In this document: positions 1 through 34,221 of the stretch, piece after piece
How positions within the stretch are numbered: position 1 is the stretch's first letter
Layout: the number at the start of each line of letters is the position of its first letter
Origin: Chloroflexota bacterium
Lineage (GTDB): Bacteria; Chloroflexota; Dehalococcoidia; UBA6926
Direction: 5' to 3'
DNA length: 34,221 nt
Assembly: GCA_026713485.1 (NCBI GenBank)
Contig: JAPOOK010000051.1
Location: 64,914 to 99,134, forward strand
The notes under the pieces: generated by a model
What the model was told of the DNA's origin: nothing
Databases searched by the model: none
The model's input: the letters and a program-made list of their open reading frames with translations, nothing else
Program-made: the position numbers and the translations under genes

Positions 1-18
1 TGAGCCTGTCGAAGGGCC
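1..18. repeat. Partial copy of the GAGCCTGTCGAAGGGC dispersed repeat
   Basis: The first bases of the window read TGAGCCTGTCGAAGGGCC. The same core recurs at 9691-9709 inside rho and at 17341-17359 inside the winged-helix gene. The copy is cut by the window edge. Short repeats of this type are common in GC-rich bacterial genomes; in coding sequence they translate as LRQAQG- or SLSKG-like peptides. Confidence 0.75.
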
Positions 19-37
19 ACCACGCCCGCCATTCCCG

Positions 38-72
38 CGCCCCCCAAGTCATTCCCACGCAGGCGGGAATCT
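38..72. repeat. GTCATTCC palindromic repeat, half-unit plus full hairpin
   Basis: A half-unit (CCATTCCCGCG, about 39-49) is followed by a full unit at 48-71. The hairpin arms are 51-58 and 63-70 with loop GCAG; seven of eight base pairs form, with one A-C mismatch. It belongs to the same family as 15755-15777, 16815-16840, 17117-17142 and 17408-17433. It lies upstream of the toxin-antitoxin promoter. Confidence 0.75.
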
Positions 73-116
73 CAATCACAATGACGCAACCCAACCCATT
101 AACGCCGTTAAACCCC

Positions 117-170
117 TTGCCCCCACCTCTCACAATCAGTAGGGTAGACACAAAACAACGCGTCTACCCT
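117..170 (+). promoter_or_regulatory. Probable vapBC promoter with overlapping operator
   Basis: A 9-bp perfect inverted repeat AGGGTAGAC / GTCTACCCT lies at 141-149 and 162-170. It overlaps a possible -10 element TAGGGT (140-145), spaced 17 bp from TTGCCC (117-122). A GAGGAA ribosome-binding site follows at 171-176, just before the antitoxin ATG at 182. An inverted repeat on the promoter fits autorepression by a VapBC complex, which is typical of type II modules. The -35 and -10 matches are weak; the dyad is clear. Confidence 0.6.
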
Positions 171-181
171 GAGGAACGACA

Positions 182-436
182 ATGAGCCTGAACATCAAGA
201 ACGAGGAAACCTGCCGCCTCGCCGAAGAACTGGCCGCGATTACCAAAGAAAACAAGACGCAGGCAATCACCATCGCCCTAAAAGAACGCCTCGAACGGGT
301 GACACGCCAGCGAGAAGAGCGCATTGAGTCCATGCTCGCCGTCGGCGAGCGCCTCGCGCCATACCTGAAACCGGGGCCCTCCTCAACGGAAATCGGCGAC
401 TTCCTCTACGGTGGCGAGTTTGGCGAACCGAAATGA
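182..436 (+). CDS. vapB: VapB-type antitoxin
   Basis: This 84-residue protein resembles the small VapB antitoxins of the Rv0623/PSK transcription-factor type. The N-terminal half (MSLNIKNEETCRLAEELA...TQAITIALKERLERV) has the short strand plus helix-turn-helix pattern of a ribbon-helix-helix DNA-binding dimer. The charged C-terminal part (residues about 45-84) would wrap and block the toxin. The stop codon overlaps the start of the PIN-domain gene (ATGA, 433-436), the usual translational coupling of an antitoxin-toxin pair. A good Shine-Dalgarno sequence, GAGGAA, precedes the ATG. The dyad over its promoter suggests the product represses its own operon. The TA assignment is confident; the exact VapB subfamily is inferred. 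Confidence 0.88.
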   Translation: MSLNIKNEETCRLAEELAAITKENKTQAITIALKERLERVTRQREERIESMLAVGERLAPYLKPGPSSTEIGDFLYGGEFGEPK

Positions 437-819
437 TCATCGATTCCTCGGCGATCTGCGCCATCATGTTTCGCGAGCCGGAAGCCAGACGCTTTGCTGA
501 GGCCATTGAGGATGCAGACGTATGCCGCATGTCAGCAGGGAGTCTTCTAGAAACCTCAATGGTTGTCGAAGGCCGGGTAGGATCACGGGGCGGAGATGAG
601 CTTGATGCATTCATCGAGAGAAGGGGCGTCGAAATCGTCCCCGTCACAGCCCAACAAGTCGCCGTTGCCCGACGCGCCTGGCGAGAATTCGGCAAAGGCA
701 ACCACCCCGCCGCCCTCAACCTAGGCGATTGCCTCGCCTACGCCCTCTCAGAAATGACCCGAGAACCCCTCCTCTACAAAGACCGGGACTTCAGGCAGAC
801 GGATGTGCAGCGGGCGTGA
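433..819 (+). CDS. vapC: VapC-type PIN-domain ribonuclease toxin
   Basis: A 128-residue PIN-domain protein, normal length for VapC. The PIN acidic residues are visible: Asp4 in MIIDSSAI, Glu40 in SLLETSMVV, Asp98 in LNLGDCLAYALS, and a further Asp near LLYKDRDF (residues about 114-120). VapC toxins are Mg-dependent endoribonucleases that cut tRNA or rRNA and slow growth when the antitoxin is degraded. The ATG overlaps the antitoxin stop by four bases. The gene ends only nine bases from the end of the convergent GmrSD-like gene, so the two transcripts probably collide. All key acidic residues appear intact, so the toxin is likely active. Confidence 0.92.
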   Translation: MIIDSSAICAIMFREPEARRFAEAIEDADVCRMSAGSLLETSMVVEGRVGSRGGDELDAFIERRGVEIVPVTAQQVAVARRAWREFGKGNHPAALNLGDCLAYALSEMTREPLLYKDRDFRQTDVQRA

Positions 820-828
820 GGCGGGGGA

Positions 829-2550
829 CTATCTGACGTCCTCACCGCTGCATAGGCGCAATGCGATTGCATGAATTGCCTCGGCCCGGGCACGAATGAA
901 CGATTCGTAGTCTCTCTTGACTGCCACTCCTCGTTCGTCTCTGTCAGGAATAGCGTCGTATCCACCCACATTGAGCTTGTCAAATGGAATAATGTGCGTA
1001 TCCAGTCGGCTTCGAATCTCGTCTTTCCCAAGAGTGGCGCGTTCGGCGCGTTCACGCAGATAAGCGATAGGCTCCTTCGCCCCGATATTTCGATTGGTAT
1101 TCCAAGTGACTAGGGCGCAGTTCAATGCCAGATTTATATCAGAGTCGTCTAGCATGCCGTCGTTATCGAGCAGCGATTCGGGAAACAAGTGATGATATTC
1201 CCTGATGGACAGGTGCTCCCAACTAGCTGGTGTGTCGTCCGCAAAATCTCTGCCTCCTGCCCTTAGCGACACTGCGAGTATTGCTCGCGCTAGTGTATTG
1301 CGAAGTCGAGGCCAAGGAGCCCGTTCTAACTCCTCTATCTCGACAAGAGGGTTTCGCAACTCATCCAGAACTGGGATTGAAGCATCTGCGTCTCTGTCTA
1401 ATATCCGAGCTCTTAGGCCTCGATAATCTTGAAGTGCGGCAGTAGCTGCAGCGCGGTCATATCTGTCGGTAAAGAACGAGCGCCATAGGTATTGGCGCAA
1501 AACCGTGCGAGCTTCTCCGTGCGCATCAAGGGCTTGGGGCATTTGACTCCAAATTGATGCGAGTATTGGCACTACGGCAACGGTTGGTAACCGATCGCGG
1601 TCATAAACTCGCTCGTCGATTAGAAATCTTATCGCGCCGCCGACCCCTCTTTCGATTGCCTCCCATTCATTCGCGAGCCTTTGCAAGTCCAGTCGCATAA
1701 ACGAAGATTCTGTTGGTGTTCGATCTTCACGCAATGCGGCAACACGCAAGACCAAATCCGACACATTGACATATCGTTCGGCCTCCGGTACTGCTGCTCG
1801 CAGTGACCCTTCAAGTTCGTGCAGCGACCGCCCAGTCGCTGCCTCCAGTTGTGCGACCACTATATCGAATGCACTGAGTCGCACTGACGTAGTATTCATC
1901 TGGATGAACACATCGATTGCCTCTTCAGGAGGAGTGTCAACTGGCAACTCCAAATATGGAAGATTCGCCTCCCGAACAGCGGTCACCAATGTACCTAGCG
2001 TCAGCTGTAACTCCCGACTTTCCAGAATAGAGTTAGTTGCGCTATCGCACCAATTCCTTATCGCGTCCGGCTCGATTGCCGGATTCAATAGACTTATTGG
2101 TACTAGGCCGCGGCTAAACTGCTCATCTGGTTGATCAACCCAAAGCGGGTAACGCTGACCATTTCGGGACCACCGACTGAAACTTCTTACTCGAGATGGA
2201 TCGTAATTTTCAGATGGCAAAACCGCAAAATAGGTTCGATCATCAAACCCATCATTGAGTGCTTTCCAAAGCGCTGTAAGTCTCTGCTGTCCATCCAGCA
2301 GATGCTCAGTAGTACGTTCGGTTGGTTTAGGTGCCCCTGCCATTGCTCTGCTAACGAACGGTTCATTGTCTCCAATAGCAAGCACCAAAGCAGCCCCTAT
2401 CGGGCGCCCGCGAAGGATTGTATCTAGAAGTGTGCCAACTTCTCCATGACTCCAACTTTCAAATCGCTGAAATCGCGGCAGTGCCAACTGTCCAGACCGC
2501 ACTCGGACCAGCCAATCTGGAAGAAAGCGGTTATGAGCATCCATCCCCAT
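829..2550 (-). CDS. GmrSD-like DUF262/DUF1524 protein, probable modification-dependent restriction enzyme
   Basis: The N-terminal DUF262 (GmrS-like) region carries the signature LPRFQR and DGQQRLTAL (about residues 85-93), a ParB/sulfiredoxin-fold nucleotide-binding motif. The C-terminal part has REYHHLFPESLL and NCALVTWNTNRNIGAKEP, the His-rich HNH-type DUF1524 (GmrD) nuclease motif. In the family these two parts act as one type IV enzyme that cuts modified (for example glucosylated) phage DNA and needs NTP. About 570 residues is normal for a single-chain member. Start codons at 2565 (TTG), 2550 (ATG) and 2544 (ATG) are all possible; ATG 2550 is chosen. Its base composition is lower in GC than thrS next door, which suggests horizontal transfer. 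It may instead act on another target, since DUF262 proteins are diverse. Confidence 0.85.
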   Translation of the reverse strand: MGMDAHNRFLPDWLVRVRSGQLALPRFQRFESWSHGEVGTLLDTILRGRPIGAALVLAIGDNEPFVSRAMAGAPKPTERTTEHLLDGQQRLTALWKALNDGFDDRTYFAVLPSENYDPSRVRSFSRWSRNGQRYPLWVDQPDEQFSRGLVPISLLNPAIEPDAIRNWCDSATNSILESRELQLTLGTLVTAVREANLPYLELPVDTPPEEAIDVFIQMNTTSVRLSAFDIVVAQLEAATGRSLHELEGSLRAAVPEAERYVNVSDLVLRVAALREDRTPTESSFMRLDLQRLANEWEAIERGVGGAIRFLIDERVYDRDRLPTVAVVPILASIWSQMPQALDAHGEARTVLRQYLWRSFFTDRYDRAAATAALQDYRGLRARILDRDADASIPVLDELRNPLVEIEELERAPWPRLRNTLARAILAVSLRAGGRDFADDTPASWEHLSIREYHHLFPESLLDNDGMLDDSDINLALNCALVTWNTNRNIGAKEPIAYLRERAERATLGKDEIRSRLDTHIIPFDKLNVGGYDAIPDRDERGVAVKRDYESFIRARAEAIHAIALRLCSGEDVR

Positions 2551-2576
2551 GCGGCTACACCCCAATCTCGGCTAAC

Positions 2577-2630
2577 TCACTAGAGGCAATGTCAACCTTG
2601 TCAACTTCCAATTTACGACACCTCTAGTGA
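2577..2630 (-). promoter_or_regulatory. Dyad-flanked promoter region of the GmrSD-like gene
   Basis: A perfect 10-bp inverted repeat, TCACTAGAGG (2577-2586) and CCTCTAGTGA (2621-2630), is separated by 34 bp. Between the arms on the minus strand are two overlapping TTGACA-like -35 elements created by a direct repeat (GTCAAC twice on the plus strand, 2591-2606). The layout suggests an operator embracing the promoter. No convincing -10 was identified. Confidence 0.5.
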
Positions 2631-2676
2631 AATAGTCGCTGTCGTTTGTTCGAACGCGAAAGTTCAAAGAGCTTCC

Positions 2677-4461
2677 TCACCCCCTCACCGCAGCCACCTC
2701 CCCCAATACCCGCTCCACAAACTCCGATATGGGAGCCGCCCCTAGGTTCTCGCTATTCTCCCGACGCCGCACCGCCACGGCGCCAGATTCCGCCTCGCGG
2801 TCGCCCACCACCAGCATGTAGGGCACGTGCCGCGTCTGTGCCTCGCGGATTTTCGCATTCATCCGCTCGTTGCGATCATCAATCTCACACCGCAGCCCCG
2901 CCGCGTGCAGCTGCTCCTGCACCTGCTGCGCGTATGGGATATGCCGATCCGCGATGGGGATGACCGTCGCCTGCACCGGCGCCAACCACACCGGAAACGC
3001 CCCCGCGTTGTGCTCCAGCAGCACCCCGAAGAACCGCTCCAACGACCCAAGAATCGCCCGATGAATCATCACCGGCCGCTCGCGTGTGTTGTCCTCCGTC
3101 ACGTACTCGAGATCGAACCGTTCCGGCAGGTTAAAGTCCAGCTGGAACGTGCTCAACTGCCACTCGCGGCGCAAGGCGTCCTGCGAGAATAGATCGATCT
3201 TCGGCCCGTAGAACGCGCCCTCATTGGGAATCTCTTCGAAGTCCGCCCCCGCCAGCGTCAGCGCCTCACGAAGCGCTTCCTCCGCCCGATCCCACGTCTC
3301 ATCACTTCCCACACGCTTCTCTGGCCGCAGCGAAAGCGTGTAGCGCGGCTCATTCAGCCCGAACGCCTCGTACACATCGCGCATCATCCGTATCAACGAC
3401 GAAAACTCATCCTGCACCTGGTCCAAACGACAAAAGATGTGAGCATCGTCCTGCGAGAAACTACGAACACGCGTCAGCCCGTGCGTCACGCCGGAGCGCT
3501 CGTTCCGATGCAGCCGCCCAAAGTCCGCCAAACGCAGCGGCAGCGCGCGATACGAATGCAGCTGCGACTGATAAACGACGCAGTGCCCAGGGCAATTCAT
3601 CGGTTTGACCCCGTACTCGATCTCGTCCGACTGCGTCAGGTACATGTTCTCCAGGTAATTGTCGTAATGACCCGACTGCTTCCACAGGTCGGTCAAAAAG
3701 ATCTGCGGCGTGATTACCTCCTGGTAGCCGTACTTGTCATACAGCTCGCGGATGAAATCAACCATCAGGTTGTAGACCGTCGCCCCCTTGGGCAGGAAGA
3801 ACGGGCTGGCCGGCGCGATCGGATCGAAGAAGAACAGGTCAAGCTCGCGCCCCAGCCGACGATGATCCCGCCGCTCGGCCTCCGCCAACCGCTCCAGGTG
3901 CGCGTCCAGCTCCTCCTGCGTCTCAAACAGCGCTCCGTAGATGCGCTGTAGCTGCGGATTGTTCTCGTTTCCGCGCCAATACGCCCCCGCCACGCGCGTC
4001 AGCGTGAACGCCCCCGTCTTGTTCGTCGACTCCGCATGTGGCCCCTGGCACAAGTCCGTGAAGTCCCGGTGCGTGTACGTCGAGACCGTCTCATCCGTCA
4101 GGCTCTCGATAATCTCAACCTTGAAAGGCTGATCCGCGAACCGTGTCAGTCCCTCTTCACGCGGCAACTCGCTCGCTACAAACGATGCAGCCGATGCTGC
4201 GCTCTCCCGCATCCGCGCCTCGATCTCCGGCAGATCGTCCGTGGACAGCGTGCGTGGCAGCAGGAAGTCGTAATAGAACCCGTCCTCGATGGGCGGCCCG
4301 ATACCCAGCTTCGCCTCGGGGAACATGGACAGCACCGCCTCCGCCATCATGTGCGCCGCGGAATGTCTCATCCGGATGAGCGTGTCGTCCTCCCCCGCAT
4401 AGCGCCCTTCAAGCGCGCCATCATGCCCGGTGTCTGATGCGTGACCTTCTTGATGGGACAT
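2677..4461 (-). CDS. thrS: Threonyl-tRNA synthetase lacking the N-terminal TGS domain
   Basis: This cytosolic class II synthetase charges tRNA-Thr. At 594 residues it is shorter than the usual ~640 because the TGS (N1) domain is missing; the protein goes almost directly into the SAD editing domain. SAD metal/editing motifs are HSAAH (residues about 33-37) and DLCQGPH (about 135-141). The catalytic core has MNCPGHC (zinc Cys), the motif 2 region LHRNERSGVTHG, QDDAH, FYGPKIDL and the motif 3 region AILGSLERFFG. The C-terminal anticodon-binding domain (VWLAPVQATVIPI onward) is complete. The ATG at 4461 is preceded by AAGGAG with a 12-nt spacer. The gene is divergent from the M42 peptidase gene and shares a promoter region with it. 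Identity is certain. Confidence 0.97.
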   Translation of the reverse strand: MSHQEGHASDTGHDGALEGRYAGEDDTLIRMRHSAAHMMAEAVLSMFPEAKLGIGPPIEDGFYYDFLLPRTLSTDDLPEIEARMRESAASAASFVASELPREEGLTRFADQPFKVEIIESLTDETVSTYTHRDFTDLCQGPHAESTNKTGAFTLTRVAGAYWRGNENNPQLQRIYGALFETQEELDAHLERLAEAERRDHRRLGRELDLFFFDPIAPASPFFLPKGATVYNLMVDFIRELYDKYGYQEVITPQIFLTDLWKQSGHYDNYLENMYLTQSDEIEYGVKPMNCPGHCVVYQSQLHSYRALPLRLADFGRLHRNERSGVTHGLTRVRSFSQDDAHIFCRLDQVQDEFSSLIRMMRDVYEAFGLNEPRYTLSLRPEKRVGSDETWDRAEEALREALTLAGADFEEIPNEGAFYGPKIDLFSQDALRREWQLSTFQLDFNLPERFDLEYVTEDNTRERPVMIHRAILGSLERFFGVLLEHNAGAFPVWLAPVQATVIPIADRHIPYAQQVQEQLHAAGLRCEIDDRNERMNAKIREAQTRHVPYMLVVGDREAESGAVAVRRRENSENLGAAPISEFVERVLGEVAAVRG

Positions 4462-4536
4462 CGTCGTTCAATTCTCCTTGCGCTAGTCCTATCTATAATG
4501 ACGAATGAAACGCAAAGCGTGAAAGAGGCTAAACAA
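4462..4536. promoter_or_regulatory. Divergent thrS / M42 peptidase promoter region
   Basis: A consensus TATAAT lies at 4494-4499 on the plus strand, and the opposite strand reads TATAGA over nearly the same bases, so the two promoters may overlap. The thrS Shine-Dalgarno (AAGGAG on the minus strand) lies near 4474-4479. If the plus-strand -10 is used, transcription begins near 4506, downstream of the ATG at 4498, which favours the GTG at 4537 for the peptidase. Neither -35 element is convincing. Confidence 0.45.
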
Positions 4537-5655
4537 GTGCCCGATTCGATATCACCCCAAACCCACTCCCGCCAACGCCAACTCCTCGAAGAGCTGTCCA
4601 ACGCCTTCGGCCCCACCGGCCACGAGGGCCCCGTCCGCGCCATCGTCCGACGCGAGATGGACTCCCTTGCAGACTTCGTGGAGACTGACGGCATTGGCTC
4701 CCTCATCGCTCGCATCGGCGACGAATCAGATGACGTTCCCCGCGTCATGCTCTCCGGCCATATGGATGAAGTCGGCCTCATGGTCCGCCAGATTACGGCC
4801 GAGGGCTACCTCACAATTCAGCCCCTCGGCGGCTGGCTTGACCAGGCCCTGATAAACCAGCGTTGGGTCGTCATGACGCGCAACGGCCCCATCCCCGGCC
4901 TCACCGGCATCAAGACCCCACACGTCATGCAGCCGGACGCGCGCACGCAGGTCTTCAAGAAAGAGAGCATGTTCATAGATGTCGGCGCGTCCAACAAGGA
5001 GGACGCGGAGCAGCGACTCGGCATCCGCCCAGGCGACCCCATCGCGCCGGACAGCCGCTTTCAAGAGATGGCCGGTGGCGAGCTCTACATCGGCAAGGCG
5101 TGGGATGACAGGGCAGGGGTGGCCGGACTCATTGAAGTCGCCCGTGCCCTGCGTGAATCTGCAGATCCACTCCCCGCCACCGTCTACCTTGTCGCAACCG
5201 TCCAGGAAGAAGTCGGCCTGCGCGGCGCGCACACAAGCAGCTTCCATGTCATGCCGGACATCGGCATCAACCTTGAGTCCGGCGTCGCGGGCGACTACCC
5301 CGGCATCACCAAGGACGAGGCCCAGGAGGAGCTCGGCAAAGGCCCGACGGTCTTCCTCCATGACAGCTCCATGCTGCCTAACCTGCGACTGCGTGACTTC
5401 TTTGTCGATACAGCCGCTGCCCTCGAGATGCCGCTCCAGTTCAACGTCCTCAGTGGATACGGAGAAGACGGCGCGGAGATGCAGAAAGCAGGCTCCGGCG
5501 CGCCCTCCATCAACATCGCCGTCCCCACTCGCTACCTGCACAGCCACAACGGAGTCATCCACCGCGACGATTTTGCCAACGCCGTCCGCCTTGTTACTGA
5601 AGTCGTCCGCCGCCTCACCCCGGAAACCGTTTCAGCCCTAACCACCTTCGACTAA
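4537..5655 (+). CDS. M42 family metallo-aminopeptidase (glutamyl aminopeptidase/endoglucanase-like)
   Basis: An M42-family dinuclear-metal aminopeptidase, normally a large tetrahedral oligomer that trims peptides in the cytosol. Visible motifs are LSGHMDEVGLM (metal His and Asp), GKAWDDRAG (bridging Asp), TVQEEVGLRGA (catalytic Glu pair), NLESGVAGDYPG (metal acidic residue) and the late metal His in HSHNGVIH. The frame is open from 4441, but the chosen start is the GTG at 4537: it has AAAGAGG eight bases upstream and lies after the -10 TATAAT at 4494-4499. It gives a protein of about 372 residues beginning just before RQRQLLEELSNAFGPTGHEG, the usual family start. ATG 4498 is the alternative. 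Substrate specificity cannot be told from sequence. Confidence 0.9.
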   Translation: MPDSISPQTHSRQRQLLEELSNAFGPTGHEGPVRAIVRREMDSLADFVETDGIGSLIARIGDESDDVPRVMLSGHMDEVGLMVRQITAEGYLTIQPLGGWLDQALINQRWVVMTRNGPIPGLTGIKTPHVMQPDARTQVFKKESMFIDVGASNKEDAEQRLGIRPGDPIAPDSRFQEMAGGELYIGKAWDDRAGVAGLIEVARALRESADPLPATVYLVATVQEEVGLRGAHTSSFHVMPDIGINLESGVAGDYPGITKDEAQEELGKGPTVFLHDSSMLPNLRLRDFFVDTAAALEMPLQFNVLSGYGEDGAEMQKAGSGAPSINIAVPTRYLHSHNGVIHRDDFANAVRLVTEVVRRLTPETVSALTTFD

Positions 5656-5748
5656 TCCCTTTCCCAACCCTCGTGCAGGCAGGGGGAGGCAAGCGCGTCG
5701 TGGTCGTACCATTTATGATGAACGCAACTTGGCTACAGGAGTTTGGCA

Positions 5749-7218
5749 GTGCCTCTCATTCCCAAGGTGATGAGCACCCAGCACCCGGACAACGCTGCGG
5801 CGCCTTCCTACGCCGTTGATGGAGTAATCAAGGGCGACGGCGAGATCATCGAGGCCGTCGATGCCTTCAGTCTCGGCTGCGATGAGCAGATGTGGGACTC
5901 GGAAGGCAAGGACACCGATACCCACGTCGTTCAGAAACTTCTTAGCAATTACTCCGACTACTTCCGCGAGGAGCGCCGGTTGGGACGCGACACCGTCATC
6001 ACCCTGCGCGTCCCCAATCCCGCCATCGAGGTTGAGATGCGGAAACTGATGGTTGAGGCGCTGCAGGGCATCCCCACCGCCTTCGATGTGGCCCGTGAGT
6101 TCTATGGCGGCGACCTGGAGCCGCCCATACAGGAGATCATTCTCCCCTTCACCACCTCCGCCGACGAACTCTCTCGCATTGCGGCTTACTACGAGAACTT
6201 CATCGTCGGACAAGAAACACGCACCCTCCTGGGCGACGTATCCGTTCGCGATTGGATAGGCGAGTTCCTCCCGAAACGCATTCGCGTTATCCCGCTCGTG
6301 GAATCGCGCGATCAGATGCTCCACGTCGATGACATCGTCCGCGAGTACCTGCGGGAGCGTGAGGAACCCTACCAGCGTGTCTTCCTGGCCCGCAGCGACC
6401 CCGCCCTGAACTACGGCATGGTTGGCGCGGAAATCCTGCTCAAGACCGCCCTCTACCGTGTTGACCGGCTCGCGCAGGAGACCGGCATTCCGATGTACCC
6501 AATTATTGGCGCCGGCTCCGTCCCGTTCCGTGGACACTTGAAACCCACCAACACCGCGCGGGCCTTCCGTGAGTACCCCAGCGTCCATACGCTCACCGTG
6601 CAGTCGGCATTCAAATTTGACTACCCCCGTGATGACGTGACCTCGGGCATCGCCCAGATCCAGGCTCACGACCAGACTCCTGCGCCGCCGATCGATGAAC
6701 AACGCGCCATCGCCATACTGGATAAGGCCGCCGCGGAGTACCAGAAGCAGGTGCGCAACCTTGCTCCGACAATCGCCACAGTCTCCGCGCTCTCCCCGCG
6801 GAGGCGAGAGCGCAAACTGCACGTAGGACTATTCGGCTACGGACGCTCACTCTCTGGCTCAGACGACGTTACGCTGCCCCGCGCCATCGCCTTCGCCACT
6901 GCCCTCTATTCCATAGGCGTTCCACCGGAATTGCTCGGACTCGCCGCCCTTGACCAGGAGGATTTCGCCTACCTGCGAGAGATATACCCGAGCTTTACAG
7001 AAGATCTCGCCACAGCGCTCCGCTACGCGAACGAGACACGCGTTAACCAACTGCTCGGCGACAACTACCGGCGACTGCTTGTCCGCTTCACGGAAGAGAT
7101 CGACCGCATTCACGAGGGACTCACCACGGCGGTGTGGGCGAGCATTGAGCAAGGTGCCACCACGCAAGTGTCGCACTACATCGCGGAAGCGGGAAAACTC
7201 CGGCGCTTCTTGGGTTAA
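5749..7218 (+). CDS. ppcA: Archaeal-type phosphoenolpyruvate carboxylase
   Basis: This is the short archaeal-type PEP carboxylase (about 490 residues), not the ~900-residue bacterial/plant type. It fixes bicarbonate onto PEP to give oxaloacetate. The N-terminus carries the hallmark MSTQHPDN. Other conserved stretches are RVIPLVESRDQML, FLARSDPALNYG, GAGSVPFRGHLKP and TVQSAFKFDYP, and the chain ends in LRRFLG. The start is set at GTG 5749, seven bases after AGGAG (5737-5741); TTG 5743 would leave no room for the ribosome. The gene stands alone about 90 bases after the peptidase gene. This form is typical of archaea and scattered bacteria, so transfer from an archaeon in the lineage's past is plausible. 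Confidence 0.93.
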   Translation: MPLIPKVMSTQHPDNAAAPSYAVDGVIKGDGEIIEAVDAFSLGCDEQMWDSEGKDTDTHVVQKLLSNYSDYFREERRLGRDTVITLRVPNPAIEVEMRKLMVEALQGIPTAFDVAREFYGGDLEPPIQEIILPFTTSADELSRIAAYYENFIVGQETRTLLGDVSVRDWIGEFLPKRIRVIPLVESRDQMLHVDDIVREYLREREEPYQRVFLARSDPALNYGMVGAEILLKTALYRVDRLAQETGIPMYPIIGAGSVPFRGHLKPTNTARAFREYPSVHTLTVQSAFKFDYPRDDVTSGIAQIQAHDQTPAPPIDEQRAIAILDKAAAEYQKQVRNLAPTIATVSALSPRRRERKLHVGLFGYGRSLSGSDDVTLPRAIAFATALYSIGVPPELLGLAALDQEDFAYLREIYPSFTEDLATALRYANETRVNQLLGDNYRRLLVRFTEEIDRIHEGLTTAVWASIEQGATTQVSHYIAEAGKLRRFLG

Positions 7219-7354
7219 AGGCAGGATGCACAATCTCCCTTCTGTCATTCCGAGCGCAGACGAGGAATCTGAGACCCTGATTGACTAACGGCGCCGGAAC
7301 GCGGCCTCGCAACCCCACAAGGCACCCAATGACAGTCGCGAACCGAGAAAAAAC
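7219..7354. repeat. Intergenic stretch with a diverged GTCATTCC repeat
   Basis: GTCATTCC at 7244-7251 and GAGGAATCT at 7262-7270 form a loose inverted pair (ATTCC...GGAAT) of a different subtype from the GTCATTCCGGCG elements elsewhere in the window. Nothing else was recognised here before the pyrG promoter. Confidence 0.5.
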
Positions 7355-7383
7355 TTGACACCCCGCCCTATTCGGCGCATAGT
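7355..7383 (+). promoter_or_regulatory. Probable sigma-70 type promoter for pyrG
   Basis: A perfect TTGACA (7355-7360) is followed after exactly 17 bases by CATAGT (7378-7383). Transcription would begin near 7390, giving a leader of about 170 nt before the pyrG ATG. No regulatory structure was recognised in that leader. Confidence 0.65.
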
Positions 7384-7562
7384 GACTTTCGGTATCCGGT
7401 TCGGTGATTCGATCCCTGAACCATGCTGTACCAAACGTTCCCCATAGACCCGTTGCGGCACTCCTTTAAGGGCGTGTGTATGCGCGGAATGACGGATGGA
7501 GAACGAAGCAGGCGTGAATCGCTCCCCGAGATATTACGGTGGGGCAGGCCATATGGGGATAC

Positions 7563-9320
7563 ATGGCAAAGTACGTCTTCGTGACCGGCGGGGTCGTTAG
7601 TTCAATCGGCAAGGGCATCACCGCCGCCGCAATCGGCCGTCTCTTCACGAGCCGCGGCATTAGGGTCGCAGTTCAAAAACTCGATCCCTACCTCAACGTC
7701 GACCCCGGCACCATGTCCCCCTATCAGCACGGCGAGGTCTTCGTCACGCGCGACGGCGCTGAAACAGACCTCGACCTTGGCCACTATGAGAGATTCGTCG
7801 ATACCGAAATGACACGCTCATCCAGCGTCACCGCCGGACAGGTCTACTCCTCCGTCCTCTCACGAGAGCGGCGCGGTGACTTCCTTGGCGGCACCATCCA
7901 GGTCGTCCCCCACGTCACCAATTCAATCAAGAATCGCATGAGGCAGATTGCGGACGAGACTAACGCGGAAGTCATCATCATTGAAGTCGGCGGCACCGTT
8001 GGCGACATTGAGGGCCAGCCCTTCCTTGAAGCCATCCGCCAGGTCCGCAACGAGGTTGGCCGCGCCGATGCCATCTTTGTTCACGTCACCTACCTTCCGT
8101 ACCTCCACGCCACTGGAGAGCTCAAGACCAAGCCCACGCAGCACTCCGTCCGTGAGCTGGGCCGGAGCGCCGGCATCGCGCCTGACGTCATCATCGCCCG
8201 CAGTGAAGTTGAGGCCACGCAGGAGACCATCGAGAAGATCGCCTTGTTCTGTGACGTTGAGCCGCAGGCCGTCATCCCCCTCTCCACCGTGGACACCATC
8301 TACCGTGTCCCCCTCCTTCTTGAAGAACGCGGCCTCGGCGACTACCTCCTTAATAGGATGCAGTTCGCGGAGTATGCCGAGAAAGAACCGCAGCTCGATG
8401 ACTGGCGCGATCTCGTCCGACGATTCGATGAACCCAAGCCGCCCCTCACCGTCGCCATCGTCGGCAAGTATGTCGAGCTGCGTGACGCCTACCTTTCCGT
8501 TAAGGAAGCCCTCACGCACTCTGGCCTTGAGATCGGTGTCGACATTGACATCGACTGGGTCTCCGCCGAGGAGCTGGAAGAAGACGGTTGGGAGGCCCTG
8601 TTGCAGCGTGCGCACGGCATCGTCGTTCCCGGCGGCTTTGGCGAGCGCGGCATCGAGGGCATGATCCGCGCCGCCTCGTACGCCCGTGAGCAGCGCGTCC
8701 CGTATCTCGGTCTCTGCCTTGGCATGCAAATTATGGTCATTGAATTCGCGCGAAACGTCGCCGGCCTGAGCGGTGCCAACTCCACCGAGTTCGATGTCGC
8801 CACCCGCCACCCCGTCATCCACATCATGGAAGACCAGGAACGGGTTCGCGCCATGGGCGGTACCATGCGTCTTGGTTCCTACCTCTGCCACCTCACACCC
8901 GGCACAAACGCCGCCCGCGCCTATGGCAACCCGGAGACTATTGTTGAGCGCCATCGCCACCGCTTTGAATTCAACAACGCCTACCGTTCCTCCTTTAACG
9001 AATCCGGCTTAATCGTCAGCGGCGCCTATCGTGAACTCGATCTCGTTGAGATCTCTGAATTACGTGATCATCCCTTCATGGTTGGGACGCAATTCCACCC
9101 GGAATTCAGGTCACGACCTACCCGGGCGCATCCCCTCTTTCGTGAATTCGTCTCAGTCGCGGCCGGCATCCTGCGGGAAGGAGAGCAGCCGCCTCTCATC
9201 GTTGCTCAGGACGGCCTCGCTCATCCCGCCCAACGACTCGACCCATCCCCTTACGGCGCAGCGCCCGTCCGGCGTGACCAAACAGCCGAACAGACCCGCA
9301 GCGCGGGGACCGGATTCTGA
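7563..9320 (+). CDS. pyrG: CTP synthase (glutamine-hydrolysing)
   Basis: CTP synthase makes CTP from UTP, ATP and glutamine in the cytosol. The N-terminal synthetase domain starts with KYVFVTGGVVSSIGKG (P-loop) and carries GTVGDIEGQPFLEA. The C-terminal glutamine amidotransferase domain has the oxyanion/nucleophile stretch YLGLCLGMQ (catalytic Cys) and the His-Glu pair in QFHPEF. The frame is open from a GTG at 7539, but ATG 7563 is used because it follows a GGGGA sequence and directly begins the conserved MAKYVFVTGG. The product is about 585 residues, some 40 longer than usual, because of a Pro/Arg-rich tail after the amidotransferase domain with no recognised function. It is followed by rho after 121 bases. 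Confidence 0.97.
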   Translation: MAKYVFVTGGVVSSIGKGITAAAIGRLFTSRGIRVAVQKLDPYLNVDPGTMSPYQHGEVFVTRDGAETDLDLGHYERFVDTEMTRSSSVTAGQVYSSVLSRERRGDFLGGTIQVVPHVTNSIKNRMRQIADETNAEVIIIEVGGTVGDIEGQPFLEAIRQVRNEVGRADAIFVHVTYLPYLHATGELKTKPTQHSVRELGRSAGIAPDVIIARSEVEATQETIEKIALFCDVEPQAVIPLSTVDTIYRVPLLLEERGLGDYLLNRMQFAEYAEKEPQLDDWRDLVRRFDEPKPPLTVAIVGKYVELRDAYLSVKEALTHSGLEIGVDIDIDWVSAEELEEDGWEALLQRAHGIVVPGGFGERGIEGMIRAASYAREQRVPYLGLCLGMQIMVIEFARNVAGLSGANSTEFDVATRHPVIHIMEDQERVRAMGGTMRLGSYLCHLTPGTNAARAYGNPETIVERHRHRFEFNNAYRSSFNESGLIVSGAYRELDLVEISELRDHPFMVGTQFHPEFRSRPTRAHPLFREFVSVAAGILREGEQPPLIVAQDGLAHPAQRLDPSPYGAAPVRRDQTAEQTRSAGTGF

Positions 9321-9345
9321 TACGCGCCCAATCAGCCCTTTCCCT

Positions 9346-9430
9346 TTAAGTACTTAACAACCGACAACACACACCGAACGAGCAAACAAAGTAACAAACG
9401 CCCGGGCATCGTCACACCGCCCGCAGCAAA
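9346..9430 (+). promoter_or_regulatory. C-rich, G-poor rho leader, rut-like
   Basis: A 12-bp perfect palindrome TTAAGTACTTAA (9346-9357) is followed by about 70 bases rich in A and C with very few G (9352-9405 in particular). Unstructured C-rich, G-poor RNA is what Rho binds. Its position directly in front of rho suggests autogenous Rho-dependent attenuation, as known for E. coli rho. The role is inferred from composition only. Confidence 0.4.
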
Positions 9431-9441
9431 AGGAGACTTAC

Positions 9442-11334
9442 GTGGACACCACAGACACCCCCAACCCCGACGAGCCGCAGCGCCCCGTCACTCGGCGCGG
9501 CATCGCCCGTCCGCCGCGCACTCGCCGCGCTTCGGGCACCGCAACAACGGAAGCACCGCCGGAGGAAAACTCCGCCCAGGAATCTGTTGCGGACAACGGC
9601 ACGACTCCGGTCGAGACGACGGACAACGGCACGGCCCCCGCCGCTCACCCTGAGCTCACTGCCGCCCACCCTGAGCCCACCGCCGCTCAGCCTGAGCCTG
9701 TCGAAGGGCCCACGGAAAACGGCGCAGCCGCTCCGGAGCCCTCCTCCCCATCAACGACAACGAGGAGGAGTCGAAGCGCGAGTGAAGCCCCCTCCATCAC
9801 GGACGGCCTTCCACCCGCCACCATGACAACCACCACCGAAACCATCGAAGACATCGAAGAAGAGGCGCCACCCCGACGCGCGCCACGCCCACGTCCCGCC
9901 AACGGTGTAGGGCAGCGGCGACGCGAGCGACCGGACCGCGGTGACCGCCCCAACCGGGCTCCCCGCGACGGCGGAGGCCCACGTCCACCCGCCAACGCTG
10001 ACGACGGCGATTCTGACACACAACAGCGTGAGCCGCGTGTCGTTGATCTGCCGGAGGCGCTTCAACAGGTCACCATCCCGCAGCTTGAGGCCCTTGATCG
10101 TGATGAGGCCGGCCGCCTCGCTGAATTCCTCAACATGCCCCCCGGCGCCGCCGTCCGACGTGATGAGATGGTCCATCGCGCCATCCAGACCCTCGGCGAG
10201 CGCGGCGGAACAATCACCGCCAGCGGCATCCTTGAGCTCACCAACGACGGCTACGGCTTCATCCGCCACCGCACCCTCCGCCACAACATCAACGATGTCT
10301 ACGTCGCGCAATCACAGATCCGCCGATTCAGCCTTCGCACCGGCGATTGGGTAACGGGCCAGGTCCGCTCACCCAAGAGCGGCGAGAAATACTACGGCCT
10401 CCTCCGCGTTGACACCGTCACCGGCCAGGAGCCCGAGATCTCACGACGCCGTCCCGTCTTTGACCAGCTCACCGCACTCTTCCCGGATCGACTCTATGAC
10501 CTGGAGACGAACCAAAAGGCCATCGCCGCCCGCCTGCTCAACCTCGTCGCCCCCATCGGCTTCGGACAGCGAGCCTTGATTGTCTCCCCACCCAAGGCCG
10601 GCAAGACCATCCTTCTCCACCAGATCGCGGACGCCATCACCTCCCAATACCCCTCCACCCACATCATGGCCGCCCTCATCGGCGAGCGACCGGAAGAAGT
10701 CACCGATTGGGAGCGCACCGTTAAAGGTGCAGAAGTCATGGCCTCCACCTTTGACGAGCCCGTTGAAGAACACACCCGCGTCGCTGAGCTCGTCCTCGCA
10801 CGCGCCAAGAGACTCGTAGAAGCCGGGCAAGACGTCGTCATCCTCCTTGACTCCATCACACGACTCGCCCGCGCCTACAACATCGCCGCCCCCTCCAGTG
10901 GGCGCACACTCTCCGGCGGCATGGACCCCGTCGCCCTCTACCCCCCCAAGCACTTCTTCGGCGCAGCGCGCAACACAGAAGAATCCGGCACCCTCACCAT
11001 CGTCGCCACCTGCCTTGTTGACACCGGCTCCAGGCTTGACGATGTCATCTACGAAGAATTCAAAGGCACCGGCAACATGGAAGTCCACCTCGATCGCAAA
11101 CTCGCCGAGCGACGCATCTACCCCGCCATTGACGTCCTCAAGTCCGGCACGCGGCGTGACGAGCGACTCTACGACGAAAAGTCCTACCGCGGCATCGTCA
11201 CCCTCCGCCGCATGATGGCTATGCTCTCCAACTCCAACCTTGACGCATCCGATGCCGCAGAGCGCATCCTTGACCGCATCTCAAAGACCAAGACCAACGC
11301 CGACTTCATCGCCACACTATCCCGTGAAATCTAA
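9442..11334 (+). CDS. rho: Transcription termination factor Rho with long N-terminal extension
   Basis: Rho is the hexameric RNA-dependent ATPase that ends transcription. Residues about 1-190 are a low-complexity Pro/Glu/Arg-rich extension absent from E. coli Rho. Then come the Rho N-terminal helical region ([20 protein letters not shown]), the RNA-binding cold-shock-like domain ([14 protein letters not shown]), and the ATPase core with Walker A PPKAGKT, Walker [14 protein letters not shown] and the late [15 protein letters not shown] region. The GTG start at 9442 follows AAGGAGA at a good distance. Inside the extension a seven-residue motif is repeated ([21 protein letters not shown]), and the last copy contains the dispersed GAGCCTGTCGAAGGGC repeat (9691-9709). 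Such extensions in actinobacterial Rho help bind structured RNA; that may apply here. Confidence 0.97.
9691..9709. repeat. GAGCCTGTCGAAGGGC repeat inside rho
   Basis: CCTGAGCCTGTCGAAGGGC lies in frame within the disordered N-terminal extension of Rho, encoding PEPVEG. It matches the copies at 1-17 and 17341-17359 and does not disturb the reading frame. Confidence 0.8.
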
Positions 11335-11450
11335 ATCTCGTCCTATCACAAAAGAAACCCCTACATATGCCCATCACCAACCCACCCTTAATTCGAAATA
11401 AGTCTCAAACCGGATTCGACAATTTCAACCTGAGCATGCCCATTCGACTA
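11335..11450. other. Intergenic stretch after rho with no recognised element
   Basis: This AC-rich stretch shows no stem-loop followed by a T-run. Termination of the rho transcript here, if it occurs, would more likely be factor-dependent. Confidence 0.4.
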
Positions 11451-11480
11451 TTGACAACACTTATAAAGCCCCCCCATAAT
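11451..11480 (+). promoter_or_regulatory. Strong promoter for the surface-protein gene
   Basis: A perfect TTGACA (11451-11456) is followed after 18 bases by CATAAT (11475-11480). Transcription would start near 11487, giving a leader of about 365 nt before the signal-peptide start at 11852. Confidence 0.7.
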
Positions 11481-11486
11481 CACGTT

Positions 11487-11851
11487 CAGTGACTACGCCT
11501 AGCGTTAGGCGTGGGGCTTTCCGTGTATTGCATGCACACGCGCGGGAAACCCCTGCATAGCGTGGCGCAGTCGGGATAAAAGAGAGCGGGAACCGGAGAG
11601 CGCGGGGCTCTCCACGACTATGGAGACTGACCGGACAAGCAGGAAGCGCGGGAAAGTCAGCGCCTCCGGCCGCAGCAAACGGCTAACAGGAGGGTCTCCT
11701 GACACCCACGGACGGGGAGGAGCACATGCACTCACAAGAACCCTGGCAATCGCGAAGCCCAACGGGCAGCGTGAATAAACCGTTGATTTCCTCTACACTT
11801 AAGAAGAAGGGCCACAGAGGCCCACATCACAGTTACGGAAGGGGGCTTCCT
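11487..11851 (+). ncRNA. Long structured 5' leader, unassigned, riboswitch-like
   Basis: The leader is full of perfect short stems. ACGCCTA/TAGGCGT lies near 11495-11512. CACGC/GCGTG lies near 11532-11559, enclosing GGGAAACCC. GGAGAGC/GCTCTCC is at 11595-11601 and 11607-11613, enclosed by AGTCG/CGACT. CAGGAG/CTCCTG is at 11687-11692 and 11696-11701, GGGCC/GGCCC at 11809-11813 and 11819-11823, and GGAAG/CTTCC at 11837-11841 and 11846-11850. CCTCC near 11663 could instead pair with GGAGG at 11689-11693, so two folds compete. The last hairpin covers the ribosome-binding site of the gene. No known riboswitch consensus was matched with confidence. Confidence 0.45.
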
Positions 11852-14800
11852 GTGAAGCGCAAAGCACTGATTATCCTGTCGATCGCGATCCTCGCGTTCG
11901 CCATGATCCCGGCCCTCGGGGCGGGCGCCGCTGCGGGCACGGTCAAAATCGTCACCCCTGACGAATTGGCCAATCCCTCGGGGTCGACCGGCTCGCTCTT
12001 TGATAAGCTGGACAGCGCCGACTTTGTCTCAGACAAGACTGGTACGGCTGCGAACAATCTGCAGGACGCAGGCGGCACCCTGTTCGTCATTATTGAAGAC
12101 AACGATGCAACGGCGAACCCTCTGACGAACTACGTCGCATACTTCGATGCCCCCGCCTTGGGAGGAGCTCAGGGTGGTGAGGTCTTTGACCTTACTCGGG
12201 CTAACCCTGCCATCTCCACCTCTACGGAGGTCAACCAGATATCCGATTCGGATGCCAATGTGTACGTGGATACGAACATGAACATTGCCCTCCCGGCCGA
12301 CATCAAGTTTGGTGATCGTAACAGGGATGGCAGGCTTGACCACGAGGACATCACCGTCTCAATCGGCACATTTGCAGCAGCGACTGCGGCAGAAGATGAC
12401 CAATCCACTCCAAATGTGGATGAGAGTAAGGTTGGTTTCAGCAGTCCCAGCAACCTGCCAAGCAGCGTGTTTATTCGCTTCGCCGATGACAACACTCAGG
12501 TTTTCTTGAATACCCAGATCATCAGTACAGGCAGTGACGTGCGGATCAGCTTTGCATCCGCAGAACCCAATACCCTTGAGTTCACCACCGGCGCCAACGC
12601 CGGTCAGTCCCGCGTCCAGGTGACCAGCACCTCCGGCGACCCCATTCGGGTTCCGGTGAGTGAGAAGGCACTGAACGTACTGGATAATCCAACTGATGGT
12701 GTCAATCATGACGCTCTCACCGATGCCGATGCCGTGTCGCGTGATTCCGGTGTTTTCGTCGGAATGTTCGGCGTGATTCGCAACGACTTCAAGGATGCTG
12801 GCTCGGACTGGAAACCGGTTCCCACAGACTCTGCACAATCCGAGGAAATAACTGCCACGGGTACTACGGTTTCGACCATGATTACCCTTCCCGGTGTTGA
12901 CAACGACAACGTTCTCAAGGGTGATGTCGCGGTGACCATCAAGGATCCAGAGAGGGACAATGCAGGTGACGCAGCCGATCCCGATGCGGCGGATCCTGCT
13001 GTTGCTGACGCCATCGAAGTCTCCACCGTAGTGGCCGGAAATCCGGATTCGACCGGCGCAGTAGCAGTTACGGTGACCACTAACGTCCCTACTGTAGTTG
13101 CTGACATATTCGTGCTCAGCTACACGACAACGGCCCTCAACGACAACGTGTCAGACCTGATTGCGGCGGTGGAGGCAACTACCATTGATACGCGGTCCTC
13201 TGACGAGAGCGGCCCGTTCGCAGAGTTCTGCGATAGTAGTGAGACCGATAAAGACAAGCAGTGCGCGGAGGCGGATGCCCTTGTGGCAGCTCTGGAAGCG
13301 CATAGGGATAACCTGGGCATCGACAATGACGCTAACGCCAGCGCTCTGCTGGGCATGATTATCGGCGTCGAGCACGGTGATACCGTTACAGCTCGCTACA
13401 GCGATGCCAGCCCCCGGTCGACCCGCAGCCGTAGTGCTGAGGTTGACACGGTCGCCCCGACCATCGGCGGAGTGAATCCCGCGAACGGCTCGTACTTGGA
13501 TGACGATGATTTCGTCATACTTTTCGACGTGACGGACCAGGATTCCGGCATCCCTGATGAGGCGCATGATCCGGGCGAAGCCACCATCCGCGGCGGGAAT
13601 GCGTACGTGCAGCAGACAGTTGACGTGGGCATTGGCGTGCCCGCGGACGGCGCTCCTGAGGAGACACCGGACTTCGATCGCGATTCCGAAATCAGCGATG
13701 GTGAGCGCTACGAGTTGGACATTGACGTTTCAGCCGAGGCCGAGGAAGCCGAAGGGGATGACGACACGGATCCAGTGACGGTGCGTGTCAAGGTCACCAT
13801 CAACGCGTACGACATCGCGCGGAACAAGGCCAAGACCGTCACGGTGAATTACATCATTGACACCATCGACCCGGTCCTGGAGCGCGCGATCACTGGTTGG
13901 GCGGTCAAGAGCCGTGACGACGACCACGTCCTGATAGAAGGCCAGCGCAACAGCATCGTCCTGGTGTTTGACGACACCATCAAGGGCAATGAAGTCCGCG
14001 CGCAGGACATCAGCGTCGTTGGGAACAGCGTCACCAACATCACATGGCTGAACAACTCCGGCTCGAACAAGATCAGCGTTGGCAATACCGGCGACGGAGC
14101 CGGCGCAGCTAGTGATCTTGACTTCAACGCAAAGACCACAACGAGCGGAAGCGCGGCAGACGTGGTTGATGACTTGGACCTCAGCAGCGAGACGAATAAC
14201 CAGGATGCGCGGCATCTGTTGTTCCTGACACTCGAAAGTGACCTGAGCACGAACGCGCGCCCGAACATCGAGATCGATGGCGATGACCTGGCCGACCTCG
14301 CGAACAACACAAACCGCAGCGATCACCAGGCACGCCCGGCAGATCGCCTGGCGCCGGTCTTCACGGTGGACGTGGCTAATGCGCTGAGCAATGATGCGTT
14401 CGATGCCACGCTTACCGCCTCAGAGGCGCTGGATCGGACACCAAGAGCCAGCCTCGTGCGCATGGTCGGTGGAGATACCGATGAACTGCGCCGGACACTC
14501 ACTGTCCGCTCCGGCAGTGGTAACACGTGGGACGTTTCCTCAGACCGCAAGGGTCTGGGCCTGACCGCCTCGAACGGCAGCCAGGACGGTGTGTTCGAGT
14601 TGGAGCTCATCGGCACGGATGACAATGGCAACCGCGTGACCTCAACCCAGGGCAAGTGGGAGCTTGATACCCGCGCCAATGACGGCGCTGCCCCCGCGCG
14701 TGTGGGCGCAGACTCGGATAAGGCCGTGACTCAGAAGATCGAGACGAATGAAGTGACCTTCCTTGGCCTTGAGTTCAGCAACGAGGCCGGCGAGTACCAC

Positions 14801-15631
14801 GGCGACACTCAGAAGAAGATCACCGTCGATAGCATGAGCCTTGAGACCTTGGCAGCTAGCGCGATCGGTTCTAACAACAAGATCGTAGCCAGCCCCACTA
14901 TCGAGGGAACGGCGGACGTGGATGCCGCCTCGGCGCAGAGCTCGGACGGCATCAAGCACGTCATCGCCCTCTCGGATCTCGCGCTCGGCAACTACCGCCT
15001 GAACGTGGGCTTCTCGGATGCGGCCGGCAACACGGGCAAGTTCGGATACGTCTTCACCATCACTGCTCCGGCGCCCGTCAAGGTTGACGTGGTCCCGGGT
15101 TGGTCCCTCGTGTCCATCCCCGGCACGCCGCAGGATAAGAGCATTGAGGGCGTCTTCGCAGGCTCAGCGGTGACGGATGTTTGGAGCCTCAATAACGAGA
15201 CTAAGGTTTGGGAGTTCGCTAGCAAGGATGAGGCCGGCGCTTGGATGGGTACCCTTACCCAGATTGTGGATGGCCGCGGCTACTTCGTCCGCAGCACCAC
15301 CTTCGACCCGATCAAGGTTCTCACGGAGCGCTTCAGCCCGCAGCGCACTCCGCCGCAGTACACCGTGACCGGCGGGTGGAACAGCATCGGCTACACCCCC
15401 GCAGGCAGTGAGAATTCCGTGAGCGTCGACGCCTACCTCAGCGCGCTTGGCGCCACCGGATGGGGCATGATCCGCACGTGGAACGCGGACGCCACCCCGC
15501 CGCAGTACGAGACCTACTTCTCCAGCGGCACGGCGACTGATGGCTTCCCGGAGGCTGACGGTGTGGCCATCGTCGAAAGCGGCAAGGGCTACCTGCTCTT
15601 CGCCACTCGCAACGGCGTGATCGGCGGCTAA
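11852..15631 (+). CDS. Large secreted S-layer/adhesin-like protein
   Basis: A roughly 1,259-residue exported protein. It begins with VKRKALIILSIAILAFAMIPALGAGAAAG, given here by position: positive residues 2-4, a hydrophobic core to about residue 22 and a likely AxA cleavage site near residues 23-28. The mature part is acidic and Thr/Ser/Asp-rich. It contains a calcium-loop-like DRNRDGRLDHED and Ig-like units introduced by VDTVAPTIGG and IDTIDPVLER. The C-terminal ~190 residues hold two related modules starting GWSLVSIPG and GWNSIGYTP. No LPXTG motif or membrane anchor is seen. GTG 11852 is chosen because it starts the signal peptide; an ATG at 11726 with a strong GGAGGAG is in frame and would add 42 residues. 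A strong promoter and terminator frame the gene, so it is monocistronic and probably abundant. Exact function unknown. Confidence 0.8.
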   Translation: MKRKALIILSIAILAFAMIPALGAGAAAGTVKIVTPDELANPSGSTGSLFDKLDSADFVSDKTGTAANNLQDAGGTLFVIIEDNDATANPLTNYVAYFDAPALGGAQGGEVFDLTRANPAISTSTEVNQISDSDANVYVDTNMNIALPADIKFGDRNRDGRLDHEDITVSIGTFAAATAAEDDQSTPNVDESKVGFSSPSNLPSSVFIRFADDNTQVFLNTQIISTGSDVRISFASAEPNTLEFTTGANAGQSRVQVTSTSGDPIRVPVSEKALNVLDNPTDGVNHDALTDADAVSRDSGVFVGMFGVIRNDFKDAGSDWKPVPTDSAQSEEITATGTTVSTMITLPGVDNDNVLKGDVAVTIKDPERDNAGDAADPDAADPAVADAIEVSTVVAGNPDSTGAVAVTVTTNVPTVVADIFVLSYTTTALNDNVSDLIAAVEATTIDTRSSDESGPFAEFCDSSETDKDKQCAEADALVAALEAHRDNLGIDNDANASALLGMIIGVEHGDTVTARYSDASPRSTRSRSAEVDTVAPTIGGVNPANGSYLDDDDFVILFDVTDQDSGIPDEAHDPGEATIRGGNAYVQQTVDVGIGVPADGAPEETPDFDRDSEISDGERYELDIDVSAEAEEAEGDDDTDPVTVRVKVTINAYDIARNKAKTVTVNYIIDTIDPVLERAITGWAVKSRDDDHVLIEGQRNSIVLVFDDTIKGNEVRAQDISVVGNSVTNITWLNNSGSNKISVGNTGDGAGAASDLDFNAKTTTSGSAADVVDDLDLSSETNNQDARHLLFLTLESDLSTNARPNIEIDGDDLADLANNTNRSDHQARPADRLAPVFTVDVANALSNDAFDATLTASEALDRTPRASLVRMVGGDTDELRRTLTVRSGSGNTWDVSSDRKGLGLTASNGSQDGVFELELIGTDDNGNRVTSTQGKWELDTRANDGAAPARVGADSDKAVTQKIETNEVTFLGLEFSNEAGEYHGDTQKKITVDSMSLETLAASAIGSNNKIVASPTIEGTADVDAASAQSSDGIKHVIALSDLALGNYRLNVGFSDAAGNTGKFGYVFTITAPAPVKVDVVPGWSLVSIPGTPQDKSIEGVFAGSAVTDVWSLNNETKVWEFASKDEAGAWMGTLTQIVDGRGYFVRSTTFDPIKVLTERFSPQRTPPQYTVTGGWNSIGYTPAGSENSVSVDAYLSALGATGWGMIRTWNADATPPQYETYFSSGTATDGFPEADGVAIVESGKGYLLFATRNGVIGG

Positions 15632-15644
15632 ACCCCGACACCAT

Positions 15645-15673
15645 GGAGGGGCCTGCCAAACGGCAGCCCCTCC
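15645..15673 (+). terminator. First of two tandem hairpins after the surface-protein gene
   Basis: GGAGGGGC (15645-15652) pairs with GCCCCTCC (15666-15673), with an inner TGCC/GGCA stem, one bulged C and loop AAAC. There is no T-run directly after it, so it may stabilise the mRNA 3' end rather than terminate alone. Confidence 0.6.
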
Positions 15674-15687
15674 CTAGCGGAAACAAA

Positions 15688-15723
15688 AGAGGCCCCGGGC
15701 AACCGCCCGGGGCCTCTCCCTTT
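15688..15723 (+). terminator. Intrinsic terminator
   Basis: A 12-bp perfect stem, GAGGCCCCGGGC (15689-15700) with GCCCGGGGCCTC (15705-15716), has loop AACC and can be extended by one A-T pair. It is followed by TCCCTTT. This is the strongest intrinsic terminator in the window and ends the surface-protein transcript. Confidence 0.88.
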
Positions 15724-15730
15724 AACCGCC

Positions 15731-15799
15731 CGTCATTCCCCCTCCCCCCACCCCGTCATTCCCGTGAAAACGGGAATCCAGTGCCGCCCGCAGGGCGGC
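15731..15799. repeat. Bipartite palindromic repeat (half-unit, hairpin A, hairpin B)
   Basis: A truncated GTCATTCC unit (about 15732-15740) is followed by a full unit with hairpin A ATTCCCGT (15758-15765), loop GAAA, ACGGGAAT (15770-15777). Hairpin B follows: GCCGCCC (15783-15789), loop GCA, GGGCGGC (15793-15799). Compared with the copies at 16796-16860 and 17372-17454, both stems differ in sequence but remain perfectly paired. The element lies just upstream of meaB. Confidence 0.8.
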
Positions 15800-15825
15800 C
15801 TCCCCCCCTCTGCTACCCTTAACCC

Positions 15826-16773
15826 ATGGAAGACCTCGTCACCCGCCTCCTCGACGGCAACCTCAACGCCGTCCCACGCATCCTCACCCTCCTCGAGAAG
15901 GGCGACCCCCAGGCCGATGACATCATGCAGCGCATCGCTGCCAACACCACCGGCGCCCACCGCATCGGCATCACAGGCCCCCCCGGCGCGGGCAAAAGCA
16001 CCCTCGTCGAGGCCATGACCGCCGAGCTCCGCAAACAGGACCTCACGGTCGGCGTCCTCGTTGTCGATCCCTCAAGCCCCTTCACCGGCGGCGCGATCCT
16101 CGGCGACCGCGTCCGCATGAGAGACCACTTCCTGGATCCCGGGGTGTTCATCCGCAGCATGGCCACACGCGGCGCGTCCGGCGGCCTCTCCGCCATCGCC
16201 CCCTCGGCAATGCGCGTGCTGGACGCCGCGGGCGTGGACGTCATCATCGTGGAGACCGCGGGCGTCGGCCAGACAGAGCTGGACATCATGCACACCGTTG
16301 ATAGCGTTGTGGTCGTAGTTGTGCCGGAAGCGGGCGACGCGATTCAGACCATGAAGGCCGGACTGCTGGAGATCGCCGATGTCTTTGTCGTCAACAAAGC
16401 CGACCGTCCCGGCGCGAAACGCATGGCCAACGACCTCGAGACCACCGTGCACCTGGGCAGCCGTGACATGGACTGGTGGACGATTCCCGTCCTCCAGACC
16501 GAGGGGATCCGCAACAAGGGCGTCACGGAGCTCGTGGAGGCCGTGGGACGGCATCACGAGACGCTGCGCGACGCAGGACGCCTCGAAGCCCGCCGAGCCG
16601 AGCAGAGACGCTCAGAATTTCACGCAGCCCTCAGAGAACGCCTCCTGGACCGCCTGACCCGCGCCGAACACTCGGACGCCCTCGCAGAGATCCTCCACCA
16701 GGTAGAAACCGGCCAACTCCCCCCAATAACCGCCGCCACCCACGTCCTCCAAAACCCCAACCTGCTGAAATAA
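15826..16773 (+). CDS. meaB: MeaB/ArgK-family G3E GTPase
   Basis: A P-loop GTPase that protects and reloads adenosylcobalamin-dependent mutases such as methylmalonyl-CoA mutase. Motifs are Walker A GPPGAGKST (residues about 50-58), the switch region DPSSPFTGGAILGDRVRM, the Walker B/switch II ETAGVGQTE, and the base-specificity motif NKAD. The C-terminal helical arm used for dimer formation is present. 315 residues is the normal length. No mutase genes are next to it in this window; the partner is presumably elsewhere or beyond the edge. There is no clear Shine-Dalgarno before the ATG, and the upstream region is taken up by a bipartite repeat, so expression signals are unclear. Some family members serve other B12 mutases (isobutyryl- or ethylmalonyl-CoA). 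Confidence 0.92.
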   Translation: MEDLVTRLLDGNLNAVPRILTLLEKGDPQADDIMQRIAANTTGAHRIGITGPPGAGKSTLVEAMTAELRKQDLTVGVLVVDPSSPFTGGAILGDRVRMRDHFLDPGVFIRSMATRGASGGLSAIAPSAMRVLDAAGVDVIIVETAGVGQTELDIMHTVDSVVVVVVPEAGDAIQTMKAGLLEIADVFVVNKADRPGAKRMANDLETTVHLGSRDMDWWTIPVLQTEGIRNKGVTELVEAVGRHHETLRDAGRLEARRAEQRRSEFHAALRERLLDRLTRAEHSDALAEILHQVETGQLPPITAATHVLQNPNLLK

Positions 16774-16795
16774 TCCCCTCCCCCACGCCCCCACC

Positions 16796-16860
16796 GTCAT
16801 TCCGGCCCCCCACCGTCATTCCGGCGCAGGCCGGAATCCACGCCTGGCCCGCAGGGCCAG
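16796..16860. repeat. Bipartite palindromic repeat (half-unit, hairpin A, hairpin B)
   Basis: A GTCATTCC half-unit at 16796 is followed by hairpin A ATTCCGGC (16818-16825), loop GCAG, GCCGGAAT (16830-16837). Hairpin B follows: CTGGCCC (16844-16850), loop GCA, GGGCCAG (16854-16860). It sits between the convergent ends of meaB and the winged-helix gene, where it might act as a bidirectional terminator or mRNA 3' stabiliser. Confidence 0.82.
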
Positions 16861-16902
16861 AACTCCCCTCCCCCCTTGATGTAGAAGGGCGCAAAGAATA
16901 TT

Positions 16903-16940
16903 CCTCCCCCTTGATGGGGGAGGGTTAGGGTGGGGGTGAA
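16903..16940. repeat. 38-bp element C, copy 1; supplies the winged-helix stop codon
   Basis: This 38-bp sequence is identical to 17489-17526. It begins with an 8-bp stem CCTCCCCC / GGGGGAGG with loop TTGAT and continues with a GGGTTAGGGTGGGGGTG tail. The winged-helix gene, read on the minus strand, ends inside it: codons ISPPP and the TAA at 16925-16927 come from the repeat. Confidence 0.85.
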
Positions 16941-18289
16941 ATCCCCGCCTCAACCCCCAAGAACCGCCCAATATCCCCAACCTCACCCCGCGCCTCATCC
17001 CAAATAGACCCCAGCGCCCCCTCCATCCCCGGAAACGCCTCCACCGAGATCTCAAGCCCCCGCCCCGCCTTCCCGTCATTCCGGCCACCCCTCCCGTCAT
17101 TCCGGCCACTACTCCCCTCATTCCGGCGAAAGCCGGAATCCATCGGGCTCCCGCCACGCACCCATCTCCACGACCACGTCGCCACCGCAAGCCCATCGAT
17201 AGTCACAACGGGCCGGATCATCCCGCCGCCCGCATTCACCCGAGACATATACTCCGGCGCAACCGCCAGCCCCCGCCCCCGATACCCAAGCAAATAAGTA
17301 TCAAAAAACCCCAACAACCGGACTACCGGCCCCCGCTCACCCTGAGCCTGTCGAAGGGCGAGCCCCCCACCGTCATTCCGCCCCTTATCGTCATTCCGCC
17401 CCCCACCGTCATTCCGGCGAAGGCCGGAATCCACCGCCTGGCCCGCAGGGCCAGAACCTCCGTCCACCACCCACATCCGCTCAGATCCCCTCCCCCTTGA
17501 TGGGGGAGGGTTAGGGTGGGGGTGAACCTCAACCTCCACCAACTCCCCGGAAATCGCCTCAAACCCCGCCCGAGCATCCCGCAGCGGCAGCCCCGACCAC
17601 ACGGAAAAGTCACGCTCCGTCGAAGGCCCAAACGCCCTGAAATAACGCCCCGCCAGCCGAGCGAGTGCCTCATCGCGCGAGAGCTCCGGCCGCTCGATCC
17701 CCGCCAGCCATGAATCCGCCGCCACAAAAGTCTCCGTCTTCCCGTCCAGCAGCGGCCCGTGCGCGATTACGCCCAAAAACCCCCCGGACCGCACAACATG
17801 ATGAACCGCCTGTCCTTCGACCCTTATCCCCTCCGAAACAAGCCGTTTACCCACCTCTTTTCGCGTTAAAGGGCCGTACTTTGTGAAACTCTTAACTAAA
17901 CACTCCAGCGCACGTTCGAGAGTCTTTTCATCGAGACCCATCTGCAGCCGACGTCCACTCCCCGCCGAAAAAGCCGCCGGACCAAGCAGATCCGTCAACC
18001 ACCGATGATCCTCCGACGGAATCAGGTGTAAAGTCCCCCTCATAGCCCACGTACGCACTATAGAACGTGATTCTGAAAGCGCAAACACTACATCTGCGTA
18101 CGTCAGCCCAAAACTCCGAGCCCGAACCTGCAGCGCCCCGGCACTCACATCCTGCGCTTGTATACCGCCCGTTCGACGCACAATCCCCACCACATCCACG
18201 CTTTTCCGAGAATCAACCCCAACATCCAGCCCCTGCGAAGACACGCGCATCCGCCGCGCCTCATCGGCAGTGAGTGCAATAGTGGACAT
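16925..18289 (-). CDS. Winged-helix DNA-binding domain protein (HTH_42, YcaQ/AlkZ-like) expanded by in-frame repeats
   Basis: The N-terminal two thirds resemble the HTH_42 family (YcaQ/AlkZ-like, some members being DNA glycosylases for crosslinks or alkylation): RRTGGIQAQD (the QxQ-type motif), TWAMRGTLHLIPSEDHRW, and the winged-helix region YGPLTRKEVGKRL. The family's later conserved blocks VRLLGFFDTYLLGYR, NAGGGMIRPVVTIDG and VATWSW are present. Between them lie two runs of repeat-derived sequence. One is around residues 255-318 (HPHPNPPPSRGRG, SGLRRND, LRQAQGERG), from DNA 17341-17526. The other is around residues 382-405 (SGFRRNEG, GRNDG), from 17075-17142. Neither shifts the frame. The last residues, ISPPP, and the stop come from a third repeat. 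At 454 residues it is longer than the usual ~370. It may be active, with the inserts as surface loops, or may be decaying. Confidence 0.82.
   Translation of the reverse strand: MSTIALTADEARRMRVSSQGLDVGVDSRKSVDVVGIVRRTGGIQAQDVSAGALQVRARSFGLTYADVVFALSESRSIVRTWAMRGTLHLIPSEDHRWLTDLLGPAAFSAGSGRRLQMGLDEKTLERALECLVKSFTKYGPLTRKEVGKRLVSEGIRVEGQAVHHVVRSGGFLGVIAHGPLLDGKTETFVAADSWLAGIERPELSRDEALARLAGRYFRAFGPSTERDFSVWSGLPLRDARAGFEAISGELVEVEVHPHPNPPPSRGRGSERMWVVDGGSGPAGQAVDSGLRRNDGGGRNDDKGRNDGGGLALRQAQGERGPVVRLLGFFDTYLLGYRGRGLAVAPEYMSRVNAGGGMIRPVVTIDGLAVATWSWRWVRGGSPMDSGFRRNEGSSGRNDGRGGRNDGKAGRGLEISVEAFPGMEGALGSIWDEARGEVGDIGRFLGVEAGISPPP
17075..17142. repeat. GTCATTCC repeat array inside the winged-helix gene (site 2)
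   Basis: Two half-units (GTCATTCC at 17075 and 17096) are followed by a full hairpin A: ATTCCGGC (17120-17127), loop GAAA, GCCGGAAT (17132-17139). On the coding (minus) strand it reads MDSGFRRNEG then two GRNDG-like peptides. Hairpin B is missing here. Confidence 0.85.
17341..17359. repeat. GAGCCTGTCGAAGGGC repeat inside the winged-helix gene
   Basis: CCTGAGCCTGTCGAAGGGC; read from the minus strand it encodes LRQAQG within ALRQAQGERGP. It directly adjoins the GTCATTCC array at 17372-17454. Confidence 0.85.
17372..17454. repeat. Bipartite palindromic repeat inside the winged-helix gene (site 1)
   Basis: Half-units start at 17372 and 17390. Hairpin A follows: ATTCCGGC (17411-17418), loop GAAG, GCCGGAAT (17423-17430). 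Hairpin B is CTGGCCC (17438-17444), loop GCA, GGGCCAG (17448-17454). It is translated in frame as GSGPAGQAVDSGLRRNDGGG-like sequence. It has the same order and orientation as the intergenic copy at 16796-16860. Confidence 0.85.
17489..17526. repeat. 38-bp element C, copy 2, inside the winged-helix gene
   Basis: Identical over all 38 bases to 16903-16940, and again 30-45 bases downstream of a hairpin B. Here it is read in a frame that stays open (VHPHPNPPPSRGRG), whereas copy 1 is read in a frame containing a stop. Confidence 0.88.
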
Positions 18290-18357
18290 AGGAGAAACGT
18301 AGGCGCGCTTAGCAGTTCGAAGTCGACCCGGGTATCTGAAACTGTCCCGACTTCAAC

Positions 18358-18918
18358 TCACGTTCCTTCACTAGCGTCGGAAGCCAACTCAAACAGCTTC
18401 TGCACCGTCCTCCAGTTTCGCGTAGTACTCCTTGTCGAAAGCTTGGAGTCGAAGTAGGTGTTAGTAAGCTTGGTATTCGCAAACCCATTCGGACAGTGAA
18501 GATAGATTTCACGACCCATCACCGCAAACTCGTCGCCCGGAGATCGATCCTGGTCAAGTGACTCAACCTGGTCACCAGTCGGTAGCTCCTCCAGGAAAAC
18601 AACATGCAGCTTGTCGGCTTCCGCACCGACTTGCATGAAAGGGTTCGCTCGTACGATGTTCTTGAACTCTTCGGCAGACCGGGTCAATACGGGGATCTGA
18701 TAGCCGAATCTATTCAGTATCGCAGCACTAATGAGAGGAGAAACGTCTTCTCCAGGGGTTTGCGCCGCCCCATAGAGCACATTCCCACTCTGAATGTAGG
18801 TGCGAACATCACTGCAACCTGCGTTCACGAACATTGCTGTGAGTTCCTTCATGGGTAGCCTGTTCTTGCCACCCACGTTTATGCCGCGAAGCAATGCCAC
18901 GTTAGTGCTGTTCGCCAC
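18358..18918 (-). CDS. DUF1697 family protein
   Basis: A 186-residue protein with the clear DUF1697 N-terminus: VALLRGINVGGKNRLPMKEL (residues 8-27) followed by YIQSGNVLY (about 42-50). The C-terminal half carries the less conserved YLHCPNGFANTKLTN block. Length is normal. The function of the family is not established; members are widespread single-copy cytosolic proteins that often move between genomes. It is flanked by the winged-helix gene (downstream) and the acyl-CoA synthetase alpha gene (upstream), all on the minus strand. Gaps of about 70-90 bases argue for independent transcription. Codon use is less GC-biased than that of the acyl-CoA synthetase genes, in keeping with recent acquisition. 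Confidence 0.88.
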   Translation of the reverse strand: MANSTNVALLRGINVGGKNRLPMKELTAMFVNAGCSDVRTYIQSGNVLYGAAQTPGEDVSPLISAAILNRFGYQIPVLTRSAEEFKNIVRANPFMQVGAEADKLHVVFLEELPTGDQVESLDQDRSPGDEFAVMGREIYLHCPNGFANTKLTNTYFDSKLSTRSTTRNWRTVQKLFELASDASEGT

Positions 18919-19008
18919 GTCAGCCTTGTTCCTTCAGCGGTCCAACTTCGACGTCGCCAACAGAATCGGCTTGCGCTGGACTCAACAGACTAGATCGCCT
19001 ACGAACTC

Positions 19009-20442
19009 TTACCCCGCAGCCAGCTCCCCTTGGGTGACGTAGTAGTCCCGCAGGCGGCGGATGGCACGCGCCGCGTCCTGGAACGATGGGAACACCGCGA
19101 TTCCGCGATCCGCAATCTTGCCCCGGAAGTCCGCAAGCGCGGCCTCGTCTTGGTTCCACGTCGCAATTACGGCGAACGGCTTGTCAATGGTCTCCTGAAA
19201 ATCCTTGAACATGTCGATCAGATCGTCCATGCCCTTTCCCTGGCGCTCCAGGCGCCGCGCGATAAAGCCGATACTTGCCTCAATGACGACGATGTCCGTA
19301 TTCGGATCCGCCGCCAACGTGTCCAACATTTCCCGCCCGCGCTCAATGCTCGTCAGCGAGCCTGAAACGTCCAGCGGGTTCTTGTAGCTACCGCCAACGA
19401 CGGTGACGATGGGTTCCAGTATGTCGTAGCTCTCCTGCGTCAGGTCCGGCACGGTTAGGCCTTCTCGCCCAAATGCGTCGGACACCAGCACGGACTGCCC
19501 GCCCGTCTGCGCCACAATCCCCATCCTGCTGCCAGTGAACGGCTTCATGAAATGCAGAGCCTTGAAGGCGTCCATCAACTCGTCTTGCGTGTCAACGCGG
19601 ATCGCGCCCGTTTGGCGGATCATCGCGTCCCACAACGCCATATCGGAGGCCAGGTGTCCTGTGTGAGACGCGGCGGCCCGAGCTCCCTCAGTCGTCTGTC
19701 CGCCTTTCCAGATAATCACCGGCTTGCGCGCCGCAACGTCCCGCAGCGCTTCGAAGAACTTGCGGCCGTCCCGCGTTCCCTCGACGTACATGCCGATGGA
19801 CTTGACCTCCGGGTCCTCGCCCAGGTACTCAAGCCAATCGCCCTGGTCGACGGCGATGCTGTTGCCCATGCTTATGGACTTCAACGGATACAGTCCATTG
19901 ATGCGTGCTCGCATCACGAAGCTTGTGGCGTGCGTGCCGGAGTTGGACATGAACCCAATGTCCCCCTCTTCGCCGATCCACTGATCCGCTGAGTTCCGAA
20001 TGCCCGCCTTGGAGTGATAAAGGCACATGCAATTCGGGCCGACGAGGTTGAAATTCGCCTCCCGCGTCATGTTTGTCAGAGCTTCCTGCAGCTGGACGCC
20101 CTGCTCCTCGCCGGTCTCGGCAAAGCCGGACGTGAACAACGCCGCCGCTCCTGCCCCCGACTTGATTGCGTCCGCCACGATGCGTGGCGCCACAGGGCGG
20201 GGCACTGCAACAATCACATAGTCAACCTGCCCCGGCACGGCCTCAAGACTCGGGTAATTCTCAAAGCCCATCTCGAGGATGCCAGGGATCTCGTTTTCGT
20301 CAATCTGAACGGATACAACCTTGGCTTTTGCGTCACGAACACTCTTCAGCCACATATAATCCGTGATCTTCTTGTCGCCGACGACGGCAATCAACTCCGG
20401 GTTGAATGCCCTGTCCAGGTTGGCCTTGCGTGTTGCGTCCAT
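19009..20442 (-). CDS. ADP-forming acyl-CoA synthetase, alpha-type (CoA-binding/ligase) subunit
   Basis: This 477-residue subunit carries the CoA-binding Rossmann domain (ELIAVVGDKK, then VDYVIVAVPRPVAPRIVADAI as separate strands), the succinyl-CoA-ligase-like middle domain (NLVGPNCMCLYH, FMSNSGTHATSF) and the phospho-His loop AAASHTGHLASD (His near residue 260). In acyl-CoA synthetases of the ACD type this His carries phosphate between the alpha and beta parts while an acyl-CoA is converted to free acid and ATP, or the reverse. The ATP-grasp beta gene lies 45 bases upstream on the same strand, so the pair forms an operon. The acyl substrate cannot be told from sequence; some such pairs act on acetate, others on aryl or branched acids. 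Confidence 0.9.
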   Translation of the reverse strand: MDATRKANLDRAFNPELIAVVGDKKITDYMWLKSVRDAKAKVVSVQIDENEIPGILEMGFENYPSLEAVPGQVDYVIVAVPRPVAPRIVADAIKSGAGAAALFTSGFAETGEEQGVQLQEALTNMTREANFNLVGPNCMCLYHSKAGIRNSADQWIGEEGDIGFMSNSGTHATSFVMRARINGLYPLKSISMGNSIAVDQGDWLEYLGEDPEVKSIGMYVEGTRDGRKFFEALRDVAARKPVIIWKGGQTTEGARAAASHTGHLASDMALWDAMIRQTGAIRVDTQDELMDAFKALHFMKPFTGSRMGIVAQTGGQSVLVSDAFGREGLTVPDLTQESYDILEPIVTVVGGSYKNPLDVSGSLTSIERGREMLDTLAADPNTDIVVIEASIGFIARRLERQGKGMDDLIDMFKDFQETIDKPFAVIATWNQDEAALADFRGKIADRGIAVFPSFQDAARAIRRLRDYYVTQGELAAG

Positions 20443-20487
20443 GGAGAATGCTCCTCAGTTTCTCTGTTCCGCTCCGTCTATCGAGCC

Positions 20488-21216
20488 TTAGCCGTCGTCC
20501 TCTGCGGTCAGCACAATGCGCGCGTCAACCGCGACTGACCCGTCCGGATACGCCAGCACCGGATTGAGGTCCATCTCGGCAATGTCCGGCGTCTCGCTCA
20601 CGAATGAGGACACCGCCTCAATCACGCCCTCCAGCGCGTTCAAATCAACGGCACGGGTGGCCCGATATCCCGTCAGCAGGGGATACCCCTTGATGTCTCT
20701 GATGATGCCCGCGGCATCCCGCTTAGTGAGGGGCGCGATGCGGAATGCCACGTCCTGCAGCACCTCAACCGCAATGCCGCCCAGCCCAAACATGATGACA
20801 GGACCGAATTGGTGGTCTCGTGTCATCCCGACAATAACTTCGACGCCGCCGCTGGGTGCCTGCGACTGCACTGTCACGCCGTCTATTGCCGCGTTCGGCT
20901 CCGCCGCTTTGGCGCTCGCCACGATCTCCTCGAACGCGGCCCGCGCGGCGTCTGCATTTGCAATGCCAAGACGTACGCCGCCAACGTCGCTCTTGTGCGT
21001 AATCTCACGCGAGGAGACCTTCATGACGACCGGGAAGCCGACACTTTCCGCCGCTGAGGCGGCCTCGTCCGCAGACGTGGCCAGGGTCGGCATCGTAACG
21101 CTGATTCCCTGCTCCTGGAGAATTGCCTTCGATTCCTCCTCCGTCAGGATGAGCCGTCCCTCGGCCCGTGCACGAGCCGCCGTCTCACTGAAAAGTGCGG
21201 ACGCTGACACTGTCAC
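20488..21216 (-). CDS. ADP-forming acyl-CoA synthetase, beta-type ATP-grasp subunit
   Basis: An ATP-grasp (ATP-grasp_5) protein of about 242 residues: LTEEESKAILQEQGI (entry helix), FPVVMKVSSREITHKSDVGGVRLGI (ATP-binding lysine and the HKSDVGGV loop), VIVGMTRDHQFGPVIMFGLGG, and the metal-binding MDLNPVLAYPDG. This is the usual form of a separate beta subunit. The frame extends up to 21294, but the promoter at 21302-21331 would start transcription at about 21295. GTG 21216 is preferred because homologous sequence begins just after it; GTG 21222 and 21210 are alternatives. It is the first gene of the beta-alpha operon. All ATP-grasp signature residues appear present, so the enzyme is probably active with the alpha subunit. 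Confidence 0.88.
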   Translation of the reverse strand: MTVSASALFSETAARARAEGRLILTEEESKAILQEQGISVTMPTLATSADEAASAAESVGFPVVMKVSSREITHKSDVGGVRLGIANADAARAAFEEIVASAKAAEPNAAIDGVTVQSQAPSGGVEVIVGMTRDHQFGPVIMFGLGGIAVEVLQDVAFRIAPLTKRDAAGIIRDIKGYPLLTGYRATRAVDLNALEGVIEAVSSFVSETPDIAEMDLNPVLAYPDGSVAVDARIVLTAEDDG

Positions 21217-21301
21217 AAACACACCCCCACCAAGTACTCCCCTATTGCGCTTTAATGCGCCAAACGCCCCACGGCCATACGGGCCGCAACGCACTTGCTA
21301 G

Positions 21302-21331
21302 TGTATACGAATCGACACCTAAACGCGCCAA
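21302..21331 (-). promoter_or_regulatory. Promoter of the acyl-CoA synthetase operon
   Basis: On the minus strand TTGGCG (complement of 21326-21331) is followed after 18 bases by TATACA (complement of 21302-21307). This gives a leader of about 80 nt before GTG 21216. Confidence 0.55.
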
Positions 21332-21350
21332 TTTCCGTGTCACAGGCGCC

Positions 21351-22301
21351 CTACAACCGCGACACACCCACCAGCGTTGCGTTCACGATGAAACGGTGCG
21401 AATACGTCGTCGCCGGCGCGCACGTCACCAACGACAATGTTGGCCCGTCCGAGTAATCGAAGACATCTACGTCCTCTGGCAAAACGACGGTCGTATCCGT
21501 GGCACGGTAAAGGAATACGTCCCCGCCTGCCGTTACTATGATGTCCACAATCTCGCCGCGCCGTAGCAGAGGCGCAATTTCATCCAGCCGCGCGAATATT
21601 GATCCCTCACCCGCGAATGGTGAATTCACGTGACCGGACATGACTGTATTGCCGATCTCGCCCGGTGTTGCGGAACCGACGTGGAAACCCACAGCGTGGT
21701 CGGCCGTCTCCCACTCAGTTGTCTCACCATCCCACACGATGTTGAGGTCGATGATATTCGACTCCAGGTCGATAGCCGGAATGATGATGTGATGCGGCCG
21801 TGGCTCACGCCCGTACGTATCCATAAGTTCGTCTTCTGTGACTGCCTTGAATTTCTCTCGAATTGGCCCGAGCAGAGTGCCATCGTCCGCCCGTGACACA
21901 TAGTGGCTGTAGTCCCGAAGGATGCCGTACTCGTCATAGAGTCCGCTATCGTCCTCGTCGCCTGTCAAAGGATCATTGTCTTCGGTAGGTGACGGCGGCG
22001 TTGCCGTCGTCGGCGCACTGCCGGGTCCGGAGACTGTTGCCGCCACCGTTGGAGTTGACGTGGGCAAAGGAGCAACAGTGGGCTCCGGTGTCAACAGGTC
22101 GCCCGTCAGGTCCTCAAACGTCAGGCCGCTCTCCTCCTGTGTCACCGCCAAATCATCTAGCTTTGCCTCTGAATACGCTCCCACAGAGAAATATCCGACC
22201 GAAAATAGCACCAACAAGACTCCAATGGCCGCCACCAAGACACCCAGCACTAATAGGGGGCGAACGAAGATAAGCGCCCAGAGTCCGATGAAACGATCCA
22301 T
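21351..22301 (-). CDS. Sortase family transpeptidase
   Basis: A membrane-anchored sortase of about 316 residues. Residues about 8-35 form one N-terminal membrane segment. Then comes an extended Pro/Thr-rich linker (about 65-115, PTVAPLPTSTPTVAATVSG). The catalytic domain carries HIIIPAIDLES, the catalytic His in MSGHVNSPFAG, the catalytic Cys in LSLVTCAP, and the Arg in YSHRFIVNA. ATG 22301 is chosen over the longer frame because it directly precedes the membrane segment. The gene starts 16 bases after the TlpA gene stop, so the two are co-transcribed. No LPXTG-type substrate is seen in the window, so the target is unknown. The class is uncertain, with class E/F-like the best guess from general layout. 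Confidence 0.88.
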   Translation of the reverse strand: MDRFIGLWALIFVRPLLVLGVLVAAIGVLLVLFSVGYFSVGAYSEAKLDDLAVTQEESGLTFEDLTGDLLTPEPTVAPLPTSTPTVAATVSGPGSAPTTATPPSPTEDNDPLTGDEDDSGLYDEYGILRDYSHYVSRADDGTLLGPIREKFKAVTEDELMDTYGREPRPHHIIIPAIDLESNIIDLNIVWDGETTEWETADHAVGFHVGSATPGEIGNTVMSGHVNSPFAGEGSIFARLDEIAPLLRRGEIVDIIVTAGGDVFLYRATDTTVVLPEDVDVFDYSDGPTLSLVTCAPATTYSHRFIVNATLVGVSRL

Positions 22302-22317
22302 TGTGTGCTCTCTGCCC

Positions 22318-22977
22318 CTAGCTGAGTATCTCCGCGATCCTCTCATCAAGGACCGCGCCGTTCACCACGCCCGCCCATCGTGTATGCACCGTGCCGTCCG
22401 GCTCGATGAAGAACGTCACCGGCAACCCGCCAACGCCATAGTCAATCGTTGCTTGCCCGTCCGGATCCGTCACCATAACGTAGCCGTCGCCGACGGGCAC
22501 GTTGAACTCCTCGATGAAGGCGAGCGCATCTTCATTCGTATCCTGGATCGCCACGCCGATGAAGACGACTCCATCATCCGTGTACTGCTTATGGGCCTCC
22601 ACGAGATGTGGCATCTCAACGCGACACGGTGCGCACCATGACGCCCAGAAATTAACAACGATTGGCGACCCCTCAAAATCGGACAGGCTCACATCGCCCG
22701 CGCCGTTCAGCTGCGAAAGCGTGAACGATGGCGCTGCAATGCTCGTTCGCGTCGTCGTATCCATCGGCATCGTCTCGCGCGTCATCAGGCTGTATGCCAA
22801 CAGCCCGATGAATGCCGCCATCACAATCACCGCCACGCTGATAACTACAATCCCTGGCCGCCGTTGCTCGAGCGCGACGTGGTTGAATCCTTGGGCAGAT
22901 GCCGCAGCATCACCCTCGCCGTCGGCTACAAAATCAGCGTCGTCTCGTGGGTCAAGATCATCATCGACCATAAGCAA
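22318..22977 (-). CDS. TlpA/ResA-like membrane-anchored thioredoxin
   Basis: A 219-residue thiol-disulfide oxidoreductase tethered by one membrane segment (residues about 42-64, IVVISVAVIVMAAFIGLLAY). The thioredoxin domain has the active site WASWCAPC (CxxC) and the cis-Pro stretch GLPVTFFIEPDG. The N-terminal ~40 residues are acidic and cytoplasmic. Proteins of this type reduce extracytoplasmic disulfides, often for cytochrome c maturation; no cytochrome genes are seen here. The start could be TTG 22977 (AGGAG six bases upstream) or ATG 22971. It is the first gene of a two-gene operon with the sortase, suggesting a shared role in handling exported proteins. Confidence 0.92.
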   Translation of the reverse strand: MLMVDDDLDPRDDADFVADGEGDAAASAQGFNHVALEQRRPGIVVISVAVIVMAAFIGLLAYSLMTRETMPMDTTTRTSIAAPSFTLSQLNGAGDVSLSDFEGSPIVVNFWASWCAPCRVEMPHLVEAHKQYTDDGVVFIGVAIQDTNEDALAFIEEFNVPVGDGYVMVTDPDGQATIDYGVGGLPVTFFIEPDGTVHTRWAGVVNGAVLDERIAEILS

Positions 22978-23202
22978 TCCCCGCTCCTACAAGTATAACC
23001 TGCCTAAGCTAGGCGGCTTCGTTATCACTCCTAGCACTCAAGCTGGAACGCGGAATGCTAACCAGAATCACAGATCAAGGTGATCGCGAACCTTAAAATC
23101 CTTTACCCCACCCCCGCGTGGTGCCACAATATGGCATCAATCGGGATGGTGGGCATTACGATGCCCGCTCCCGGGAATAAACGACGAGGGGGTCGTTGCA
23201 CG

Positions 23203-24420
23203 ATGTTCATGCCGCTTGATGGTGTTCGCATTATTGATTTGACGCATTACACTGCCGGACCGTACGGCACGCGAATCCTTGGCGACTACGGCGCGGATGT
23301 CATCAAGATTGAAAGGCCGGGCGGTGGCGATCCGGCGCGCCGGATCGGCCCCTTCTACCATGATGAGCCGGACTTGGAAAAGAGCGGCCTGTTCCTGTTC
23401 CTCAACACCAACAAGCGTTCAATTACCCTCGACTTCAAGACTGAGAAGGGCAAGCAGATCATCAAGGAGCTTGTCAAGGACGCCGATATCCTCATCGAGA
23501 ACTTCCCGCCGGACGTTATGCCCTCCGCCGGCCTCGGCTACGAAGAGCTCAGCCAGATCAATCCCCGCCTTGTCATGACCTCCATCAGCAACTTCGGCAA
23601 GACCGGCCCCTACAAGGACTGGGTCGGGCTTGATTTGACCCTCTACGCCATGGGCGGCAACATGTGGGGCTCCGGTGATCCTGAACTGGAGCCGCTCAAG
23701 ACCGCCGGCCGCATGGCCTCCTTCCACGTGGGCTATGCCGCCGCTCTCGCCAGCGCCCTCGGCCTCACCAACGCCGAACTGAGAGGGCAGGGCGAGAACA
23801 TCGATGTTAGCTACTTTGAAGTGACGCTACAGTCCATCGACGGCCGCATGCAGAAACTGCTCGGCTACCAGTACAACAACCAGGTACCGATGCGTGTTTC
23901 TCCGGGTGCCAGCCTTGGGCTCGGCAGCGGCATCTACCCCTGTCTGGACGGTATGTTCATGACGACCGCCGGCGCCGCCCAGTTCCCCAACATGGCACGA
24001 ATGGTTGGCGCGGAGGACATCCTCACCGAGCCCGGCTGGGACACTGTCGCCGCGCGTTCTCGTCCGGAGGCCGCCGAAGAGTGGGAGGCAACCCTCATCC
24101 CGTGGATGCTGGAGCGCACCACCAAGGAAGTGCAACGCGCCTGCATGGAGTACGGAGTGCTCGGCGGCCCTGTTAACACCATCGAGAATCTCATGAACGA
24201 CGAGGACTTTGACGCGCGCGGCTTCTGGCAGACTATCGACCATCCCGCCACCGGCCCGCTCACGTATCCGGGCTTCAACTCACGAATTCACTTCGAGGAT
24301 GGTGAACGGCCAGCCCGACGCCGCGCCCCTCTACTTGGCGAACACACCGTCGAGATTCTCAAGGAAATCGGCATCGAGGGCGAGGAGGTATCCCTCCTCC
24401 GCTCCGAAGGCGTCATCTAG
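23203..24420 (+). CDS. Family III CoA-transferase (CaiB/BaiF), with catalytic Asp
   Basis: A CaiB/BaiF-type CoA-transferase of about 405 residues, which moves CoA from an acyl-CoA donor to a free carboxylic acid through an aspartyl-CoA thioester. Features are LDGVRIIDLTHYTAGPYGTRILGDYGADVIKIE at the N-terminus (given as a region, residues about 5-37), NKRSITLDF, GLGYEELSQINPRLV, and GLDLTLYAMGG, where the Asp aligns with the family nucleophile. The frame is open from 23080, but ATG 23203 is used because it has GAGGGGG upstream and begins the conserved domain. Small hairpins lie just upstream (TGCCA/TGGCA near 23122-23136; GGGCAT/ATGCCC at 23151-23166). It is followed after 44 bases by a second, different CoA-transferase. 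The substrate is unknown. Confidence 0.9.
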   Translation: MFMPLDGVRIIDLTHYTAGPYGTRILGDYGADVIKIERPGGGDPARRIGPFYHDEPDLEKSGLFLFLNTNKRSITLDFKTEKGKQIIKELVKDADILIENFPPDVMPSAGLGYEELSQINPRLVMTSISNFGKTGPYKDWVGLDLTLYAMGGNMWGSGDPELEPLKTAGRMASFHVGYAAALASALGLTNAELRGQGENIDVSYFEVTLQSIDGRMQKLLGYQYNNQVPMRVSPGASLGLGSGIYPCLDGMFMTTAGAAQFPNMARMVGAEDILTEPGWDTVAARSRPEAAEEWEATLIPWMLERTTKEVQRACMEYGVLGGPVNTIENLMNDEDFDARGFWQTIDHPATGPLTYPGFNSRIHFEDGERPARRRAPLLGEHTVEILKEIGIEGEEVSLLRSEGVI

Positions 24421-24464
24421 GCACATCACCAACTAATGACGCCGAAGGCTAAAGGAGCATCGCA

Positions 24465-25811
24465 ATGACGACGACAGACCGCCGAGACATGACCGGTACG
24501 CCCGTCCCCGGCACGGGCAAGCTGCCCCTTGAGGGTCTGCGCATCCTTGACATCACCGTCGTGTGGGCCGGGCCGTACGGCACCATGCACCTGGCCGACT
24601 GGGGTGCGGAGGTTATCCGCATCGAGTCCATCAAGCACTTTGCCACCAGCACGCGCGGCCAGATGGCCCGGCCGCCCCTGGAATTCGTGCGTCTCCGCAA
24701 CACCGGCATGGGCTATGTCGATGATGAGCCCGGCGAACGCCCCTGGAACCGCCAGGCTATCTTCAACACGCACTCCCGCAACAAGCTCTCTGTCACCATG
24801 GATCTCTCGAGTCCGGAGGGGCAGGAGGCGTTGGAGCGACTCGTCGCGCAGGCGGACGGCTTCTTGGAGAACAACGTCGCCATCTCCATGGAACGATTTG
24901 GCATCACATGGGAGCGCCTCTCCGCCATCAACCCGCGTCTCATCATGGTGCGGATGCCCGCCTTTGGCATCGAGGGACCATACAAGAACTACCGCACGTG
25001 GGGCAACCATATGGAGGCCCTCGCAGGTCATCCACTGCTCCGCTCCTACCCGGATGAAGATCCGTCCCGCGGCCCCAGCGGCGTCCCCAGCGACGCGGCG
25101 GGAGGAGTTGGCGGCGCGCTCGCGTTCATCATGGGTCTGCGCCACCGCAACAAGACCGGCAAGGGTATCCTCATTGAGGCGCCCACTGCCGAGAACTTCG
25201 TCCCCTTCCTTGGCGATTTCGTCATGGACTACTCCATGAACGGCCGCGTCTATACCCAGCTCGGCAACGGCCACCCGTTCTTGGCGCCCCACAACGTCTA
25301 CAAGTGTGCCGGTGATGAGCGGTGGATCACCATCGCATGCCGCTCTGACGATGAATTCCGAACGCTCTGCCAGATCATGGGTGAGCCCGGACTTGCCGAT
25401 GATTCACGCTTCGCCGACTCTCTAAGCCGCTACCAGAACCGACGCGCCCTCGATGAGGCGATCTCTAGGTGGACAGCGGAGCAGGACGCCCGCGAAACCA
25501 TGAATCGCCTGCAAGCAGCCGGCGTCCCTGCCGGCATGGTCCTGGATGAGAGCGATGTCCATGCGGACCCCCACGTCGCTGAGCGAAACTTCTTCCAGGA
25601 GGTTACGCATCCCGAGGCTGGCACCCACAAGAACCCGACAACAGGCTTCAAGCTCCAGAACACGCCATACGAGATTCGTCGCCACGCCGTTCTGCTGGGT
25701 CAGGACAACGAATACGTCTACAAGAACGTCATGGGTTATTCAGACGAGGAATATCAGAAATTCATCGACATGGGCCACGTCGGCATGGACTACGACCCGG
25801 ACGTACAATAA
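24465..25811 (+). CDS. Family III CoA-transferase-like protein with the catalytic Asp apparently replaced
   Basis: A 448-residue CaiB/BaiF homologue: LEGLRILDITVVWAGPYGTMHLADWGAEVIRIE region at residues about 23-55, NKLSVTMDLSSPEG, FGITWERLSAINPRLIMVRM, and the C-terminal AGVPAGMV and DPHVAERNFF. Where the partner gene has GLDLTLYAMGG, this one reads WGNHMEALAGH, so the expected nucleophilic Asp is a His. In some two-subunit family III transferases only one subunit carries the Asp, so this may be a non-catalytic partner of the upstream gene. It could alternatively act as a racemase- or lyase-like enzyme. AAAGGAG precedes the ATG at a good distance. The two genes are clearly one operon. Confidence 0.88.
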   Translation: MTTTDRRDMTGTPVPGTGKLPLEGLRILDITVVWAGPYGTMHLADWGAEVIRIESIKHFATSTRGQMARPPLEFVRLRNTGMGYVDDEPGERPWNRQAIFNTHSRNKLSVTMDLSSPEGQEALERLVAQADGFLENNVAISMERFGITWERLSAINPRLIMVRMPAFGIEGPYKNYRTWGNHMEALAGHPLLRSYPDEDPSRGPSGVPSDAAGGVGGALAFIMGLRHRNKTGKGILIEAPTAENFVPFLGDFVMDYSMNGRVYTQLGNGHPFLAPHNVYKCAGDERWITIACRSDDEFRTLCQIMGEPGLADDSRFADSLSRYQNRRALDEAISRWTAEQDARETMNRLQAAGVPAGMVLDESDVHADPHVAERNFFQEVTHPEAGTHKNPTTGFKLQNTPYEIRRHAVLLGQDNEYVYKNVMGYSDEEYQKFIDMGHVGMDYDPDVQ

Positions 25812-25870
25812 AAGAGAAAGAGCTTGACTCTCCGCAGAAGATTAGTCGTACGAGGACAAGGTGAATTGGG

Positions 25871-27034
25871 ATGGCGCTGAAAGAGAAGGCAGCAACTAAG
25901 CTCCACCTTCCTGATCTGCAAATCAAGGGATTCCGTGGTATTGATGACCTCATGATTCCCAAGCTGGGCCGAGTAACGCTCTTCACCGGCAAGAACGGTG
26001 TTGGTAAGACAACTGTTCTCGAGGCCGTGGAGGTGTATGCGGCTAGGGGTAACAGCAACATCATAGATGACATACTTTTGCGTAGAGAAGAATACACTTT
26101 CGAGACTGATATTGAGGGTGATCCTGTCTTGCAAATCAACGAATTGGCGCTCTTTCATGACAGGCGCCTCCCTGAAAATCCAGCTTGGATAGGTGGCAGT
26201 GAATACGACACAAAACTGATTATTGGCTCCAATCTTGTGTCACTAGATCAGCCGATGGGCTACATGGAGCTTGGAGATCCGGGCAAAGCAGTAGCAGTAA
26301 CCGCTTCCATTGGAGACAAGCAAGTTGCCTTCTTTGGGTTGGTAGATGCGACAGGACAATTGCTTTCTGATGCGCCGGGAGCTGGTGGAGTCAGGCGCCG
26401 TGTTTCTCCTGGAATTCAGGGTGTCGATGCGACTCCTATTCCGATTGCTTGTCAGTTCCTTCACCCAAGTTCAGTCGATAATGCACGTCTTGCTCGATTG
26501 CGGGATCAGATTGCGCTAACCCCCGATGAGGGCAAAGCATTAGAGGCACTCCGGATAGCTTATGGAAATGATATAGAGGCAGTGACTGTTGTTTCAGAAG
26601 TTGCCGATGGTTGGATACCAAGGACAGTAGGGGGAAGAAGAGCGATAGTGAAGCTCAGCGGTACAAATGCTCCTGTTTCCCTGAAGAGTTTGGGCGAAGG
26701 TGCAGTTCGTTTCTACGGTACTGCGTTGGCCCTAGCGAACTGCAAAGGGGGCTTCCTGCTAATCGATGAAATTGAAAATGGCATCCACCACTCCGTGCAG
26801 ACGGACTATTGGCGGATGATTTTTGCCGCTGCCAAGGCCAACGATGTCCAAGTACTGGCGACAACCCATAGCTGGGACACCGTTAAGGGTTTCGCGCAGG
26901 CGGCAGTTCAGGATGAAGAGTCTGAGGGACTAGCATACCGGCTCGAACGTACCAAGAGCGGAAAATTGCGTGCCGTTGACTACACGGAAGACGACCTTGC
27001 TGTTGCTGTCAAGGCGGACATAGAGCTCAGGTAG
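25871..27034 (+). CDS. ABC-type AAA ATPase (AAA_15/AAA_21, OLD-like)
   Basis: A 387-residue SMC/OLD-like ATPase. The N-terminal LQIKGFRGIDDL is the usual opening of RecF/OLD-type ATPases. Walker A is GKNGVGKTT (residues about 40-48). A degenerate signature motif SLKSLGEGAVRFY, Walker B FLLIDEIENGIHH and the switch His in ATTHSWD follow. The long coiled-coil arms of SMC proteins are absent, the insert being only ~200 residues. The C-terminal TOPRIM nuclease of single-chain OLD proteins is also missing, but the next gene supplies a TOPRIM-like protein after an 8-base gap. GC content and codon use are visibly lower than in the CoA-transferase genes upstream, which suggests an acquired accessory module. 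A defence role is inferred from the gene pairing. Confidence 0.88.
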   Translation: MALKEKAATKLHLPDLQIKGFRGIDDLMIPKLGRVTLFTGKNGVGKTTVLEAVEVYAARGNSNIIDDILLRREEYTFETDIEGDPVLQINELALFHDRRLPENPAWIGGSEYDTKLIIGSNLVSLDQPMGYMELGDPGKAVAVTASIGDKQVAFFGLVDATGQLLSDAPGAGGVRRRVSPGIQGVDATPIPIACQFLHPSSVDNARLARLRDQIALTPDEGKALEALRIAYGNDIEAVTVVSEVADGWIPRTVGGRRAIVKLSGTNAPVSLKSLGEGAVRFYGTALALANCKGGFLLIDEIENGIHHSVQTDYWRMIFAAAKANDVQVLATTHSWDTVKGFAQAAVQDEESEGLAYRLERTKSGKLRAVDYTEDDLAVAVKADIELR

Positions 27035-27042
27035 ACTCCAAA

Positions 27043-27672
27043 GTGGTTGTCCCCTCCAGCTTTAAGCTCTTGGTTGAGGGCAATGATGAACGCTATGTCA
27101 TACAACGATTGTGCGAAAGAATGGCACTGGAAAGTGTGCCAGAACCTGAAGATTGTCGTGGTATAGAGCCCTTGTTGGAACGGATACGAGACGCACTTGT
27201 CGAGCCGGGTCTGGAGGCCTTAGGAATTGTAGCCGACGCAAACAGTGACATTGGCTCAAGATGGCAGGGCATCCAACATAGGGCTGGAACACGGGGCATA
27301 GTTCTGCCCAATAACCCTGATCCGGTGGGAACGATCGTTGCTGCAACCGAAGATACTCCCCGGGTGGGGGTGTGGCTCATGCCGAATAACGCTGATTCAG
27401 GTGAACTAGAGGACTTTGTCGCCCAGATGATTCCACAAGACGATCCTGTTTGGCCCCGTAGCCAAGACTATATCGATAGGATTCCGGCAGAGCATCAAAA
27501 GTTTGCAGCCAATAAGACAACCCGCGCCCAGGTTTACGCTTGGCTGGCCACCCGTGAAGACCCAAGGCAGATGGGTCTGGCAATTATGACTGGAGACCTG
27601 AAAACGGATGGCATCCTGGCGCAGGCATTCGTGCACTGGCTGAACCGGCTCTTTGGGGATCCACCGGCATAA
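27043..27672 (+). CDS. DUF3226-like TOPRIM-fold protein, partner of the ATPase
   Basis: A 209-residue protein that resembles DUF3226 proteins, which have a TOPRIM-like fold. The N-terminal LLVEGNDERYVIQRL provides the conserved Glu of TOPRIM folds (EGxDE type). LGIVADANSDIGSRW carries the DxD/DxN acidic pair, followed by VGVWLMPNNADSGELEDF with further acidic residues. The start is a GTG eight bases after the ATPase stop, with a weak AGGT-type site, so translation is probably coupled. In OLD-family nucleases an ABC ATPase and a TOPRIM nuclease are fused; in PARIS they are separate proteins. This pair has the same logic with a different TOPRIM-like family. Nuclease activity is inferred, and the chain could instead be a regulator or effector. 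Confidence 0.8.
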   Translation: MVVPSSFKLLVEGNDERYVIQRLCERMALESVPEPEDCRGIEPLLERIRDALVEPGLEALGIVADANSDIGSRWQGIQHRAGTRGIVLPNNPDPVGTIVAATEDTPRVGVWLMPNNADSGELEDFVAQMIPQDDPVWPRSQDYIDRIPAEHQKFAANKTTRAQVYAWLATREDPRQMGLAIMTGDLKTDGILAQAFVHWLNRLFGDPPA

Positions 27673-27755
27673 GCTTAGCCCTGCAAAGATTCGCCGCTTC
27701 CTCACTGCACCAACCTGTCCTCGCAATAAGAAGTGCCGTTGTTTTTCTTGGTAAG

Positions 27756-28625
27756 TCAGTTCCAGAGGCAAGGTCTGAAATTGCGGGCAGCAAACTCCTG
27801 AGACAACAGCCTAAATGGGTCTTTGTCACGTACCGCGTCGAATTCATCTCGAATCTGCTCCGAACACGAACTCCGCAACAAGGGTGAGACCTCTCCGAGG
27901 CTCAGGTCCCTAATCAAGATCTCTACTGCGTTGTCCTCGTTATAGAAGTGGCCGAGCTCTATTGCCCGTCTGGTTCCCCCATGCCGTTCAACAAACTCAC
28001 TTACCGATTCGCTTGGCCTGATCCACTCACCACGTGACCGAAGTTGATCCAGAGTTGGTTTCAGTGCTCCACGGTAGTCGATTAACGCGCGGCGCATGTT
28101 GGTGTCATGAAGGTACCCCCTGAATGAGGAGGTTGCTAGGCGACCTGCCCAATTCAGTCGATACAATGTGACGGCCGCATTGAACTGCTCATCATAAAGG
28201 TCTTGGAAGCGAGGATTCTGGTCACTGTATTCATCAATGTTTTGCACGTAGCCGTTCCAGACTTGCTGAAGTGAAGCCATACTTATTGGTGTCGGAGTTG
28301 GAACGGGACTAGGCAAAGGAACCCGAGTTGCTGCCACACTTGCCGTCGGAGTTTCTGTCGCTTGCTCTGGCAATTGAGAATCGGCCTCACCTTGCGCCAT
28401 AGCAGTAACCGTTGCCTGGACGGCCAAGTCAATTGCTGCCTGAACCGATGTCTCTACTGCCGTGGCATTTGCATCAGTAGAAGTGGACGCAGGAGGCTCA
28501 TCTGATTGATCTGGCTGTGGAGTTCGCATGCAACTTGCGGTCAGCCCACCTGCCACTACAATCAGCACGCCTGCTAAGAGTAGTCCTGAGATCGGGATGA
28601 GGTGACGCAAACTGGTAGCTGGCAT
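27756..28625 (-). CDS. Putative lipoprotein or secreted protein of unknown function
   Basis: A 289-residue exported protein not recognised as a known family. It has an N-terminal hydrophobic segment (residues about 9-31, ISGLLLAGVLIVVAGGL) ending in LTASC, an imperfect lipobox, so Cys32 may be lipid-modified. Residues about 33-115 are a disordered Ser/Thr/Ala/Pro linker (ending PSPVPTPTPIS). A predicted helical, charged C-terminal domain (about 120-289) contains WNGYVQNIDEYSDQNPRFQ and FVERHGGTRRAIELGHF. It converges on the TOPRIM-like gene with an 83-base gap. The GGAG sequence before the ATG is too close to be a good ribosome site, so the start is not certain. The low GC content matches the neighbouring ATPase module. 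Confidence 0.7.
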   Translation of the reverse strand: MPATSLRHLIPISGLLLAGVLIVVAGGLTASCMRTPQPDQSDEPPASTSTDANATAVETSVQAAIDLAVQATVTAMAQGEADSQLPEQATETPTASVAATRVPLPSPVPTPTPISMASLQQVWNGYVQNIDEYSDQNPRFQDLYDEQFNAAVTLYRLNWAGRLATSSFRGYLHDTNMRRALIDYRGALKPTLDQLRSRGEWIRPSESVSEFVERHGGTRRAIELGHFYNEDNAVEILIRDLSLGEVSPLLRSSCSEQIRDEFDAVRDKDPFRLLSQEFAARNFRPCLWN

Positions 28626-28663
28626 GCTCCGATTCTAACGGGAACGCACCTTGTAGTAGCCCC

Positions 28664-29344
28664 CTACAGCTTGCTCGCCAGCTCCTCCATGTGGCCGGTG
28701 ACCAGGAAAACAACGCGCTCCGCGATGTTGGTTGTCCGGTCGGCGATCCGTTCGAGGTTGTGCGTTGCCCACAGTAGGTATGTTGCCTCCTGGATGCGAG
28801 ACGGGTTCTCCAGCATGGTTTGGAGCAGTGAATGGTAGGACAAGTCCTGCATCGCATCCACCTCGTCGTCTTCCTCGCAGATCTTCCGTGCCGTGTCCGC
28901 GTCATGATCCACCAAGGCTGAAAGCACGCGCCGCAACATGTCGCGGCATTTATCCGCCATCCGCGGCAGGGTGCCCAGTGGCCGGATAGTGCTGTCCGCC
29001 CCAATCATCTGCGCGATGCGCCCGTTCCCCTCCGCGTGATCCGCCATCCGCTCAAGATCGACGATGACGTTGAGCACAGTAACCAGAACGCGCAGGTCGC
29101 CTGCCATGGGCTGTTGTGTCGCAATTAGCCGGATGGCCTTCTCTTCAATCTCGAACCGCGTCGAGTCGATGCGCTCGTCCTCTGCGACCACCTGCTGCGC
29201 AAGATTGGCGTCTCGGTTGAGAAGCGCCTCTGTTGAACGCTCGATGGCCCTATCCACCATCGAGCCCATCGCTATCACGTCATCCTGCACTTCCTGCAGA
29301 AGCCGATCGAAGTCTTGCCTGGTCGGGTGCCGTTCCATTGCCAT
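28664..29344 (-). CDS. phoU: Phosphate transport regulator PhoU
   Basis: A 226-residue PhoU with two repeated three-helix units. Each carries the metal-binding pattern: EEDDE and DLERMADHAEGNGRI-like in the first half, with HNLERIADRTTNIAE in the second (the E/DxxxDxxxN signature). PhoU links the Pst transporter to the PhoR sensor and keeps the Pho regulon off when phosphate is plentiful. The frame extends up to 29479, but ATG 29344 is chosen because it follows GAGGGA at a good distance and starts the homologous region; the Arg-rich upstream part is not PhoU-like. It is the last gene of the pst cluster. No PhoR/PhoB genes lie in the window. Confidence 0.95.
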   Translation of the reverse strand: MAMERHPTRQDFDRLLQEVQDDVIAMGSMVDRAIERSTEALLNRDANLAQQVVAEDERIDSTRFEIEEKAIRLIATQQPMAGDLRVLVTVLNVIVDLERMADHAEGNGRIAQMIGADSTIRPLGTLPRMADKCRDMLRRVLSALVDHDADTARKICEEDDEVDAMQDLSYHSLLQTMLENPSRIQEATYLLWATHNLERIADRTTNIAERVVFLVTGHMEELASKL

Positions 29345-29396
29345 TGTCGTTCCCTCTTTTCGTTCTGGGCTACAGCCGCCTCCGTGCGCCGCCCGA

Positions 29397-30326
29397 CTAA
29401 CTGAAACGGCCCGTGATGTAGTCCTCCGTAGTCTTCTCCTTCGGCGTCGTGAAAATCTCCGTTGTCGGACCGAACTCAACGAGTAGGCCAGCCCGGTCCT
29501 CCTCCATATGCATGAATGCAGTCATCTCGGACACGCGCGCTGCCTGCTGCATGTTGTGGGTAACGACAAGGATCGTATACTCATGTCCCAACTCCTGCAT
29601 CAGTTCCTCGATGCGAAGCGTTGAGGCCGGATCCAGCGCTGAACAGGGCTCATCCATTAAGATAACGTCCGGCTCCACCGCGAGCGTCCGCGCGATGCAC
29701 AACCGTTGCTGCTGGCCCCCGGAAAGCTCATTTCCTTCCTGGTTAAGCTTGTCCTTCACCTCGTCCCACAGCGCCGCTTGTGTCAGGCACCGCTCGACAA
29801 TCTCGTCCAACTCAGCCCGATTCCGAACCCCGCGCCGCCTGGGGCCGTAGGTGATGTTCTCGTAGATGGACATCGGCAGCGGATTCGGCCGCTGGAATAC
29901 CATCCCCACGACGCGCCGCAGTTCGGTCACGTCCACGCGCCGATCATAGATGGGCACGCCGGCCATCTCCACCGATCCCTCCACACGCACTCCGGGAATC
30001 AGATCGTTCATCCGATTGAAGCTGCGCAGGAAGGAACTCTTGCCGCAGCCCGACGCGCCGATGATTGCCGTCACCGTTCGTTCCGGGATCTCTACCGTGA
30101 TGTCCTTCAGCGCTCTGAACTCGCCGTAATACAGCGACATGTTCTGCGTGCTGAGCGAGACAGGCCGTTCCGCCACGGGCACGCGGTCTGAAACCTGCTC
30201 AGGTAATGCCAACCTGCCAGGTGACCTTTCTCTATCTCGAGATCCCTCTAGGCTCACCACGGTGGTCATGATAGACGCACGGCGCGTCTCACCGCCACCG
30301 GGATTTTCCGTAACGCCGTTCGTCAT
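29397..30326 (-). CDS. pstB: Phosphate ABC transporter ATP-binding protein, second copy
   Basis: A PstB ATPase of 309 residues: Walker [11 protein letters not shown]-loop [19 protein letters not shown], signature [16 protein letters not shown], Walker [14 protein letters not shown] and switch [13 protein letters not shown]. It is about 45 residues longer than typical because of an N-terminal extension (residues 1-55) without recognised motif. ATG 30326 is used; an internal ATG at 30269 would shorten it. It follows a first pstB by only 24 bases. The two copies have clearly diverged but both keep all catalytic motifs. With one PstA and one PstC in the cluster, the ATPase dimer could be a homodimer of either or a heterodimer. 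Confidence 0.95.
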
Positions 30327-30350
30327 GTCAGCTCTCGTTTCCGTCTCCCC

Positions 30351-31139
30351 TTACCCGAATCTCCCCGTGATGTAGTCCTCCGTCGCCTTCCGCTTCGGCA
30401 TCGAGAAGATTTCTCCCGTTTCCCCAAACTCAACCACATATCCGCTGCGCTCATCGTCGACAGTCATGAACGTTGTGTAATCGGAGACGCGCGCCGCCTG
30501 CTGCATATTGTGAGTTACCAAGGCGATGGTGTAATTCGGAGCCAACTCTCGCATCAACTCTTCGATGGCCAGCGTCGCGATGGGATCGAGCGCCGAACAC
30601 GGCTCATCCATCAAGATGATCTCCGGGTCCAGCGCCAGCGTCCGTGCAATGCACAGCCTCTGCTGCTGGCCGCCCGAAAGCTGGTACGCAGACTGCTTTA
30701 GCCTGTCCTTCACCTCATCCCACAAGGCAGCCTGTCGAAGGCATCGTTCCACCAGGGCACCGATGTCGCCCTTGTACCCGGCGAGTTTTGGTCCAAACGC
30801 GACGTTGTCATAGATCGATTTCGGGAACGGGTTGGGCTTCTGGAACACCATCCCGATGCGGAACCGAATCTCTGTGGGGTCCGCATCCTCCGCGTACACG
30901 TTCTCTCCATCGAACATAATCTGACCCTCCACACGAGCGGTGCGGATCAGGTCATTCATCCGATTCATGCAGCGCAGGAGTGAACTCTTGCCGCAGCCGG
31001 AAGGCCCGATGAATGCCGTGATTTTCCGCGGCGGAATGTCCAGGTTCACGTCCTTCAGCGCCTGAAATCCACCATAGAAGAGATTCAACCCGCGCACTGA
31101 AAGGGCAGGTGGCGCGGAAATCGCTGTCGCAGTTGCCAT
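30351..31139 (-). CDS. pstB: Phosphate ABC transporter ATP-binding protein, first copy
   Basis: A standard-length (262-residue) Pst[20 protein letters not shown], Walker [11 protein letters not shown]-loop [19 protein letters not shown], signature [16 protein letters not shown], Walker [14 protein letters not shown] and switch [13 protein letters not shown]. It energises phosphate import through PstCA. GGGAGAGAG lies ahead of the ATG. It sits between pstA and the second pstB with gaps of 25 and 24 bases, so all are one transcription unit. Like its neighbour, it carries all motifs needed for activity. The C-terminus [14 protein letters not shown] is the usual PstB ending. Confidence 0.96.
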
Positions 31140-31164
31140 ATATGTAACTCTCTCCCTGCCTGCC

Positions 31165-32073
31165 TTATTCTTCCGACCGGCGCTGGAACCTGTCCCGCAA
31201 CAGGATCGCCGTCGCGTTCATGGTCAGCAGCACAAGCAGCAGGATGATGATTGCCGCCGCCGTCACGTGCTGCCAGTCCAGCTGCGGGCGTGACACCCAG
31301 TTGAAGATTTGAATCGGAAGCACCGTGAATCGCTCGAACGGATGCCCGGGCGTGAACGTAACGAAGACGAGCCCGGAAATGGCGAGCAGCGGCGCCGCCT
31401 CACCGATTGCGCGTGACATCGCAAGAATCGTTCCAGTCAAAATCCCTGGCAGAGCGGACGGCAGAATCACGTGCCTCACCGTCTGCCAGCGCGTTGCTCC
31501 CAGCGCCAGCGAACCTTGTCGATAGCTGTCAGGTACCGCCCGGATTGCCTCGCGTCCCGCCACGATTAAGAGCGGCAGCACCAGCAGCGTGAGCGTCAAC
31601 GCGCCGGCTAAGATGACCCGATCCAGGTTCAGCAGGAACACGAATACCGCCAAACCCAACAGCCCGTACACGATGGACGGCACGCCTGCCAGGTTTGAGA
31701 TATTCAACTCGATAAACTGCGTCAGCCGGTTGCGGGGCGCGTATTCCTCAAGATAGATCGCCGTCGCCGTTCCGATGGGGAACGTGAACAGCGCCGTTAG
31801 CCCTCCGACCCACAGCGTCCCGAATAAGGCCGAGCGCAATCCGGCGTCTGGCGGCCGGCGTGAAGGATACGTCGACAGGAAATCCCAGTCGATCCATGAA
31901 AGCCCGTCGATGAGAACATCGATGATGAGCGCCGCTAACGTCGCAAGGCCCACGAGCGTCGACCCAAGGAACAGTATGACCGCCGCATTACCAATAAGGC
32001 GGCGTCCGCGCAGGCTTCGGTGAAATTGCTCAGCGCTGACGCTGCGAACACCGTTGGGAGTCGTTGATTCCAT
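31165..32073 (-). CDS. pstA: Phosphate ABC transporter permease PstA
   Basis: A 302-residue membrane permease with six predicted membrane segments (starting near residues 30-55, [23 protein letters not shown] region). The conserved periplasmic stretch YLEEYAPRN, the PstA pattern [17 protein letters not shown], and the EAA-loop [25 protein letters not shown], which docks onto PstB, are all present. With PstC it forms the phosphate channel. ATG 32073 lies 12 bases after the pstC stop, so it is translated from the same mRNA. Length is normal and nothing is broken. Confidence 0.96.
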
Positions 32074-32085
32074 GATTCTGCGCCC

Positions 32086-33039
32086 CTAATACGCCTGCCG
32101 CCAGCGCCGAACCACCAAGTGGCCAAGGATGTTCATGGCGAGCGTCATCACGAATAGCAGCAGCGCCACCGCGAATATCGTGTAGTAGATCGTTGTCCCC
32201 TGAGGGGTCTCGCCGAATCCCACCTGCACGATGTAGGCCGTCATTGTCTGGATGCTTTCCCGCGGATCGATCGTGAGACGAGGAGTCGCGCCCGCTGCTA
32301 TGGTCACCAGCATCGTCTCGCCGATGGCCCGTGAAAGCCCGAGGATTATTGCGGCCACGATGCCGGATAGCGCCGCCGGCGTTACCACCCGGGTCGCCAC
32401 CTCAAACCGTGTTGCCCCCAGCGCATACGCCGCCTCACGCAGTGAGCGAGGGACGGCCAACATCGCATCCTCGGACAAGGAAGACACTATTGGGATAATC
32501 ATCACGCCCATCACCAGCCCCGCGCTCAACGCGTTGAAGATGATCATGTCCGGGAACAGAAACGTCTGCAGTAGGGGCGTCACGAAAGTCAACGCGAAAT
32601 AGCCGTAAACGACCGTCGGAATGCCTGCCAGGATCTCGAGCATCGGCTTCACGACGCGCCGAAGCCGGTTCGGCGCATACTCACTCAGGAAGATAGCCGT
32701 GAACAGTCCCACTGGCGCCGCTACCAGGATTGCTATCGCGGCGACCAGTACTGTGCCCGCCACCAACGGTAGTACGCCGAACAGCGAGGGCTGGAATCGC
32801 GGAGTCCATTTGGTACCCGTAAGGAATTCGATAACTGAGACTTCCTGGAAGAACCGGAAGCTCTCATTTACCAGGACGAAGACAATTCCTAAGGTCGTGG
32901 CGATCGAGACAACCGTGGCCGCGAGAAGCAACATGTGGATCAGGGTCTCGGTACCGCGCTCTGCCCGTTTGCCGGACAGTAGGCGTTTCTCCAGGTTCTC
33001 CTTTGAAACGCGAGACGCGGAAAATGACGCTTCAGCCAA
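32086..33039 (-). CDS. pstC: Phosphate ABC transporter permease PstC
   Basis: The partner permease of PstA, about 317 residues. It shows the conserved [30 protein letters not shown] region (about residues 120-150), the long cytoplasmic EAA-type loop [22 protein letters not shown], and a final hydrophobic segment. The frame is open from 33081, but TTG 33039 is chosen: AAGGA lies eight bases upstream, and the residues before it are not PstC-like. It is the first permease gene downstream of the arsenate-reductase-like gene, separated from it by about 200 bases containing degenerate repeat sequence, so it may have its own promoter or be joined by read-through. Confidence 0.94.
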
Positions 33040-33122
33040 AAATGTAATCCTTCCCCAATTGCCCCTAAAGCCCCCGCACACAAGAATGCCCCACGCAGAT
33101 TAAGTGAGGGTTAAGAAGCCTC

Positions 33123-33220
33123 GTCATTCCTGCTAAGGATGGTATCCATCGCGTACCCCCTCTATCTGTGGGAGAGGGTTAGTGCTTGCCCAGTACTTGA
33201 TCCGGGGGTGAGGGCAGCTC
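33123..33220. repeat. Degenerate repeat relics between arsC and pstC
   Basis: GTCATTCC at 33123-33130 is followed by a decayed arm with ATCCATC. From about 33170 a GGGAGAGGGTTAG stretch and a GGGGGTGAGGG stretch (33204-33214) resemble the tail of element C. These look like old, mutated copies of the repeats at 16796-16940. Confidence 0.5.
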
Positions 33221-33237
33221 GTCAAAGGCTACTCCGG

Positions 33238-33687
33238 CTAGACCGCCGCCCCCTCGGACACCGGTATCCCCAACTCCTCCAACAGTGCAAGCACCCGCGT
33301 CCGTATCGTGTCACGGATTTCACGAACCTCATGCGCCGGCCGTCCCTTGGGATCAGGCAGCCCCCAATCCTCCGCGTCGAATATCGCGGCGGGGCAGGCG
33401 TCATCAACGTTGCATCCCATGGTGATGACACGGTCGGCCCCCTCCAGCATCTCCTCAGTCACGACTTGCGGAGTGGCGTCTCCCAGGTCCAGCCCAATCT
33501 CTCGCATCGCAACTACCACTTCCGGATGCACGTGCTCCGCGGGCATTGTCCCGGCCGACATAGCGATTGCCTTCCCGTCGGAGAGGGTATTCAGCAGGGA
33601 TGCTGCTATCTGGCTGCGGCCGGCATTGTGAACACATACAAACAGGACTTCCGGCCTCTCGACGCTGTTGCTGTTCGATTCAGTCAT
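33238..33687 (-). CDS. arsC: Arsenate reductase-like low-molecular-weight phosphatase family protein
   Basis: A protein of about 149 residues in the ArsC/LMW phosphatase fold: phosphate loop CVHNAGRS (CX5R type, residues about 18-25), MGCNVDDACP (the two further cysteines used by thioredoxin-linked arsenate reductases) and the catalytic-Asp motif LPDPKG. These residues support reduction of arsenate to arsenite by a thiol relay rather than protein-tyrosine phosphatase activity. ATG 33687 has GAAGGA upstream; the frame from 33726 is less likely. It lies between pstS and pstC, so it would be made when phosphate is scarce and arsenate enters through Pst. No arsenite exporter gene is seen in the window. 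Confidence 0.9.
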   Translation of the reverse strand: MTESNSNSVERPEVLFVCVHNAGRSQIAASLLNTLSDGKAIAMSAGTMPAEHVHPEVVVAMREIGLDLGDATPQVVTEEMLEGADRVITMGCNVDDACPAAIFDAEDWGLPDPKGRPAHEVREIRDTIRTRVLALLEELGIPVSEGAAV

Positions 33688-33733
33688 CTCGTCTGTCCTT
33701 CCGCACTCCCGCGCCCTACCCCTCATACTCCGC

Positions 33734-33770
33734 TGTTGTGGGAGGAGCAGTCACTGCTCCTCCCACAACA
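33734..33770 (-). promoter_or_regulatory. 17-bp intercistronic hairpin between pstS and arsC
   Basis: TGTTGTGGGAGGAGCAG (33734-33750) and CTGCTCCTCCCACAACA (33754-33770) form a perfect 17-bp stem with a three-base loop, TCA. There is no T-run after it on the minus strand. It could stop most transcripts, protect the pstS message from 3' decay, or mark a processing site, so that the binding protein is made in excess. Confidence 0.75.
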
Positions 33771-33800
33771 CAACAAGAGCGTTGTTTGTTCGATGCCTTG

Positions 33801-34221
33801 CTACGCCCCGGTGTATGCCTTGGCCAGCTTGCCCTTCTCCTCATCGTAGTTGGGCAGAGCCGTGTAGCCGACCTCCGGAACGAGCCGCGGCAGGTTGTCG
33901 AGGTAGTAGTCGACAAACAGCTTCAGCTCAGGCCGCAGGCGCAGCTTGTTCACGTCCACGTAGATGAAGATCGGGCGGGCCAGAGGCGCATAGCTACCGT
34001 CCGCGACCGTCTCATCGCTTGGCTGGACACAACCGTTGCCGCCGTCAACCGCCACCAGCTTCAACTGGCTCGCGTTCTCAGCGTAGTAGGCGTACCCGAA
34101 GTAACCCAGGGAATTCCGGTCTCCTGCGATACCGCGCACCAGCACGTTGTCGTCAGAGGACGCGACGTAATTGGATCGAGAAACCCCCTCATCCCCGTTC
34201 ACCACGTCCGTGAAGTAGTCA
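33801..34221 (-). CDS. pstS: Phosphate ABC transporter substrate-binding protein PstS, C-terminal part only
   Basis: This is the C-terminal ~140 residues of PstS; the gene continues beyond the right edge (DYFTDVVNGDEG... at the cut). It contains NSLGYFGYAYYAEN (conserved in the PstS family), the SYAPLARPIFIYVD stretch and FVDYYLDN. PstS binds phosphate outside the membrane and hands it to PstCA. The signal peptide, promoter and any Pho box lie outside the window. The stop at 33801 is followed by the 17-bp hairpin and then the arsC-like gene. Confidence 0.93.
   Translation of the reverse strand, partial: DYFTDVVNGDEGVSRSNYVASSDDNVLVRGIAGDRNSLGYFGYAYYAENASQLKLVAVDGGNGCVQPSDETVADGSYAPLARPIFIYVDVNKLRLRPELKLFVDYYLDNLPRLVPEVGYTALPNYDEEKGKLAKAYTGA

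Follow-up and report, generated by a model that had tools for sequence, protein, structure and literature searches.

CGTC-tagged REPs are among the closest described counterparts of the repeats analyzed here. In the 2013 survey, CGTC REPs show no association with transposase genes, and CGTC-1 REPs, among them Neisseria dRS3, mainly form head-to-head dimers, while clusters are rare and Chloroflexi are not listed (Di Nocera 2013, PMC3733652). How CGTC palindromes spread without a transposase, including the in-frame Rickettsia elements, was left open by this survey. IS200/IS605 elements (IS608, ISDra2) are hairpin-based, and their insertion is tied to one strand at the fork (PMC6006769).

The repeats of our window, a 34,221-nt stretch of a Chloroflexota genome, are best read as copies of a palindromic repeat that is compound and non-autonomous, has a CGTC-1 type REP hairpin (hairpin A) at its core, and resembles both CGTC REPs and Rickettsia RPEs. 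They share with CGTC-1 REPs (PMC3733652) the CGTC tag, the 8-bp AT-first stem, and the 4-nt loop, as well as a common position just 3' of stop codons, some intragenic copies, and no transposase gene (here, Y1_Tnp and RVT_1 were searched). In contrast to CGTC-1 REPs, near-neighbor copies run head-to-tail (34 in the same orientation, 1 opposite), the repeats are strand-locked, and hairpin A is accompanied by half-units, a covarying hairpin B, a tail T, and an upstream element D. Mosaics with other repeat families recall dRS3 and the neisserial intergenic mosaic elements. Like Rickettsia RPE-4 and RPE-6, CGTC-tagged palindromes lie in frame in protein genes, and the frames of alkZ and pgk are intact; unlike RPEs, the inserts are composite (half-unit, A, and B; C; D), occur in one Chloroflexota lineage, and have pgk and alkZ among their sites. 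GTAG REPs, BIMEs, and REPINs likewise carry an unpaired tag on a short mobile hairpin, but their tag is different, and neither a RAYT nor an inverted-pair layout was found here. IS200/IS605 elements resemble the window repeat in strand behavior only; no transposase gene or IS was found here, and inspection of the pgk and alkZ insert ends revealed none of the terminal inverted repeats of MITEs.

The source genome (G000) is a MAG of 72 contigs and 91% completeness; genome DNA was examined as stretches around matches and sampled 20-kb stretches. The pattern CATTCC-N9-12-GGAATC occurs at 105 places in this genome, its reversed control at none, and the number of hairpin A copies is about 96–105 (reversed control, 0). 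The recurring module of half-unit, A, and B put forward in the preliminary description is thus real, and all stems, loops, and coordinates quoted there are present in the sequence. Among 71 collected copies, the tag is CGTC in 58, CCTC in 7, and TGTC in 3, all 8 stem pairs are intact in 53, the loop is GCAG, GAAA, or GAAG in 61, and the unpaired 3' tail, mostly CCA in CGTC-1 REPs, is CCA in 36 and CTG in 26; as these copies were gathered with a fixed 10-nt middle, the stem and loop spacing is in part imposed.

Hairpin A is preceded by 5' half-copies and followed by either the covarying hairpin B or the unpaired tail T, with D often upstream. The constant order described before is corrected by the genome-wide counts: half-units (tag and 5' arm, period 19–24 nt) precede A in only 20 of 89 copies, T (TCTCAATCACAATGACGCAACCCAACCCATTAACGCC) follows about 38, and B, intact or damaged, about 17. 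Element C, described as often following 30–45 bp later, does so in the two window cases; among 89 copies, however, 7 have C within 130 nt on their downstream side and 10 have it upstream, and C was rejected as a regular 3' partner. The regular 5' partner is D (CCTGAGCCTGTCGAAGGG), with 23 matches within 100 nt upstream of A on the same strand and none on the opposite strand. The copy reported at 38–72 does carry its single mismatch (C.A) but belongs to a different subtype, and its 3' part is tail T rather than a lost B. The copy at 17075–17142 indeed lacks B and represents a CCTC-tagged subtype ending in CCATCGGG; all listed intact CCTC...CATCGGG copies are without B. A separate terminator-like hairpin lies at 15688–15717, upstream of module 1.

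Folded as single-stranded DNA, the A+B modules surpass dinucleotide shuffles by 3.7 to 5.6 sd, and both strands give stable folds. A two-hairpin covariance model, whose training set includes the three window A+B copies, matches these at 15756–15802 (E 4.5e-18), 17409–17457 (E 1.9e-15), and 16816–16863 (E 3.2e-15), the B-less copy at 17118–17157 (E 6e-9), and degenerate copies at 49–79 (E 8.6e-5) and 33124–33162 (E 0.085). Rfam at gathering thresholds and a tRNA search gave no match in the window.

Table 1. Repeat features of the window and the gene that carries several of them.
Feature	Position	Strand	Basis
Degenerate hairpin A (one C.A mismatch), then tail T, not B	47..105	+	
CGAG-subtype copy TGTCATTCCGAGCGCAGACGAGGAATCT	7243..7270	+	
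Half-unit (tag, 5' arm, C-rich spacer) before module 1	15731..15753	+	half-unit survey
Module 1 hairpin A: CGTC tag, stem ATTCCCGT/ACGGGAAT, loop GAAA, tail CCA	15754..15780	+	covariance model, folding
Module 1 hairpin B: GCCGCCC-GCA-GGGCGGC; ends 26 nt upstream of meaB start codon	15783..15799	+	
Half-unit before module 2	16795..16813	+	
Module 2 hairpin A: CGTC tag, stem ATTCCGGC/GCCGGAAT, loop GCAG	16814..16840	+	covariance model
Module 2 hairpin B: CTGGCCC-GCA-GGGCCAG	16844..16860	+	covariance model
First copy of element C	16903..16940	+	
AlkZ-like DNA glycosylase gene with three in-frame repeat blocks	16925..18289	-	Pfam PF06224, 2e-47
Two half-units before CCTC-type copy, within alkZ	17074..17115	+	
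CCTC-tagged hairpin A ending in CCATCGGG; in frame in alkZ-like gene (MDSGFRRNEG on minus strand)	17116..17147	+	
Element D, in frame in alkZ-like gene (LRQAQGER)	17339..17358	+	
Two half-units before module 3	17371..17406	+	
Module 3 hairpin A: CGTC tag, stem ATTCCGGC/GCCGGAAT, loop GAAG; in frame in alkZ	17407..17433	+	
Module 3 hairpin B: CTGGCCC-GCA-GGGCCAG; in frame in alkZ	17438..17454	+	
Second copy of element C, in the alkZ frame (HPHPNPPPSRGRG)	17489..17526	+	
Degenerate hairpin A copy	33123..33151	+	

Hairpin B is linked to A, as had been proposed: 8 of 11 GGCCC..AGGGCC sites lie directly 3' of an A. Across two congeneric genomes, hairpin B shows strong covariation. Stems stay paired across copies, and none of 500 shuffles reached the observed covariation; for pairs 1, 3, and 6 of hairpin B none of 5000 permutations did so. 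The covariation consists of a few block-wise subfamilies rather than many independent compensations, and could also come from a neutral palindrome-repairing process. Single stem mismatches are equally often of the G.T (7) and the A.C (8) kind, showing no preference for an RNA strand. At one shared intergenic site, both species have the same tail with different hairpins.

Copy numbers differ widely within the genus: 96 in G000, 92 in its Dehalococcoidia congener G002, and 1 in congener G001. With the same gene order, G001 lacks every checked window copy, both between and inside genes. The pgk gene of G000 carries a 93-nt block of half-unit, A, and B in frame, and is uninterrupted in four relatives (G001, G002, G006, and G077). 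The empty sites that the preliminary description had proposed to look for thus exist in the congener and in pgk and support a mobile repeat, although mobility is inferred from these sites and no insertion event itself was observed. Further, a 141-nt A-B-D block is present in G002 and absent from G000, and the same composite core occupies two different places in alkZ of G000 versus G002.

Two window copies lie in frame within the AlkZ-like gene, whose product matches AlkZ of PDB 5uuj by sequence (E 4.9e-55). In the structural model the fold is intact and the inserts are predicted to be disordered (pLDDT <50 at residues 279–308 and 380–407). Copies occur between genes and in frame in apparently tolerant protein loops; complete modules seem to be tolerated, with reading frames intact, in PGK, an enzyme universal to glycolysis, and in the AlkZ-like protein, which belongs to DNA repair. 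Of the long ORFs that span repeats, many were discarded as spurious frames; Pfam matches led us to accept only alkZ, pgk, DUF5671, and uppP, and for the latter two Pfam supports the genes, not the position of the copy inside the domain. Comparison of the pgk insert with the relatives revealed no consistent target-site duplication: a CCCACG repeat is possible, but the relatives' sequence does not require it.

The repeats are strongly polarized. In 32 stretches, counts on the C-rich versus the G-rich strand are 97:2 for A, 151:13 for the 5' arm, 52:0 for D, 25:0 for E, and 9:0 for C. Composition was rejected as an explanation, since the median for permuted 8-mers of GTCATTCC is 0.56 (95th percentile, 0.75). 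The strand rule holds in 34 of 38 stretches, and orientation clusters more than 1 kb apart agree within contigs in 44 of 49 and 57 of 58 cases. In the window, genes of both strands agree in the sign of their third-codon-position skew. Relative to flanking genes, copies show no clear preference (25 to 17 in G000, 25 to 26 in G002, from crude gene calls lacking even alkZ), and gene direction was likewise rejected. Independent of gene direction, copies nearly always face one way with respect to strand composition. Because MAG contigs leave ori and ter unmapped, GC skew served as a proxy for the replication strand; by this proxy, orientation is tied to the replication strand, as in IS200/IS605.

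On balance, we regard the window repeats as probably a non-autonomous compound mobile repeat of the CGTC-REP/RPE type that spreads through single-stranded DNA at replication, with the strand lock reflecting replication polarity. Were this so, copying or insertion of the element would take place at the fork, in single-stranded form. The leading strand is usually the G-rich strand; under this rule, the hairpin and its 3'-GACG would be displayed by the lagging-strand template, which is exposed, much as when IS200/IS605-type elements insert into single strands. The paired arms may be kept because the machinery recognizes the folded hairpin.

Searches for this machinery found no Y1_Tnp (PF01797; RAYT/IS200) in G000, G001, G002, G033, G089, G077, and G015, and no RVT_1 reverse transcriptase in nine genomes. 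A RAYT or IS200 transposase was hence rejected as the mover, and the RAYT mobilization suggested earlier finds no support in the source genome, in either congener, or in several further genomes rich in copies. The mover gene could sit in the missing part of the MAG, which for a RAYT is less likely because the same absence recurs in other genomes at least 95% complete. Without these enzymes, the mover would be an unrecognized enzyme of host or phage origin, or else host replication proteins switching templates. Phage- or plasmid-borne spread of A+B was discarded, as an A+B pattern had no exact match in viral contigs and no match in the plasmid collection. Outside the genus, covariance-model matches are mostly A alone, and no convincing B was found among matches read at the DNA level; one match, in G033, reaches 49 bits. 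More tentatively, the compound two-hairpin element may spread through single-stranded DNA at the fork with neither a RAYT, an IS200-type transposase, nor a recognized reverse transcriptase; another enzyme would read the CGTC/GACG tag and thereby give all new copies one direction with respect to the fork.

The near-absolute lock is common to five repeat families, and its extension to D, E, and C also fits selection for orientation. The repeats might accordingly be polar DNA signals like Chi or KOPS, serving recombination, FtsK loading, or segregation, of which only right-facing copies survive however they arose. We consider this unlikely: with about one copy in G001, such a signal would be dispensable in the genus, the pgk and alkZ loop insertions resemble spread rather than placement, and elsewhere in the class, among other families, near neighbors for the most part pair head-to-head (8 same, 19 opposite in other Dehalococcoidia). 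Replication slippage, quasipalindrome template switching, and gene conversion between copies could spread and keep palindromes with no mobile machinery, which would suit half-units that stop at the 5' arm and repeat every 19–24 nt on the 5' side, the shared site with different hairpins, and the covariation by subfamilies. As these processes by themselves account neither for a complete 93-nt module entering pgk nor for the same composite at two alkZ places, we judge this improbable.

Less probable still are RNA-level elements, whose transcribed hairpins would stabilize or terminate mRNAs with stems kept by RNA selection. Stable folds, strong stem covariation, a peak of G002 copies 5–14 nt after stop codons, and the paucity of divergent intergenic sites in G002 (17 convergent, 4 divergent) would agree with this. 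However, G.T and A.C mismatches are equally frequent, orientation shows no clear preference relative to flanking genes (crude gene calls), a terminator-like site was found at neither A nor B, and module 1 lies downstream of a separate terminator-like hairpin. Of the selected RNA or cruciform structure proposed before, the pairing stands, but RNA-level selection finds no support in the mismatch counts, the few subfamilies, and an orientation that follows strand composition rather than genes. Least probable are RAYT-mobilized REP/BIME elements with a lost or unsampled transposase, which share the tagged hairpin, mobility, and single-strand logic of GTAG REPs (PMC3733652, PMC6006769) but are at odds with a CGTC rather than GTAG tag, with the absence of Y1_Tnp from the genomes listed above, and with CGTC REPs reported without association to transposase genes (PMC3733652). 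Thus, the earlier view of a compound, mobile, REP-like unit is retained, and its BIME layout is not, because copies run head-to-tail.

Spread through single-stranded DNA at replication remains our preferred reading. Beyond the preliminary description, the analysis adds the empty sites and in-frame inserts, the finding of no RAYT or reverse transcriptase, and the strand lock. With about one copy in one species, more than 90 in two others, and one-way orientation, the answer to how CGTC palindromes spread without a transposase is narrowed to a strand-specific process, and the copy-poor and copy-rich congeners provide paired genomes for finding the enzyme.

The window carries three modules in which hairpin A, a CGTC-tagged REP-like stem-loop, is preceded by half-units (tag, 5′ arm and C-rich spacer) and followed by a second stem-loop, hairpin B, as well as further A copies; the coordinates, stems and loops of the preliminary description were all correct when the sequence was rechecked. 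In single-stranded DNA folding, all three A+B modules outscore 200 of 200 dinucleotide shuffles (z −3.7 to −5.6). Upstream of module 1, in the gap to the preceding gene, is a G+C-rich hairpin with 13 perfect base pairs and CCCTTT after it (15688-15717); the congener G001 has a different strong hairpin in a comparable place (L055, about 208-243).

Repeat copies in the window and repeat blocks read in frame in its alkZ-like gene
Feature	Extent	Half-unit(s)	Tag	Hairpin A	Hairpin B	Remarks
Module 1		15731-15753	15754-15757	15758-15777	15783-15799	
Module 2		16795-16813		16818-16837	16844-16860	
Module 3		17371-17406 (two)		17411-17430	17438-17454	
A copy	17074-17147	two	CCTC		absent	3′ end CCATCGGG
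Degenerate A copy	47-105					then tail T
alkZ block	17483-17524					element C; encodes HPHPNPPPSRGRGS
alkZ block	17333-17455					module 3 + element D; encodes SGPAGQAVDSGLRRNDGGGRNDDKGRNDGGGLALRQAQGER
alkZ block	17063-17161					block around MDSGFRRNEGSSGRNDGRGGRNDGKAG

Copy number is high but uneven within the genus. In G000, the genome of the window (1.9 Mb, 72 contigs, 91% complete), CATTCC-N9-12-GGAATC occurs at 105 places, some few of them chance matches in genes, and the reversed pattern at none; the stricter pattern GTCATTCC is found 96 times in G000, 92 times in the congener G002, and once in G001. Since repeat clusters lie in or near the ends of many contigs in both MAGs (C17, C31, C40, and C44 in G000; C26, C30, C43, and C54 in G002), the repeats have probably fragmented the assemblies, which would make the copy counts minimum values. 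Strong matches to the two-hairpin model are confined to G000 and G002.

Among the 22-nt core copies of G000, all eight stem pairs are formed in 53 of 71, the tag is CGTC in 58, and the loop is GCAG, GAAA, or GAAG in 61. The 3′ side of A sets its subtype: hairpin B, the unpaired tail T (approximately TGAATCYCATTGCGCCAACCAACCCCGTAACGCC; 38 of 89 copies), or CCATCGGG. Half-units, which terminate at the 5′ arm, precede 20 of the 89 copies with a period of 19-24 nt, and the short element D (CCTGAGCCTGTCGAAGGG) lies at most 100 nt upstream of A in 23 cases, always on the strand of A. The proposed linkage of B to A holds genome-wide, with 8 of 11 GGCCC-N2-4-AGGGCC sites directly 3′ of an A. At one orthologous intergenic site (L009 versus L137), tail T is common to both species but the hairpins differ (CCCGC/GCGGG in G000; in G002, the CGAG subtype), as if one hairpin had been replaced by another.

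The paired arms of A and B are maintained, as covariation exceeds that of shuffles and permutations. Across A+B in G000 and G002, 97.8% of cells are paired, both sides are changed in 48 cells versus 14 in shuffles, and the covariation score is 0.273 versus 0.083, with slid versions nowhere near; none of 5000 permutations comes up to B pairs 1, 3, and 6. In G000, hairpin A has a score above all 500 shuffles, and its covarying pairs are only 6 (C-G 50, G-C 18) and 8 (C-G to T-A, reached by 9 of 2000 permutations). In other Dehalococcoidia, the three inner A pairs likewise exceed all permutations. The stem covariation reported initially is borne out. For an RNA strand as the selected object there is no sign among copies within a genome, because stem changes there form a few block-wise subfamilies, private changes are mostly uncompensated, and single mismatches are as often G.T (7) as A.C (8).

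The repeats insert as composite blocks. As expected of empty sites in relatives, G001 conserves the gene order protein-meaB-alkZ and lacks the window copies, the intergenic ones as well as those within alkZ, the end of its meaB being covered by a run of N. The window alkZ-like gene (PF06224, 2e-47) reads three repeat blocks in frame. Its predicted model matches the solved AlkZ structure 5uuj, with QAQD retained at 44-47 and a core mostly of pLDDT >90, while the repeat-coded stretches 279-308 and 380-407 fall below 50. In G002, an almost identical composite core (CCCGATGG.TTCCGGCTTTCGCCGGAATGAGGGGAGTAGTGGC.GGAATGACG) sits in another linker of alkZ than in G000. In G000 pgk, a 93-nt block of half-unit, A, and B encodes 31 residues, and the gene is uninterrupted at this position in G001, G002, G006, and G077. 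No clear target-site duplication was found at the compared inserts. In the gene for transcription termination factor Rho (9442-11334, +), D-type repeats are read in frame in the N-terminal linker (codons around 9640-9710), and in uppP (BacA) the two species have different repeat-coded blocks at much the same position: D-like HPEPPSGHTERSPVHPERPPGHPERSRR in G000 (L058, C31) and A+B in G002 (L160, C45).

The copies are locked to one strand. Clusters more than 1 kb apart on a contig agree in orientation in 44 of 49 cases in G000 and 57 of 58 in G002 (a level that none of 20,000 random draws reached), and near neighbours are in the same orientation 34 times versus once opposite; for other families of Dehalococcoidia these counts are 8 and 19. 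After repeat masking, 34 of 38 stretches, sampled only from copy-bearing contigs, have the tag on their C-rich strand. Where absolute skew reaches 0.03 or more (32 stretches), C-rich:G-rich counts are 97:2 for A, 151:13 for the 5′ arm, 52:0 for D, 25:0 for element E (GTCATTCTGAGCGCAGCGAAGAATC), and 9:0 for C, against 0.56 (median) and 0.75 (95th percentile) for permuted 8-mers. Copies within a cluster are non-independent, and counting by cluster or by stretch leads to the same result. The skew does not just reflect gene direction, since its third-position sign in the window is the same for genes of both directions; relative to flanking genes, copies have no clear preference on crude gene calls. 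We suggest that the skew marks replication polarity and that single strand exposed at the fork may be used for insertion or copying, the hairpin being retained because it would be the recognised object. The main rival holds that orientation itself is selected, the repeats being a polar DNA signal.

No mover of the repeats came up in searches for Y1 transposases and RVT_1 reverse transcriptases. The RAYT gene suggested by a REP/BIME-like reading did not materialise: the Y1 transposase domain PF01797, matched in control genomes, was not found in G000, G001, G002, or the copy-rich G033 (75 copies, 95% complete), G089 (61, 97%), and G077 (28, 96%), nor was RVT_1 in nine genomes searched. Hairpin A fits the published description of the CGTC-1 REP class, which includes dRS3 and RPE-6 and for which intragenic copies and absence of a transposase are reported (PMC3733652). 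That study lists CGTC REPs in five phyla, Chloroflexi not among them, describes mainly head-to-head dimers, and makes no mention of lagging or leading strand. In the other Dehalococcoidia G077, G012, and G051, CGTC REPs are built on different stems (CCCAGC/GCTGGG, CCAGGC/GCCTGG) and mostly form pairs, head to head, with about 40-60 nt between partners. As far as the open-access literature searched shows, the novelty lies in the joining of A and B into one module, the half-units, the head-to-tail arrangement, and the strand lock.

Follow-up and report, generated by a model that had tools for sequence, protein, structure and literature searches.

The closest described counterparts of the repeats considered here are the CGTC-tagged REPs, which are defined by an unpaired CGTC, TGTC or CCTC head, a stem of 8-9 bp with AT first, a loop of 4-5 nt and a CCA tail (Di Nocera et al. 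2013, PMC3733652). They make up a large class of palindromes in bacteria, include dRS3 of Neisseria and RPE-4 and RPE-6 of Rickettsia conorii, and were published as apparently devoid of a dedicated transposase. Related events have been described for the Rickettsia palindromic elements (Ogata 2002; Claverie & Ogata 2003) which, in the account that PMC3733652 gives of them, are translated in frame within probably functional proteins.

In-frame insertion of palindromes, known from Rickettsia and some REP-rich bacteria, can now be extended to a genus of Dehalococcoidia (Chloroflexota). The case was recognized in a stretch of 34,221 nucleotides, hereafter the window, which corresponds to positions 64914-99134 of contig C51 in a draft genome of 72 contigs (G000). 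A gene for an AlkZ-like DNA glycosylase carries three dispersed repeat families in frame, namely A (a CGTC-type REP), B and C. Since in-frame REPs have already been published, including copies in the repair genes uvrA, recB and polA (PMC3733652), this gene adds a further example to a phenomenon already described. As with the published CGTC-tagged REPs, the repeats are dispersed, mostly intergenic and occasionally in frame in genes, repair genes among them, and produce inserts of 20-80 aa with several per gene. The differences lie in the host, in the unrelated repeats B and C that share the gene, and in small GIY-YIG genes bracketed by the repeats, an association absent from PMC3733652. Compared with the Rickettsia elements as related there, the units are shorter, belong to several families and occur in a free-living lineage.

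An AlkZ-like gene with repeats read in frame

The first-pass annotation had described a winged-helix gene with a single open frame despite its repeats, and the frame indeed runs uninterrupted over 454 aa. The product matches the profile PF06224 (AlkZ-like, earlier named HTH_42) with 162.9 bits against a curated cut-off of 25.9, and AlkZ (5uuj) is its only match among PDB sequences. The winged-helix assignment can be made more exact: judged by its sequence, the product is an AlkZ-like DNA glycosylase with tandem winged helices, whose glycosylase activity is predicted. The catalytic motif of the AlkZ family is Q-hydrophobic-Q or Q-hydrophobic-D (PMC7367128), and QAQ is kept both in the 454-aa protein (GGIQAQD) and in the homologue alignment.

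An AlphaFold model built from eight sequences (mean pLDDT 80, pTM 0.80) retrieves 5uuj (E=3e-18) and the DNA-bound AlkX structure 9zd6 (E=2e-13) in Foldseek searches. Fold and Q-hydrophobic-Q motif are common to AlkZ, AlkX/YcaQ and the modelled protein, which differs from both by ∼64-79 extra residues in three loops. In the model, the inserts form low-confidence hairpin turns or linkers in an AlkZ-like fold that is otherwise intact and confident. Stretches with pLDDT below 50 (262-266, 278-300, 302-317 and 381-407) all lie in or at inserts, a further one being found at 353-357. The C insert makes the turn between strands 250-256 and 270-275, and the second-site insert that between strands 367-378 and 410-418. 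No insertion interrupts the segment following FDTYLLGY, which probably corresponds to the DNA-binding loop of AlkX (PMC13303869).

At least four repeat copies had been reported at two sites (17341-17526 and 17075-17142). Both sites do hold repeats, which can be assigned to families A, B and C (Table 1), with A present as two full copies accompanied by half copies and by a partner hairpin, D. The division into two sites can be refined, as the first consists of two separate insertions, C and A-D-B, between which the native residues ERMWVVD are preserved. A further A-D-C series (16794-16939) abuts the gene and follows the same order as the series inside it. Elsewhere in the window, positions 11726-15631 contain a 1301-aa ORF with no Pfam match.

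Table 1. Features of the AlkZ-like gene and its repeats (window coordinates) and related loci in other contigs and genomes
Feature	Position or locus	Strand	Basis or detail
AlkZ-like DNA glycosylase gene (PF06224) with in-frame repeat insertions	16925-18289	-	Open frame; Pfam E=2e-47; PDB 5uuj
Repeat C, residues ∼257-268 (HPHPNPPPSRGRG)	17489-17525	+	Exact copies elsewhere in genome; absent from homologues; model
Native spacer between repeats C and D, first site	∼17457-17488		
Partner hairpin D of A-D composite	17437-17454	.	12 A-D composites in G000
Full repeat A (CGTC-type REP), read as DSGLRRND	17409-17432	-	
Two tandem half-A units (GGAATGACG heads), 18-bp spacing	17362-17408	-	Heads 17370-17379 and ∼17388-17397
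Repeat B, read as LRQAQGERG on gene strand	17340-17358	+	
Second full repeat A, CCTC-headed subtype, read as DSGFRRNE	17118-17141	-	
Two half-A units, second site	17073-17112	-	Heads 17073-17082 and 17094-17103
Repeat C overlapping 3′ end of AlkZ-like gene	16903-16939	+	Encodes final residues ISPPP and TAA stop
Intergenic half-A, full A and D adjoining AlkZ-like gene	16794-16863	-	Order as inside gene
Repeat B in frame, N-terminal region of rho (ORF 9442-11334)	9690-9708	+	In window
In-frame repeats in PGK, NadE-type amidase, PurD, DUF5671, MutL, UppP, FolP	L099, L110, L128, L158, L167 (G000); L309, L329 (G002)		
Small GIY-YIG genes between CGTC-type palindromes, several phyla	L176 (G000:C44), L199 (G000:C17), L180 (G046), L181 (G013), L177 (G033), L253-L262		

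Homologues and constraint

When the protein is aligned with seven Dehalococcoidia homologues, the alignment breaks at the inserts, and residues 257-268, ∼290-318 and 376-409 are found in the window protein only. They amount to 85-87 residues relative to two repeat-free full-length homologues (net 78-79), close to the ∼85 first estimated, and to a net gain of 64 relative to a fragment from the same genus (G001). Homologues free of the repeats also lack the inserted residues, so the finding that would have spoken against insertion, namely repeat-free homologues with the same residues, is not seen. The inserts have the properties of RPE-like elements, i.e. palindromes in frame in a conserved gene for which repeat-free homologues exist.

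Two other genomes of the genus, each the single one of its species, are informative. The G001 homologue has short native segments at the insert sites and no A copy. The G002 homologue, 64% identical and cut by a contig end inside the gene, contains two A copies in the first linker, of subtypes that differ from those of G000. Independent insertion into the same tolerant linker is the likeliest origin of these copies; an ancestral insert reshaped by recombination would also account for the differing subtypes, with lower likelihood. For native codons, the comparison of G000 with G002 gives dN 0.24, dS 0.84 and dN/dS ∼0.28, values that average over the time before insertion. Conservation relative to G001 is as high in the block that follows the inserts as in the rest of the protein. 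The neighbours of the gene are also kept, with MeaB downstream in G001 and a CoA-ligase gene upstream in G002.

Repeat families across the genus

Whole genomes were searched with the patterns GATTCCGGC-NNNN-GCCGGAATGAC for A, CCCTGAGCCTGTCGAAGGG for B and CCTCCCCCTTGATGGGGGAGGGTTAGGGTGGGGGTGA for C, the reversed patterns serving as controls. Repeat A has 48 copies in G000, 89 in G002 and 2 in G001; the corresponding figures are 37, 70 and 0 for B, and 9, 2 and 0 for C. All reversed patterns gave 0 matches, which, against the 48, 37 and 9 copies in G000, indicates that A, B and C are dispersed families and not chance matches.

Repeat A has the architecture of a CGTC REP, CGTC-ATTCCGGC-GAAG-GCCGGAAT-CCA at 17405-17435, with a CCTC-headed copy at 17115-17144. 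It shares with the published elements the head, the 8-bp stem starting with AT, the 4-nt loop and the CCA tail. Its 48 copies lie on many contigs, few of them within supported genes. The other two families do not have the head, stem and tail of CGTC REPs: B is an imperfect palindrome that lacks the ATTCC stem, and C combines a CCTCCCCC stem with a long tail. A and its partner form 12 A-D composites in G000, four of which flank the two GIY-YIG genes of that genome.

Contexts were examined in the stretches around repeat matches in G000 and part of G002. Coding status was judged by Pfam and PDB homology, because a codon-usage score trained on the ORFs of the window was too weak; many six-frame ORFs that ran across repeats were set aside as non-coding shadows. 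Among ∼120 copies examined in G000, the majority lie outside supported genes, as would follow from the removal of most insertions into genes.

Similar in-frame inserts have been found in other genes of the genus. Three PDB entries align on either side of an insert: 1php with residues 54-392 and 432-478 of PGK, which enclose an A-D insert; 2yrw with residues 102-471 and 514-561 of PurD; and 1tws with residues 6-60 and 82-286 of the G002 FolP, the last two pairs each enclosing B. MutL has an in-frame repeat directly ahead of its C-terminal domain. Repeats also lie in frame in a NadE-type amidase, in a membrane protein with DUF5671 and, in G002, in UppP, the frame of which is truncated at a contig end. 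In total, at least nine genes of the genus carry inserts, several of them core genes (PGK, PurD, the NadE-type gene, MutL and Rho, with FolP in G002), and two sister species are affected in the same linker. Such genes can be regarded as natural experiments on how proteins gain loops.

Probable tolerance in loops, and the alternatives

The gene is very probably intact and under constraint, with dispersed repeats inserted into loops that tolerate changes in length, and its product is predicted to be expressed and active. Copies of three short repeats, mainly A, would have entered such loops; those disrupting the frame or the core would presumably have been lost, whereas in-frame ones at hairpin turns or linkers would have persisted. 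The first-pass annotation had left the choice between tolerated surface loops and early decay, and had suggested a homologue alignment, a structure model and the dN/dS of native blocks as checks. All three agree with tolerated loops, and the alternative of decay finds no support in them. Tolerance is preferred to decay because the model places the inserts in turns and linkers, QAQ is kept and core genes contain these repeats in frame as well.

Under early decay, inserts would accumulate in a gene whose function is already lost, and chance would have kept the frame open. In its favour, a single gene contains several inserts and a stop derived from a repeat, and the G002 gene is incomplete at a contig end. 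Decay is nevertheless unlikely, given that neither a stop nor a frameshift interrupts the frame, that the frame is kept in two sister species and that both the dN/dS value and the conserved C-terminal block indicate constraint.

It has been speculated for other REP-bearing repair genes that inserts produce a mutator-type effect, and the repeat peptides could likewise be selected for altering the activity of repair proteins. Repair genes do recur, with the AlkZ-like gene and MutL here and uvrA, recB and polA in PMC3733652. Selection is very improbable, however, as metabolic genes are also affected and translation of the repeats varies in frame and strand (DSGLRRND, HSGEGRNP, VIPAQAGI, PEPVEG, RQAQGERG), so that no particular peptide seems to be selected. 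An assembly artefact, in which repeats of a draft metagenome genome were wrongly joined, is hardly credible: repeats do break contigs, as in G002, but the three insert positions are all in frame between native blocks deep in a contig of 99 kb, repeats occupy the same linker in a separate genome (G002) and the neighbouring genes are conserved.

GIY-YIG genes bracketed by CGTC-type palindromes

CGTC-type REPs are found on both sides of small GIY-YIG genes (PF01541) in members of Chloroflexota and Proteobacteria. At both GIY-YIG loci of G000, A-D composites stand on either side of the gene, and they are the same composite as that inserted in the AlkZ-like gene and in PGK. The genome G046 has only two A copies, both of which flank its GIY-YIG gene. 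A survey with a repeat score of at least 36 covered 99 GIY-YIG loci from Chloroflexota and from plasmid and chromid records, as well as 172 control positions. Repeats span the GIY-YIG ORF in inverted orientation at 39/99 loci and in direct orientation at 44/99, versus 0/172 controls, and outward-facing CGTC-like heads occur on both sides at 35/99 loci versus 2/172 controls, these counts not being fully independent because some loci are related to one another. Bracketed genes are found, for example, in Azospirillum, Neorhizobium, Shinella, Sphingobium, Novosphingobium, Neisseria and Aeromonas; published hosts of CGTC REPs include Neisseria, Azospirillum lipoferum and Sinorhizobium meliloti (PMC3733652). 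In the open PMC literature, no report was found that links GIY-YIG to REP, RAYT or palindromic repeats.

The arrangement recalls the RAYT/TnpA-REP system, where a nuclease-type gene is likewise flanked by palindromes that it possibly mobilises. The differences are that the gene encodes a GIY-YIG instead of a Y1 HUH nuclease, that the tags are CGTC instead of GTAG, and that Y1/RAYT genes (PF01797), sought as mobilisers of repeat A, gave no match in G000, G001 and G002, genomes that are ∼90% complete.

The REP-GIY-YIG-REP unit varies between strains. In aligned Sphingobium strains, the intergenic region between fnrL and a response-regulator gene contains REP-ORF-REP in three strains, one short CGTC palindrome in two (TomTYG64 and TomTYG74; L331, L332) and neither in two. 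In Shinella, the unit is present or absent between the same flanks. This variation is compatible both with a nuclease that mobilises REPs and with a nuclease gene that homes into them, and does not separate the two.

The second of these readings has a nearly even chance. The GIY-YIG gene would then be a homing-type passenger that inserts into REPs, which are themselves moved by a Y1 transposase in trans or by template switching. The lone palindrome at the same Sphingobium site is what homing would predict, G002 combines its 89 A copies with no GIY-YIG match, and, among genomes, the presence of Y1 is correlated with that of A (11/17 vs 8/43). Against it stand the lack of a Y1 gene in the searches of this genus and the CGTC-like heads on both sides, seen at 0/14 Y1 loci compared with the 35/99 GIY-YIG loci. 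GIY-YIG also correlates with A at the genome level (12/17 vs 11/43, p=0.0025), which is not the main evidence since Y1 does so equally well.

It is put forward more tentatively, at rather less than even chance, that CGTC-type REPs are mobilised by small GIY-YIG nucleases whose genes lie between paired REPs, and that this activity gave rise to the A inserts of the AlkZ-like gene. Repeat A might then have spread within a unit made of palindromes and the nuclease gene that they flank. Association and strain polymorphism are shown, and GIY-YIG is a testable candidate mobiliser. Should this link be borne out, it would speak to the question of which agent moves CGTC REPs and would provide a simple enzyme to test.

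At six other loci (L182, L185, L187, L191, L203 and L205), the palindromes on both sides of the GIY-YIG gene are related but imperfect (GTCATTCTGAGC..GAAGAATC, GTCATTGCGAGC..GAAGCAATC, GTCACCCTGAGC..GAAGGG), which suggests a wider superfamily, with repeat B as a possible member. The genome G013 has, over many contigs, 55 A copies and 23 matches to GIY-YIG, of which many are fragmentary or contain internal stops, a pattern that looks like a burst followed by decay.
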